Source: Polaromonas sp. (GTDB taxonomy: Bacteria; Pseudomonadota; Gammaproteobacteria; Burkholderiales; Burkholderiaceae_C). Taken from it: a stretch of 44,564 nucleotides of DNA. Location: assembly GCA_021153985.1 (NCBI GenBank), contig JAJKJM010000132.1, positions 1 to 44,564 on the forward strand, read 5' to 3'. This document shows positions 1-44,564 of this stretch, one piece after another. The position numbers and the translations under genes were made by a program. The notes beneath the pieces were generated by a model. That model was not told the DNA's origin. It searched no databases and saw only the letters and a list, made by a program, of their open reading frames with translations. Numbering within the stretch: position 1 is the stretch's first letter; each line of letters begins with the position of its first letter.

Positions 1-1198
1 CCGACAGACGGTGCGCATCGGCTTTCCAGAACGGACGCTGCTGCGCGGTCTTGGTCACCGGGAACCAGCGGCCGAGGGAACCTTCCACATAAGGCGTGAG
101 GATCTCTTCCTGCATCAGGAAGGACACGAACTCCTTGGCGCGGGTCTTGTTCTTCGCCTGGTTGAACACCACACCCACCTTGACGGCGGCGCGGTAAACC
201 ATCTTGCTGCCGTCGGGCTTGTTCGGGAAGCCTGCCGTGCGGATGCGCTCGGTGTAGTTCTTCCTCGCGATTTCGCGCTCTTCCGGCTTGAGCGACGCGT
301 TGTTCATGTCGTCCAGCCATTTCGCGGCGATGGAAATCGTGGCGTTATGGGTCAGGATGGTGGTCTTGTTATGGAAGGCGACGTTGTTGTCCGGATCTTT
401 CCAGCTGGTCGACGACGGTGGCGTGCAGCCTTTGGCGTAAGGCTGGGTGTAGTCGGTTAGTGCACCGATCAGCCCGGCGCGAACTTTGGGGTCATCGACC
501 AGCAACTTGCCGCTGTCGCTGACCAGGTTCACGTTGTAGGCGTCCATGAAGGTCAGGAACGAGTAGAACGAGTCGCTTGAATCCACGCCCAGCGGCTGGC
601 CGATACCGAAGGTGCGGTTGCCGGTTTTCTGGCGGTGTGCGGGTTGTACCTTGTCGCACCAGAAGGACCAATAGTCTTTCCAGCCAGTCGGGATATCCGA
701 CTCCTTGAAGCCCGCTTCGTTCAGCATGTCCACCCAGTACTCGATGTGCATGGTCTGCTGCTTCATCGGGAAGGCGTAGTAGGCCCGGGTCTTGGTGACG
801 TCGTTGTAAAGGAAAGCGGTCTCCACCGTGTTCGGTGCGAAGCGCGCGCGCATGGGGTTGATCACGCTGCTGATGTCTTCAAGCTTGCCGTCGAAGGCCC
901 ACTTGCCGGCGACCTGGAAGTCATAAACGTCGGCATAGGCCACATCAGGCGGGCTGCCGGAGTCCAGGGCCGCAACGGTCTTCGGGATCATGTCCTGTAC
1001 GGGGTACTGCGAGAGCTCGATCTTCACGCCCTTGTGCTTGTCTTCGTACTTTTTGATCGCGGCAAACAGCGCATCGTCTTCGGCTTTGTAAAAGCCCTTC
1101 ACCCACCAGACGGTGAGCTTTTCCTGTGCGGCTACCTGCCCGGTGGCTATGAGGCCTGCCGCGACCATCGCGGCGGCCAGGATTGTCTTGAGTCTCAT
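1..1198 (-). CDS. Sugar ABC transporter substrate-binding protein, 3' end cut by window edge
   Basis: This is a periplasmic solute-binding protein of the family-1 (carbohydrate uptake) type, expected to deliver a sugar to an inner-membrane permease encoded beyond the left edge. I read about 399 codons from the ATG at 1198 with no stop before the edge, so the C-terminus is missing. Residues 1-24 form a signal peptide (basic start, hydrophobic core, Val-Ala-Ala-Gln end), followed by the mature start EKLTVWWVKGF, typical of the family. Aromatic residues are frequent, as expected of sugar binders. It lies on the same strand as, and downstream of, the hydroxyacid dehydrogenase and next to a sugar-acid operon, so a monosaccharide or its acid is a likely ligand. 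The exact ligand cannot be read from the sequence. Confidence 0.85.
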   Translation of the reverse strand, partial: MRLKTILAAAMVAAGLIATGQVAAQEKLTVWWVKGFYKAEDDALFAAIKKYEDKHKGVKIELSQYPVQDMIPKTVAALDSGSPPDVAYADVYDFQVAGKWAFDGKLEDISSVINPMRARFAPNTVETAFLYNDVTKTRAYYAFPMKQQTMHIEYWVDMLNEAGFKESDIPTGWKDYWSFWCDKVQPAHRQKTGNRTFGIGQPLGVDSSDSFYSFLTFMDAYNVNLVSDSGKLLVDDPKVRAGLIGALTDYTQPYAKGCTPPSSTSWKDPDNNVAFHNKTTILTHNATISIAAKWLDDMNNASLKPEEREIARKNYTERIRTAGFPNKPDGSKMVYRAAVKVGVVFNQAKNKTRAKEFVSFLMQEEILTPYVEGSLGRWFPVTKTAQQRPFWKADAHRLS

Positions 1199-1270
1199 TT
1201 GGCTTGTCTCCTCTGCGGGTTGATTGTTGAACTGGCACAAACTCGGGGTCTGCGTTCTTAACGCATTGTT

Positions 1271-1280
1271 ATCATATGAT
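1271..1280. promoter_or_regulatory. Candidate operator, palindrome ATCATATGAT
   Basis: A perfect 10-base palindrome lies 73 bases upstream of the sugar-binding protein start, in the short AT-rich part of this gap. It could be a repressor site for the transporter genes. The regulator is not in the window and no second identical copy was found, so this is a weak call. Confidence 0.3.
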
Positions 1281-1289
1281 GATTAACCC

Positions 1290-1313
1290 CCGGGCTTTCT
1301 ATGGAAAACCCGG
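1290..1313. terminator. Hairpin between the hydroxyacid dehydrogenase and transporter genes
   Basis: Arms at 1290-1299 and 1304-1313 pair at nine of ten positions around a TATG loop (CCGGG against CCCGG, then CTTTC against GAAAA with one mismatch). No clear T-run follows on either strand. It may be a weak terminator or an mRNA-processing hairpin that separates expression of the two genes. Confidence 0.4.
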
Positions 1314-1340
1314 AGCATCAGGCCGGAAGCCGAACCCGAT

Positions 1341-2303
1341 TCAATGCCATTCCGGCACCGGGGTAAAGAGGGCTTGCCCCGCGAAATGGGCACGCAGGTT
1401 GCTCACGGCCAGGTCGGCCATGGCGTGGCGGGTCTGCACGGTGGCGCTGGCCATATGCGGTGTCAGCACGACGTTGTCCATGGCCCACAGCGCCTCAAGA
1501 GGGTGCGGCTCCTTTTCGAATACGTCCAGTGCCGCGCCGGCGATGACGCCTTGTTGCAGCGCATCAACCAGCGCCGCCTCATCCACCACCGAGCCGCGCG
1601 CCACGTTGATGAGATAGCCCGCGGGCCCCAGAGCTTTGAGGACATCCGCATTGATCAGGTGGCGCGTTCCGGCTCCGCCCGGGGTGATCACGATCAGGAA
1701 ATCAACCTGTGCGGCCAGCGCCTGTGCCGACGGGTAAAAGGTGTAAGCAAGCTCCGCCTTTGCGGTGCGTCCGGTGTAAGCGATCGACATGCCAAAAGCC
1801 TCTGCCCGGCTGGCGATAGCCTGGCCGATGCGGCCCAGGCCGACGATGCCCAGCCGCGCGCCGGTGACTTTGCGCGCCAGCGGCATGGGCCCTTCCTTGG
1901 CCCAACGCCCCGCACGAACATAGCGGTCTGCCAAGGGGATGCGGCGCGCCACGGAAAGCATGAGGCCGATGGCCAGGTCAGCCACCTCGTCATTGAGCAC
2001 GCCCGGTGTATGGGTGACCGGGATGCGGCGCTCCAGCGCGGCGGCGACATCCACACCGTCATAACCCACACCCATGATGGAAACGATTTCCAGTGCGGGG
2101 AGCTGGTCCATCAGGGCGCGCGGCACCCTGGATTCGCCGCCCCCGGCGACCCCGCGAATCAGCGGAGCCACCTTGGCAAACGCCGCCGGGTCGCTTTCGT
2201 GCAGCCGGTCATGAACTTCATACGCCGCCTGCAACGGCTCCATCAGGAAAGGCGGCAGCTTGGCAACGGTGAGGATGTGCGGACGATTGGACGGGGCGGA
2301 CAA
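1341..2303 (-). CDS. D-isomer-specific 2-hydroxyacid dehydrogenase (glyoxylate/hydroxypyruvate reductase-like)
   Basis: This NAD(P)-dependent enzyme should reduce a 2-keto acid such as glyoxylate, hydroxypyruvate or a 2-keto sugar acid. The protein is 320 residues, usual for the family. It has the Rossmann motif GLGRIG, the NVARGSVVDEAAL stretch carrying the substrate Arg, an Asp-Val-Phe-Glu segment with the conserved Glu, and the catalytic His in LTPHMAS near the C-terminus. I chose a TTG start at 2303 because AGGAG lies eight bases upstream on the minus strand and the encoded protein then begins at the usual place. A longer in-frame opening to 2408 would run into the divergent dehydratase gene. 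It is transcribed away from the sugar-acid operon and toward the ABC transporter. Confidence 0.85.
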   Translation of the reverse strand: MSAPSNRPHILTVAKLPPFLMEPLQAAYEVHDRLHESDPAAFAKVAPLIRGVAGGGESRVPRALMDQLPALEIVSIMGVGYDGVDVAAALERRIPVTHTPGVLNDEVADLAIGLMLSVARRIPLADRYVRAGRWAKEGPMPLARKVTGARLGIVGLGRIGQAIASRAEAFGMSIAYTGRTAKAELAYTFYPSAQALAAQVDFLIVITPGGAGTRHLINADVLKALGPAGYLINVARGSVVDEAALVDALQQGVIAGAALDVFEKEPHPLEALWAMDNVVLTPHMASATVQTRHAMADLAVSNLRAHFAGQALFTPVPEWH

Positions 2304-2359
2304 GGGGCGAACTCCTGGGATTATGGTTTTCACTAAGATAAGGGGTTCAATGGTATGAC

Positions 2360-2365
2360 GATAAT
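2360..2365 (+). promoter_or_regulatory. Candidate -10 box of the sugar-acid operon
   Basis: GATAAT lies 27 bases upstream of the dehydratase ATG, within the AT-rich divergent gap 2304-2392. It would give a leader of about 20 bases containing the AAGGA ribosome-binding site at 2379-2383. No good -35 box was recognised. Confidence 0.35.
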
Positions 2366-2392
2366 ACGTTTGAAGATTAAGGACTTTCCCGC

Positions 2393-4132
2393 ATGAGCAC
2401 ACCTCCAAAGAAGAAACCCGCCCACGAACTACGCAGCCAGCAATGGTTCGGCCGCCAGGACCGCGACGGTTTTGCCTACCGCAGCTGGGTCAAGGGCAAG
2501 GGCGTTCCGCACGACCAGTTCGACGGCCGCCCGGTCATCGGCATCTGCAACACCTTCAGCGAACTCACACCCTGCAATTCGCATTTCCGCACGATTGCCG
2601 AGCAGGTCAAGATCGGCGTGTATGAGGCGGGTGGCTTCCCGCTCGAATTCCCGGTGATGTCTTTGGGCGAGACCCTGCTGCGCCCCACCGCCATGCTCTA
2701 CCGCAACCTGGCCAGTATGGACGTGGAAGAAAGCATTCGCGGCAACCCCATCGACGGCGTGGTGCTGCTGATGGGCTGCGACAAGACCACACCGGCCCTG
2801 GTCATGGGCGCCTCAAGCGTCGACCTGCCCACCGTAGGCGTCAGCGGCGGGCCCATGCTGAGCGGCAAATGGCGCGGCCAGGAGCTGGGCTCGGGCACCG
2901 GCGTCTGGAGCATGAGCGAGCAGGTGCGCGCCGGCACGCTCAAGCTGCAGGACTTTTTCGAAGCCGAAAGCTGCATGCACCGCAGCCACGGCCACTGCAT
3001 GACCATGGGCACAGCCTCCACCATGGCCAGCATGGTCGAAGCACTGGGCATTGGCCTGCCGGGTAACGCCGCCTATCCTGCGGTAGACGGCAGGCGCAAC
3101 GTGCTGGCCCGCATGGCGGGCCGCCGCGCCGTCGACATGGTGCATGAAGACCTCACGCTGTCAAAAATCCTCACGCGTGAAGCCTTCGAGAACGCCATCA
3201 AGACATTGGCTGCGATTGGCGGCTCCACCAACGCCGTCATTCACCTGATCGCCATTGCCAGGCGCATCGGCGTGAACCTGACGGTGGATGACTTTGACCG
3301 GCTGGCCAGCGAATTGCCTTGCCTGGTCAACCTGCAACCCTCAGGCAAATACCTGATGGAAGACTTCTGCTACGCCGGCGGCCTGCCGGTGGTGATGAAA
3401 GAAATTGCGCAGCACCTGCACACCGGGGCCATCACCGCCAACGGAAAAACCATAGGCGAGAACATTGCCGACGCGGAAAACTACAACACCGAAGTGATCA
3501 TGCCGCTCAGCACGCCGTTCAAAGACAAGGCCGGCATCGCCGTGCTGCGCGGCAACCTCTCGCCGCGCGGTGCCGTCATCAAGCCCAGCGCCGCCACGCC
3601 CGCGCTCATGGTGCACAAGGGCCGTGCGGTCGTGTTTGAAACCATTGAAGACTTCCACGCGCGCATCGACGACGAAAACCTGGACATCGACGAGAACTGC
3701 GTGATGGTTCTGAAGAACTGCGGCCCCAAGGGCTACCCCGGCATGGCCGAGGTCGGCAACATGCCCCTGCCGCCCAAGGTGCTGCGTAAAGGCATCACCG
3801 ACATGGTCCGCATCAGCGATGCGCGCATGAGCGGCACGGCCTACGGCACCGTGGTGCTGCACACCGCACCAGAAGCCGCGGCCGGCGGCCCCTTGGCGCT
3901 TGTACAAAACGGCGACATCATCGAACTGGACGTGCCGAACCGCCGCCTGCACCTGCATGTCAGCGACGAAGAACTGGCTAAGCGCATGGCCGGCTGGAAG
4001 GCGCCCGAACCCCCGCTGACCTCAGGCTACTGGAAGCTCTACATCGACCACGTGCTGCAGGCCGATGAAGGTGTGGATCTGGATTTTCTGGTCGGCAAGC
4101 GCGGCTCTTTTGTGCCACGCGACAACCACTGA
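2393..4132 (+). CDS. Sugar-acid dehydratase of the IlvD/Edd family (arabinonate/galactonate/xylonate class)
   Basis: This iron-sulfur dehydratase should remove water from an aldonic acid to give a 2-keto-3-deoxy sugar acid in the cytoplasm. Its 579 residues and overall pattern resemble the L-arabinonate dehydratase branch more than the branched-chain amino-acid IlvD branch. The three cluster cysteines are visible at Cys61 (TPCNSHF), Cys129 (MGCDKTTP) and Cys202 (HGHCMTMGTAS). The conserved RMSGTAYG carrying the catalytic Ser lies near the C-terminus. AAGGA at 2379-2383 supports the start. It heads an operon with two keto-deoxy sugar kinases and a DgoA aldolase, so galactonate, or a gluconate-like acid, is a likely substrate. 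L-arabinonate or xylonate cannot be excluded. Confidence 0.88.
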   Translation: MSTPPKKKPAHELRSQQWFGRQDRDGFAYRSWVKGKGVPHDQFDGRPVIGICNTFSELTPCNSHFRTIAEQVKIGVYEAGGFPLEFPVMSLGETLLRPTAMLYRNLASMDVEESIRGNPIDGVVLLMGCDKTTPALVMGASSVDLPTVGVSGGPMLSGKWRGQELGSGTGVWSMSEQVRAGTLKLQDFFEAESCMHRSHGHCMTMGTASTMASMVEALGIGLPGNAAYPAVDGRRNVLARMAGRRAVDMVHEDLTLSKILTREAFENAIKTLAAIGGSTNAVIHLIAIARRIGVNLTVDDFDRLASELPCLVNLQPSGKYLMEDFCYAGGLPVVMKEIAQHLHTGAITANGKTIGENIADAENYNTEVIMPLSTPFKDKAGIAVLRGNLSPRGAVIKPSAATPALMVHKGRAVVFETIEDFHARIDDENLDIDENCVMVLKNCGPKGYPGMAEVGNMPLPPKVLRKGITDMVRISDARMSGTAYGTVVLHTAPEAAAGGPLALVQNGDIIELDVPNRRLHLHVSDEELAKRMAGWKAPEPPLTSGYWKLYIDHVLQADEGVDLDFLVGKRGSFVPRDNH

Positions 4133-4277
4133 GGCGGGTACGGCCAGGGTACGAAGGCAAATCCTCACAGGGGTACCATTGAGGGTTTGAGGCGCGGCGT
4201 GTTTCCTCTGGTTTTCCGCTTGTGGAAAGGCCCGCGCCGAGATGCCGGACAAAGCCAGGAAAAGGCCAGGAAACCCA

Positions 4278-5210
4278 ATGCAATCCAGAAAATTCGATGT
4301 CGTCGCGCTCGGCGAAGCCATGGTGGAGTTCAACCAGACCCAGGCCGGCCAACCCAACTATCTGCAGGGTTTCGGCGGGGACACCAGCAATGCCGTGATC
4401 GCCGCCGCACGTGCAGGCGCCAGCACCGCCTACCTGACACGCCTGGGCGGTGACACCTTCGGCCAGTCGCTGATGGCCTTGTGGGCCGCTGAAAACGTTT
4501 CCACCGCCGCGGTGCAGCAGGACCCGGAGGCCAGCACCGGCCTTTACTTCGTCACACACGGCAAAAACGGGCACGAGTTCAGCTACCTGCGCGCAGGGTC
4601 CGCTGCCAGCCGCATGACGCCGGCCTGGTTGCAGCAAGCCGGCGCGGCCGATGCCGTGCGCCAGGCCAAAGTCCTGCATGTATCCGGCATCTCACTGGCA
4701 ATTTCCGCCAGCGCCTGCGACACCGCCTTTGCCGCGATGAAGCTGGCCAAAGAGGCTGGCACACTGGTGTCGTTTGACTCCAACCTGCGGCTCAAGCTCT
4801 GGCCGCTGGACCGGGCCCTGGCCTGTACCCGCCACGCCGTTTCGCTGTGCGACATTTTTCTGCCCAGCCTGGAAGACATCACCACGCTGAACGGCATGAC
4901 CGACCCCGATGAGGTAGTGGACTGGGGCCATGCACTGGGCGCCAAAACGGTGGTGCTCAAACTCGGCGGCGACGGCGCGCTGGTCAGCGACGGCGCGCGG
5001 CGCGAACGTGTGCCGGTGCACCGCGTGAAGCTGGTTGACGCCACCGGTGCGGGCGACTGCTTTTGCGGCAACCTGCTGGCGCGCATCGCACAAGGCGACA
5101 CGGTGTTTGACGCCACGCGCTACGCCAATGCGGCCGCCGCCCTCACTGTGCAGGGCTACGGTGCCGTGGCGCCGCTGCCGCGTCCCGAGCAGGTCAGGGC
5201 CTTGCTGTGA
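4278..5210 (+). CDS. kdgK: 2-dehydro-3-deoxygluconokinase (PfkB family)
   Basis: This kinase should phosphorylate 2-keto-3-deoxygluconate (KDG) at position 6, feeding KDPG to an aldolase. The 310-residue protein carries the N-terminal FDVVALGEAMVEF of the ribokinase fold, a substrate-binding GGDTSNA segment, and the PfkB signature DATGAGDCF (residues 254-262) with Asp260 as catalytic base. I start at 4278 rather than the upstream in-frame ATG at 4242, because AGGAAA precedes it and family members begin there. Its stop overlaps the dgoK start by four bases, showing translational coupling. The 145-base gap before it is unusually long for this operon and contains no gene. Confidence 0.87.
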   Translation: MQSRKFDVVALGEAMVEFNQTQAGQPNYLQGFGGDTSNAVIAAARAGASTAYLTRLGGDTFGQSLMALWAAENVSTAAVQQDPEASTGLYFVTHGKNGHEFSYLRAGSAASRMTPAWLQQAGAADAVRQAKVLHVSGISLAISASACDTAFAAMKLAKEAGTLVSFDSNLRLKLWPLDRALACTRHAVSLCDIFLPSLEDITTLNGMTDPDEVVDWGHALGAKTVVLKLGGDGALVSDGARRERVPVHRVKLVDATGAGDCFCGNLLARIAQGDTVFDATRYANAAAALTVQGYGAVAPLPRPEQVRALL

Positions 5211-6088
5211 GATCCATCGTCGCCGTTGACTGGGGAACATCGTCCCTGCGCGGTGCGCTGCTGGGCGCCGAGGGCGCGGCCATCGAAGAGCGTTCTTTTG
5301 CACGCGGCATCCTGACGGTGCCCGCAGGCGGATTCCCCGACATCTTCCAGACCTGCTTTGGCGACTGGATGACGCCCGGCACGCTGTGCCTCATCTCAGG
5401 CATGGCCGGCAGCAAGCAGGGCTGGCGCGAAGCCGCTTATTGCGCCTGTCCCGCCGGCTTTGACGACATCGCCGCCCACCTGGAGTGGGTGGAGCCCGGC
5501 CGCATCGCCATCGTGCCGGGCCTGAGCATCGACCGCGGCGGCGTACCCGACGTGATGCGCGGCGAGGAAACCCAGATCTTTGGTGCCTTGCAGTTGCTGG
5601 GCCTGGACAACGCCCGCCTGGTGTTGCCCGGCACGCACAGCAAATGGGTCACCGTGACCAACCGCAAGGTGACGGATTTTTCGACCTGGATGACGGGCGA
5701 GTTTTATGCGCTGCTGCGCCAGCACTCGGTGCTCGCGCGCATGATGCCAGAGGCCGATGCCGCACCTGACACGGCGGCTTTCGACCAGGGTGTGGCCCAT
5801 GCGCTGGCCGGCCCGGGTTTGCTGAACACCGCCTTCAGCACACGCACCTTGTCGCTTTTCAACCGCATGGCTACGGATGCCCTGCCCAGCTACCTCTCAG
5901 GCCTGGTCATCGGCGAAGAACTCAAGTCCCAGACCTTGCCGCGCGGCGAGCCCGTCGTGGTGATGGGCGCTGAAGCCCTCACGGCCCGCTACGAACAGGC
6001 GCTTGCCCAGCTCGGCGTGCCCGTCCAGCGCGTGGGCGCGGGCGCCACCTGGCGCGGTTTGCGCGCCATTGCCGACACCTTGGGCTGA
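5207..6088 (+). CDS. dgoK: 2-dehydro-3-deoxygalactonokinase
   Basis: This enzyme phosphorylates 2-keto-3-deoxygalactonate to the 6-phosphate, the second step of the De Ley-Doudoroff pathway. The 293-residue protein has the N-terminal phosphate-1 motif VAVDWGTSSLRGAL of the DgoK family, a GTHSKWV segment in the middle and the late GAGATWRGL near the end. It starts with GTG inside the kdgK stop (GTGA overlap) and is followed after 36 bases by dgoA. With kdgK next to it, the operon can phosphorylate both the gluco- and the galacto-epimers of the keto-deoxy acid. Confidence 0.9.
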   Translation: MRSIVAVDWGTSSLRGALLGAEGAAIEERSFARGILTVPAGGFPDIFQTCFGDWMTPGTLCLISGMAGSKQGWREAAYCACPAGFDDIAAHLEWVEPGRIAIVPGLSIDRGGVPDVMRGEETQIFGALQLLGLDNARLVLPGTHSKWVTVTNRKVTDFSTWMTGEFYALLRQHSVLARMMPEADAAPDTAAFDQGVAHALAGPGLLNTAFSTRTLSLFNRMATDALPSYLSGLVIGEELKSQTLPRGEPVVVMGAEALTARYEQALAQLGVPVQRVGAGATWRGLRAIADTLG

Positions 6089-6124
6089 CTCCTGCACCGA
6101 CGTGCACCGCAACCAACACACATC

Positions 6125-6763
6125 ATGAACGCACACCAAAAGTTTTCCCAAGCCCTCAGCACCCTCCCCCTCGTTGCCATCCTGCGCGGGCTGACACCCG
6201 CTGAAGCCTTGCCGGTTGGCCAGGCGCTGGTTGCCACCGGCTGGACGCTGATTGAAATTCCCCTGAACTCCCCGCAACCGCTGGACAGCATCGCCGCCAT
6301 GGCCAATGCTTACCCCCAGGCCCTGATAGGCGCGGGCACCGTGCTGACGCCCGACGATGTGCGCAATGTGCAAGCCGCCGGCGGCCAGCTCATCGTGTCA
6401 CCCAACTTCAACCCCGCCGTGGTGCGCGAAGCCGCCCGCCTCGGCATGGTGTGCCTGCCCGGCGTGATGACAGCCAGCGAAGCCTTTGGCGCGCTGGATG
6501 CAGGCGCCACCGGCTTGAAGATTTTCCCGGCGGAGATGATCACGCCTGCCGTGGTGAAGGCTTTGCGCGCGGTATTGCCGGCGTCCACCGTGGTGATGCC
6601 GGTCGGCGGCGTGACGCCCGGCAACATGCAGGCCTATCTGGCCGCGGGTGCCAGCGGCTTTGGTATTGGTTCGGCGCTGTACAAGCCCGGCATGACGGCA
6701 GCTGAGGTTTCCGACAACGCTATGAAATTTATAGCTGCCTACACAGGTACCATAAGGGTATGA
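6125..6763 (+). CDS. dgoA: 2-dehydro-3-deoxy-6-phosphogalactonate aldolase
   Basis: This class I aldolase splits KDPGal into pyruvate and glyceraldehyde-3-phosphate. The 212-residue TIM-barrel protein shows the Schiff-base Lys132 in GLKIFPAE, the catalytic Glu44 in LIEIPLNSP, and the phosphate loop GIGSALY near the C-terminus. The last 14 codons ([10 protein letters not shown] and beyond) lie in a copy of the interspersed repeat described below, and that repeat also supplies the ATGA overlap with the next gene. The paralogue Eda at 19256-19909 is clearly different in sequence, so the two aldolases serve separate pathways. Confidence 0.92.
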
Positions 6764-6765
6764 GC
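6719..6765 (+). repeat. Interspersed repeat, copy 1 (end of dgoA, start of SDR gene)
   Basis: The 17-base core GCTAT-GAAATTT-ATAGC occupies 6719-6735. It is followed by TGCC and, exactly 20 bases after the core, by GGGT. This is the same spacing as in five other copies. The copy spans the last codons of dgoA and the first of the downstream dehydrogenase. Confidence 0.7.
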
Positions 6766-7554
6766 ATGATTTCACCCACAAAACCGCGCCAGATATCGTT
6801 TGGCCTGGCCGGCCGTGTCTGCATCGTCACGGGCGGTGCCCAAGGTATAGGCGAGGCCTGCGCCCGCCGCTTTGCGCGCGAGGAGGCCACGGTGGTCATC
6901 GCCGACATTGACGACACCCGCGGCACCGCGCTGGCCGCCGAACTCGGTGGCCTTTATGTGCATTGCGACGTCGGCGACAAGGCTCAGGTTGACGCACTGG
7001 TGGCGCAGGCACTGGCCGCACATGGCCGCATCGACGTGCTGGTGAACAACGCCGGCATCTTCAAGGCCGCCGAATTTCTGGAAATCACGGAGGCCGACTT
7101 CGATGCCGTGCTGCGCATCAACCTCAAGGGCTCGTTCATGGTGGGCCAGGCTGTGTCGCGTGTGATGGCCGCCGCAGGCAAGGGCAGCATCGTCAATATG
7201 AGTTCGGTCAACGGCGTGCTCGCCATTCCGACGATTGCCAGCTACAACGTCAGCAAGGGCGGCATCAACCAGCTCACGCGGGTGATGGCGCTGTCTTTGG
7301 CCGCCCAAGGTGTACGCGTCAACGCGGTGGCGCCCGGCACCATCGCCACCGAACTGGCGGCCAAGGCAGTGCTCACCAGTGACGAGGCCAAAGCCAAGAT
7401 CATGAGCCGCACGCCCATGAAACGCCTGGGCGAGCCCTCCGAAATTGCCGACACAGTGGCCTACTTGGCCAGCGATGCGGCCAGCTACATCACCGGTGAG
7501 ATCGTGGTAGTCGATGGCGGGCGTATGACACTCAATTACACAGTCCCGGTGTAA
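6760..7554 (+). CDS. SDR family NAD(P)-dependent dehydrogenase, probably sugar 1-dehydrogenase
   Basis: A classical short-chain dehydrogenase of 264 residues. The cofactor motif TGGAQGIG is at residues 24-31, NNAG at 96-99, and the catalytic Ser149, Tyr162 and Lys166 (YNVSK) are in place. An acidic residue after the second strand (ADID) suggests preference for NAD. Its start overlaps the dgoA stop (ATGA). Position at the end of a sugar-acid operon suggests it oxidises an aldose such as galactose or arabinose to the lactone that enters the route. Sorbitol-type or keto-acid reductase activity remains possible. Confidence 0.8.
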
Positions 7555-7629
7555 CCGGTCAGACTCTGCCCGGTTTGAGGGGCAAACTGCGGTGTCAGGG
7601 CGCCACATCGGCGCCGGACTGGAGGCACC

Positions 7630-8031
7630 ATGACCACGATCTGCAAGGAATTTACCGTCGACGCCCCCCTGGAGAGCGTTTGGGATGCATTGCGCGATTT
7701 CAACGCCGTGCACCAACGGCTGGCGCCAGGCTTCGTCGTTGACTGCAAACCCGGCCAAGGCAGCCGCACCGTCACTTTTGCAAATGGCGGGGTAGCGCAA
7801 GAATTGCTGGTGGGCATCCATGAAGGGATACACCGCCTCAGCTACACCGTGGTCGGCGGCAAGGCCAGCCACCACATGGCCTCAGCGCAGCTGTTTGCCG
7901 AGGGCGAAAATCGCACCCGTTTCGTCTGGATCACTGATGTGCTGCCCGACGCGCTGGGGGACTACATCGACACAATGATGACTCAGGGTGCGGCAGTGAT
8001 GCAGCGCACGCTCAGCCAGCCCGCCGCCTGA
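7630..8031 (+). CDS. SRPBCC (START/Bet v1-like) family protein
   Basis: A 133-residue single-domain protein of the polyketide cyclase/START-like superfamily, which binds hydrophobic ligands in a deep cavity. The opening KEFTVDAPLESVWDALRDF is the usual first strand and helix. A strand-rich middle and a long C-terminal helix (DYIDTMMTQGAAVMQRTL) complete the fold. GGAGG nine bases before the ATG supports the start. It follows the SDR gene after 75 bases, so it may be cotranscribed, but the family does not reveal a ligand. It is convergent with the LysE-type gene. Confidence 0.75.
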   Translation: MTTICKEFTVDAPLESVWDALRDFNAVHQRLAPGFVVDCKPGQGSRTVTFANGGVAQELLVGIHEGIHRLSYTVVGGKASHHMASAQLFAEGENRTRFVWITDVLPDALGDYIDTMMTQGAAVMQRTLSQPAA

Positions 8032-8043
8032 AATCGCCCCCGT

Positions 8044-8670
8044 TCAGACCGGACGTTTGGCCAGCAAGGCCCAGACGCCGGCTGCCGACAGCAAGGAACC
8101 GCCGGCGAAATTAAAGCGGCGTTGCGCGCGTGGCGAAGCCAGCAATGTACGTGCAGAAGCGGCAAACACCGCATACAACGTGGCATTCAGGCTGGCCATC
8201 ACCACAAAGGTCACGGCCAATACCCAGAGCTGCCGCGTCACGTCGGCACCCTGGTTGATGAACTGCGGCAAGAAGGCCACAAAAAACACAATGCCCTTGG
8301 GATTGAGCGCGGTGACCAGGTAAGTGTTGCCAAACAATTTCCATAGGGAGCCCGGTGCGTCAGGCGCCGCTGCCTGCATGGGCGAGATGCCGGCACGCAA
8401 AAGCTTGATGCCCAGATACAGCAGGTACAGGCCACCCGCCCACTTGACCATCGTGAACCAGAAGGCCGAAGTGGCCAACAGCGCACCCAAACCAAAGAGC
8501 GACACGACCAGCGCCGTCGAATCACCCAGCGCAACGGCGGCCACCAGCGGAATGTTGGCCCGCTTTCCATGCGCCATCGAGTAGCTGATGACCGTCAGGA
8601 TGGTCGGGCCGGGGATGATGAGCAGAACAGCGGTTGCGGCGACGAAAGCGAGCCAGAGCTGAATGGACAT
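8044..8670 (-). CDS. LysE/RhtB family amino-acid exporter
   Basis: A 208-residue inner-membrane protein with about six hydrophobic segments, the size and pattern of LysE/RhtB exporters. The N-terminal PGPTILTVISYSMAHGKR contains the conserved Pro-Gly-Pro of the family. The substrate (a basic, neutral or sulfur amino acid) is not predictable. I start at 8670 (MSIQLWLAF); an upstream in-frame extension to 8838 would overlap the divergent tag gene and has no family counterpart. Confidence 0.87.
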   Translation of the reverse strand: MSIQLWLAFVAATAVLLIIPGPTILTVISYSMAHGKRANIPLVAAVALGDSTALVVSLFGLGALLATSAFWFTMVKWAGGLYLLYLGIKLLRAGISPMQAAAPDAPGSLWKLFGNTYLVTALNPKGIVFFVAFLPQFINQGADVTRQLWVLAVTFVVMASLNATLYAVFAASARTLLASPRAQRRFNFAGGSLLSAAGVWALLAKRPV

Positions 8671-8744
8671 GGTGCGTGTTTCCGAAGTTGCGGGGCGATG
8701 AAAAAGGTTGTGCTTCATGATAGCGTTGCCCACCCTCCTCTGCC

Positions 8745-8750
8745 TAAAAT
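8745..8750 (+). promoter_or_regulatory. -10-like hexamer directly before tag
   Basis: TAAAAT ends five bases before the tag ATG. Transcription would then begin at or next to the start codon, giving a leaderless message. No ribosome-binding site is present. Confidence 0.45.
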
Positions 8751-8755
8751 TCCCG

Positions 8756-9436
8756 ATGCCTTCCGCCACTCCACCCACACCATCCCAATCTTCAGCATCG
8801 CCGGCTGCCGGCCTTTTTACCGACGATAGCCACACCACGCGCTGCGCCTGGTGCCAGGCGACGCCGTTCTACCGCCACTACCACGACAACGAATGGGGTT
8901 TCCCCGTGGACGATGAGCGGCGGCTATTTGAAAAGATCTGCCTCGAAGGCTTTCAGGCGGGCCTAAGCTGGCTGACCATCCTGAACAAGCGTGAATCCTT
9001 TCGCAGCGCCTTTGCCAATTTCGACGCCGAGCAGGTGGCCCGCTTTGGCGCAAGCGACCTCAAGCGGCTGGTCAACGACGCAGGCATCGTCAGGCACGCG
9101 GGAAAGATTGCTTCGACCATCAATAACGCCCAGCGTGTGATCGAGCTGCGCAAAGAGTTTGGATCGCTGGGCGCTTTTGTCTGGCGGCTGGAGCCCGAGG
9201 TAAAAAGCCGCCCCGCGCGAATCACGCATGAGGCCGTCAAAGCCATGCCGACGTCGCCAGCCTCCATTGTGCTGTCCAAGGACTTGAAGAAGCGCGGCTG
9301 GACTTTTGTAGGCCCGACCACGATGTATGCCTTCATGCAGGCCATGGGCCTGGTTAACGATCACCTCGAGGGCTGCGCCAGCCGCAAGAAAGCGCTCGCA
9401 GCGCGCAAGGCCTTCACAGCGCCGCGCCTGCCCTGA
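8756..9436 (+). CDS. tag: DNA-3-methyladenine glycosylase I
   Basis: This base-excision repair enzyme removes 3-methyladenine from alkylated DNA. The core begins with RCAWCQATPFYRHYHDNEWG, matching the Tag start with its first zinc-site Cys, and continues with FEKICLEGFQAGLSWLTIL and GWTFVGPTTMYAFMQAMG. A late LVNDHLEGCASR supplies the His and Cys of the zinc site. The 226-residue protein has about 35 extra Pro/Ser/Thr-rich residues at the N-terminus if the ATG at 8756 is used. This start is favoured by the -10-like hexamer just before it. Confidence 0.93.
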   Translation: MPSATPPTPSQSSASPAAGLFTDDSHTTRCAWCQATPFYRHYHDNEWGFPVDDERRLFEKICLEGFQAGLSWLTILNKRESFRSAFANFDAEQVARFGASDLKRLVNDAGIVRHAGKIASTINNAQRVIELRKEFGSLGAFVWRLEPEVKSRPARITHEAVKAMPTSPASIVLSKDLKKRGWTFVGPTTMYAFMQAMGLVNDHLEGCASRKKALAARKAFTAPRLP

Positions 9437-9439
9437 TAT

Positions 9440-10414
9440 CTACAGCCATTTGGCGCGCCTGAAGCGCCAATACAGCAGTGAGCACGCCACCACAATCATG
9501 CTGAGGGCCATGAGGTAGCCGTAGCGCCATTTGAGTTCAGGCATGGCTTCAAAGTTCATGCCCCAGATGCCGGCAAACGCGGTGCAGACCGCAAAGATAC
9601 TGGCCCAGGCCGCGAGCTTCTTGGTCACTTCGCTCTCTTCGATTGTCACCATCGCCAGGTTCACCTGGATGGCCGTGCCAATGGTGTCGCGCATGTTTTC
9701 GATCAAGGCGTTGATGCGTGACAAATGGTCGACCACGTCGCGAAAATAATCCTGCACGCCGGCGCAGATCTGCGGAACCCGGCCGCCGTACAGCTTGCTG
9801 GCGCCTTCCAGCAGCGGCGCCACCGCATGCTTGAGCACCATCACACTGCCTTTGAGTTCATAGAGCCGTTCGATATTCTTGCGCGCGGCACCGGGCGTGA
9901 ATATCTCTTTCTCGATCAGCTCAAGCTCGGTTTCAAGCTCATCCAGAATGGGAAAGTAGCGATCGACCACGGCATCCATCAGGGCATACAGCACAAAACC
10001 CGAGCCATGGCGCAGCAGCTCAGGTTCACGTTCGCAGCGTTCGCGCACGCCCAGAAAACCCTTCTGGCTGCGGTTGCGCACCGAGAGCACATAGTTCTTG
10101 CCGGTAAACACATCGACCTCGCCGACGTTGAGTTCGCCCGGCTTGTCGGTAGAGGGCTCGACCAGGTGCAGCACCGAAAACAGCGAAGCGCCGTATTCCT
10201 CGATCTTGGGCCGCTGGTGGCCGTGCCGTGCGTCTTCGACCGCCAGTTCATGCAGGCCGAATTCTTCCCGCATTTCCTCAAGCTCTTCTGGTGTCGCGTC
10301 TTGCAGCGCCACCCAGACAAACGCATCAGGGCGGCAGATGTAGTCGCTGATCTCGGTGACCGGGATGTCGGCCAGCTTGGTGCCGTTCTGGTAGACCACG
10401 CAATTGATAAGCAT
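9440..10414 (-). CDS. corA: CorA family magnesium/cobalt transporter
   Basis: An inner-membrane pentameric channel for Mg2+ (also Co2+ or Ni2+). The 324-residue protein has a large acidic cytoplasmic N-terminal domain, a long stalk helix and two C-terminal membrane helices. The selectivity motif Gly-Met-Asn is at residues 285-287 (IWGMNFEAMPEL), with a basic C-terminal end (RFRRAKWL). I start at 10414 (MLINCVV), preceded by GGGAAA. It is convergent with tag and stands alone. Confidence 0.92.
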   Translation of the reverse strand: MLINCVVYQNGTKLADIPVTEISDYICRPDAFVWVALQDATPEELEEMREEFGLHELAVEDARHGHQRPKIEEYGASLFSVLHLVEPSTDKPGELNVGEVDVFTGKNYVLSVRNRSQKGFLGVRERCEREPELLRHGSGFVLYALMDAVVDRYFPILDELETELELIEKEIFTPGAARKNIERLYELKGSVMVLKHAVAPLLEGASKLYGGRVPQICAGVQDYFRDVVDHLSRINALIENMRDTIGTAIQVNLAMVTIEESEVTKKLAAWASIFAVCTAFAGIWGMNFEAMPELKWRYGYLMALSMIVVACSLLYWRFRRAKWL

Positions 10415-10504
10415 CTGATGTTTCCCGCGAGTTGGCTGCCTTGTGGATTCTGGCACACCAGCTCTCATGCGCAACAGCGAAATCCCGCTGCCGCTCTTTA
10501 GCCT

Positions 10505-10978
10505 TCAGGCAGGCCGGCGCGGAACCACCAGGTTGTAGACCGACTGCTGCAGCACCTCGCCATGCTGGTTCAGCGTCTGGCTGCGAACCACCACCCTGCC
10601 CCTGTCAGGTCGTGAAGTTGAGGGCGTCACGCTCACCACCTCTGTCTCGACATGCAGCACGTTGCCCGGGCGTGTGGGCTTGGGCCAGCTGATTTCGCCG
10701 CCTGCGCCAATGATGCCGCCGGCAAGCGGCAAACCTCCGCCGACCAGCAGGCGCATCGTGACAGCCGCCGTATGCCAGCCGCTGGCGGCCAAGCCACCAA
10801 ACAACGTGGCCTTGGCCGCTTCATCGCTCAGGTGAAAGGGCTGCGGATCAAACTGCGCGGCAAACGAGATGATCTGCGCCTCGTCGAGCGCGTGCTCACT
10901 GCTGACAAAGCGGTCGCCGGGCTCCAAGTCGTCCAGGTACCGCAGTGTGGCGGCGCCGGTGTCAGGGGTATTGCTCAT
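10505..10978 (-). CDS. MaoC family hotdog-fold dehydratase/hydratase
   Basis: A 157-residue single hotdog protein of the MaoC/R-hydratase type, which adds water to or removes it from acyl-CoA substrates. The opening YLDDLEPGDRF and the segment ISFAAQFDPQPFHLSDEAA contain the conserved Asp and His of the hydratase active site, followed by GGLAASGWHTAA. It lies 22 bases behind the MFS transporter on the same strand and so appears to be the third gene of a marR-mfs-maoC operon. This links the transporter to CoA-ester metabolism. Confidence 0.83.
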   Translation of the reverse strand: MSNTPDTGAATLRYLDDLEPGDRFVSSEHALDEAQIISFAAQFDPQPFHLSDEAAKATLFGGLAASGWHTAAVTMRLLVGGGLPLAGGIIGAGGEISWPKPTRPGNVLHVETEVVSVTPSTSRPDRGRVVVRSQTLNQHGEVLQQSVYNLVVPRRPA

Positions 10979-11000
10979 GTACGGTGCTCACTTTGAGTGA

Positions 11001-12278
11001 TCACGCCGCAGCCTTGGCGGCGATTTGTTTCGGCAGCAACGCTTCGCGGATCGGCAGATTCACCAGCGCAGCGCCTGCGGCCAGCACGATGTCGATGTAC
11101 CAGACCCAATCGTAGCTGCCGGTGGCCTGGAAGATATAGCCGCCCAGATAAGCACCCAGGAAACCGCCCACCTGGTGCGACAGCATGACCACGCCGAACA
11201 GCATCGCCATGTTGGCCGTGCCGAACATCTTGGCGACCAGCCCTACCGTGGGCGGCACGGTCGACAGGAAGGTCACGCCCATGACAGCGGCGAAGATCAG
11301 CATCACGGCCGGCGTCTTGGGCGCCAGCAGGAAGATGAGCACGGCGAGGCCACGCGTTGCGTACAGCAGCGCCAGCAAGGACTTCATGCGCCAACGGCCG
11401 ACGGCCCAACCCATGGCCAGGCTGCCGACGATGTTGAAGAGGCCAATCATCGCCAGCGACCAACCGCCGATTTCGGGCGGCAAACCGCAGGCGGCTATCA
11501 CGCCAGGGAGATGAGTCGCCAGAAACGCCACGTGAAAGCCGCACACCAGGAAACCCGCCGCGAGGTAACGGTAGCTCGGCGTTGCCAGCGCCTGGCTGAT
11601 GGCTTGACGTGCGCTCAGCGCTTTCGTGCCCGAAGCCGCCGCGGCCTGGGCTGCCAGCGCATTCGAATTGCCTTTCAGCACCAGCACCGCAGGCACCGCC
11701 AGCAGCACCAGCGCGCCCAGCCATTGCATCGCACTGGCCCAGCCGACAGCGGCTGTCAGGCCAATCGCGATGGGAGCCATCGCAAACTGGCCGAAAGAGC
11801 CACCCGCATTCACGATACCGGTGGCCAGGCCGCGCTTTTCAGGCGGCACCAGGCGTGTGCTGGCGGCCATCAGCACCGAGGGGCCGGCCATGCCGGCTCC
11901 GCCCGCCGCGAGCACGCCGATAGCAAAAATCAGCCCGGCTGTGCTGGTCATGAGCGGCGTGATGATGGTGCCGACCGCCACCAGCACCACACCCAGAAAG
12001 ATCACGCGGCCGGTGCCGATGCGGTCAGCTACCGCGCCGGCGAAGGGCTGTGTCAGCCCCCACCAGAGCTGGCCGAAGGCGAAAGCCAGGCTGATGCTGC
12101 CGATGCCCAGCGCGGTGGAGGTGTTCAGCGCCGACAGGAAGAGACCCATGGTCTGGCGCACGCCCATCGTCAGGGCAAAAGTGCCGCCCGCGGCCAGCAA
12201 CACGAGCCACATCGCGATGCGGCGCGCGGGCAGTGCAGTGGAAGAAGCGGCGGAATTGGAAGGCTCGGTATTACTCAT
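11001..12278 (-). CDS. Major facilitator superfamily transporter
   Basis: A 425-residue MFS protein with about twelve membrane segments. The loop after helix 2 has DRIGTGRV, the usual Asp-Arg...Gly-Arg pattern. Several Gly/Ala-rich helices, such as GVLAAGGAGMAGPSVLMAAS, support an organic-anion or drug-type carrier. I use the ATG at 12278, six bases after GGAG. The start lies inside the last codons of marR, so the two are translationally coupled. MarR control and the following MaoC gene suggest import or export of an organic acid handled as a CoA ester. Confidence 0.85.
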   Translation of the reverse strand: MSNTEPSNSAASSTALPARRIAMWLVLLAAGGTFALTMGVRQTMGLFLSALNTSTALGIGSISLAFAFGQLWWGLTQPFAGAVADRIGTGRVIFLGVVLVAVGTIITPLMTSTAGLIFAIGVLAAGGAGMAGPSVLMAASTRLVPPEKRGLATGIVNAGGSFGQFAMAPIAIGLTAAVGWASAMQWLGALVLLAVPAVLVLKGNSNALAAQAAAASGTKALSARQAISQALATPSYRYLAAGFLVCGFHVAFLATHLPGVIAACGLPPEIGGWSLAMIGLFNIVGSLAMGWAVGRWRMKSLLALLYATRGLAVLIFLLAPKTPAVMLIFAAVMGVTFLSTVPPTVGLVAKMFGTANMAMLFGVVMLSHQVGGFLGAYLGGYIFQATGSYDWVWYIDIVLAAGAALVNLPIREALLPKQIAAKAAA

Positions 12279-12750
12279 CATCAGCTCCAGATTCGACAGG
12301 GGACAAAAGTTCGAGGGATTCATTGATCAGCTTGTGCAAGGCCAGCACGCGCCCGGTGCCCAGCAGCGCGTTGAGCTGCTCCTGCGCCACCCGCCACCGC
12401 GAGCGGGCTTCCTCGCGCTTGGCGCGGCCCGCGTCAGTCAGCACCACGGTGCGGCTGCGCGCGTCGGTGCCAGCAGTAAGTTCAATCCAGCCGGCGTCGA
12501 TCAGCGGCTTGAGGTTGCGGGTGAGGGTGGAGGGGCTCATCTTCATGCCACGCGCCAGCTCGCCGGGCCGCATGGGACCCAGCTTGAGCACGTAGGTCAG
12601 CAAGGAGTACTGTGTGGTCTTCAAACCGGCTTTCGCCATTTCCAGGTCGTAGTGATGGGCCACGCGGCGCATCAGCTGGCGCAGCTTGACGTTGGTGCAG
12701 CCCTGCACCTTGAGTTCGGCCTGGGTTGACAGGCGGGTTTTCTCGTTCAT
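12271..12750 (-). CDS. MarR family transcriptional regulator
   Basis: A 159-residue winged-helix repressor. It shows the MarR helix-turn-helix stretch LARGMKMSPSTLTRNLKPL and the wing with DARSRTVVLTDAGR. It reads away from the thioesterase gene across a 39-base gap that holds two related palindromes (12758-12769 and 12773-12784), almost certainly its own operators. A TACAAT -10-like hexamer on its strand ends six bases before the ATG, so the mRNA may be leaderless. Its 3' end overlaps the MFS gene. The inducer is probably an aromatic or fatty acid or its CoA ester, which is an inference from the neighbours. Confidence 0.9.
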   Translation of the reverse strand: MNEKTRLSTQAELKVQGCTNVKLRQLMRRVAHHYDLEMAKAGLKTTQYSLLTYVLKLGPMRPGELARGMKMSPSTLTRNLKPLIDAGWIELTAGTDARSRTVVLTDAGRAKREEARSRWRVAQEQLNALLGTGRVLALHKLINESLELLSPVESGADDE

Positions 12751-12757
12751 AATTTGA

Positions 12758-12769
12758 TTGTAGCTACAA
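12758..12769. promoter_or_regulatory. MarR operator 1, TTGTAGCTACAA
   Basis: A perfect 12-base palindrome in the 39-base gap between marR and the thioesterase gene. It overlaps the TACAAT -10-like hexamer of marR (12757-12762, minus strand), as expected for autorepression. Confidence 0.65.
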
Positions 12770-12772
12770 CTA

Positions 12773-12784
12773 TTGTATATGCAA
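12773..12784. promoter_or_regulatory. MarR operator 2, TTGTATATGCAA
   Basis: An imperfect palindrome, symmetric at ten of twelve positions, with the same TTG...CAA ends as operator 1 and 15 bases away centre to centre. It overlaps the TATATG -10-like sequence of the thioesterase gene, so one regulator can control both directions. Confidence 0.6.
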
Positions 12785-12789
12785 CACTT

Positions 12790-13347
12790 ATGAATGCCAT
12801 GACCCCACAAGACACCTTGACTCAATGGATGGAACAAAGCGCCGCGGTGCGCGCCCGCATGCTGGACGGCGGCGGCAAACCCGGCCTGGCCCGGCCCGAA
12901 GACGTGGCAAGCAAGACCGGTATGGAAGTGATGCAGGCCATGCTGGCCGGCCAACTGCCCTACCCCCACATCGCCGAGACGCTGGATTTCGCCTTGATAG
13001 AGGTCGAACCCGGCAAGGCCACCTTTCAGGGCACGCCGCAGCTCAAGCACTACAACCCGCTGGGCACCGTGCACGGCGGCTGGTACGCCACATTGCTCGA
13101 CTCCGCCGTAGGCTGCGCCGTGCACACCATGATGCCGGTCGGCCGGGCCTACACCACGGCCGAGCTCAGCATCAACATCGTGCGCGCCGCCTCACACAAG
13201 ACCGGGCCGCTGCGCGCCATCGGCACCGTCATCCATTGCGGCCGGCAAATGGCCACCGCCGAGGGCCGCATTGTGGGGCCGGACGGCAAGCTGTATGCGC
13301 ATGCGACAACGACTTGCCTGGTGTTTGAGGTGCCGGGGCAGAAATAG
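12790..13347 (+). CDS. PaaI-type hotdog thioesterase
   Basis: A 185-residue acyl-CoA thioesterase of the PaaI/YdiI type. The helix segment NPLGTVHGGWYATLLDSAVG carries the HGG...LLDSA signature, and TAELSINIVRAA follows as the next conserved strand. It splits an aryl- or acyl-CoA to the free acid plus CoA. The start may be 12790 or 12799; no ribosome-binding site precedes either, and the MarR operators lie immediately upstream. Divergence from marR-mfs-maoC suggests all four genes respond to one CoA-forming acid. Confidence 0.85.
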   Translation: MNAMTPQDTLTQWMEQSAAVRARMLDGGGKPGLARPEDVASKTGMEVMQAMLAGQLPYPHIAETLDFALIEVEPGKATFQGTPQLKHYNPLGTVHGGWYATLLDSAVGCAVHTMMPVGRAYTTAELSINIVRAASHKTGPLRAIGTVIHCGRQMATAEGRIVGPDGKLYAHATTTCLVFEVPGQK

Positions 13348-13460
13348 CGCCAGCAGGGCGTACATCGGTATCCACCCACACAGGCTGCGGTGCCGCTCGC
13401 GCTGCCGGCCGTTTGCCGCTGCAAGTCTAGAATCCGGCCTCCCCCTCCTTCAGAGCCGCC

Positions 13461-13979
13461 ATGGATGCAACCACATTGAGCCCCGCAATCTATGTTCGCC
13501 GACCCGTCCTGGCCGACGAGCGCGCGTTTCTTGCCGCGGCGCGCGCGAGCCGCAAGCTGCATCACCCATGGACGACCGCGCCGGATACGCCGGCCCTGTT
13601 TCGCGCCTACATCGAGCGCATGGGCTTGCCGGCCAACAGCGCTTTCCTCATTTGCCGCCGCGACACCCATGCTTTGGTGGGTGTCATCAACGTCACGAAT
13701 ATCGTCCTGGGCCTGTTTCGCAGCGGCTACCTTGGCTACTACGCCTTCGCGGGACATGAACGGCAAGGCCTCATGCGCCAGGGGCTGCGGGCCGCCGTGG
13801 GGCACGCATTCAAGTCACTCAAGCTGCACCGCCTGGAGGCGAATATCCAGCCGGCGAACGTGGCCTCTATTGCCCTGATCGCTTCCTGCGGGTTCACGCA
13901 AGAAGGGTACTCACCGCGATACCTGAAGGTCGGGGGCCGCTGGAGAGATCACGAACGCTGGGCCCTGGTGGCCTCATAA
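13461..13979 (+). CDS. GNAT family N-acetyltransferase (RimJ/RimL-like)
   Basis: A 172-residue acetyltransferase. The acetyl-CoA pyrophosphate loop appears as GHERQGLMRQGLRAAVGHAF, and LHRLEANIQPANVASIALIASCGF is the typical RimJ/RimL segment with Asn-x-x-Ser. The target is probably a protein N-terminus or a small amine. A TAGAAT -10-like hexamer lies about 30 bases upstream. It is followed after 13 bases by the Nudix gene on the same strand. Confidence 0.85.
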   Translation: MDATTLSPAIYVRRPVLADERAFLAAARASRKLHHPWTTAPDTPALFRAYIERMGLPANSAFLICRRDTHALVGVINVTNIVLGLFRSGYLGYYAFAGHERQGLMRQGLRAAVGHAFKSLKLHRLEANIQPANVASIALIASCGFTQEGYSPRYLKVGGRWRDHERWALVAS

Positions 13980-13992
13980 CGCGCAATCCCCA

Positions 13993-14445
13993 ATGAGGCT
14001 CCCCTTCTCCGTCCAGGTGTTTCTTGTCGCCAGGCAGGGATCAGCCTGGTCAATTCTTCTCCTTCAACGCAACGCGCGGCCGGAACTGGCGCTGCCGGAT
14101 TTCTGGCAAGGCGTTACCGGCGCACTGGAACCGGGAGAGTCCTTCGAGGCGGCGGCGATTCGCGAAGTGCATGAAGAGACGGCCATCAGCCTCTCGTCTG
14201 CCATTGACACCGGTTTCGAGCAGGTTTTCCCCGTCAAACCGGAATGGCGTGCCGCGTATGGACCGGAGCCCGTGCAGGTGAGGGAAAAGGTTTTCTATGC
14301 AGTAGTTCCGGAAAAAATCCAGCCCAAGCTCTCGCACGAACACAAGGCCTCTCGTTGGTGCAGCGAGGCGCAATCCCTCGAATTGCTCACCTTCGCCAAC
14401 AACGCACAGTGTGCCCAGGCCGTCTTTCGGGCGCTCGTGACGTAG
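13993..14445 (+). CDS. nudB: Nudix hydrolase, dihydroneopterin triphosphate pyrophosphatase type
   Basis: A 150-residue Nudix enzyme. The Nudix box runs from Gly43 to Ile65 (GALEPGES, then IREVHEETAI). The usual Gly near the end of the box is replaced by Ala64, as is common in NudB. The residues after the box (VFPVKPEWRAAYGPEP) resemble the NudB substrate loop. NudB removes pyrophosphate from dihydroneopterin triphosphate in folate synthesis and can also hydrolyse dATP. The window holds another folate gene, folK, but far away. Confidence 0.78.
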   Translation: MRLPFSVQVFLVARQGSAWSILLLQRNARPELALPDFWQGVTGALEPGESFEAAAIREVHEETAISLSSAIDTGFEQVFPVKPEWRAAYGPEPVQVREKVFYAVVPEKIQPKLSHEHKASRWCSEAQSLELLTFANNAQCAQAVFRALVT

Positions 14446-14494
14446 AGACTTGCCCACTGCCATCGGTGAAAGCGATGGCGATGGCGGATTCGTC

Positions 14495-14500
14495 TATAAA
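14495..14500 (+). promoter_or_regulatory. -10-like hexamer directly before the P-loop kinase-like gene
   Basis: TATAAA ends six bases before the ATG at 14507. No ribosome-binding site is present, so a leaderless message is likely. Confidence 0.4.
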
Positions 14501-14506
14501 GCCTTG

Positions 14507-15079
14507 ATGAAAATCGTGATCATCGGAAACAGTGGAAGTGGAAAAACATGGCTCGCCACACGGCTTGCCTCGCTTGCGCCGCTTACAGTAATTCATCTTG
14601 ACGAATTGTTTTGGCTTCCTGGTGGCTTCGACAGGAAGCGGTCTGCGGAAGAGCTTGCATCGCTGATAACGCAAAAAAGAATCATGCCAAGCTGGGTTGT
14701 AGAAGGTGTTTTCGGTGAACTCGCAACACCCTTTCTTGAGGACGCGCAGGCGCTGATCTGGCTCAATCCTGGATGGCCGGTTTGTCGGCGACGGTTACCG
14801 GCCAGGGGATCAGAAAGCAAGGCTCATATGGGAAGAGCCCAATCCGAGGCCGGGCTTGCCAGGCTCCTTGAGTGGGCCCCGGCTTACTCTTCACGCGATG
14901 ACACCCGATCTTATAAGGGACACCTTTCGCTATTTCAGCAATTCCCCAGGCATCGGCTCTGTTTGCAGACCGAGGAGGACGCCGTCAGCTTGGTCGACCT
15001 CGCGATGCAGGCCGGTGTATCAGAGGCACTTCAGCGCGCCGCAACAGACACCGCTGAATGCCCGTCACCTACACCCTGA
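14507..15079 (+). CDS. P-loop adenylate-kinase-like protein (topology modulation type)
   Basis: A 190-residue nucleotide-binding protein of the family often named topology modulation protein. The Walker A loop GNSGSGKT is at residues 7-14. LDELFWLPGGFDR is the second conserved segment, and WPVCRRRLPARGSESKAHMG supplies the lid-like Arg cluster. A phosphotransfer role is likely but the substrate is unknown. It does not depend on the upstream Nudix gene for a promoter, since a -10-like hexamer directly precedes it. Confidence 0.78.
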   Translation: MKIVIIGNSGSGKTWLATRLASLAPLTVIHLDELFWLPGGFDRKRSAEELASLITQKRIMPSWVVEGVFGELATPFLEDAQALIWLNPGWPVCRRRLPARGSESKAHMGRAQSEAGLARLLEWAPAYSSRDDTRSYKGHLSLFQQFPRHRLCLQTEEDAVSLVDLAMQAGVSEALQRAATDTAECPSPTP

Positions 15080-15273
15080 TGATCACGGACCGTTGAACAG
15101 ATTTTCGGCGAACCGTTGCCCGAAGGCCACCATCCATCCTAAGGCGGCTACGAGGAATTTGGTACCGGTTCTTATCACGGCAGTACCGGCAGTGCCGATG
15201 GTGCTGTACCAGTGCGTTGGCTCTGCAGCGGATCGCTTTTAGAACAAAAGCGCGCCAACGCATTGATGAGGAG

Positions 15274-16149
15274 CTAGTCAACGCCCAACACGTTGACCGG
15301 AATCTTGAGATAGCTGACACCGTTTTCTTCAGGAGGCGGCAAGCCGCCTGCGCGGATATTGACCTGGATGGAAGGAAGAATCAGCGTGGGCATGCCCAGC
15401 GTCGCGTCCCTGGCCGCACGCATGGCAACAAAAGCTTCTTCAGAGATGCCGTCCTGTACATGGATGTTGGTGCGGCGCTGCTCGCCCACGGTGGTTTCCC
15501 ACTGAGGCCCGCGCCCGCCGGGAGGATAGTCGTGGCAGACGAAGATCCGGGTTTGCGCTGGCAACAGCAGCAGCTTGCGAATGGAGCGGTACAACTGATG
15601 AGCGTCACCGCCCGGAAAGTCAGCGCGCGCGGTGCCTACGTCGGGCATAAAGAGCGTGTCACCCACAAACACCGCGTCACCCACACGGTAAGCCATGTCC
15701 GCGGGCGTATGGCCCGGCACATGCAGCGCGGACATCTCCATGTTGCCTATCCTGAATGTCTCGCCGTCCTTGAGCAGATGGTCGAACTGGCTGCCGTCCG
15801 GTGCAAACGAATGCTCCAGGTTGAAAATCGCCTTGAACGTAGATTGCACGGCGCGTATATGTTCGCCAATGGCGATCTTGCCGCCGGTGCGCTCTTTCAG
15901 GTAGTGGGCTCCCGACAGGTGGTCGGCATGCGCATGGGTTTCCAGAATCCACTCGACGTGAAGGCCTTGCTCCCGCACGTAATCCAGCACCCGGTCCGCG
16001 GACGCCGTTCCGGTGCAACCGGATTTGAAGTCGTAGTCCAGCACCGGATCAATGATGGCTGCACGCCCCGTGTCCGGATCTGCCACAACGTAGGTAACGG
16101 TCCATGTTGCGGAGTCAAAAAAGGCCTGGGGAGTCAGTGAAGTGCGCAT
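15274..16149 (-). CDS. Metallo-beta-lactamase fold persulfide dioxygenase-like protein
   Basis: A 291-residue enzyme of the ETHE1/Blh branch. It is expected to oxidise glutathione persulfide to sulfite and glutathione with a single iron. The metal motif THAHADH is at residues 71-77, followed by VPGHTPADM and FVGDTLFMPDVGTARADFPGG, which is characteristic of persulfide dioxygenases rather than glyoxalase II. It is divergent from a BigR/SqrR-type repressor gene, and the shared 97-base promoter region holds a palindromic operator. I start at 16149; an in-frame extension to 16212 would cover part of that operator region. Confidence 0.88.
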   Translation of the reverse strand: MRTSLTPQAFFDSATWTVTYVVADPDTGRAAIIDPVLDYDFKSGCTGTASADRVLDYVREQGLHVEWILETHAHADHLSGAHYLKERTGGKIAIGEHIRAVQSTFKAIFNLEHSFAPDGSQFDHLLKDGETFRIGNMEMSALHVPGHTPADMAYRVGDAVFVGDTLFMPDVGTARADFPGGDAHQLYRSIRKLLLLPAQTRIFVCHDYPPGGRGPQWETTVGEQRRTNIHVQDGISEEAFVAMRAARDATLGMPTLILPSIQVNIRAGGLPPPEENGVSYLKIPVNVLGVD

Positions 16150-16217
16150 GGACTGCCGTCTTTCATTAGTAAACACCCAACCTGCTGTATCCACATCGTG
16201 GTTACCACTCACGCAAC

Positions 16218-16237
16218 ATTATATATAAACATATAAT
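16218..16237. promoter_or_regulatory. Operator of the BigR/SqrR-type repressor with two overlapping -10 boxes
   Basis: Perfect 7-base arms ATTATAT (16218-16224) and ATATAAT (16231-16237) flank a 6-base spacer. The right arm contains TATAAT for the repressor and transporter genes. The left arm read on the minus strand also gives TATAAT for the dioxygenase gene. Binding here would shut both directions at once. Confidence 0.75.
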
Positions 16238-16264
16238 ATAGGCAACTTGATTGAACGCACTGTC

Positions 16265-16591
16265 ATGACGCCAACCCCTCCTGTTCTGGACCCTCAGCGC
16301 CTTCGCGAGGCCGCTGCAAAAGCCGTTGGCGCGCTGAAGGCGCTGGCCAATGAAAACCGGCTTTTGCTCCTGTGCCAGTTGTCGCAGGGCGAGCGCAGCG
16401 TCAGCGAACTCGAGGAGTCCCTGGGTATCCGGCAGCCGACGCTCTCGCAGCAACTTGGCGTCCTGCGCAATGAAGGCGTGGTCAACACCCGGCGGGACGG
16501 CAAGAACATTTACTACAGCGTGGCCGAAGCCGGGACGCTGGAAATACTGGCTCTGCTCTACCGCCTCTATTGCCCTGACGGAGAAAGCTGA
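16265..16591 (+). CDS. bigR: ArsR family persulfide-sensing repressor, BigR/SqrR type
   Basis: A 108-residue winged-helix repressor. Cys37 ([10 protein letters not shown]) and Cys103 (YRLYCPDG) are 66 residues apart, the same spacing as the two reactive cysteines of SqrR and BigR that form a polysulfide bridge. The recognition helix is [17 protein letters not shown] at 16247 would add six residues; I prefer the ATG. The stop overlaps the next start (TGATG). Its target is the palindrome at 16218-16237. Confidence 0.88.
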
Positions 16592-17025
16592 TGCATATCA
16601 ACTGGAACGCATTCACACCGTGGCCTGCCCTGGCCGGCGGCCTGCTCATCGGCGTGGCCGCTGCCATGTTCGCACTGCTCAACGGGCGCATCGCCGGCAT
16701 CAGCGGCATCCTGGGCGGGCTCTTGCGGCCGGCGCGGGGCGACGTGGCCTGGCGCGCGGCGTTCATTGCCGGGCTGGCTGCCGCGCCGCTGGCCTATGCG
16801 GTTTTCTCGGCATTGCCAGCGGTGCAAATCGACGCCGGCGATGGCACCCTTGTCATCGCCGGCCTGCTGGTTGGCATCGGCACGCGATATGGCTCAGGCT
16901 GCACCAGCGGCCACGGCGTATGCGGCCTTTCAAGGCTCTCACTGCGTTCGCTGACAGCAACGGCCGCTTTCATGGGTGCCGGCTTTGCCGTGGTCTTCGT
17001 GGTGCGGCACCTTTTCACGCTCTAG
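16591..17025 (+). CDS. pmpA: YeeE/YedE family transporter, first half (PmpA-like)
   Basis: A 144-residue membrane protein that forms the N-terminal half of a YeeE/YedE-type channel for thiosulfate or related sulfur compounds. [15 protein letters not shown] (Cys104 and Cys111) is the signature of the family's cysteine pathway. About four hydrophobic helices are visible. It is coupled to the repressor stop and followed nine bases later by the second half, so both are made together under persulfide control. Confidence 0.88.
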
Positions 17026-17033
17026 AGGAAACC

Positions 17034-17456
17034 ATGGCCCTGTTGTCTTCCCTGCTTGCCGGCCTGGTATTCGGCCTCGGCCTGATCGTCTCTGGCATGG
17101 CCAATCCCGCCAAGGTTCTTGGCTTCCTCGATCTGGCAGGCCACTGGGACCCTTCACTGGCGCTCGTCATGGGAGGCGCCGTCGCCGTGGGTTTTTTCGC
17201 TTTCCTGGTTGCAAAAAAAAGGAGCCGCTCCCTGTTGGGCGCCGAGATGAAGCTGCCTGGCGCCGGGCCCGTTGACCGCAGACTGGTGGCCGGCAGCGTG
17301 CTTTTCGGCATGGGCTGGGGCCTGGCCGGCTTTTGCCCCGGCCCCGCACTGGTGGGCCTTGGCATGGGAGAGCCAAAGGCCGCCATGTTTGTCATTGCCA
17401 TGCTGGCCGGCATGGCGCTTTTTGAATTGATTGACAAGCGGCGCGGTCGTCGATAG
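17034..17456 (+). CDS. pmpB: YeeE/YedE family transporter, second half (PmpB-like, DUF6691)
   Basis: A 140-residue membrane protein with four hydrophobic helices. GLAGFCPGPALVGLG (Cys101) is the signature of the second half of split YeeE/YedE transporters. The start has a strong AGAGGAAA site two bases before the ATG. Together with the preceding gene it should form a sulfur-compound importer or exporter. It ends the sulfide cassette. Confidence 0.88.
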   Translation: MALLSSLLAGLVFGLGLIVSGMANPAKVLGFLDLAGHWDPSLALVMGGAVAVGFFAFLVAKKRSRSLLGAEMKLPGAGPVDRRLVAGSVLFGMGWGLAGFCPGPALVGLGMGEPKAAMFVIAMLAGMALFELIDKRRGRR

Positions 17457-17553
17457 CCTGCATCAAGAAGCTTAAGTCAACAAGCGCGCGCAGAGGCCAT
17501 GGGCGCCCGCGCACAACTACGCAGCTCGCACGATAAGCCCGCGCTCCGGATGA

Positions 17554-17886
17554 GGCAAGATCAAATCCCCCATTCTTTTTGTATGGAGCTTTGCGGCGCT
17601 ACTTCCTTTCGGAATCGTGGGCGAATTCGATAAACTCAACGCCCACGTAGGCGGCTTTCTGGCCGGCTACATGGGCTGGTTTGCCATCCCGTTCAGTTTG
17701 CTGATCTCCTGGATGTACATCTCGCTGGACCAAGTGGGCGAAAGCACCGGGAACCCGTTTGAAGCGGGTGCCAATGATGTGCCCATGGCGCAGATCTGCC
17801 GGCTGCTGGAAATTGAGCTGCGGCAAGTGCTGGGCGAGTCAGACATTCCCGGCCTGCTCAAGCCGAAGAACAACATCATTCTTTAA
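17554..17886 (+). pseudogene. C-terminal remnant of a bestrophin-like (UPF0187) membrane protein
   Basis: The reading frame is open from just after a stop at 17551-17553. It encodes ILFVWSFAALLPFGIVGEF, then a membrane segment, then QVGESTGNPFEAGANDVPM and a final amphipathic part. These match the C-terminal third of bacterial bestrophin-family proteins, which are usually near 300 residues. Family-like sequence begins before any usable start codon (first GTG at 17617). The N-terminal two thirds are absent, because the sulfide cassette ends at 17456. I therefore call it a truncated, probably dead gene. An 89-residue product from the GTG is possible but unlikely to form a channel. Confidence 0.6.
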
Positions 17887-17916
17887 GCGCAACATTAAAA
17901 CATTGAGAAACATGCG

Positions 17917-18624
17917 ATGAAAAAACTGCTTGTTGGTATCGCTTTTGGCATCGCAGCCATTGCCCAGCCGGTCGTTGCTCAGCCTTACAAGGCGGACTCG
18001 ATTCCTGTCTCGGGCAGAGCCGAAGTTGTTACCTTTCCATCTCATTACACCTATCCTTTCAAGCCTGCGGCATGGCCTATTGGCGCGGGGCTGCTGGCGG
18101 GCGTCTACAAACCGGAGCGCGAGGACGAAAACGGGGTTTTCTATCGCGGAGAAAATCGCTCCGTAGTAGTGAGGGGCCTGGAAGGAAAAACATCCGTCAA
18201 ACGCTACGCCCTCATGGTTGGTGGATTCTGGATGCCCAAGAACAGAAAGGCCAATCCGAAGCTTTATTTCTACGTTGAAAAGTCTTATCCATCTGTCGAC
18301 GAGCTGACCGAACTGGCCTTGCCCGTCGCCGCTCCCGAAGATATGGACGGAGCAAAGGCGCTAGGCCTGTCGCCCGGCAACAATACCCCGAACACCGTCG
18401 CGGGCGCTGTATCTACGAACCCCACCTTGACCGGGGCGCCCTTGGGCCGGACGGTGTTCGGCGCGGCAGTGGGCGCCGCATTAGTGGATTTGATCGTCCT
18501 CTCGTCAGTGACGGGCAATGAGGGCAAAATTAACTTCTGGTGGATGCCTGTGGACGACAAGGAGTTTCTTGCCAACCTGTCCCAAGTGCATGCACAAGCC
18601 GTCAAGGACCGACCCTGGCCATAG
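17917..18624 (+). CDS. Exported protein of unknown function
   Basis: I do not recognise the family. The 235-residue protein has a clear signal peptide (MKKLLVGIAFGIAAIAQPVVAQ, cleavage near residue 22). The mature part is rich in aromatic and charged residues. One more hydrophobic stretch (TVFGAAVGAALVDLIVLSS, around residues 187-205) could anchor it in a membrane. A Gly/Asn/Thr-rich stretch precedes that segment. It stands 31 bases after the bestrophin remnant and 65 before gloA, with no operon signal. It was probably acquired or is lineage-specific. Confidence 0.7.
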   Translation: MKKLLVGIAFGIAAIAQPVVAQPYKADSIPVSGRAEVVTFPSHYTYPFKPAAWPIGAGLLAGVYKPEREDENGVFYRGENRSVVVRGLEGKTSVKRYALMVGGFWMPKNRKANPKLYFYVEKSYPSVDELTELALPVAAPEDMDGAKALGLSPGNNTPNTVAGAVSTNPTLTGAPLGRTVFGAAVGAALVDLIVLSSVTGNEGKINFWWMPVDDKEFLANLSQVHAQAVKDRPWP

Positions 18625-18676
18625 GCGCTGAGTCCAGGTCACAACGGAACGGCCTGCAAGGATTCCACACCCGCAC

Positions 18677-18682
18677 GATAAT
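18677..18682 (+). promoter_or_regulatory. -10-like hexamer directly before gloA
   Basis: GATAAT ends six bases before the gloA ATG, and no ribosome-binding site is present. CTGCAA 17 bases upstream could be a weak -35 box. A leaderless message is likely. Confidence 0.45.
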
Positions 18683-18688
18683 CCGCCC

Positions 18689-19099
18689 ATGCGACTCCTA
18701 CACACCATGCTGCGCGTTGGCAATCTCCAGCGCTCCATTGATTTCTACACCCAGGTCCTCGGCATGAAGCTGCTGCGCACTTCGGAAAACCCCGAGTACA
18801 AATACAGCCTGGCTTTTGTCGGCTACGAAGGCAATCCGGCGCAGGCCGAGATTGAGCTGACCTACAACTGGGGCACTGAAAGCTACGAGATGGGCACGGC
18901 TTTTGGCCACATTGCGCTGGGCGTGCCTGATGCCTATGCGGCTTGCGAGAAGATCAAGGCAGCGGGTGGCAATGTCACGCGCGAGGCAGGGCCGGTCAAG
19001 GGCGGCACTACCGTGATTGCTTTTGTGACGGACCCGGATGGCTACAAGATTGAGTTGATTCAGCGCGATGAAAGCGCCCGCGGCGCGGGGCTGCGGTAA
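18689..19099 (+). CDS. gloA: Lactoylglutathione lyase (glyoxalase I)
   Basis: This enzyme converts the methylglyoxal-glutathione adduct to S-lactoylglutathione. The 136-residue protein keeps all four metal ligands at the same positions as the E. coli enzyme: His5, Glu56, His74 and Glu122. The pattern and lack of extra loops indicate the nickel-type bacterial class. Methylglyoxal arises from triose phosphates, which the sugar-acid and Entner-Doudoroff genes in this window produce. It is convergent with eda. Confidence 0.95.
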
Positions 19100-19146
19100 T
19101 TCGTCATTGCGTTCCGTCTCACCGCATCGGGTGTTGCACCCGCCTT

Positions 19147-19210
19147 GCTATCGTTTCAGGAGCGCTCAGCCAAGACGGTGATTGGGCTACAGGCCAATTT
19201 TTCTAAAAGT
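19147..19210 (+). repeat. Interspersed repeat, copy 2 (gloA-eda gap), with terminator-like end
   Basis: The core GCTAT-CGTTTCA-GGAGC is at 19147-19163, and GGGC follows exactly 20 bases later. The right part reads GGGCTACAGGCC and then a T-rich run, matching copy 8 at 41479-41526. Bases 19181-19202 form an ATTGG/CCAAT hairpin followed by four or more T, so this copy may terminate gloA transcription. Confidence 0.65.
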
Positions 19211-19255
19211 TGGCGGTAGCGTCAGCGGCCCTGCAAGCCCACCGGCGCAGGCAAG

Positions 19256-19909
19256 CTAGCGTGCCAACTGGCAAGCCTGCTGCGCCAGCGCTGTGATCTG
19301 CGCCCAGTCGCCACGCGCCACCGCGTCAGCCGGCGTAAGCCACGAGCCGCCCACGCACACGACATTCGGCAGGCTTAAAAACTCGCCAGCATTGGCCGTT
19401 GAGACACCACCGGTAGGGCAAAACCGCACATCGCCAAACGGGCCGCTCCAGGCCTTGAGCATGGCCGGGCCGCCGGCCTGCATCGCAGGGAAAAATTTCA
19501 GCTCATTGAGGCCGTCTTCCTGCGCCATCATGATTTCGCTGCCGGAGGCTACGCCGGGCAGCAGGGGCAAACCGGCATCGCGGCAGGCCTGGCCGACCGC
19601 ATGGGTGTAGCCCGGGCTCACGGCAAAGCGCGCGCCGGCCATGGCGCAGGCCTGGGCGTCTGCGGCGCTGCGTACCGTGCCCGCGCCGGCGACAGCCTCC
19701 GGCACATCGCGTGCAATCGCCTCAATGCAGGCCAGCGCCTGCGGTGTGCGCAGCGTCACCTCGAGCATGCGGATGCCGCCGGCTACCAGCGCACGCGCCA
19801 GCTGCACCGCCTGCTTCACATCGCTGAGCACGATGACGGGAATCACCGGCGCATCCTGCATGACCTGCAGGGCCGTCAGCTTGCCGCTGACATTCAAGTT
19901 CACATCCAC
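19256..19909 (-). CDS. eda: KHG/KDPG aldolase
   Basis: This class I aldolase splits 2-keto-3-deoxy-6-phosphogluconate into pyruvate and glyceraldehyde-3-phosphate. The 217-residue TIM barrel shows catalytic Glu50 and Arg54 (MLEVTLRTP), the Schiff-base Lys138 (NELKFFPA) and the phosphate loop FCPTGGVS. It overlaps the end of edd by ten bases, so the two Entner-Doudoroff steps are translationally coupled. DgoA at 6125-6763 does the analogous cleavage for the galactonate route, and KdgK may also feed KDPG to this enzyme. Confidence 0.94.
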
Positions 19910-21717
19910 GATAGAGCTCCTTCTTCAGCCGTCAGCGCATGGCGGCGCATACCGGCAAACAATTCACGGCCCATGCCGATGCCGTTGGCGGCGCGCAAAT
20001 CGGCAGGCATGACCTCAACCGGCCTGGCTGCCCACTCAGCATCAGCCACCAGCACGTTCAACTCGCCGGTGACGGCGTCCACACGAACCAGATCTCCGTC
20101 GCGCACCTTGGCCAGCGGGCCGCCGGCGGCCGCTTCGGGCGAGACATGGATGGCGGCCGGCACCTTGCCCGACGCGCCGCTCATGCGGCCGTCGGTGACC
20201 AGCGCCACTTTAAAACCTTTGCCCTGCAACACGGCCAGCGGTGGCGTGAGCTTGTGCAACTCGGGCATGCCGTTGGCCTGCGGGCCCTGCCAGCGCACCA
20301 CGCAGACCACGTCGCGGTTCAGCTCGCCGGCGCTGAACGCGATGTGCAAGGCCTCTTGCGAATCGAACACCCGGGCAGGCGCTTCGATGACATGGCGGTC
20401 GTCCGGCACGGCCGACACCTTGATCACGCTGCGGCCCAGATTACCCTGTAGCAGCTTGAGGCCGCCAGTGGCGCTGAAGGGTTTGGCAGGCGTGCGCACG
20501 ATGGCTTCGTCTTTTGACGCGCCCACGTCATGCCAGGCCAGCGCCGCACCGGCCAGCGCTGGCTCGCGCGTGTATTCGCGGATGCCGCCTTCGCGCACCG
20601 TGAGCACGTCTTCATGCATAAAGCCCGCGTCCAGCAGCTCGCGAATGATGAAGCCCGGGCCGCCTGCCGCCTGGAACTGGTTCACGTCGGCGCTGCCGTT
20701 GGGGTAGACATGGGCCAGCGTCGGCACCACGTCGGACAAATCGGAAAAATCATTCCAGTCGATCACGATGCCGGCCGAATGCGCCACCGCCACCCAGTGG
20801 ATCAGGTGGTTGGTGGAGCCGCCGGTCGCGAGCAGCGCGACCATGGCGTTGACAATGGCACGCTCGTCGACGATCTGGCCAATCGGCGCGAAGCGTTTGG
20901 CCTTGATGATGCCGAGGACCGTTCGCGCAGCCTCGCGCGTGAGTTCTTCACGCAGCGCATTGCCGGGGTTCACAAACGCGGTGCCGGGCACATGCAGGCC
21001 CATGGCTTCGAGCAGCAGTTGGTTGCTGTTGGCCGTGCCGTAGAAGGTGCAGGTGCCGGGGCTGTGATAGGACTTGAATTCGGATTCCAGCAAGGCGTCG
21101 CGGCCGACAAGGCCTTGCGCGGCCTGCTCCCGCACATGGGCTTTTTCCTTGTTGGGAATGCCCGAGGTCATGGGCCCGGCCGGCACAAACACCGTGGGCA
21201 GGTGGCCGAACTGCAGCGCGCCGATCAAAAGCCCTGGCACGATCTTGTCACATACGCCCAGCATCAACGCCGCATCGAACATGTCGTGCGACAGCGCCAC
21301 GGCGGTGGCCATGGCGATCACGTCACGGCTGAAAAGGCTGAGCTCCATGCCGCTGGTGCCTTGCGTCACGCCGTCGCACATGGCGGGCACGCCGCCAGCC
21401 ACCTGCGCCGTGGCGCCCAGCTTGCGGGCCTCGTCCTTGATGAAGGCCGGGTAGGCCTGCAGCGGCGTGTGGGCCGACAGCATGTCGTTGTAAGCGGTGA
21501 CGATGCCGATGTTGGGCCTGCGCTCGGTCACGACCTTGAAGCGGTCGTCCAGCGGCATGCCGGCAAAGGCATGCGCCACATTGGCGCAACCCATGCGGTC
21601 CAGGCCCGGCTCGCGCGTCGACGCGGCACGCAAGTGGGCGAGGTAGGCGTCACGTGACGGGCGGCTGCGTTCGGCAATGCGGGCCGTGATGTCTGAAACT
21701 TTGGAATGGAGGGCCAT
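19900..21717 (-). CDS. edd: Phosphogluconate dehydratase
   Basis: This iron-sulfur dehydratase converts 6-phosphogluconate to KDPG. The 605-residue protein has the Edd pattern: [20 protein letters not shown] near the start, the cluster cysteines in [22 protein letters not shown] and [14 protein letters not shown], and the late [13 protein letters not shown]. It differs clearly from the sugar-acid dehydratase at 2393-4132, which belongs to the other branch of the family. Promoter-side repeats at 21828-21877 suggest regulation. The usual zwf, pgl and hexR partners are not in the window. Confidence 0.95.
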
Positions 21718-21827
21718 GGTGGAGCTCTTAGGTCTGGAGGGCTACAGATGAGATTGAGATTGGCTGGTTTGCGGCTGGATCTCAAACGCGACGCCATAGC
21801 GCAATGTAACTTTATTACTGACTCTAT

Positions 21828-21877
21828 GGTAACGGGTTACCGGCCCGTTTGGCGCGTTGTGGTTACGGGGTGGTTAC
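21828..21877. promoter_or_regulatory. Candidate operator region upstream of edd-eda
   Basis: The 289-base gap 21718-22006 contains an inverted repeat, GGTAAC at 21828-21833 and GTTACC at 21836-21841. Two further GGTTAC hexamers follow at 21861-21866 and 21872-21877, eleven bases apart. The clustering suggests a repressor or activator site for edd-eda. I see no gene in this gap. The regulator is unknown; a LacI- or RpiR-type sugar regulator is only a guess. Confidence 0.4.
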
Positions 21878-22006
21878 TAAACTTTGCCAGCCCCGCTCCA
21901 AGAAAACAGTCTCGAAGCGAGCCGGCGTTTCCCGCGTCGGCGCGCCGCCCCTGCCCTTGTCAGCGTTGCGCTACTTTGCTCCCGCGTGGCGCGGGGCTGC
22001 CCTGCT

Positions 22007-22591
22007 TTACCGCAATGTGATTTCCACACGCCGCGCTTCGGCATTGCTGCCATCGCCGGCCAGTTGCTCAGGCTTTTTCAGTTCAATCTGCCGCTCTGGA
22101 ACGCCTTCGGCCTTCAGCGCCTCTCGCACGGCGACGGCACGCTGTTTGGCCAGCGCCGCATTTTTGGCCGCGTCACCGGTGGCGTCGTGAAAACCCGAGA
22201 TGACCACGGTACGGCCCGCCTTCGCGGCTTTCACTACATCGCCCAACGCGTCGCCGGCGCCGGCTGCCAGGTCGGCCTTGCCGGATGCGAAGTAAAACCG
22301 GACCACGCCCTGTTCGACCATCACGGTGGCGGCATCGGACGCGGCTTGTGAAGCGGGCTGACTGGCGGAAGGGTTGGCTGCGGACTCTGCTGCGGGCAAT
22401 GGCGCCGAAGAGGCGGCCGCAGGGACTGCGACGGCTACGGCGGTCGCGGGAACTACCGGCGGTGCGGGTTGCTGGCCCCGATGGAGCCGTTGCAAGCTGA
22501 TGCCAATGACCAGCGTCAACACAAAAGCGATCAGGCCAAGAACGACCGCCAACACCAGGCCCTGCTGGCCTTCATCGTCCTGAGAAAACAT
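22007..22591 (-). CDS. OmpA family protein with N-terminal membrane anchor
   Basis: A 194-residue protein. One membrane helix lies near the start (LVLAVVLGLIAFVLTLVIGI, about residues 12-31), then an Ala/Pro/Ser-rich linker (about 40-90), then an OmpA C-terminal peptidoglycan-binding domain (VVRFYFASGKADL through EARRVEITL). The Asp and Arg used to hold diaminopimelate appear in the FHDATGDAAKN and EARRVEI segments. It is anchored in the inner membrane rather than as an outer-membrane barrel. The partner is unknown. Confidence 0.83.
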   Translation of the reverse strand: MFSQDDEGQQGLVLAVVLGLIAFVLTLVIGISLQRLHRGQQPAPPVVPATAVAVAVPAAASSAPLPAAESAANPSASQPASQAASDAATVMVEQGVVRFYFASGKADLAAGAGDALGDVVKAAKAGRTVVISGFHDATGDAAKNAALAKQRAVAVREALKAEGVPERQIELKKPEQLAGDGSNAEARRVEITLR

Positions 22592-22656
22592 TGCCCCACT
22601 CCCGTACTAACGTACTAAATCCGCCACTAGATCCGTCACAAAAACTCTGCGCATTG

Positions 22657-22662
22657 TAAAGT
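22657..22662 (+). promoter_or_regulatory. -10-like hexamer directly before chaC
   Basis: TAAAGT ends six bases before the GTG start, and GTCACA lies 16 bases further upstream as a possible -35 box. No ribosome-binding site is present, so a leaderless message is likely. Confidence 0.4.
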
Positions 22663-22668
22663 GCGGCT

Positions 22669-23280
22669 GTGGAAAATTCAGCCAAACAACTCGCCGGTCC
22701 CGGCGTGAGCGTTTCACGCAACCCCGCGCACATGCTGGAAACCGTCATCCGTGAATGGGGCGGCAAAAGCGACCTCTGGGTCTTCGCGTATGCCTCGCTC
22801 ATCTGGCGGCCGGAGTTTGAACACGCCGAAGAGCGCTTCGCCACCATCCACGGCTACCACCGCGCACTGAAGATGTGGAGCCGCCTGAACCGCGGCACGC
22901 CGGACTGCCCTGGCCTGGTGTTCGGCCTGTTGCCCGGCGGCAGCTGCAAGGGCATGGTGTTTCGGATACCGCAGGCGCAGGTCGCCAGCGCCCTGCCCGC
23001 GCTGTGGGAGCGTGAGATGCCCAACGGCGTGTACGACCCCAAATGGCTGCGCTGCCAGACCGATAAAGGCGACGTGCGGGCGCTGGCTTTCACGCTGTCC
23101 AGGCACAGCCCCAACCACACGGGTGTGCTGAGCGAAGACGTCTACCGGCAGATCTTTTCTGACTCGTGCGGACGCTACGGCACGACCCGCGAATACGCAC
23201 AGCTCACTTACGACAAGCTGCGCACGCTGGGCATTCATGACCAGGCATTGGGCAAGTTGCTGGCCCTGGTCAGCCGCTAG
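22669..23280 (+). CDS. chaC: Glutathione-specific gamma-glutamylcyclotransferase
   Basis: This enzyme degrades glutathione to 5-oxoproline and cysteinylglycine. The 203-residue protein has the substrate-loop motif VFAYASLIWRPEF (residues 38-50) and the catalytic Glu in WEREM (residues 113-117). A GTG at 22669 fits the family length and the -10-like hexamer before it. It is convergent with nothing nearby and probably forms a single-gene unit. It may help recycle thiols alongside the persulfide and glyoxalase genes. Confidence 0.92.
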   Translation: MENSAKQLAGPGVSVSRNPAHMLETVIREWGGKSDLWVFAYASLIWRPEFEHAEERFATIHGYHRALKMWSRLNRGTPDCPGLVFGLLPGGSCKGMVFRIPQAQVASALPALWEREMPNGVYDPKWLRCQTDKGDVRALAFTLSRHSPNHTGVLSEDVYRQIFSDSCGRYGTTREYAQLTYDKLRTLGIHDQALGKLLALVSR

Positions 23281-23413
23281 GGCAAACTGGCTATGCCCCG
23301 GTTTGTGAGCGTCTGTTAACGCCGGCCGGAGCCAGCTTGCCAGTGCGGCCGAGGCAGCCTACAGTGTGCCTTTCGTTATGAATGCCAAACAACCCGCGAG
23401 GAGACCCTGCAGC

Positions 23414-23947
23414 ATGAAATACCATTTGGCCCCTCTTGCCGCAGCCCTCGTGTTGACGGCCTGCGCATCGGACATGAGCGGCCCGCGCGCCGTGGCCCAG
23501 TTGCAAAGCACTACCGGCAACACCGCCAGCGGCACCGTCAACTTCGTGCAGAGCGGCGACAGGGTGCTGGTATCAGGCGAAATACGCGGCCTCAAGCCCA
23601 ATGCCGAGCATGGCTTTCATGTGCATGAAAAAGGCGACTGCTCCAGCGGAGACGGCATGAGCGCGGGCGGGCATTTCAATCCCACCGGCCAGCAGCACGG
23701 CAGCCACGCGGACATGGCGCATCACAGCGGTGACCTGCCCAGCCTGAAGGCGGACGCCGGCGGCAACGCGAAGTTCAGCTTTGAATCAAAGACCATTGCC
23801 GTCGGCAACGGCACGACCGACATCGTGGGCAAGGGGCTGATTGTTCACCGGGATCCCGACGACTACAAGACCCAGCCCACCGGCAACTCCGGGCCGCGGC
23901 TGGCTTGTGCGGTGATCAAGCTGGATTCCTCGCGCTCACTCGCGTAG
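23414..23947 (+). CDS. sodC: Copper/zinc superoxide dismutase, lipoprotein
   Basis: A periplasmic enzyme that converts superoxide to hydrogen peroxide and oxygen. The 177-residue precursor has a lipoprotein signal with lipobox LTAC and the lipidated Cys17, so it should be membrane-attached. Copper and zinc ligands are seen in HGFHVHEKGDC and GGHFNP, in HHSGDLP, and in the final GLIVHRDPDDYKT. PRLACAVI carries the second disulfide Cys. GAGGAG about ten bases upstream supports the start at 23414 rather than the in-frame ATG at 23366. Confidence 0.93.
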   Translation: MKYHLAPLAAALVLTACASDMSGPRAVAQLQSTTGNTASGTVNFVQSGDRVLVSGEIRGLKPNAEHGFHVHEKGDCSSGDGMSAGGHFNPTGQQHGSHADMAHHSGDLPSLKADAGGNAKFSFESKTIAVGNGTTDIVGKGLIVHRDPDDYKTQPTGNSGPRLACAVIKLDSSRSLA

Positions 23948-24007
23948 GCACAGGTCTTTTCGCAGGTTTTCTTTAGCCCCGGTTTACCCCCGGGACAGTG
24001 CGCCCCG

Positions 24008-24556
24008 TCAGCGCGCAGCGAACAGCGCTTCAGCCCGGCGCAAGTCGTCCAGCGTATCGATATCGGTGACGATGCCTTCATCGGCCACATCCACATACGC
24101 TACAGAATTGATAGCATCATGTGCATTCACCACGCTGGCTGCACCCCGATTTCCCTTTAAATTTAGCAGGGCGTCACGGCACGCGGCCGAAAACCCGACC
24201 GGATGCCCGCGCGCACCTTTGAACATCGGCACCACCACCGCATGCCGCGACAGCGCATGGGCCACCGCCTGCAGCGTGGCAGCCCGCACCAGCGGCAAAT
24301 CGCCCGGCAATATCAGCCAGCCCGCGGCATCCGGCGTGGCGCGCACGGCGGCAGCGATCGTGTCGCCCATGCCCTCGTGGCCCGCGTCTTCCAGGTGCCA
24401 GGCCAAGCCGCTGGCGGCCACGGCGTCCAGCGTGTGCTGCAAAACCGGCTTGCCGGCCAGCAGCGCCTGCAGCTTGTGCACGCCGCCGCCGGATGCGGCA
24501 AAGCGCTCACCCCGGCCTGAGGCCAGCACCAGCACCGTGGGTTGGGCGCCTGCCAT
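24008..24556 (-). CDS. mocA: Nucleotidyltransferase family protein, molybdenum cofactor cytidylyltransferase-like
   Basis: A 182-residue MobA/MocA-type enzyme that would convert molybdopterin to the cytosine dinucleotide form used by aldehyde-oxidase-like hydroxylases. The nucleotide loop LASGRGERF (residues 11-19) has Ser where Ala is usual, followed by HKL, LPGDLPLV (metal-binding Asp) and a late DIDTLDDL. Its start overlaps the iorB stop by one base, making it the last gene of the molybdenum hydroxylase operon. Residues 148-153 (AINSVA) are encoded by a copy of the interspersed repeat. Confidence 0.85.
   Translation of the reverse strand: MAGAQPTVLVLASGRGERFAASGGGVHKLQALLAGKPVLQHTLDAVAASGLAWHLEDAGHEGMGDTIAAAVRATPDAAGWLILPGDLPLVRAATLQAVAHALSRHAVVVPMFKGARGHPVGFSAACRDALLNLKGNRGAASVVNAHDAINSVAYVDVADEGIVTDIDTLDDLRRAEALFAAR
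24099..24140 (+). repeat. Interspersed repeat, copy 3 (inside mocA)
   Basis: The core GCTAC-AGAATTG-ATAGC (24099-24115) differs by one arm base from the consensus. The part after it is degenerate. It lies within mocA, antisense to the gene. Confidence 0.5.
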
Positions 24557-26850
24557 CAGGCCAGCTTGAAGGGCAGCTCGCGCGGCGCGGGTTTGCCGGT
24601 CAGTTTGGCGATCGCGTTGGCAAAGGCCGGGGCCAGCGGCGGCAGGCCGGGCTCGCCCATGCCCGTAGGCGCGTCGGCGCTGGGCACGATGAACACGGCC
24701 ACCGTGGGCATGTCGGTGATGCGCGGCACGGGGAAGTCGCCGAAGTTGCTCTGCTCAACCACGCCGTCCTTCAGCGTGATGGCCGCACCCGGCAGGCACA
24801 TCGACAGACCCATCAACGCCGCGCCCTGCACCTGCGCTTCAACACTGGTCGGGTTGACGGCAAGGTTGCAATGCACCCCTGCGGTGATGCCGTGCAGCAC
24901 TGGCGTGTTGTCTTTGACGGAGGCTTCGACCACGTAGGCAATCACGGTGTTGAAGGACTCATGCACCGCCACACCCCAGGCGCGGCCGGCGGCCAGCGTG
25001 CGTTTGCCGTAGCCGGATTTGTCGACCGCCAGCTGCAGCGCGGCCGCGTGGCGCGGGTGCTTGCTGCCAAACTGTTTCATGCGGTAGGCCACCGGGTCTT
25101 GGCCCGTGCTGCGGGCGACTTCGTCAATCAGCGTTTCCATCACGTAGGCGGTGTGGGTAGAGCCCACGCTGCGCCACCAGAGCACCGGCACGTTGACCTT
25201 GGGGTGATGCACAGACAGCCGCATCGGAATATCGTAGGGCTCTTTCATGCCTTCGACCATGGTGCCGTCCACGCCGTCTTTCACCATGAAGGCTTCAAAC
25301 GGCGTGCCGCCCAGGATGGACTGGCCGACGATGACGTGGTCCCAGCCCAGGATGTCGCCTTTGGCGTCGAAGCCGATCTCGGCGCGGTGCACATGCATGG
25401 GGCGGTAGTAGCCGCCCTTGATGTCGTCTTCGCGGCTCCACAGCGTGCGCACCGCGGCCGTCAGCCCAGCGCCCCGCGCGGCTTTGGCCACATTGCAGGC
25501 TTCGACCACGTAGTCGCTGGTGGCAATGGCGCGCCGGCCGAAACCGCCGCCGGCCATCTGCACGTTCATCTTGACGTTCTGCGGTGCCACGCCCAGTGCC
25601 TTCGACGCCGCGAGCGTGTCCAGCCCGGGCATCTGCGTGCCAAGCCAGAGTTCGGCTTTCGCGTCGGCGCCCTGTCCGCTGAACTGCACCGTGCAGTTCA
25701 ATGGCTCCATAGGCGCGTGCGCCAGGTAAGGAAAAGCAAACTCGGCGCTGATCTTTTTCGGCGCTGCGGCCAACCTGCTGATGTCGTCGTTGTACTTGAG
25801 CGCACCGGTTTTCTGCGCCAAGGTGCGGTAGCTGGCCAGTTGCTGTGCGCTGTCGACCTTCTCGACGCCGCTGGTGTCCCATTCGACCTTGAGCGCGTCA
25901 CGGCCTTGCTTGGCGGCCCAGTAGCCCTCGGCCACCACGGCCACGCCTTCACCGCCGCGGTCCACCGGTACGCGCAGCACGGCCTTCACGCCGGGCACAG
26001 CGCGGGCCGCAGCGTCGTCAAGCGACTTCACCTTGCCGGCAAACACCGGCGGATGGGCCACCACGGCCGTCAGCATGCCGGGCAGGCGCACGTCGATGCC
26101 GTAACTTTGGTTGCCGGTGGATTTGGCGCGTGCATCCAACCGCCCCGTGGGCTTGCCGATGATGCGGAACTGCTTCGGATCCTTGAGCGTGACCGCCTCA
26201 GGCACCGGCTGCTTCATGGCGGCTTCGGCCAGCTCGCCGTATGTCAGGCGTTTGCCGCCGGGGCCAATCACCACGCCTTGCTGCGTGCGCAGGCTGCTCG
26301 CATCAACGCCCCATTGGGCCGCGGCGGCCGAGACCAGCATGGCGCGGGTGCGCGCACCGAGTTCACGGTACTGCGTGTACGAATTTTTGATCGAGCCGGA
26401 GCCACCCGTGAGATGCATGCCGAAAGCCGGGTCCACATAAGCCGGGTCGGCCGTGCCGTGCTGGCTTTTGACCAGGGCCCAGTCAGCATCCAGCTCTTCG
26501 GCCAGGATCATCGGCAAGCCGGTCTGCACGCCCTGCCCGAATTCGAGCCGGTTGATGGTGACGGTCACCGTGCCGTCACGGTCAATGCGCACAAAGGCCG
26601 AGGGCTGCTGGGTGGGCTTGAGGCTGGATGCAGCCGGTGCACCCGCTGTGGCCATGGTTTGCGCTTGCGAGAGCAGCGGAAAAGCTCCCAGCGCGAAGCC
26701 GCCGGCGGTGGCGACCTTCAGGAAGCTGCGGCGCGGCAGCTCTGCATCCGCTATGGTTTTGGTAGCTGCCTGTGCTTTATGCATAAGGGCCTGAAGGCCT
26801 TTTGGCAGTTGGGAAGCAATGTCGAAAGTGTCGGTGGAGTTGGAATACAT
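24556..26850 (-). CDS. Molybdopterin-binding subunit of a xanthine dehydrogenase family enzyme (IorB-like)
   Basis: The 764-residue large subunit of a two-subunit aldehyde oxidase or isoquinoline 1-oxidoreductase-type hydroxylase. It carries the molybdenum cofactor, with GGGFGRRA and, near the end, GMGEPGLPP holding the catalytic Glu733. A twin-arginine signal RRSFLKVATAGGFALG begins at Arg40, so the enzyme should be exported folded to the periplasm with its small subunit. The region before the Tat motif is about 39 residues longer than usual, and residues 17-34 come from a copy of the interspersed repeat. The substrate (an N-heterocycle or aldehyde) cannot be named. Confidence 0.88.
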   Translation of the reverse strand: MYSNSTDTFDIASQLPKGLQALMHKAQAATKTIADAELPRRSFLKVATAGGFALGAFPLLSQAQTMATAGAPAASSLKPTQQPSAFVRIDRDGTVTVTINRLEFGQGVQTGLPMILAEELDADWALVKSQHGTADPAYVDPAFGMHLTGGSGSIKNSYTQYRELGARTRAMLVSAAAAQWGVDASSLRTQQGVVIGPGGKRLTYGELAEAAMKQPVPEAVTLKDPKQFRIIGKPTGRLDARAKSTGNQSYGIDVRLPGMLTAVVAHPPVFAGKVKSLDDAAARAVPGVKAVLRVPVDRGGEGVAVVAEGYWAAKQGRDALKVEWDTSGVEKVDSAQQLASYRTLAQKTGALKYNDDISRLAAAPKKISAEFAFPYLAHAPMEPLNCTVQFSGQGADAKAELWLGTQMPGLDTLAASKALGVAPQNVKMNVQMAGGGFGRRAIATSDYVVEACNVAKAARGAGLTAAVRTLWSREDDIKGGYYRPMHVHRAEIGFDAKGDILGWDHVIVGQSILGGTPFEAFMVKDGVDGTMVEGMKEPYDIPMRLSVHHPKVNVPVLWWRSVGSTHTAYVMETLIDEVARSTGQDPVAYRMKQFGSKHPRHAAALQLAVDKSGYGKRTLAAGRAWGVAVHESFNTVIAYVVEASVKDNTPVLHGITAGVHCNLAVNPTSVEAQVQGAALMGLSMCLPGAAITLKDGVVEQSNFGDFPVPRITDMPTVAVFIVPSADAPTGMGEPGLPPLAPAFANAIAKLTGKPAPRELPFKLA
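26750..26805 (+). repeat. Interspersed repeat, copy 4 (inside the 5' end of iorB)
   Basis: The core GCTAT-GGTTTTG-GTAGC (26750-26766) is followed by TGCCTGTGC. Exactly 20 bases after the core comes GGGCCTGAAGGCC and TTTT. This is one of the most complete copies. It is translated antisense as iorB residues 17-34. Confidence 0.75.
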
Positions 26851-26864
26851 GGTGTTCTCCTTCT

Positions 26865-27323
26865 TTAAGCCAATGCCTGGGCGGCGTCTTTGATGGCGGC
26901 GCGAATACGCACATAGGTGCCGCAGCGGCAGATGTTGCCGGCCATGGCGCCGTCAATGTCGGCATCGCTCGGTTTGGCGTTGGACTTGAGCAAGGCCGTG
27001 GCGCTCATGACCTGGCCGCTCTGGCAATAGCCGCACTGCGCCACGTCATGCTTGACCCAGGCGTCCTGCACGGCCTTGCCGACCTTGTCGCTGGCCACGG
27101 CTTCGATGGTGGTGATCTTCTGGCCGGCGGCGGCAGAGATGGGCGTAATGCACGAGCGTATGGCCGCGCCGTTGAGGTGCACGGTGCAGGCGCCGCACAG
27201 CGCCGCGCCGCAGCCGAACTTGGTGCCTGTCATGCCGAGCGTGTCACGCAGGGCCCAGAGGATGGGAGTGGATTCGTCGGCGTTGACGGCGGTGTCCTTG
27301 CCGTTGATGTTGAGGGTGGGCAT
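26865..27323 (-). CDS. (2Fe-2S)-binding small subunit of a molybdenum hydroxylase (IorA-like)
   Basis: A 152-residue electron-transfer subunit. The plant-type cluster cysteines are Cys38, Cys43, Cys46 and Cys58 ([17 protein letters not shown], then SCIT). The second cluster uses Cys97, Cys100, Cys132 and Cys134 ([14 protein letters not shown]). It has no signal of its own and should be exported together with the Tat-carrying large subunit 14 bases downstream. A TetR-type operator lies 67 bases upstream. Confidence 0.92.
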
Positions 27324-27389
27324 CGTGGAACTCCTTGAGGTTTTTGTTAGCGGGGAAGATCAAACGGAAAGAGGGAGGAAGCTACTTAT

Positions 27390-27403
27390 CGAATTTATAT
27401 TCG
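27390..27403. promoter_or_regulatory. TetR operator copy A (iorA promoter)
   Basis: CGAAT (27390-27394) and ATTCG (27399-27403) form a 14-base inverted repeat upstream of iorA. The same CGAAT-N4-ATTCG pattern is found before the tetR gene, so both should bind the local TetR protein. Confidence 0.7.
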
Positions 27404-27482
27404 CTTAAATCAGGGTTGTATCCGTAAAAAACTTGGCATGCAGACATGAGGGGTATTGCCCTTTCAGGGGCATTTCAGAAAA

Positions 27483-28055
27483 TCAGGCCTTGATGGCGTC
27501 CCAGCACAGGGTAAAGGCCGCCTGGTGCACGGCCTCGTCGTCGGGCAACACCTGGGTGCGTATCAGGTTGCCCGTTTCCCGTACCGAGCCCACCACGCTG
27601 GCTGTCAGTAATGGCAGGGGCACAGGCTTGAAAATCTCCTGCTGCTGCCCTTCTTCCATCAGCGCCAGAAAGCCGGCCATGAGCCGGGTCGACAATTCGC
27701 GGTTGCCCTGCGTGAACCAGGGGGAGTTGTAGTACTGCTCCTGAAACACCACTTCGGCATACCGGTCCAGCCGGTGCCGCAGCAGGTTGCCCCAGAGGCG
27801 GCGTACCCGGCTGCGCAAAGGGGTTCCGGGAAGCACGCCGTCCATCAGCCGCTGCATGGTCGCGGTCTTGGCCTCTTCATAGAGCTGGCTGATGAGTTCG
27901 TCCTTGGACGGGTGGTAGACATACAGCGTGCTGGTGGCAATGCCGGCCGTGCGGGCGATGTCAGCCATGGTCAGGCCGCTCAAGCCCGTCTGGGCCACCA
28001 GATTGAAGGTAGCCTCGGCAATGGCGCGCTGCTTTTCGTCGTCTTTCGGCTTCAT
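27483..28055 (-). CDS. TetR family transcriptional regulator
   Basis: A 190-residue one-domain repressor. The N-terminal helix-turn-helix is visible in LTMADIARTAGIATSTLYVYHPSKDEL, followed by an all-helical ligand domain. It begins 160 bases before iorA on the same strand and has its own operator 20 bases upstream, matching one before iorA. It should repress both itself and the molybdenum hydroxylase operon. An in-frame upstream extension to 28151 has no family likeness, so I start at 28055. Confidence 0.9.
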   Translation of the reverse strand: MKPKDDEKQRAIAEATFNLVAQTGLSGLTMADIARTAGIATSTLYVYHPSKDELISQLYEEAKTATMQRLMDGVLPGTPLRSRVRRLWGNLLRHRLDRYAEVVFQEQYYNSPWFTQGNRELSTRLMAGFLALMEEGQQQEIFKPVPLPLLTASVVGSVRETGNLIRTQVLPDDEAVHQAAFTLCWDAIKA

Positions 28056-28074
28056 GGGAAGGGGTGAATATAAA

Positions 28075-28088
28075 CGAATATTAATTCG
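28075..28088. promoter_or_regulatory. TetR operator copy B (tetR promoter)
   Basis: CGAAT (28075-28079) and ATTCG (28084-28088) form a 14-base inverted repeat 20 bases before the tetR ATG, identical in arms and spacing to copy A. It implies autorepression. Confidence 0.7.
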
Positions 28089-28146
28089 GCAACAAGGCCG
28101 CCCGTCAGCCGGAGCCCGCTGCGGGCAAGGGCATGGCCTCTGCGGG

Positions 28147-28152
28147 CACAAT
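28147..28152 (+). promoter_or_regulatory. -10-like hexamer directly before pdxH
   Basis: CACAAT ends seven bases before the pdxH ATG, with no ribosome-binding site between. It is the weakest of the -10-like hexamers listed here. Confidence 0.3.
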
Positions 28153-28159
28153 CAAAGCC

Positions 28160-28819
28160 ATGAGCCAGCCCACCTCTTCCACACTGTCCATCGCCGACCT
28201 GCGCAAAAGCTACGAACGCGCCGAACTCAACGAAGACGCGTCACAAGCCGACCCGCTCAAACAATTCGACCAGTGGCTCAAAGAAGCCATCGCCGCCGAA
28301 GTGCCCGAGCCCAACGCCATGACGCTGGCCACCGTGGCCAGCAACCTGCGCCCCTCCACCCGCATCGTGCTGATCAAAGGCTATGACGAGCATGGCATTA
28401 CCTGGTTCACCAACTACGACAGCCGCAAAGGCCACGAACTGGCCGGCAACCCGTATGCGGCGCTGCAATTCCATTGGGTAGAGCTCGAACGCGTGGTGCG
28501 CATCGAAGGCGTGGTTGAAAAGGTTTCTGCCGAAGAAAGCGACACCTACTTCAACAGCCGCCCCCTCGATTCACGCATAGGCGCCTGGGCCAGCCCGCAA
28601 AGCGAGGTGATTTCAGGGCGTAGCGTGCTGGTGGCCAATGCGGCCAAATACGGCGCGAAATTCTTGCTGCAGCCGCCGCGCCCACCCCACTGGGGCGGCT
28701 ACCGCCTCATGCCCGACAACTGGCAGTTCTGGCAGGGGCGCAAGAGCCGGTTGCATGACCGGTTGCGGTATACGCTGCAGGGGGATGGCGGCTGGCTGCG
28801 GGAGCGGCTGGCGCCGTAG
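28160..28819 (+). CDS. pdxH: Pyridoxamine 5'-phosphate oxidase
   Basis: This FMN enzyme makes pyridoxal 5'-phosphate from the pyridoxine or pyridoxamine phosphates. The 219-residue protein has the start [23 protein letters not shown], the FMN-binding [19 protein letters not shown], and the C-terminal signature [17 protein letters not shown] use the ATG at 28160; an earlier in-frame ATG at 28133 adds only nine residues and is less likely. It is convergent with the glycosyltransferase gene. Confidence 0.94.
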
Positions 28820-28902
28820 CGCCGTCAATCTCTGGTTGATTTCAGGGGGCCAAGCGGCTCAAAACAGGCACATTGATGGTGCTGTTTCTTTTTCGTCAAT
28901 CA

Positions 28903-30519
28903 CTAATTTTTAACACCCATTACCCGGTACAGCTTGAACGTTTCCACGGCGCCATTTGAGTAGCCCCAGGGAAGGCCAGGAGAGACGTAAAAATAAATGT
29001 TGGCGTAATGCTGAAACCAATATGTCCTCTCGATCTTCACTGTTTGAAGCTCCAGAACCTCCAGACGGTCCGGCACATCGCCACCAATGATATTGAGCGG
29101 CACAACTAAATAGTCTCCGATGTTCGGGCGTTCGGAATTTGACAGGAACTTCATTCCCGACTGTTGCGCATACCACTGCCATCCCCAATGACCGACAAAC
29201 CAGATCGGGACATCAAGGGACAAATATTGAACAATCTGAGCCGCATTGGTTTTGTAAATGCCCGCGTACCATGCGTCCGCTTTCGCAAGCAGCGTTGTAT
29301 TGAATACCGTCAGCGCAATGGAGATCCAATAAAGCTTGGCGATATTCGACGTTCTCGCTACCTGTGGGTAAATCAAAAGCAGGACCGCGGGCATTGCCAA
29401 CAGAACGTGGCGAACCGCCATAAATGGCGCGAAGAAGACGATAAATAGGAAGGATGAGCCCATCCAATACAACAGCAGCCATTGAATGGAATTGCCGTCG
29501 TTTTTGTTTTCGTTTTCGTTTTCGGTTTTTTGCTTTTTGACTGTCTGGCAGCACATACAAAGCACGCCGATACCGCTCAAAACACAGGAAAAAAATAATG
29601 CGGAATTTACGACCGCTATGTTTTTCACAGCACTAAGAAGAACCACTGCGGGAGCCAGAAGCGTCAGCCCACACAAGATGCTCCAGATCATCTTTGCAGC
29701 AGTACTAGCGCTTTGTTTGAGTTGTGCGTAAAAGCCAAACACGGCAAAAGGCAGCATCGCACCAAGGCCAACAATCCATGTGACGGAATACGTCCAGTAA
29801 GTGAGCGGAGTTTTTAACAGTCTTGGACGATTCAATATATGAATCTCGCCGTAGTCGTAAATGTTGAATGCAGACCACAACAGAAGTGTCGCGGCCGGAA
29901 TCAATATCCATCCGGCACTTTTGTATTTCCTGGCCAGCACGATGTGTATCACCATTGCCGGAACAAGTAGCAGGCTTGTGTACTTGATCAATAAACCAAT
30001 CGCACAAAGAACTGCCGCAATTGCGTATTTCTTTTTGTCTGCGTATCGTGGGTTCAACAGTACATGATAGAACTCCAGCCACACAGCGATCAAAGGCACA
30101 TCGACCATTGAATTTTGTCCAACGACAAAGGCTGCCGACAAGGAAAAAAGGGCTGTCACATAGAGCGCACGGTCGCGGTCAACCAACGCTGCAAGCCGGT
30201 AAAAGGCGCAAATCGCCCACAAAGTGAACAACGCCATCAAGCTATGGATTGCAATTTCCGAGTATCCAAAAAGATGCGCCCATCCCGCCATCAGATAGAA
30301 ATAGAGATGGGGTTGATTTGCCGTGCTTATGGGTACAGCCTCGCTGGTCCAATTGACCCACCCGCTCATGGGATGAAACGGGTTTCGCTCTATCCATTGA
30401 GCGATTTGCAGGTGCGCTGTGTCGTCTATGTGAAACGCCTTGCCGATGTTCCAGTAAGTGGCAAAGCACCAGAATACGAGAAGCCATGCGATGGTCTTAT
30501 AGCCAGGTTTGATTTTCAC
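28903..30519 (-). CDS. Membrane glycosyltransferase, family 39 (ArnT/PMT-like)
   Basis: A 538-residue polytopic protein of the GT-C fold that transfers sugar from a lipid carrier. It has about ten or more membrane helices. The first loop contains HIDDTAHL with the Asp-Asp pair (Asp32, Asp33) expected of the catalytic site. The long final part is periplasmic. It starts with GTG, with GGAAGA before it, 13 bases after folK. The gene is visibly richer in A and T than its neighbours and uses more Lys and Asn codons, which suggests recent transfer. A GAAAAC hexamer repeat (29506-29523) encodes Glu-Asn three times in a loop. Confidence 0.8.
   Translation of the reverse strand: MKIKPGYKTIAWLLVFWCFATYWNIGKAFHIDDTAHLQIAQWIERNPFHPMSGWVNWTSEAVPISTANQPHLYFYLMAGWAHLFGYSEIAIHSLMALFTLWAICAFYRLAALVDRDRALYVTALFSLSAAFVVGQNSMVDVPLIAVWLEFYHVLLNPRYADKKKYAIAAVLCAIGLLIKYTSLLLVPAMVIHIVLARKYKSAGWILIPAATLLLWSAFNIYDYGEIHILNRPRLLKTPLTYWTYSVTWIVGLGAMLPFAVFGFYAQLKQSASTAAKMIWSILCGLTLLAPAVVLLSAVKNIAVVNSALFFSCVLSGIGVLCMCCQTVKKQKTENENENKNDGNSIQWLLLYWMGSSFLFIVFFAPFMAVRHVLLAMPAVLLLIYPQVARTSNIAKLYWISIALTVFNTTLLAKADAWYAGIYKTNAAQIVQYLSLDVPIWFVGHWGWQWYAQQSGMKFLSNSERPNIGDYLVVPLNIIGGDVPDRLEVLELQTVKIERTYWFQHYANIYFYVSPGLPWGYSNGAVETFKLYRVMGVKN
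29506..29523. repeat. Three-unit hexanucleotide repeat in the glycosyltransferase gene
   Basis: GTTTTC occurs three times in a row (plus strand). On the gene strand it reads GAAAAC and encodes Glu-Asn pairs in a cytoplasmic loop. Gain or loss of a unit would keep the reading frame and only change loop length. Confidence 0.6.
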
Positions 30520-30532
30520 GACATTCTTCCGG

Positions 30533-31033
30533 TTAGTCGGGAGCGGTCAAGTGATCTAACCGTTTAATGGCTTGGTTCGCCACGGCTGAAAGCTGCGCGG
30601 CGCTGACCAGCTCCGGCGCGATTTCCGCGAGGGGCGCCAGCACAAAAGCCCGCAGCGCCATGCGGGGATGCGGCACTGTGAGGCGTTCTGAGTCGATGCG
30701 GGCGCTGCCATACAGCAGCATATCCAGGTCCAGTGTACGAGGCGCATTACGGTAGGGTCTTTGGCGGCCGGCTTGCTGCTCGATTTGCTGGAGGTGATTC
30801 AGCAAGTCGGGAGCGGCCAGGCCGGTTTCGAGTTCGGCGACGGCGTTGAGATAGTCGTTGCCGGGCGCCACAGACGCCTCGCCTGAATCGGTGTTCAGTG
30901 GCGCTGTTTTGTAAACGCTGGAGCATCGCCGCACTTGCGTAAGCGGCAGCTGGCCCATCGCCTGCACCGCCTGCCGCAGTGCTGCCGCGGCATCGCCGAG
31001 GTTGGCGCCCAGGGCAACGTAGGCGCGAACCAT
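30533..31033 (-). CDS. folK: 2-amino-4-hydroxy-6-hydroxymethyldihydropteridine pyrophosphokinase
   Basis: This folate enzyme transfers pyrophosphate from ATP to hydroxymethyl-dihydropterin. The 166-residue protein has the start AYVALGANLGD, the FolK signature RTLDLDMLLYG, and VPHPRMALRAFVLAPLAEI. It follows pcnB after seven bases on the same strand and is probably cotranscribed with it, as in many betaproteobacteria. A much longer in-frame opening (to 31306) lies inside pcnB and is not the start. Confidence 0.95.
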   Translation of the reverse strand: MVRAYVALGANLGDAAAALRQAVQAMGQLPLTQVRRCSSVYKTAPLNTDSGEASVAPGNDYLNAVAELETGLAAPDLLNHLQQIEQQAGRQRPYRNAPRTLDLDMLLYGSARIDSERLTVPHPRMALRAFVLAPLAEIAPELVSAAQLSAVANQAIKRLDHLTAPD

Positions 31034-31040
31034 GGCGTCC

Positions 31041-32666
31041 TCAGGTGTTGGGAGCGTTATCCGATGAAGGCGAAGAAGAAGCCTCGCCGCCTGCGCCTTC
31101 AGACCCAGCCGCGCCACCACGATTGGCCGGTTTACGGCGGCGGCGGCGTTTTTTGGCGGGGGCTGCGTCGCCCTGCTCGCCAGGGGTATCTGCGGTATCG
31201 GATGCGGGGCGTTCGGCATGCGCTGAACCAGGCTCGGCATCAACGCGCTTGACGCGAACCCGCGGCGCCTGCGGCTTGTTCTGCTGGGCCTGGCGCGCCT
31301 CTTCAATCATGGCGTGGCGTTCGTCGTCGTAGGCCGTGCTGAATTTCTCCCACCATTCGGCGAGTTCCATGTCGATCTCGCCGGTCTGCGCGCGCAGCCG
31401 CAAAAAGTCAAAGCCGGCGCGAAAGCGGGGTTGGTCGAGCAAGGAATACGGCGCGCTGCCCACGCGCTTTTCAAAGCGCGGCTGCATGGTCCAGATCTCG
31501 CGCATGTCGGTGCCCAGCTTGCCGCGGCCCGACACGTCGCCGATCTTGGCGTTGAAGGCATCGTCAATCGCGTCCTGCAGCGCGGGCATGAGGTGCTCGC
31601 CGCGCTTCTTGCGGCGCTCCCAGCCTTCACGCACGTCCGCCCACAGCACGCACGACAGCAAGAAGCTGGGCGCCACCGGCTTGCTTTCACCGACGCGGCG
31701 GTCGGTGTCTTGCAGGGCGAGTTTCAGGAATGGTTCGTCGGCGTTTTCCACCACCACATCCAGCAGCGGGTAGATGCCTGTGCCCAGGCCGAGGAACTTG
31801 AGCTGCGCGATGCTGGCCAGCGAATGGCCGGTCTGCAGCAGCTTGAGCATTTCGTCAAACAGGCGCGACTGCGGCACGTCGGCCAGCAGGCCCTTCATCT
31901 CACGCAACGGGGCGACGGTCTTGTCTTCAAACTTGAAGCCCAGTGCGCTGAGCTTGGCAGCAAAACGCACGGCGCGGATGATACGCACCGGGTCTTCGCG
32001 GTAACGCACGGCCGGGTTGCCGATCATGCGGATGATCTTTTTCTTCGCGTCCTTGATGCCGTTGTGATAGTCGACCACGACTTGCGTCTCGGGGTCGTAG
32101 TACATCGCGTTGATGGTGAAGTCGCGGCGTGCGGCGTCCTGCTCAATCGGGCCCCAGACGTTGTCGCGCAGCACCCGGCCGGAGGCGTCGACCGCATGCT
32201 TCATGCCGGCCAATTCGCTCTTGCTGGTGCGCTCGTTGCCGCCGACCTGCTCGGCCAGGCTGCTGTCAAGGTGGGCACGGAAGGTCGAGACCTCGATCAC
32301 TTCATGCTCACGGCCGCGGCCATAAATGACGTGCACGATGCGAAAGCGCCGGCCGATGATGAAGGCGCGGCGAAACAGCGACTTGACCTGTTCGGGCGTG
32401 GCGTCTGTGGCGACGTCGAAATCCTTGGGGCGCAGGCCGACCAGCAAGTCACGCACCGCACCGCCGACGATATAGGCTTCGTAGCCGGCGTCTTTGAGGG
32501 TGCGCACCACGTCCATGGCGCGATCGTCCACCAGCGAGACGTCAATGCCGTGCTCTTTGACGGTGACATCCTGGCGCTGGCCGAAAGGTGATTTTTTGAC
32601 CCGCTTGGCGCCGGCCTCAGCGCTGTCTGATTTGCCAAACAGCTTGTCGATAAATTTTTTGATCAT
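31041..32666 (-). CDS. pcnB: Poly(A) polymerase I
   Basis: This enzyme adds 3' poly(A) tails that speed RNA decay. The 541-residue protein has the nucleotidyltransferase core YIVGGAVRDLLVG (GG at 68-69), with metal-binding Asp82 and Asp84 in KDFDVATDA. RRDFTINAMYYD and an RNA-binding helical domain follow. The C-terminus is a basic Arg/Lys-rich tail (KKRRRRRKPANRGG) followed by a Gly/Ser tail, as common in this group. It is the first gene of the pcnB-folK unit. Confidence 0.95.
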   Translation of the reverse strand: MIKKFIDKLFGKSDSAEAGAKRVKKSPFGQRQDVTVKEHGIDVSLVDDRAMDVVRTLKDAGYEAYIVGGAVRDLLVGLRPKDFDVATDATPEQVKSLFRRAFIIGRRFRIVHVIYGRGREHEVIEVSTFRAHLDSSLAEQVGGNERTSKSELAGMKHAVDASGRVLRDNVWGPIEQDAARRDFTINAMYYDPETQVVVDYHNGIKDAKKKIIRMIGNPAVRYREDPVRIIRAVRFAAKLSALGFKFEDKTVAPLREMKGLLADVPQSRLFDEMLKLLQTGHSLASIAQLKFLGLGTGIYPLLDVVVENADEPFLKLALQDTDRRVGESKPVAPSFLLSCVLWADVREGWERRKKRGEHLMPALQDAIDDAFNAKIGDVSGRGKLGTDMREIWTMQPRFEKRVGSAPYSLLDQPRFRAGFDFLRLRAQTGEIDMELAEWWEKFSTAYDDERHAMIEEARQAQQNKPQAPRVRVKRVDAEPGSAHAERPASDTADTPGEQGDAAPAKKRRRRRKPANRGGAAGSEGAGGEASSSPSSDNAPNT

Positions 32667-32685
32667 GAAAGTTGGGTCTGCTGCC

Positions 32686-33363
32686 CTAGATAAACAGGTC
32701 AAGTATGCGCCATCCGCGCTCTGCCGCCAGGGCCCGCAGGCGGGCGTCCGGGTTGGTCGCGACGGGGTGGGTGGCCTTCTCCAGCAAGGCAATATCGTTC
32801 ATGGAGTCGGTGTAGAACGTGGTTTCCACGTCGCCCCAACCCAGGTTTCGGGCGGCCAGCCATTGTTCCATGCGGATGACCTTGCCCTCGCGGGCCGAAG
32901 GCGTGCCCTTGATTTCGCCGGTCACCCAGTCTTGGCCGTCGCGCTCCAGCTCGACGGCAATCAACTCCTTCACGCCGAAAGCATCGGCAATGGGCCGCGT
33001 CACGAACTCGTTGGTGGCGGTGACAATGACCAGCTCATCGCCTGCGGCGCGATGGCTGTCAACCAAAGCCAGCGCTTCTTTTGTAATGGCTTTTTGCACC
33101 ACGTCCCGCATGAAACGTTGGTGAGCAGCTGCCGAATTGATAGCACCCTGCTTGCAGATGGCTTCGGTCGCAAAACGCACGTACTCATGGATGTCGAGCG
33201 TGCCGGCGCGGTAGTGCTCAAAAAACTCGTTGTTGCGCCGCTTGAACTCGGTGCTGTCGCACCAGCCCAGCGCGATGGTGAATTCGCCCCACTCGTAGTC
33301 GGAATCGATAGGGATCAGCGTGTGGTCCAGGTCAAACAAGGCAATCTTGCGGGGAACAGTCAT
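32686..33363 (-). CDS. HAD family hydrolase (SerB-like phosphatase)
   Basis: A 225-residue HAD-IB phosphatase. The catalytic loop DLDHTL gives nucleophile Asp11 and acid Asp13. VIVTATNEF is the second motif, and YTDSMNDIALLEKA is the metal-binding fourth motif. The family includes phosphoserine-type and histidinol-phosphate-type enzymes, so the substrate is unclear. Residues 74-79 (AINSAA) are encoded by a copy of the interspersed repeat. It is preceded by hda on the same strand with an 18-base gap. Confidence 0.86.
   Translation of the reverse strand: MTVPRKIALFDLDHTLIPIDSDYEWGEFTIALGWCDSTEFKRRNNEFFEHYRAGTLDIHEYVRFATEAICKQGAINSAAAHQRFMRDVVQKAITKEALALVDSHRAAGDELVIVTATNEFVTRPIADAFGVKELIAVELERDGQDWVTGEIKGTPSAREGKVIRMEQWLAARNLGWGDVETTFYTDSMNDIALLEKATHPVATNPDARLRALAAERGWRILDLFI
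33128..33165 (+). repeat. Interspersed repeat, copy 5 (inside the HAD hydrolase gene)
   Basis: The core GCTGC-CGAATTG-ATAGC (33128-33144) has two changed bases in the left arm. The sequence after it still resembles the repeat (CCCTGC). It lies antisense within the gene. Confidence 0.45.
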
Positions 33364-33380
33364 TTCGCGGTCACAGTCAC

Positions 33381-34067
33381 TTATTCGCTCTCCAGCATCG
33401 ACTTGATCAGGGGAATCGTGATGGCGCGCTTGGTTTGCAGGGCATACGCATCCAGCTGGTCCAGCAACTGCATCAGGCTGCCCAGGTCGCGCGAAAAGCG
33501 CGTCAACATAAAGTCCATGGCCTCGTCGCTCAAAAACACACCGCGGGCATCGGCTTCGCGCCGCAACACCGACCGCCGCTCGGGCTCGGTCAGGGCCTGC
33601 AGGGCAAACACGTGGCCCCAGCCCAGGCGGGTGCGCAGGTCTTCGCGCAGCGCCAGGTCGGCCGGCGGCATCTGGCCGGCGGCCAGCACCCAGCGCGGGC
33701 GGCCGTCGGGCGCACTGAGCGCGTTGACAAACCAGTTGAAAGCCGCCTGCTGCTGCACTGCGGTGTAGAGATGGCAATCGTCCAGAATGACGGTCGCCCA
33801 GGATTCGTTGAACTCGGGCGGCTCCAGCATGGAGGCGTCCATCCAGCCGCTGGCGGCGCCCTGTTCGCGCAGTGTCTCGCGCACGGCTTTGAGCAGATGG
33901 GTTTTGCCGCTGGCGGCTTCACCCCACAGATAAGTCGGCACCGGCGAGCGTAGCGTGTTGCCGGCCCACAGCTCCAGGTGCCTGAGCGCCGCTTCGTTCG
34001 GTCCGCCAAAAAAATTGGCGAACGACGGGGCCGAAGCCAAGCCGATGTCCAGCGCAATTTGTTTCAT
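33381..34067 (-). CDS. hda: DnaA regulatory inactivator Hda
   Basis: This AAA+ protein acts with the sliding clamp to make DnaA hydrolyse ATP after initiation. The 228-residue protein opens with MKQIALDIGL, where the QIALDI segment could be the clamp-binding motif. Walker A is GEAASGKT (residues 49-56) and Walker B is VILDDCHL, with Arg-rich sensor segments later. I use the ATG at 34067. It lies between perM and the HAD gene on the same strand, a conserved neighbourhood in betaproteobacteria. Confidence 0.92.
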   Translation of the reverse strand: MKQIALDIGLASAPSFANFFGGPNEAALRHLELWAGNTLRSPVPTYLWGEAASGKTHLLKAVRETLREQGAASGWMDASMLEPPEFNESWATVILDDCHLYTAVQQQAAFNWFVNALSAPDGRPRWVLAAGQMPPADLALREDLRTRLGWGHVFALQALTEPERRSVLRREADARGVFLSDEAMDFMLTRFSRDLGSLMQLLDQLDAYALQTKRAITIPLIKSMLESE

Positions 34068-34090
34068 GCCCGCCATATGACTATCCCGGC

Positions 34091-35164
34091 TCAGCCAGCC
34101 TTATAAAGCCGGCTGGCCATGTAGCTGGCCTTGACGCGGCGTATGCCCACCAGCAGCACGGCGCTGGCCGGCAACGCCACCAACACACCAACAAAACCGA
34201 ACATCTGGCCGAAAGCCAGCAAGGCAAAAATCACCGCCAGCGGATGCAGGCCAATGCGTTCGCCGACCAGGCGCGGCGTAAGGTAGAGGCTTTCCACCAG
34301 TTGCCCCAAGCCATAGACCACAGCCACCATGACCAGCGCCTTGAGCGAGGCGAACTCCAGCAGGCCGGCCAGCACGGCAAGGATCAGGCCGAGGCCGAAG
34401 CCGAGGTAGGGGATAAACATCGCCAGGCCGGTGAAGACGCCGATGGGCAAAGCCAGGTCCAGGCCGAACAACGCCAGGCCCACCGCATAAAACACCGCCA
34501 TGATCAGCATGACCAGCAACTGGCCGCGCAGGTACTGGCCCAGCACCGAGTCGGCCTCGTCGGTAAAGCTGTCAAAACCCGCGCGCAGGTGCGGCGGCAC
34601 CAGTTCGAGCACGCGGGTGACAAACTGGTCCCAGTCCATCAGCAGGTAAAACAGCGCCACCGGAATCAGCACCGCATTGCCGATGATGGCGAGCGCCACG
34701 CTGCCGCCCAGTTTGAGCGACGACATCAGCGAGCCGAACAGGTCTTCAAAATTGGCATTGAGGTACTTGAGCACAAAAGCCTTGATGCTGCCCACATCCA
34801 GCGCCACATGGATGCCGAACTGCGCCAGCCACGGCGCAAGGCTGGTATTGAGCTTGTCGGCCAGCAGCGGCACCTGCTCGCGCAGCACGGGCAGCTCTTT
34901 GGCCATGATGGGCACGATCAGCAAAAAGAGGCTCAGCAGCGCCACGATAAAAAGAAACTCCACCAGCACCACCGCCACCACGCGCGGCAGGCGGCCCTTG
35001 CCCATGTCGTCCAGCCGGTTGACGAGCGGCGTCAGCGCGTAGGCGAGCACAGCGGCAATGACGAAGGGCGCCAGCACCGGCCCCAGCAGCCACAGCGCCA
35101 GGATGACCAGCGCGGCGATCGCGCACCAGGCGGCAGTGCGTTTTTGGGTGGTGGTGAATTGCAT
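34091..35164 (-). CDS. perM: AI-2E family transporter (PerM-like)
   Basis: A 357-residue inner-membrane protein of the PerM/TqsA family with about eight helices. The N-terminal ALWLLGPVLAPFVIAAVLAYAL, and later GVFTGLAMFIPYLGFGLGLILAV, match the family's Pro-Tyr/Gly motifs. Related members export autoinducer-2 or sodium ions, but the substrate here is unknown. It is divergent from purM and followed closely by hda. Confidence 0.88.
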   Translation of the reverse strand: MQFTTTQKRTAAWCAIAALVILALWLLGPVLAPFVIAAVLAYALTPLVNRLDDMGKGRLPRVVAVVLVEFLFIVALLSLFLLIVPIMAKELPVLREQVPLLADKLNTSLAPWLAQFGIHVALDVGSIKAFVLKYLNANFEDLFGSLMSSLKLGGSVALAIIGNAVLIPVALFYLLMDWDQFVTRVLELVPPHLRAGFDSFTDEADSVLGQYLRGQLLVMLIMAVFYAVGLALFGLDLALPIGVFTGLAMFIPYLGFGLGLILAVLAGLLEFASLKALVMVAVVYGLGQLVESLYLTPRLVGERIGLHPLAVIFALLAFGQMFGFVGVLVALPASAVLLVGIRRVKASYMASRLYKAG

Positions 35165-35242
35165 AAAGCCTTGGGTTGCGCTTGCCGGAGGAAGCCCTTG
35201 ATCGGGCTGAAGAGGGCCGAACAGGCCTCGGATGGGTAGCCT

Positions 35243-35248
35243 TTAGAA
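35243..35248 (+). promoter_or_regulatory. Candidate -10 box of purM
   Basis: TAGAAT lies in the 190-base gap between perM and purM, about 106 bases before the purM ATG. It would give a leader of roughly 100 bases. No riboswitch-like fold was recognised in that leader. Confidence 0.3.
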
Positions 35249-35354
35249 TCTCAGGCTGAATTCTATCGGGCTTGCTGGCCTCTTCCGGGCTGCAAACCAG
35301 CCTTCCAGACCCCTTGCCCCATCACCCGCACCCACCCGTAGCAAAGCCGACACC

Positions 35355-36395
35355 ATGACCACCTCTTCCCCATCCCCCCTGAGCTACAAAGACGCGGGCG
35401 TCGACATCGACGCGGGCGACGCGCTGGTCGAACGCATCAAGCCGCTGGCCAAAAAAACCATGCGCGAAGGCGTGCTGGCGGGCATAGGCGGCTTTGGCGC
35501 CCTGTTTGAAGTGCCCAAGCGTTACAAGGAACCGGTGCTGGTCAGCGGCACCGACGGCGTGGGCACCAAGCTCAAGCTGGCCTTTGAATGGCAGATGCAT
35601 GACACCGTGGGCATCGACCTGGTGGCCATGAGCGTTAACGACGTACTGGTGCAAGGCGCCGAGCCGCTGTTCTTCCTCGATTACTTCGCCTGCGGCAAGC
35701 TGGACGTAGATACGGCCGCCGCCGTGGTGGGCGGCATCGCCAAAGGCTGCGAGCTGAGCGGCTGCGCCCTGATTGGCGGCGAAACCGCTGAAATGCCCGG
35801 TATGTACCCGGCCGGCGAATACGACCTGGCTGGCTTCGCCGTCGGCGCCGTTGAAAAATCCAAAATCCTGACCGGCAAAGACGTGAAGCCCGGCGACGTG
35901 GTGCTGGGCCTGGCCAGCAGCGGCGTGCATTCGAACGGTTTCAGCCTGGTGCGCAAATGCATTGATCGCGCGGCCGGCAACGAGCCCGCGACGCTGGACG
36001 GCAAACCTTTCAAACAAGCCTTGATGGAGCCCACCCGCCTGTATGTGAAGAACGTGCTGGCCGCGCTGGCCGCCCACCCCATCAAGGCCCTGGCCCACAT
36101 CACCGGCGGCGGCCTGCTCGAAAACATCCCCCGCGTGCTGCCCGAAGGCACAGCCGCCCACCTCAAAAAGGGCAGCTGGCCGCAAACTGAGCTCTTTGCC
36201 TGGCTGCAAAAAACCGCCGGTATCGACGACTTCGAGATGAACCGCACCTTCAACAACGGCATCGGCATGGTGGTGGTGGTGGACGCCGCCAACGCCCAGG
36301 CCACGGCCAAGACCCTGCGTGATGCGGGTGAGCAGGTCTACGAGATCGGTGTGATCGCCGCCAAGGGCGACGGCGCTGCCGTCACCGTCGGCTAA
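35355..36395 (+). CDS. purM: Phosphoribosylformylglycinamidine cyclo-ligase
   Basis: This purine enzyme closes the imidazole ring with ATP to make AIR. The 346-residue protein has the start [20 protein letters not shown], the conserved [25 protein letters not shown] and the C-terminal GMVVVVDA. It is alone on its strand and divergent from perM. Confidence 0.96.
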
Positions 36396-36434
36396 ACGCC
36401 GGCCGCGAAGACAGGCGCGGCAAGCCAGACACCC

Positions 36435-37640
36435 ATGCCGCAACCGAACTCATCGCCCGCCACCCCGCCGCGCCGCCTTCCCGCGGCCATCTGGGCGCTG
36501 GGCTTTGTCAGCCTGCTCATGGACATCTCCTCCGAGATGATCCACAGCCTGTTGCCCGTCTTTATGGTGACGGTGCTGGGCACCAGTATGTGGGCCATCG
36601 GCCTGATTGAAGGCCTGGCCGAAGCGACCGCCCTCATCGTCAAGGTGTTCTCCGGCGTGCTCAGCGACTACTGGGGCAAGCGCAAGCCGCTGGCGCTGCT
36701 GGGCTACGGCCTGGGCGCGGCCTCCAAACCACTTTTCGCGCTGGCCGGCACCACCGGCCTGGTGCTCACCGCACGGCTGATTGACCGCGTGGGAAAAGGT
36801 ATACGCGGCGCCCCGCGCGACGCGCTGGTGGCCGACCTGGCACCGCCCGGCAGGCGCGGCGCGGCTTTCGGGCTGCGCCAGTCGCTGGATACGGTTGGCG
36901 CCTTCATCGGGCCGTTGCTGGCCATGGGGCTGATGCTGCTGTGGGCCAATGATTTCCGGGCCGTGTTCTGGGTCGCCGTCATTCCCGGCATCCTTGCCGT
37001 GGCACTGCTGCTGTTTGGCGTGCATGAACCCGAGCGAACTGCGGATGCCCCGCGGCTGAATCCGGTCACCCGCGCCAACCTGAAGCGCCTGGGCGCGCCA
37101 TACTGGCGCGTCGCTGTCATGGGCGCGGTGTTCATGCTGGCGCGCTTCAGCGAGGCGTTTTTGCTGCTGCGCGCGATGCAGGGCGGCTTGCCGGTGGCCT
37201 ACACGCCGCTGGTGCTGATCGCCATGAACGGGGTTTATGCGCTGGGCGCCTACCCCTTCGGCCAGCTGGCGGACCGCGTCAGCCACACCGCCCTGCTGGC
37301 CTGGGGCCTGGTGGTTCTGGCGCTGGCCGATGTGTTGCTGGCCTCAAGCACCCACTGGGCGGCGACCGGCGCCGGCATCGCCTTGTGGGGCCTGCACATG
37401 GCCATGACGCAGGGCCTGCTGGCCACCATGGTCGCGGGCACGGCCCCGGCGGACCTGCGCGGAACGGCCTTCGGTTTTTTCAATCTCGTCAGCGGCGTGG
37501 CACTGCTGGTGGCCAGCACCCTGGCCGGCGTGCTGTGGGACCAATTGGGAGCCACGGTCACCTTTGCGGCGGGCGCCGGATTCAGCCTGGCTGCGCTGGC
37601 ACTGCTGTGGGTGTGGCGCGGGTCTTTGCGGCAGCGTTAA
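36435..37640 (+). CDS. Major facilitator superfamily transporter
   Basis: A 401-residue MFS carrier with twelve predicted helices. MDISSEMIHSLLPVFM near the start and GVLSDYWGKRKPLALLGY after helix 2 belong to a branch often found next to housekeeping genes. RVGKGIRGAPRDALVADLAPPGRRGAAFG is the conserved central loop. The substrate is unknown. It follows purM after 39 bases but has no obvious link to purine synthesis. It is convergent with the EamA gene. Confidence 0.86.
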   Translation: MPQPNSSPATPPRRLPAAIWALGFVSLLMDISSEMIHSLLPVFMVTVLGTSMWAIGLIEGLAEATALIVKVFSGVLSDYWGKRKPLALLGYGLGAASKPLFALAGTTGLVLTARLIDRVGKGIRGAPRDALVADLAPPGRRGAAFGLRQSLDTVGAFIGPLLAMGLMLLWANDFRAVFWVAVIPGILAVALLLFGVHEPERTADAPRLNPVTRANLKRLGAPYWRVAVMGAVFMLARFSEAFLLLRAMQGGLPVAYTPLVLIAMNGVYALGAYPFGQLADRVSHTALLAWGLVVLALADVLLASSTHWAATGAGIALWGLHMAMTQGLLATMVAGTAPADLRGTAFGFFNLVSGVALLVASTLAGVLWDQLGATVTFAAGAGFSLAALALLWVWRGSLRQR

Positions 37641-37675
37641 CGGCCGGCATCAGTTTCGACTGGATTCCTCGATTC

Positions 37676-37727
37676 GCTATTAATTTCATAGCGGCCTGCC
37701 CACGTATTTATTGGGCATGCCGCATAA
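37676..37727 (+). repeat. Interspersed repeat, copy 6 (MFS-EamA convergent gap)
   Basis: The core GCTAT-TAATTTC-ATAGC (37676-37692) has both arms intact. GGCCTGCC follows, and GGGC occurs exactly 20 bases after the core. It sits between convergent genes, where it might fold at the 3' end of the messages. Confidence 0.7.
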
Positions 37728-37803
37728 ATTGCCTGATGTTTCCGGTCCCGCCGGCGGTAGGCACGGTGCCACCCCAGCCGCCACCCAGCCGCCGCCTTGT
37801 TGC

Positions 37804-38676
37804 TCAAGCCAGCGCCAATCCCGCCACACCCAGCAACATCAGCGCCGCACCCGCCACCTGCGACGGCTTGAGGGACTCCCTGAGCAGCCGCGCACCCACA
37901 AGAGTGCCTGCCAGCATGGATATCTCGCGCACCGGCGCCACATAACTCAGCGGTGCGGTCTGCACGGCGAACAGCACCAGGCAATAGGCCAGCGGCGACA
38001 GCACGCCGACCAGCACAATCGCCGCACGGTTCTGGCGCCATTGCCCGCGCAGGTCACCGCGACCGCGCAGCGCCCAGGGTGCCAGCAGCACGGTGCGAAA
38101 CACCAGGCCCGCCGCGTAGAACAACACAGGCGCCATGCCCAGCGACTTCACCGCCCAGCCGTCGATCACGGTGTAGCCTGCGATGCACACACCGGTCAGC
38201 CCGCCCCAGAGCACCCCGCGCCATCGCCGCGCCGCATCGTTGCCGGCAGTGAGACCCGCGGAGCCACCCGCCGTCATGAACACACCCGCCAGCACCAGGG
38301 CTACGCCCAGCCAGCCCAAGGCGCTGGGAACCTCGCCCAGCAAGGCCACGGCTCCCAGCACCGCCAGCAGCGGCCCGGTGCCGCGGGCCATGGGGTAGAC
38401 CACCGCGAAGTCGCCGACCCGGTAGCCCTTTTGCAGCACCAGCGAATACACCACGTGCACCAGCGCGCTGGCCAGTGCTGCCAGCCACATCCGGCCGTCA
38501 AACGCCTGTGGCTGCACATGCCACACCGCCAGCGCTACCGGCGCCGCGGCCGCCACGCTGACACAACCGAACAGCCAGACAAACAGGGTGCCACCCGCCG
38601 CCCGCTTGGCCACGACGTTCCACAGGGCGTGGCAGACCGCCCCCGCGAGCACCAGCGCCAGCGTATGGGCGTTCAT
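37804..38676 (-). CDS. EamA/DMT family transporter
   Basis: A 290-residue protein with two EamA repeats and about ten helices (for example ALVLAGAVCHALWNVVAKRAA at the start). Members move amino acids, nucleosides or similar solutes. It starts inside the last codons of the HIT-like gene (ATGA overlap), so the two are cotranscribed. A LysR regulator is divergent from this pair and may control it. Confidence 0.86.
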   Translation of the reverse strand: MNAHTLALVLAGAVCHALWNVVAKRAAGGTLFVWLFGCVSVAAAAPVALAVWHVQPQAFDGRMWLAALASALVHVVYSLVLQKGYRVGDFAVVYPMARGTGPLLAVLGAVALLGEVPSALGWLGVALVLAGVFMTAGGSAGLTAGNDAARRWRGVLWGGLTGVCIAGYTVIDGWAVKSLGMAPVLFYAAGLVFRTVLLAPWALRGRGDLRGQWRQNRAAIVLVGVLSPLAYCLVLFAVQTAPLSYVAPVREISMLAGTLVGARLLRESLKPSQVAGAALMLLGVAGLALA

Positions 38677-39191
38677 GCCGGCGTACCCTCCAGCTCCGGC
38701 AGCCGGAAGCGGCCGTCCAGCAGCACTTTGACGCGTCCCGCAACGGCCTCGCATTCCGCCGTGCTGAGGGGCGCAAACCCTGCCGCCCACGCCTGCATGC
38801 CGGCCCATCCGGGAAATTTGGGCGACTCGCCCCAGCGCCAGTCGGGGTGCGCCGCCTGCCGGCTGCGCCCGAACACATGCAGGTGCACCCGGCGATGCGC
38901 CTGCACGTTCTTGGGCCCCGGCGGCAAAGCCTGGTCATTGAGGGCCCAGTTGCCCGCCTCCCAGTAGTTGAGGCAACCGTCGTGCAGGCCAGGCAACACA
39001 TCCAGCATGGCCCGGCCGGTCGCAGCGACCAGGCAGGACCAGCGTGCCAGCTCCATCGGCGTCAACTCACTGCGCTCCCAGACGGGCCGCGGCGGGTTGA
39101 CAACCAGGTGGCCGCCGTCGAGGCGGTCGCACAGGACCACGTCCGGACGAATCAGGTCGCCGCCGGCGCAGGTATGTAGAACAAGGGGCAT
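38673..39191 (-). CDS. HIT/GalT-like protein with altered His triad
   Basis: A 172-residue protein of the histidine-triad superfamily type. The C-terminal VQAHRRVHLHVFGRS has His103 and His105, but the third triad position is Phe107 instead of His. An extra His99 lies just before. Conserved Trp/Asn stretches (GCLNYWEAGNWALN) form the substrate side. HIT and GalT enzymes act on nucleotidyl bonds, but the changed triad makes the reaction uncertain. AAAGG before the ATG at 39191 supports the start. It is coupled to the EamA transporter and divergent from lysR. Confidence 0.6.
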   Translation of the reverse strand: MPLVLHTCAGGDLIRPDVVLCDRLDGGHLVVNPPRPVWERSELTPMELARWSCLVAATGRAMLDVLPGLHDGCLNYWEAGNWALNDQALPPGPKNVQAHRRVHLHVFGRSRQAAHPDWRWGESPKFPGWAGMQAWAAGFAPLSTAECEAVAGRVKVLLDGRFRLPELEGTPA

Positions 39192-39308
39192 GGTGAGGCC
39201 TTTGGAAAGAAATAATGAGTGAATGTGATCAAGCTGCGATGGAACCATCCTCATAATCAACCAATCTCCCCTATGCCGCGCCTGGATGAATGAGGAAACC
39301 AGTTAGCA

Positions 39309-40256
39309 ATGATGAGTAAATCAGATAGCTCCCCTCCTGGGCCATTGCCACTGAATGCCGTGCGGGTGTTCGTCGAAGCGGCCCGCCAGCTCAACTTCAG
39401 CCGCGCCGGCCGGGTGCTGGGCATGAGCCAGGGTGGGGTCAGCCGCCACATCGCCACACTGGAACGCTATTTCGGCCAGGCCCTGTTCGCGCGCTCCGGC
39501 ACCTCGGTGAGCCTGACAGACGCAGGGCGCCTGTATTTCGACACCGTGCAGGAAGCCCTCTCCACGATAGAACTTGCCACCCGCCAGATGGCGCAAGGCC
39601 AGGACGGCGGCCACCGCCTCATCGTGCGCACCTCGCTGCCCACCTTCGCCATGACAGCCCTGATCCCGGCCTTGCCCGGCTTTCAACCCTCGGGGCCGAT
39701 GGCTGTGGACCTGGTGACCTCGCTGTCTCCGCCAGGCCCCGGCGATGGCTATGACGTGTTGATTACCCGAGACCTGGCCGTCACCGGCGCGGAGCATTGG
39801 CTGCTGGCCACCGAGAACCTGGTGTGCGTGGCGGCCCCGGCGCGCTGCCGCGAATTCGCGTCCCAACCCGTCAGCCGATGGCAGTTCCTGGCAGCGCAGT
39901 CGCGCCCGGACGTGCTGGCCGCGTGGTGCACCCAGCTGGGCCAGCAGGCCGCGGGCATCCAGGTCGCCGCCAGCTTCGACCATTACTTCCTGGCGATTGC
40001 GGCGGCCATAGGCGGCATGGGGCACCTGGTGGTGCCGGAACTGCTGGTGGCGGAGCCATTGCGGCAAGGGCACCTGGTGCGTACCGCGACGGCCACGGTC
40101 CGCGGCGACGCCAGCTACTCGGCCTACATCAACCCGCGCAGCACCGCCCCCGAAGCAAGCCGGGTGTTTTGCAGATGGCTCAAAGGATGGTTCAGGCAAG
40201 CGCTAGAGCCAAAGCCAGAAAGCTCCACGCCGCACGCCTGGCCCGGCCCCGGCTAA
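39309..40256 (+). CDS. LysR family transcriptional regulator
   Basis: A 315-residue activator or repressor of the GcvA-like branch. The N-terminal winged helix has LNAVRVFVEAARQLNFSRAG and GGVSRHIATLERYFGQALF, followed by a substrate-binding domain. It reads away from the HIT-like and EamA genes across 117 bases and probably controls them. Two ATG codons (39309 and 39312) can start it. A very short open frame (39286-39306, six codons) ends two bases before the first of them. Confidence 0.9.
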   Translation: MMSKSDSSPPGPLPLNAVRVFVEAARQLNFSRAGRVLGMSQGGVSRHIATLERYFGQALFARSGTSVSLTDAGRLYFDTVQEALSTIELATRQMAQGQDGGHRLIVRTSLPTFAMTALIPALPGFQPSGPMAVDLVTSLSPPGPGDGYDVLITRDLAVTGAEHWLLATENLVCVAAPARCREFASQPVSRWQFLAAQSRPDVLAAWCTQLGQQAAGIQVAASFDHYFLAIAAAIGGMGHLVVPELLVAEPLRQGHLVRTATATVRGDASYSAYINPRSTAPEASRVFCRWLKGWFRQALEPKPESSTPHAWPGPG

Positions 40257-40292
40257 CCCCAATAGCCGAGGGTGGGCGCATGCAGCCGGCGC

Positions 40293-40342
40293 GCTATAAA
40301 AATACTAGCTGCAAGAACGCATGCCAACTGGGCTCGCTGGAC
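40293..40342 (+). repeat. Interspersed repeat, copy 7 (lysR-parA gap)
   Basis: The core GCTAT-AAAAATA-CTAGC (40293-40309) is followed by TGC, then exactly 20 bases after the core by GGGC and, a little further, a CTTTT run. It lies 53 bases before the ParA-like start, between lysR and parA. Confidence 0.7.
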
Positions 40343-40394
40343 TTTTAGTTATTTATGTATCAAACTGTTCCATCGATCCGTCTTTGGAGCATTC

Positions 40395-41372
40395 ATGCCG
40401 GTCATCGCAGTCGTTAACCGCAAGGGAGGCAGTGGCAAGAGCACGCTGGCCGCGCACATCGCCGCCTGGTGCGCGCGCAATGGCAGCTCCGTCATGCTGG
40501 GCGACGTGGACCGGCAACAGTCGGCGCGCAGCTGGCTCAAGCGCCGCGCCGCCGAACTCCCCGCCATCGCCCCCTGGGCGGTCGACCAGAAAAACATGCT
40601 GCGCGTGCCCACGGGCATCACCCACGTCGTGCTCGACACGCCCGGCGGCATGCACGGCTTTGAGCTCGCCCGCGTCGTGATGTTTGCCGACGCCATCATC
40701 ATGCCGGTGTGCAACTCCATGTTCGACCGCGAGTCGGCGGCCCAGTGCCATGCCGACCTGATGGCGCTGCCGCGTGTGGCCAGCGGCCGCTGCCGCCTGG
40801 CCACGGTGGGCATGCGCATCGACGGGCGCACCAGCGCCGCCAAAACCCTGGAAGACTGGTCTGAAGAGTTGGGCATGCCGTTTCTGGGCGCCCTGCGCGA
40901 AACGCAGCTTTACGTGCGCAGCCTGGAACGCGGCATGACGATTTTCGACCTGGCCGCCAGCACCGTCACACAAGACCTGCAGCAGTGGCAACCCATCCTC
41001 AATTGGCTAAAGCCCACGCTGTACCCGCCGCAAGCGGCCAATGACGCCCCCGAGCAAACGCCGGTAAAGACAGTCGCCAAGGCCCCGGACCGGGTGATCG
41101 CCCCCCGCCCTTCGGTCGCCGCGACGCTGGGCGCCAGGGCGCTCAACCCGGCGCCTGCCCAAAAGGCCGCTCCGGCGCGCCTGGGTAGCTCCCTGTCCGG
41201 CAGCCTGATGCCGGCGCAGGAATCGATGGTCCACGGCGCCCGCATGTCCTCGCAAAGCACAGCCCGCGCGGTGGGCCGGCCCGTCCAGGTCAGCAGCGCG
41301 CCGGCCATGTCACGCAACGTGAACTCGGGCGACGGCCTGCAGATTCCGCAGTTCCTGAAGCGCGGCGGTTAG
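40395..41372 (+). CDS. Orphan ParA/MipZ-like ATPase with FtsZ-like C-terminal peptide
   Basis: A 325-residue protein. Residues 1-210 form a MinD/ParA ATPase: deviant Walker A NRKGGSGKST (8-17), GDVDRQQSARSW (36-47), DTPGG (81-85), and LRETQLYVRSLERGMTIFDL (167-186). The DVDRQQS and LR...Y.R segments recall MipZ, which positions FtsZ in Caulobacter. Residues 211-312 are a Pro/Ala/Ser-rich linker. The last 13 residues, DGLQIPQFLKRGG, closely resemble the FtsZ tail (D-x-L-x-I-P-x-F-L-[RK]-[KR]). There is no parB nearby. GGAG five bases before the ATG supports the start. A role at the division site is an inference. Confidence 0.82.
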   Translation: MPVIAVVNRKGGSGKSTLAAHIAAWCARNGSSVMLGDVDRQQSARSWLKRRAAELPAIAPWAVDQKNMLRVPTGITHVVLDTPGGMHGFELARVVMFADAIIMPVCNSMFDRESAAQCHADLMALPRVASGRCRLATVGMRIDGRTSAAKTLEDWSEELGMPFLGALRETQLYVRSLERGMTIFDLAASTVTQDLQQWQPILNWLKPTLYPPQAANDAPEQTPVKTVAKAPDRVIAPRPSVAATLGARALNPAPAQKAAPARLGSSLSGSLMPAQESMVHGARMSSQSTARAVGRPVQVSSAPAMSRNVNSGDGLQIPQFLKRGG

Positions 41373-41478
41373 GCGCTGTCCCGTCAAACTGTCAAACCGC
41401 CAAACCGCAAGTTCTTTTCGCACGCGCGCGGCCTTCAGCGAGATCGCGCTTCTGGACTGATTTTTATAAGAGAAAAGT

Positions 41479-41526
41479 GCCTCCAGCCCTTTAGCTGTAT
41501 AGACTGGCAGCTCCTGAATTCATAGC
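41479..41526 (-). repeat. Interspersed repeat, copy 8 (parA-sirB1 gap, reverse orientation)
   Basis: On the minus strand the core is GCTAT-GAATTCA-GGAGC (41526 to 41510). TGCC follows, and GGGC lies exactly 20 bases after the core with GGAGGC next. Further minus-strand sequence (CTTTTCTCTTATAAAA) continues the likeness to copy 2. It is the only copy in reverse orientation. Confidence 0.75.
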
Positions 41527-41554
41527 AAGGCAGCGAGCCACCCAGCGCAGAAAA

Positions 41555-42406
41555 TCAGTGACGGCCCCGACGCAACTGGGCCAAGCGCTCGGCCATTGCG
41601 TCAATATCAAGCGCGTCTCCGGCGTTGGCCAGGTAGATTTCGAGGTCGGCCACCGCGCGCTCGGGCTCGCCGTGCGCGGCCCAGGCCAGGCCGCGGTCGC
41701 GGTACTCCGTCCAGGCTTCCGGCTGCAGCACGATCAGGCGGTCCTGCACCGGGATCAGGCGCTGCCAGTCTTCCTGCGTCTTGTGGATTTCTTTGAGGTT
41801 GCGCAGCATGCGGTTGATGATTTCGCGCGGCGCCGCCGACTGCAGGTACAGGCCCATGGGCACCTCGAAGTCCTCTTCCGTGCTGCTGCGCTGCCTGAAG
41901 GGTTCCAGCCGCTCGGACAACTCCTCGCGGCTGAGAGACTGGCCGCTGAAGGGGTCGATGACCACCTGGCCTTTGGGCAGGTTGACCTTGACCATGAAGT
42001 GGCCCGGAAAGGCGACGCCTCGTGCGTTCAGGCCCAGCCCAAGCGCCAGCTCGAGCCACAGCACAGCCAGCGTGATCGGGATGCCGCGGCGCGTGCGCAA
42101 TACGGCGTTCAGGTAGCTGTTGTCGGGGTCGTAGTAATCGTTGACGTTGCCGCCGAAGTTCAGGTCGTGAAAGAAGAACTGGTTGAGCGCGCGCAGCCGC
42201 TGCAGCGCGGGTGCGTCGGCCGGCAGGCGGCGCTTCAGGCGGGCCAGTAGCTGGTCGACATCGCCCAGCACCTGCTGCACATCCAGGTCGGGGTATTCGT
42301 CCTGCGCCAGGCTGACGGCGGCCTCGAGCAGGGGGAAGTGTTCGTCGCTTTCCACCAGGCTGGAAAAGTACTGCAACGGTGACGGCACGGTCAGATTTAA
42401 TTGCAT
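41555..42406 (-). CDS. SirB1 family protein (transglutaminase-like plus TPR)
   Basis: A 283-residue protein of the SirB1/YchA family. The central part FFFHDLNFGGNVNDYYDPDNSYLNAVLRTRRGIPITLAVLWLEL has the characteristic Asn-Ser-Tyr and RRGIPITL pattern of the transglutaminase-like domain. GVAFPGHFMVKV follows and carries a His. The rest is a short TPR-type helical region. The biochemical role is unknown. It is convergent with parA and downstream of murJ on the same strand after a terminator. Confidence 0.82.
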   Translation of the reverse strand: MQLNLTVPSPLQYFSSLVESDEHFPLLEAAVSLAQDEYPDLDVQQVLGDVDQLLARLKRRLPADAPALQRLRALNQFFFHDLNFGGNVNDYYDPDNSYLNAVLRTRRGIPITLAVLWLELALGLGLNARGVAFPGHFMVKVNLPKGQVVIDPFSGQSLSREELSERLEPFRQRSSTEEDFEVPMGLYLQSAAPREIINRMLRNLKEIHKTQEDWQRLIPVQDRLIVLQPEAWTEYRDRGLAWAAHGEPERAVADLEIYLANAGDALDIDAMAERLAQLRRGRH

Positions 42407-42430
42407 GACGCTACTGTCTCATAAACCGGC

Positions 42431-42460
42431 GAAAAAAGGGAATCAAGGAATGCCCTTGAT
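42431..42460 (-). terminator. Rho-independent terminator of murJ
   Basis: On the minus strand, arms ATCAAGG (42460-42454) and CCTTGAT (42448-42442) pair perfectly around a five-base loop. Four bases later comes a run of six T (42437-42432). It begins 45 bases after the murJ stop. Confidence 0.75.
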
Positions 42461-42504
42461 GAGTCTGAAAAAAGCCACAATCACCACGGCCCAACCGTGG
42501 GGAT

Positions 42505-44070
42505 TCAATGTTTCAGAAGTTTTCTGACCTTTAAACCCGACACCCAGAGCGCTACAAAATAAAGAGCGGCTGACACAAGCAGGACAAGGGCCAGAAGCCC
42601 AATCCGCTCAAAGGAATGGCCTTTGAGGCCGATCCAGTTGACCGCGCCGGCGGCCCACAGCAAAAACACCGCCAGCAATGCGCTGGCCGCCAGCACCTGC
42701 AGCGCAAACACGCCCCAACCGGGTGCGGGCGTGTAACTGCCGCGGCGCTTGAGCCCCCACAGCAGCCACAGCGCATTGATCAGCGCGCCGATGCCGATGG
42801 CCAGCGCCAGCCCGGCATGTTGCAGGAAAGGCACGAGGGCCAGGTTGAGCAACTGCGTGACCGCCAGCACCACGATGGCGATGCGCACCGGGGTCTTGAT
42901 GTCCTGGCTGGCGTAAAAACCCGGCGCCAGCACCTTGATGGCCACCAGTCCCAGCAGCCCGGCGCCGTAGCCCATGAGCGCCGTGGTGGTCTGCTGTACA
43001 TCGCGGTCGCTGAAGGCGCCGTAGTGGTAAAGCGTAGCGACCAGAGGCTGGGCAAACGTCAAAAGCGCCACGCCGCAGGGCACGGCCAGCAACACGACAA
43101 GCCGCAGGCCCCAGTCCAGCATGGCCGAGTATCTGGCGTCGTCACCGGCGGCCTTGGCGGCCGAGAGCTGCGGCATCAGCACCACGCCGATGGCCACGCC
43201 CAGCATGGCGGTCGGGAACTCCATCAGCCGGTCGGCATAGGTGAGCCAGCTGACGCTGCCGGGCGTAAGGTGCGAGGCGATCTGGGTGTTGATCAACAGC
43301 GATATCTGCGCCACGCTGACCCCCAGCAAAGCCGGCACCATCAGCCTGGTGATGTTTTGGCTGGCGGGATCGGCCCAGGCGGCCTTGATGGTGCTCCAGC
43401 GCAAGCCGATGCGCGGCAACAGGCCCAGCCGCGCCAGGGCCGGCACCTGCACCGCCAGCTGCAAAATGCCGCCCAGCATGACGCCCCCGCCCAGCGCATA
43501 GACCGGCTCAATGCCCAGCGTCTTGAACCAGGGCGCGCCCAGCCAGGCCGCCAGGATCATGGCCACGTTGAGCAACACCGGCGTGGCCGCCGGCACGGCA
43601 AAGCGCCGCCAGGTGTTGAGCACGCCGGACGACAACGCCACCAGCGACATGAAACCGATGTAGGGGAACATCCAGCGCGTCATGAACACGGCCGCCTCGA
43701 AGCCACGCGGCTCCTGCTTCAGGCCGCTGGCCATGGCCCAGACCAGCACCGGCGCCGCCGCGACACCGGCGACGCAAGTCAACAACAGCGCCCAGGCCAG
43801 CAGCGTGGCGACCCGGTCAATCAGGACCTTGGTCTGGTCATCCCCGTTTTGCGCCTTGCTGGCCGCCAGAACAGGCACAAACGCCTGGCTGAAAGCCCCC
43901 TCGGCAAACAGCCGGCGAAACAGGTTGGGGATGCGAAACGCCACGTTGAAGGCATCCGTCATGGCACTGGCGCCAAAAGTAGAGGCAATCAGCAGTTCCC
44001 GCACCAAACCGGTGATTCGGGAGACGAGCGTTAAAAGGGATACGGTGGAGGCAGATTTAAAAAGTGACAC
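42505..44070 (-). CDS. murJ: Lipid II flippase MurJ
   Basis: This inner-membrane flippase moves lipid II to the periplasmic face for peptidoglycan synthesis. The 521-residue protein has fourteen predicted helices, the opening MSLFKSASTVSLLTLVSRITG with the family's basic residues, and FGASAMTDAFNVAFRIPNLFRRLFAEGAF, the best-conserved MurJ stretch. RDVQQTTTALMGYG is also typical. It is divergent from rpsT, as is common in this group, and ends at a good terminator. Confidence 0.95.
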   Translation of the reverse strand: MSLFKSASTVSLLTLVSRITGLVRELLIASTFGASAMTDAFNVAFRIPNLFRRLFAEGAFSQAFVPVLAASKAQNGDDQTKVLIDRVATLLAWALLLTCVAGVAAAPVLVWAMASGLKQEPRGFEAAVFMTRWMFPYIGFMSLVALSSGVLNTWRRFAVPAATPVLLNVAMILAAWLGAPWFKTLGIEPVYALGGGVMLGGILQLAVQVPALARLGLLPRIGLRWSTIKAAWADPASQNITRLMVPALLGVSVAQISLLINTQIASHLTPGSVSWLTYADRLMEFPTAMLGVAIGVVLMPQLSAAKAAGDDARYSAMLDWGLRLVVLLAVPCGVALLTFAQPLVATLYHYGAFSDRDVQQTTTALMGYGAGLLGLVAIKVLAPGFYASQDIKTPVRIAIVVLAVTQLLNLALVPFLQHAGLALAIGIGALINALWLLWGLKRRGSYTPAPGWGVFALQVLAASALLAVFLLWAAGAVNWIGLKGHSFERIGLLALVLLVSAALYFVALWVSGLKVRKLLKH

Positions 44071-44183
44071 AGAGGGAGTTTAGCCGTGGCCTCCCGAAGC
44101 CCAGACACGGCAGGAAAATCAACGCAACTGCTTGAATTCAGGCATCAAATCGGGCTCAAGCCCAAGTACAACGCGGGTAAGTT

Positions 44184-44200
44184 GCTACTGATTTGATAGC
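44184..44200 (+). repeat. Interspersed repeat, copy 9 (core only)
   Basis: The core GCTAC-TGATTTG-ATAGC has one changed arm base. The downstream GGGC is not present. It lies in the 309-base murJ-rpsT gap. Confidence 0.5.
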
Positions 44201-44269
44201 AGCTGACCGCAAAACCCTTCTTCACCAGCACAAGCCGTGGAACCGGCTTTGCCGGGCCACAGGCGGGCG

Positions 44270-44284
44270 GCCCCCTGAGGGGGC
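44270..44284. repeat. Perfect palindrome GCCCCCT-G-AGGGGGC upstream of rpsT
   Basis: Seven-base arms pair around a single G. The 309-base gap 44071-44379 also contains repeat copy 9 and the rpsT promoter, and I see no gene in it. The GC-rich palindrome could be a folded DNA or RNA element. I recall similar C-run/G-run palindromes in Comamonadaceae genomes but cannot check this. Confidence 0.5.
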
Positions 44285-44317
44285 AAGGAATTACACGCAG
44301 TGAATGACTGTGGGGGC

Positions 44318-44323
44318 TATAAT
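44318..44323 (+). promoter_or_regulatory. -10 box of rpsT
   Basis: A perfect TATAAT lies 56 bases before the rpsT start. The -35 region is not clear. The leader contains an AAAGGA ribosome-binding site. Confidence 0.6.
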
Positions 44324-44379
44324 CAGAGGCTTTGCTGCAACATCCACAGACTCCTCCCCAGGATTAAAGGAATTTATAT

Positions 44380-44564
44380 ATGGCTACCGCCAAACCCAAG
44401 AAAAAGAACCCCCGCCTCGCGTCAGGCCGCAAACGCGTCCGCCAGGACGTCAAACTCAACGCTGCGAACACCTCGCTGCGCTCCAAATACCGCACCGCTG
44501 TGAAAAACGTCGAAAAAGCCGTTGCAGCCGGTGACAAAGACAAAGCCAAGGACCTGTTCGCCAA
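44380..44564 (+). CDS. rpsT: 30S ribosomal protein S20, 3' end cut by window edge
   Basis: This small basic protein binds 16S rRNA early in 30S assembly. The 61 full codons seen begin [19 protein letters not shown] and continue with [21 protein letters not shown], the S20 pattern. The usual length is near 88 residues, so about a third is missing. AAAGGA precedes the ATG and a TATAAT promoter lies 56 bases upstream. Confidence 0.95.

Follow-up and report, generated by a model that had tools for sequence, protein, structure and literature searches.

Among described systems, the nearest to the protein analysed here is ParF of TP228, a small ParA of the plasmid type Ib group whose partner gene adjoins parF and whose solved chains comprise 204–214 residues, with no extension. 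A second relative, MipZ of the alphaproteobacteria, acts on FtsZ and binds ParB, and orphan ParAs that position a cargo are also known, according to sections of a review of these ATPases (PMC9178275).

The C-terminal peptide of FtsZ has been dissected at the level of single residues in E. coli. Substitution at I374, F377 or L378 disrupts ZipA binding, as stated in passages of one study (PMC8669495). Excerpts of another (PMC4117426) indicate that I374 and L378 matter for ZipA, FtsA, MinC and SlmA, that D373E, I374V, A376P, L378V and K380M spare FtsA and ZipA and probably weaken MinC, and that the tail peptide binds ZipA, FtsA and SlmA with affinities of ~20, ~50 and ~81 µM, respectively. ZapD of E. 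coli needs, in some form, the FtsZ region after R379, including the place of QAD, judging from portions of a third paper (PMC4835091). SlmA, described in the same excerpts as DNA-bound and connected with the FtsZ tail (PMC4117426), resembles our protein only in how the latter might work: SlmA binds the FtsZ tail, whereas our protein carries a look-alike of it.

That protein is encoded on the forward strand at positions 40395–41372 of the window, by which we mean the whole 44,564-nucleotide stretch of DNA that was analysed. The genome is of the Polaromonas type (closest relatives Polaromonas sp. YR568, 95%, and JS666 and CF318, both 91%). We tentatively read the protein, with a probability of roughly 0.4, as an orphan ParF-type ParA whose C-terminal peptide mimics the FtsZ tail and so serves as a docking motif for a putative receptor. 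To our knowledge, many proteins bind the FtsZ tail, and no ParA-type ATPase carrying a copy of it is known. The portions of the open-licence PMC literature covered on FtsZ, Min, MipZ and ParA (journal articles, no preprints) yielded no paper on this ParA, and the Ramlibacter genome paper (PMC3164672), in the passages covered, makes no mention of MipZ, MinD or this ParA.

The ATPase domain and its relatives

The open reading frame encodes 325 amino acids followed by the stop codon TAG, and its translation starts MPVIAVVNRKGGSGKS and ends DGLQIPQFLKRGG. The ATG at 40395 is the start common to the relatives L001–L024; a longer GTG frame opens at 40272. An AlphaFold2 model built from 26 sequences is mostly confident over residues 1–210 (40395–41024, forward strand), an ordered deviant Walker A ATPase domain with KGGSGKS at residues 10–16, DVDRQQS at 37–43 and LDTPGG at 80–85. 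The linker that follows, residues 211–316 (41025–41342, forward strand), is predicted to be disordered, with pLDDT below 50 at 216–316, and pLDDT exceeds 50 at residues 317–322, where a three-residue helix is modelled. The FtsZ-like layout that the earlier note had read from the sequence, a short tail on a linker of roughly 100 residues, is also seen in the model, where an ordered ATPase precedes ~100 disordered residues and the tail.

Residues K10, G11, G12, G14, K15, D37, D39 and D81 are invariant across the 26 sequences, which places the protein in the deviant Walker A family of ParA and MinD. The earlier note had gone further and likened the ATPase to MipZ, a kinship that did not survive closer comparison. 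Although the Pfam MipZ model scores 54.9 bits, above its cut-off of 20.7, it does so in three stretches, the best of them 3–54 against a profile of 262 positions, so that no full-length profile match was found. A search against sequences of solved structures ranked ParF/TP228 ParA first (4dzz, 9.3e-12; another chain, 1e-11) over residues 1–188, with MipZ at 3.7e-5 over residues 3–56 only. When the model was searched with Foldseek, the matches included ParF, MipZ, Soj and MinD; ParF/TP228 chains took ranks 1–7 (best 4e07, 1.8e-13) and MipZ (2xj4) rank 8. Identity with MipZ was therefore rejected, the match being restricted to the Walker region at the N-terminus, with ParF closer by both sequence and fold. 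Pfam CbiA also exceeds its gathering score, with 48 bits over residues 4–183, and NCBIfam NF041546 (ParA family partition ATPase, ParA_partition) gives 106 bits over residues 3–189, below its cut-off of 180, as does the short ParA paralogue of the same genome with 113.6 bits.

By these rankings, the protein is a ParF-like ParA of the small type that has gained length by an extended C-terminal part. From ParF it differs in that extension of 115 residues, in its chromosomal location and in lying on a contig without parB. With MipZ it shares the deviant Walker ATPase fold and a proposed tie to FtsZ, but MipZ acts on FtsZ, whereas the window's ParA would imitate it; MipZ, as far as we know, has no such tail.

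The 205-residue paralogue, which lies elsewhere in the window's genome (L115, G000:C6:33218), has no extension. Of 399 genomes from the family, 310 contain a match to the long form or the paralogue at an E value of 1e-20 or better. We carried forward matches at 7.3e-63 or better, which come from 59 of the 399 genomes, its own genome counted; the weakest of them, L114 (229 amino acids), has no extension of this kind. At the order level, matches reaching 1e-60 came from 12 of 399 genomes, of which three had also supplied earlier matches. One locus, L075 (G048:C88), holds two ParA copies close together, at 5555 and 7212 on opposite strands, the second of which is 249 amino acids long, ends HIVQAEHA and lacks the tail peptide.

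The C-terminal peptide and the FtsZ tail

The last 13 residues of the protein (313–325, DGLQIPQFLKRGG; 41331–41369, forward strand) contain the core IPQFLKR at 41343–41363. The likeness of these residues to an FtsZ tail, proposed in the earlier note, was confirmed against the FtsZ of the same genome, whose end reads DDFEIPAFLRKQAD (MDDFEIPAFLRKQAD): the two peptides share I, P, F and L, a D at −4 and two basic residues, and each follows a disordered linker. By sequence comparison, the I, F and L correspond to I374, F377 and L378 of E. coli FtsZ, on which binding of the tail depends there, and this agreement supports docking at an FtsZ-tail receptor. The peptides differ in that FtsZ has D or E directly before the I, where 22 of 44 ParA rows have Q, and in that only FtsZ has the terminal QAD; moreover, one is carried by a tubulin-type GTPase and the other by an ATPase. 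The Q before the I and the lack of QAD in the window's tail count against docking at an FtsZ-tail receptor, and convergence on an unrelated receptor can produce a motif of five to seven residues.

To gauge how rare the motif is, we searched the genome (4.5 Mb, 88.9% complete) with a DNA pattern for I-P-x-F-[LF] followed by the first two bases of K, R, S, N, H or Q codons. The pattern occurs at 16 places, and only two of these lie no more than 10 codons before the end of an open reading frame longer than 300 codons, namely those in FtsZ (10 codons from the stop) and in the ParA gene (9 codons); the remaining matches within 23 codons of a stop lie in frames of 16–64 codons. At 65 neighbourhood loci, none of 1784 other open reading frames of at least 120 amino acids, many of them spurious, ended in the motif.

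In a maximum-likelihood tree built on the ATPase domain, with 81 rows (reduced from 86 by entering identical sequences once), two branches separate with support of 91/89 and 91/88 (not starred). The window's branch comprises 45 sequences, counting the duplicate L075b and also L070, which the tree places outside both branches with weak support (81/9). [ILV]Px[FY]L lies within 16 residues of the end in 41 of these 45 related and hence non-independent sequences, and the strict form with K or R in 36; the core is missing from L074, L075b, L077 and L091. Counted by column over 44 rows (L075b left out, two rows gapped at the tail columns), P318 and L321 are each present in 42/42, I/L/V317 and F/Y320 each in 41/42, K/R322 in 37/42 and an acidic D/E313, at −4, in 34/42. 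Across 20 Polaromonas rows, with all pairs pooled and thus non-independent, pN/pS is 0.09 for residues 317–323 (pS 0.75), 0.14 for the ATPase, 0.12 for a motif in the middle of the linker (residues 270–283) and 0.50 for residues 207–312 as a whole, that motif included. The tail peptide is under strong purifying selection in Polaromonas and the linker under much weaker selection, and a pN/pS of 0.09 with a pS of 0.75 means that the tail is held at the protein rather than the DNA level.

A chance tail was rejected because the motif is rare across the genome, is retained over the phylogeny and is under selection at the level of codons. In the window's branch, I/V/L-P-x-F-L-[KR] closes a disordered linker and stays conserved against the drift of that linker; the tail of this orphan ParA is genuine and conserved. 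Comparing the peptide with the FtsZ tail encoded in its own genome is uninformative because that FtsZ tail hardly varies, reading [DE][FLIY][DE]IPAFLR[KR]Q[AV]D in 30 of 30 genomes examined.

The mid-linker motif (SLMPAQESMVHGAR, residues 270–283; 41202–41243, forward strand) interrupts a linker that otherwise drifts. Its consensus is SLMPAQES[LM]V[HQ]G[GAS]R, with P273 in 43/44 rows, G281 in 40/44 and R283 in 39/44, and its pN/pS is as low as that of the ATPase. A sub-branch formed by L072, L076, L089 and L094 has a different linker motif, TRI.SPRVLDRV, and ends IP[SA]FLKLVK[CA], an FtsZ-like core followed by a hydrophobic-basic end.

Two separate conserved motifs in one extension, the second without a recognized FtsZ counterpart, could also be docking sites for a dedicated partner outside division, a cargo or polar hub, on the model of TlpT for PpfA or McdB for McdA; in that case the resemblance to FtsZ would be chance at the level of the receptor. 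Cargo-positioning orphan ParAs, as covered in sections of the review cited above (PMC9178275), offer a precedent. No constant neighbour of the gene resembles a cargo adaptor, however: loci of the window's branch mostly share purM, sirB1 and murJ, and the sister branch, in the same comparison of loci, has no such shared neighbours. A partner may be encoded elsewhere, and we regard this explanation as somewhat improbable. That both motifs are ClpXP degradation signals seems very improbable. The layout is similar to that of E. coli FtsZ, in which portions of one paper (PMC3983244) locate one ClpXP site at the C-terminus (R379, K380) and another ~30 residues away in the linker, compared with a C-terminal KR and a motif ~40 residues upstream here. 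But conservation is strongest at P, L, I and F, beyond the basic pair, whereas ClpXP of E. coli leans on R379/K380, and the linker motif SLMPAQES is unlike the QEQKPVAKVV of FtsZ.

With a conserved FtsZ-like tail on a ParA, a direct link to the division machinery is a real, if putative, possibility, and docking at an FtsZ-tail receptor is the reading that we prefer. By analogy with the ParA family, the ATP-bound dimer would be expected on the nucleoid, holding out two peptides on flexible tethers of ~100 residues. Together these peptides may engage one or several FtsZ-tail receptors by weak but bivalent binding, with FtsA and ZipA as the likeliest candidates and MinC and ZapD as less probable ones, and would either recruit the receptors or compete with FtsZ for them. 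A nucleoid-bound ATPase would thereby be tied to the membrane-side division machinery, beside a normal Min system. FtsA and ZipA are probably favoured over MinC because the ParA tail differs at the positions of D373 and A376, and ZapD is a less likely receptor because it needs residues after R379 and the window's tail has no QAD. The genome encodes homologues of FtsA, ZapD and MinC as candidate receptors, and ZipA matches weakly (28.7 bits, half the model). We infer the DNA binding, the identity of the receptor and the effect on division. If the tail binds FtsA, ZipA or MinC, it would represent a further coupling of nucleoid and division in bacteria that already have Min.

Genomic neighbourhood and Min background

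Convergent with the ParA gene and directly downstream lies a gene for a SirB1-type Transglut_core2/TPR protein (41555–42406, reverse strand), followed by one for the lipid II flippase MurJ (42505–44070, reverse strand). Both are conserved neighbours, found downstream on the opposite strand at 30 of 65 loci, namely 27 of 30 in the window's branch plus L081, L082 and L084, and purM lies upstream at 27 of the 65; these 65 include the same genome twice in some cases (for example, L019/L064, L020/L063 and L024/L060, as their identical tails and contigs of equal length indicate). Within L001–L018, purM is present in 18/18 and SirB1 in 17/18 (L015 ends early), with MurJ beyond reach in some. Across the 65 loci, the rest of the sister branch showed no shared neighbours of weight, the only cluster that includes it being a small one of four loci with an ABC-transporter ATPase, and no fts or min gene was found among the shared neighbours of ParA. 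As evidence for function the neighbourhood is weak: murJ has to do with the cell wall, but neither purM nor sirB1 belongs to the division genes.

The neighbourhood shared within the window's branch shows that the ParA gene is an old chromosomal resident. In agreement with the earlier note, which had seen no parB nearby, ParB_N is absent from the window's contig, and three ParB_N domains lie on other contigs of the genome; a search of the contig for ParB_N thus found no adjacent gene for a centromere-binding partner, as in a ParAB pair. A partition gene of a plasmid or mobile element was rejected on the conserved chromosomal neighbourhood and the contig without ParB. MinE and MinC domains were found in the genome, and a stand-in for a missing Min system was rejected for that reason.

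Between the purM/MFS genes and ParA, positions 37804–40256 hold an EamA transporter, an unassigned open reading frame of 195 amino acids that overlaps it and a LysR regulator. These genes are present in the window, L002, L003 and L057; tblastn did not find them in the flanking sequence examined at other Polaromonas loci.

Sister-branch tails and membrane anchors

The sister branch was compared over 31 rows, with L113 and L114 left out for their very long branches (ATPase identity 49% and 46%) and with L115, L023 and L025 as the outgroup. The core occurs there in its strict form in 3 of 31 rows and in a loose form in 8, and all eight sister-branch genomes examined have the same FtsZ tail, though the peptide is mostly lost from the ParA of this branch, which tells against a simple reading of the tail as an FtsZ mimic. 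The check put forward in the earlier note, a terminal peptide that stays conserved while the linker varies, therefore came out positive within the window's branch and negative in its sister.

What stands at the sister-branch ends is different in composition. Trp occurs in the last 20 residues of 24/31 rows, compared with 0/45 in the window's branch, and a helix-plus-charge score of at least 1.34 is reached by 24/31 compared with 4/45; 18/31 sister-branch rows have both, and examples of these tails are RRGGWLDWLALPRLFQR, RRGAWWQDLLSLPRFLQRNP and RIGRWLEVLSLKRAR. The window's own tail scores 0.83 against the threshold of 1.34, on a score that is driven by net charge (median +4 in the sister branch, +2 in the window's branch). 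Compared with shuffles of a tail's own letters, the helical moment gives z above 1.64 in only 5/31 and 8/45 rows, respectively, and the best-window moment reaches 0.4 in 3/31 and 2/45. Low moments and a charge-driven score leave true amphipathicity unsupported in either branch, and a firm reading of the sister-branch ends as amphipathic helices was rejected on the shuffle control. In composition, the sister-branch ends are membrane-anchor-like, Trp-rich and basic, and not clearly amphipathic.

These ends raise the possibility that the window's tail itself targets the membrane, as in MinD, or is what has remained, in shortened form, of a sequence that did, with its FtsZ likeness due to convergence; in its wider form, the claim is that throughout the family the ATPase reaches the inner membrane by means of its C-terminus. 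The anchor of MinD also ends in a basic-hydrophobic run, and the Trp- and Arg-rich ends of the sister branch (such as RRGGWLDWLALPRLFQR and RIGRWLEVLSLKRAR) are comparable to its membrane-targeting helix in composition. Sequences with mixed ends point the same way: L083 combines the core with Trp, and in L081, L082 and L084, which have the window-type neighbourhood, a Leu-rich stretch precedes the core (for example, RGGLLEALG-IPSFLRRK), with a low moment of 0.08–0.10. So do relatives in another family, which end RFLGSLLKRK and RFLSGLLKRKTG. However, the tail of the window's branch is short and has no Trp, an acidic residue stands at −4 in most rows and the proline is never replaced, while the sister-branch score owes its height to charge rather than to helical moment. 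The MinD-like composition is absent from the window's branch, and the window's genome has its own MinE and MinC. We judge membrane targeting by the window's tail to be unlikely.

We also classed 78 rows by tail, calling a row anchor-like if it has Trp or reaches the score: 37 have the core alone, 27 are anchor-like alone, 8 are both and 6 are neither. On the tree, this distribution takes at least six changes for the core and at least seven for the anchor-like state. The eight rows with both comprise four from the window's branch, by score alone, together with L083, L081, L082 and L084. It is conceivable, although we hold it to be improbable, that a single orphan ParA family of the Burkholderiales uses its C-terminus interchangeably, as a membrane anchor in one branch and as a mimic of the FtsZ tail in the other. 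The two can be reconciled because the FtsZ tail itself works through the membrane-bound FtsA and ZipA, through which the mimic would reach the same membrane-side place. If so, the family may be a case of a docking peptide and a membrane anchor replacing each other in evolution, and it would put a nucleoid-bound ATPase into the FtsZ receptor network, as a second system for positioning or for coupling nucleoid and membrane beside MinCDE.

Taken together, this orphan ParA family tends towards a basic-hydrophobic C-terminal peptide, which resembles the FtsZ tail in some lineages and an anchor in others. Of nine further tails from outside the taxonomic family, five have PxFL[RQ] (APAFLRS, TPAFLRA, TPAFLRAS, IPRFLQR and VPRFLRP), three are basic-hydrophobic without it and one is neither; the ends APAFLRS, TPAFLRA and TPAFLRAS come from relatives that are more distant and belong to a different family within the order.
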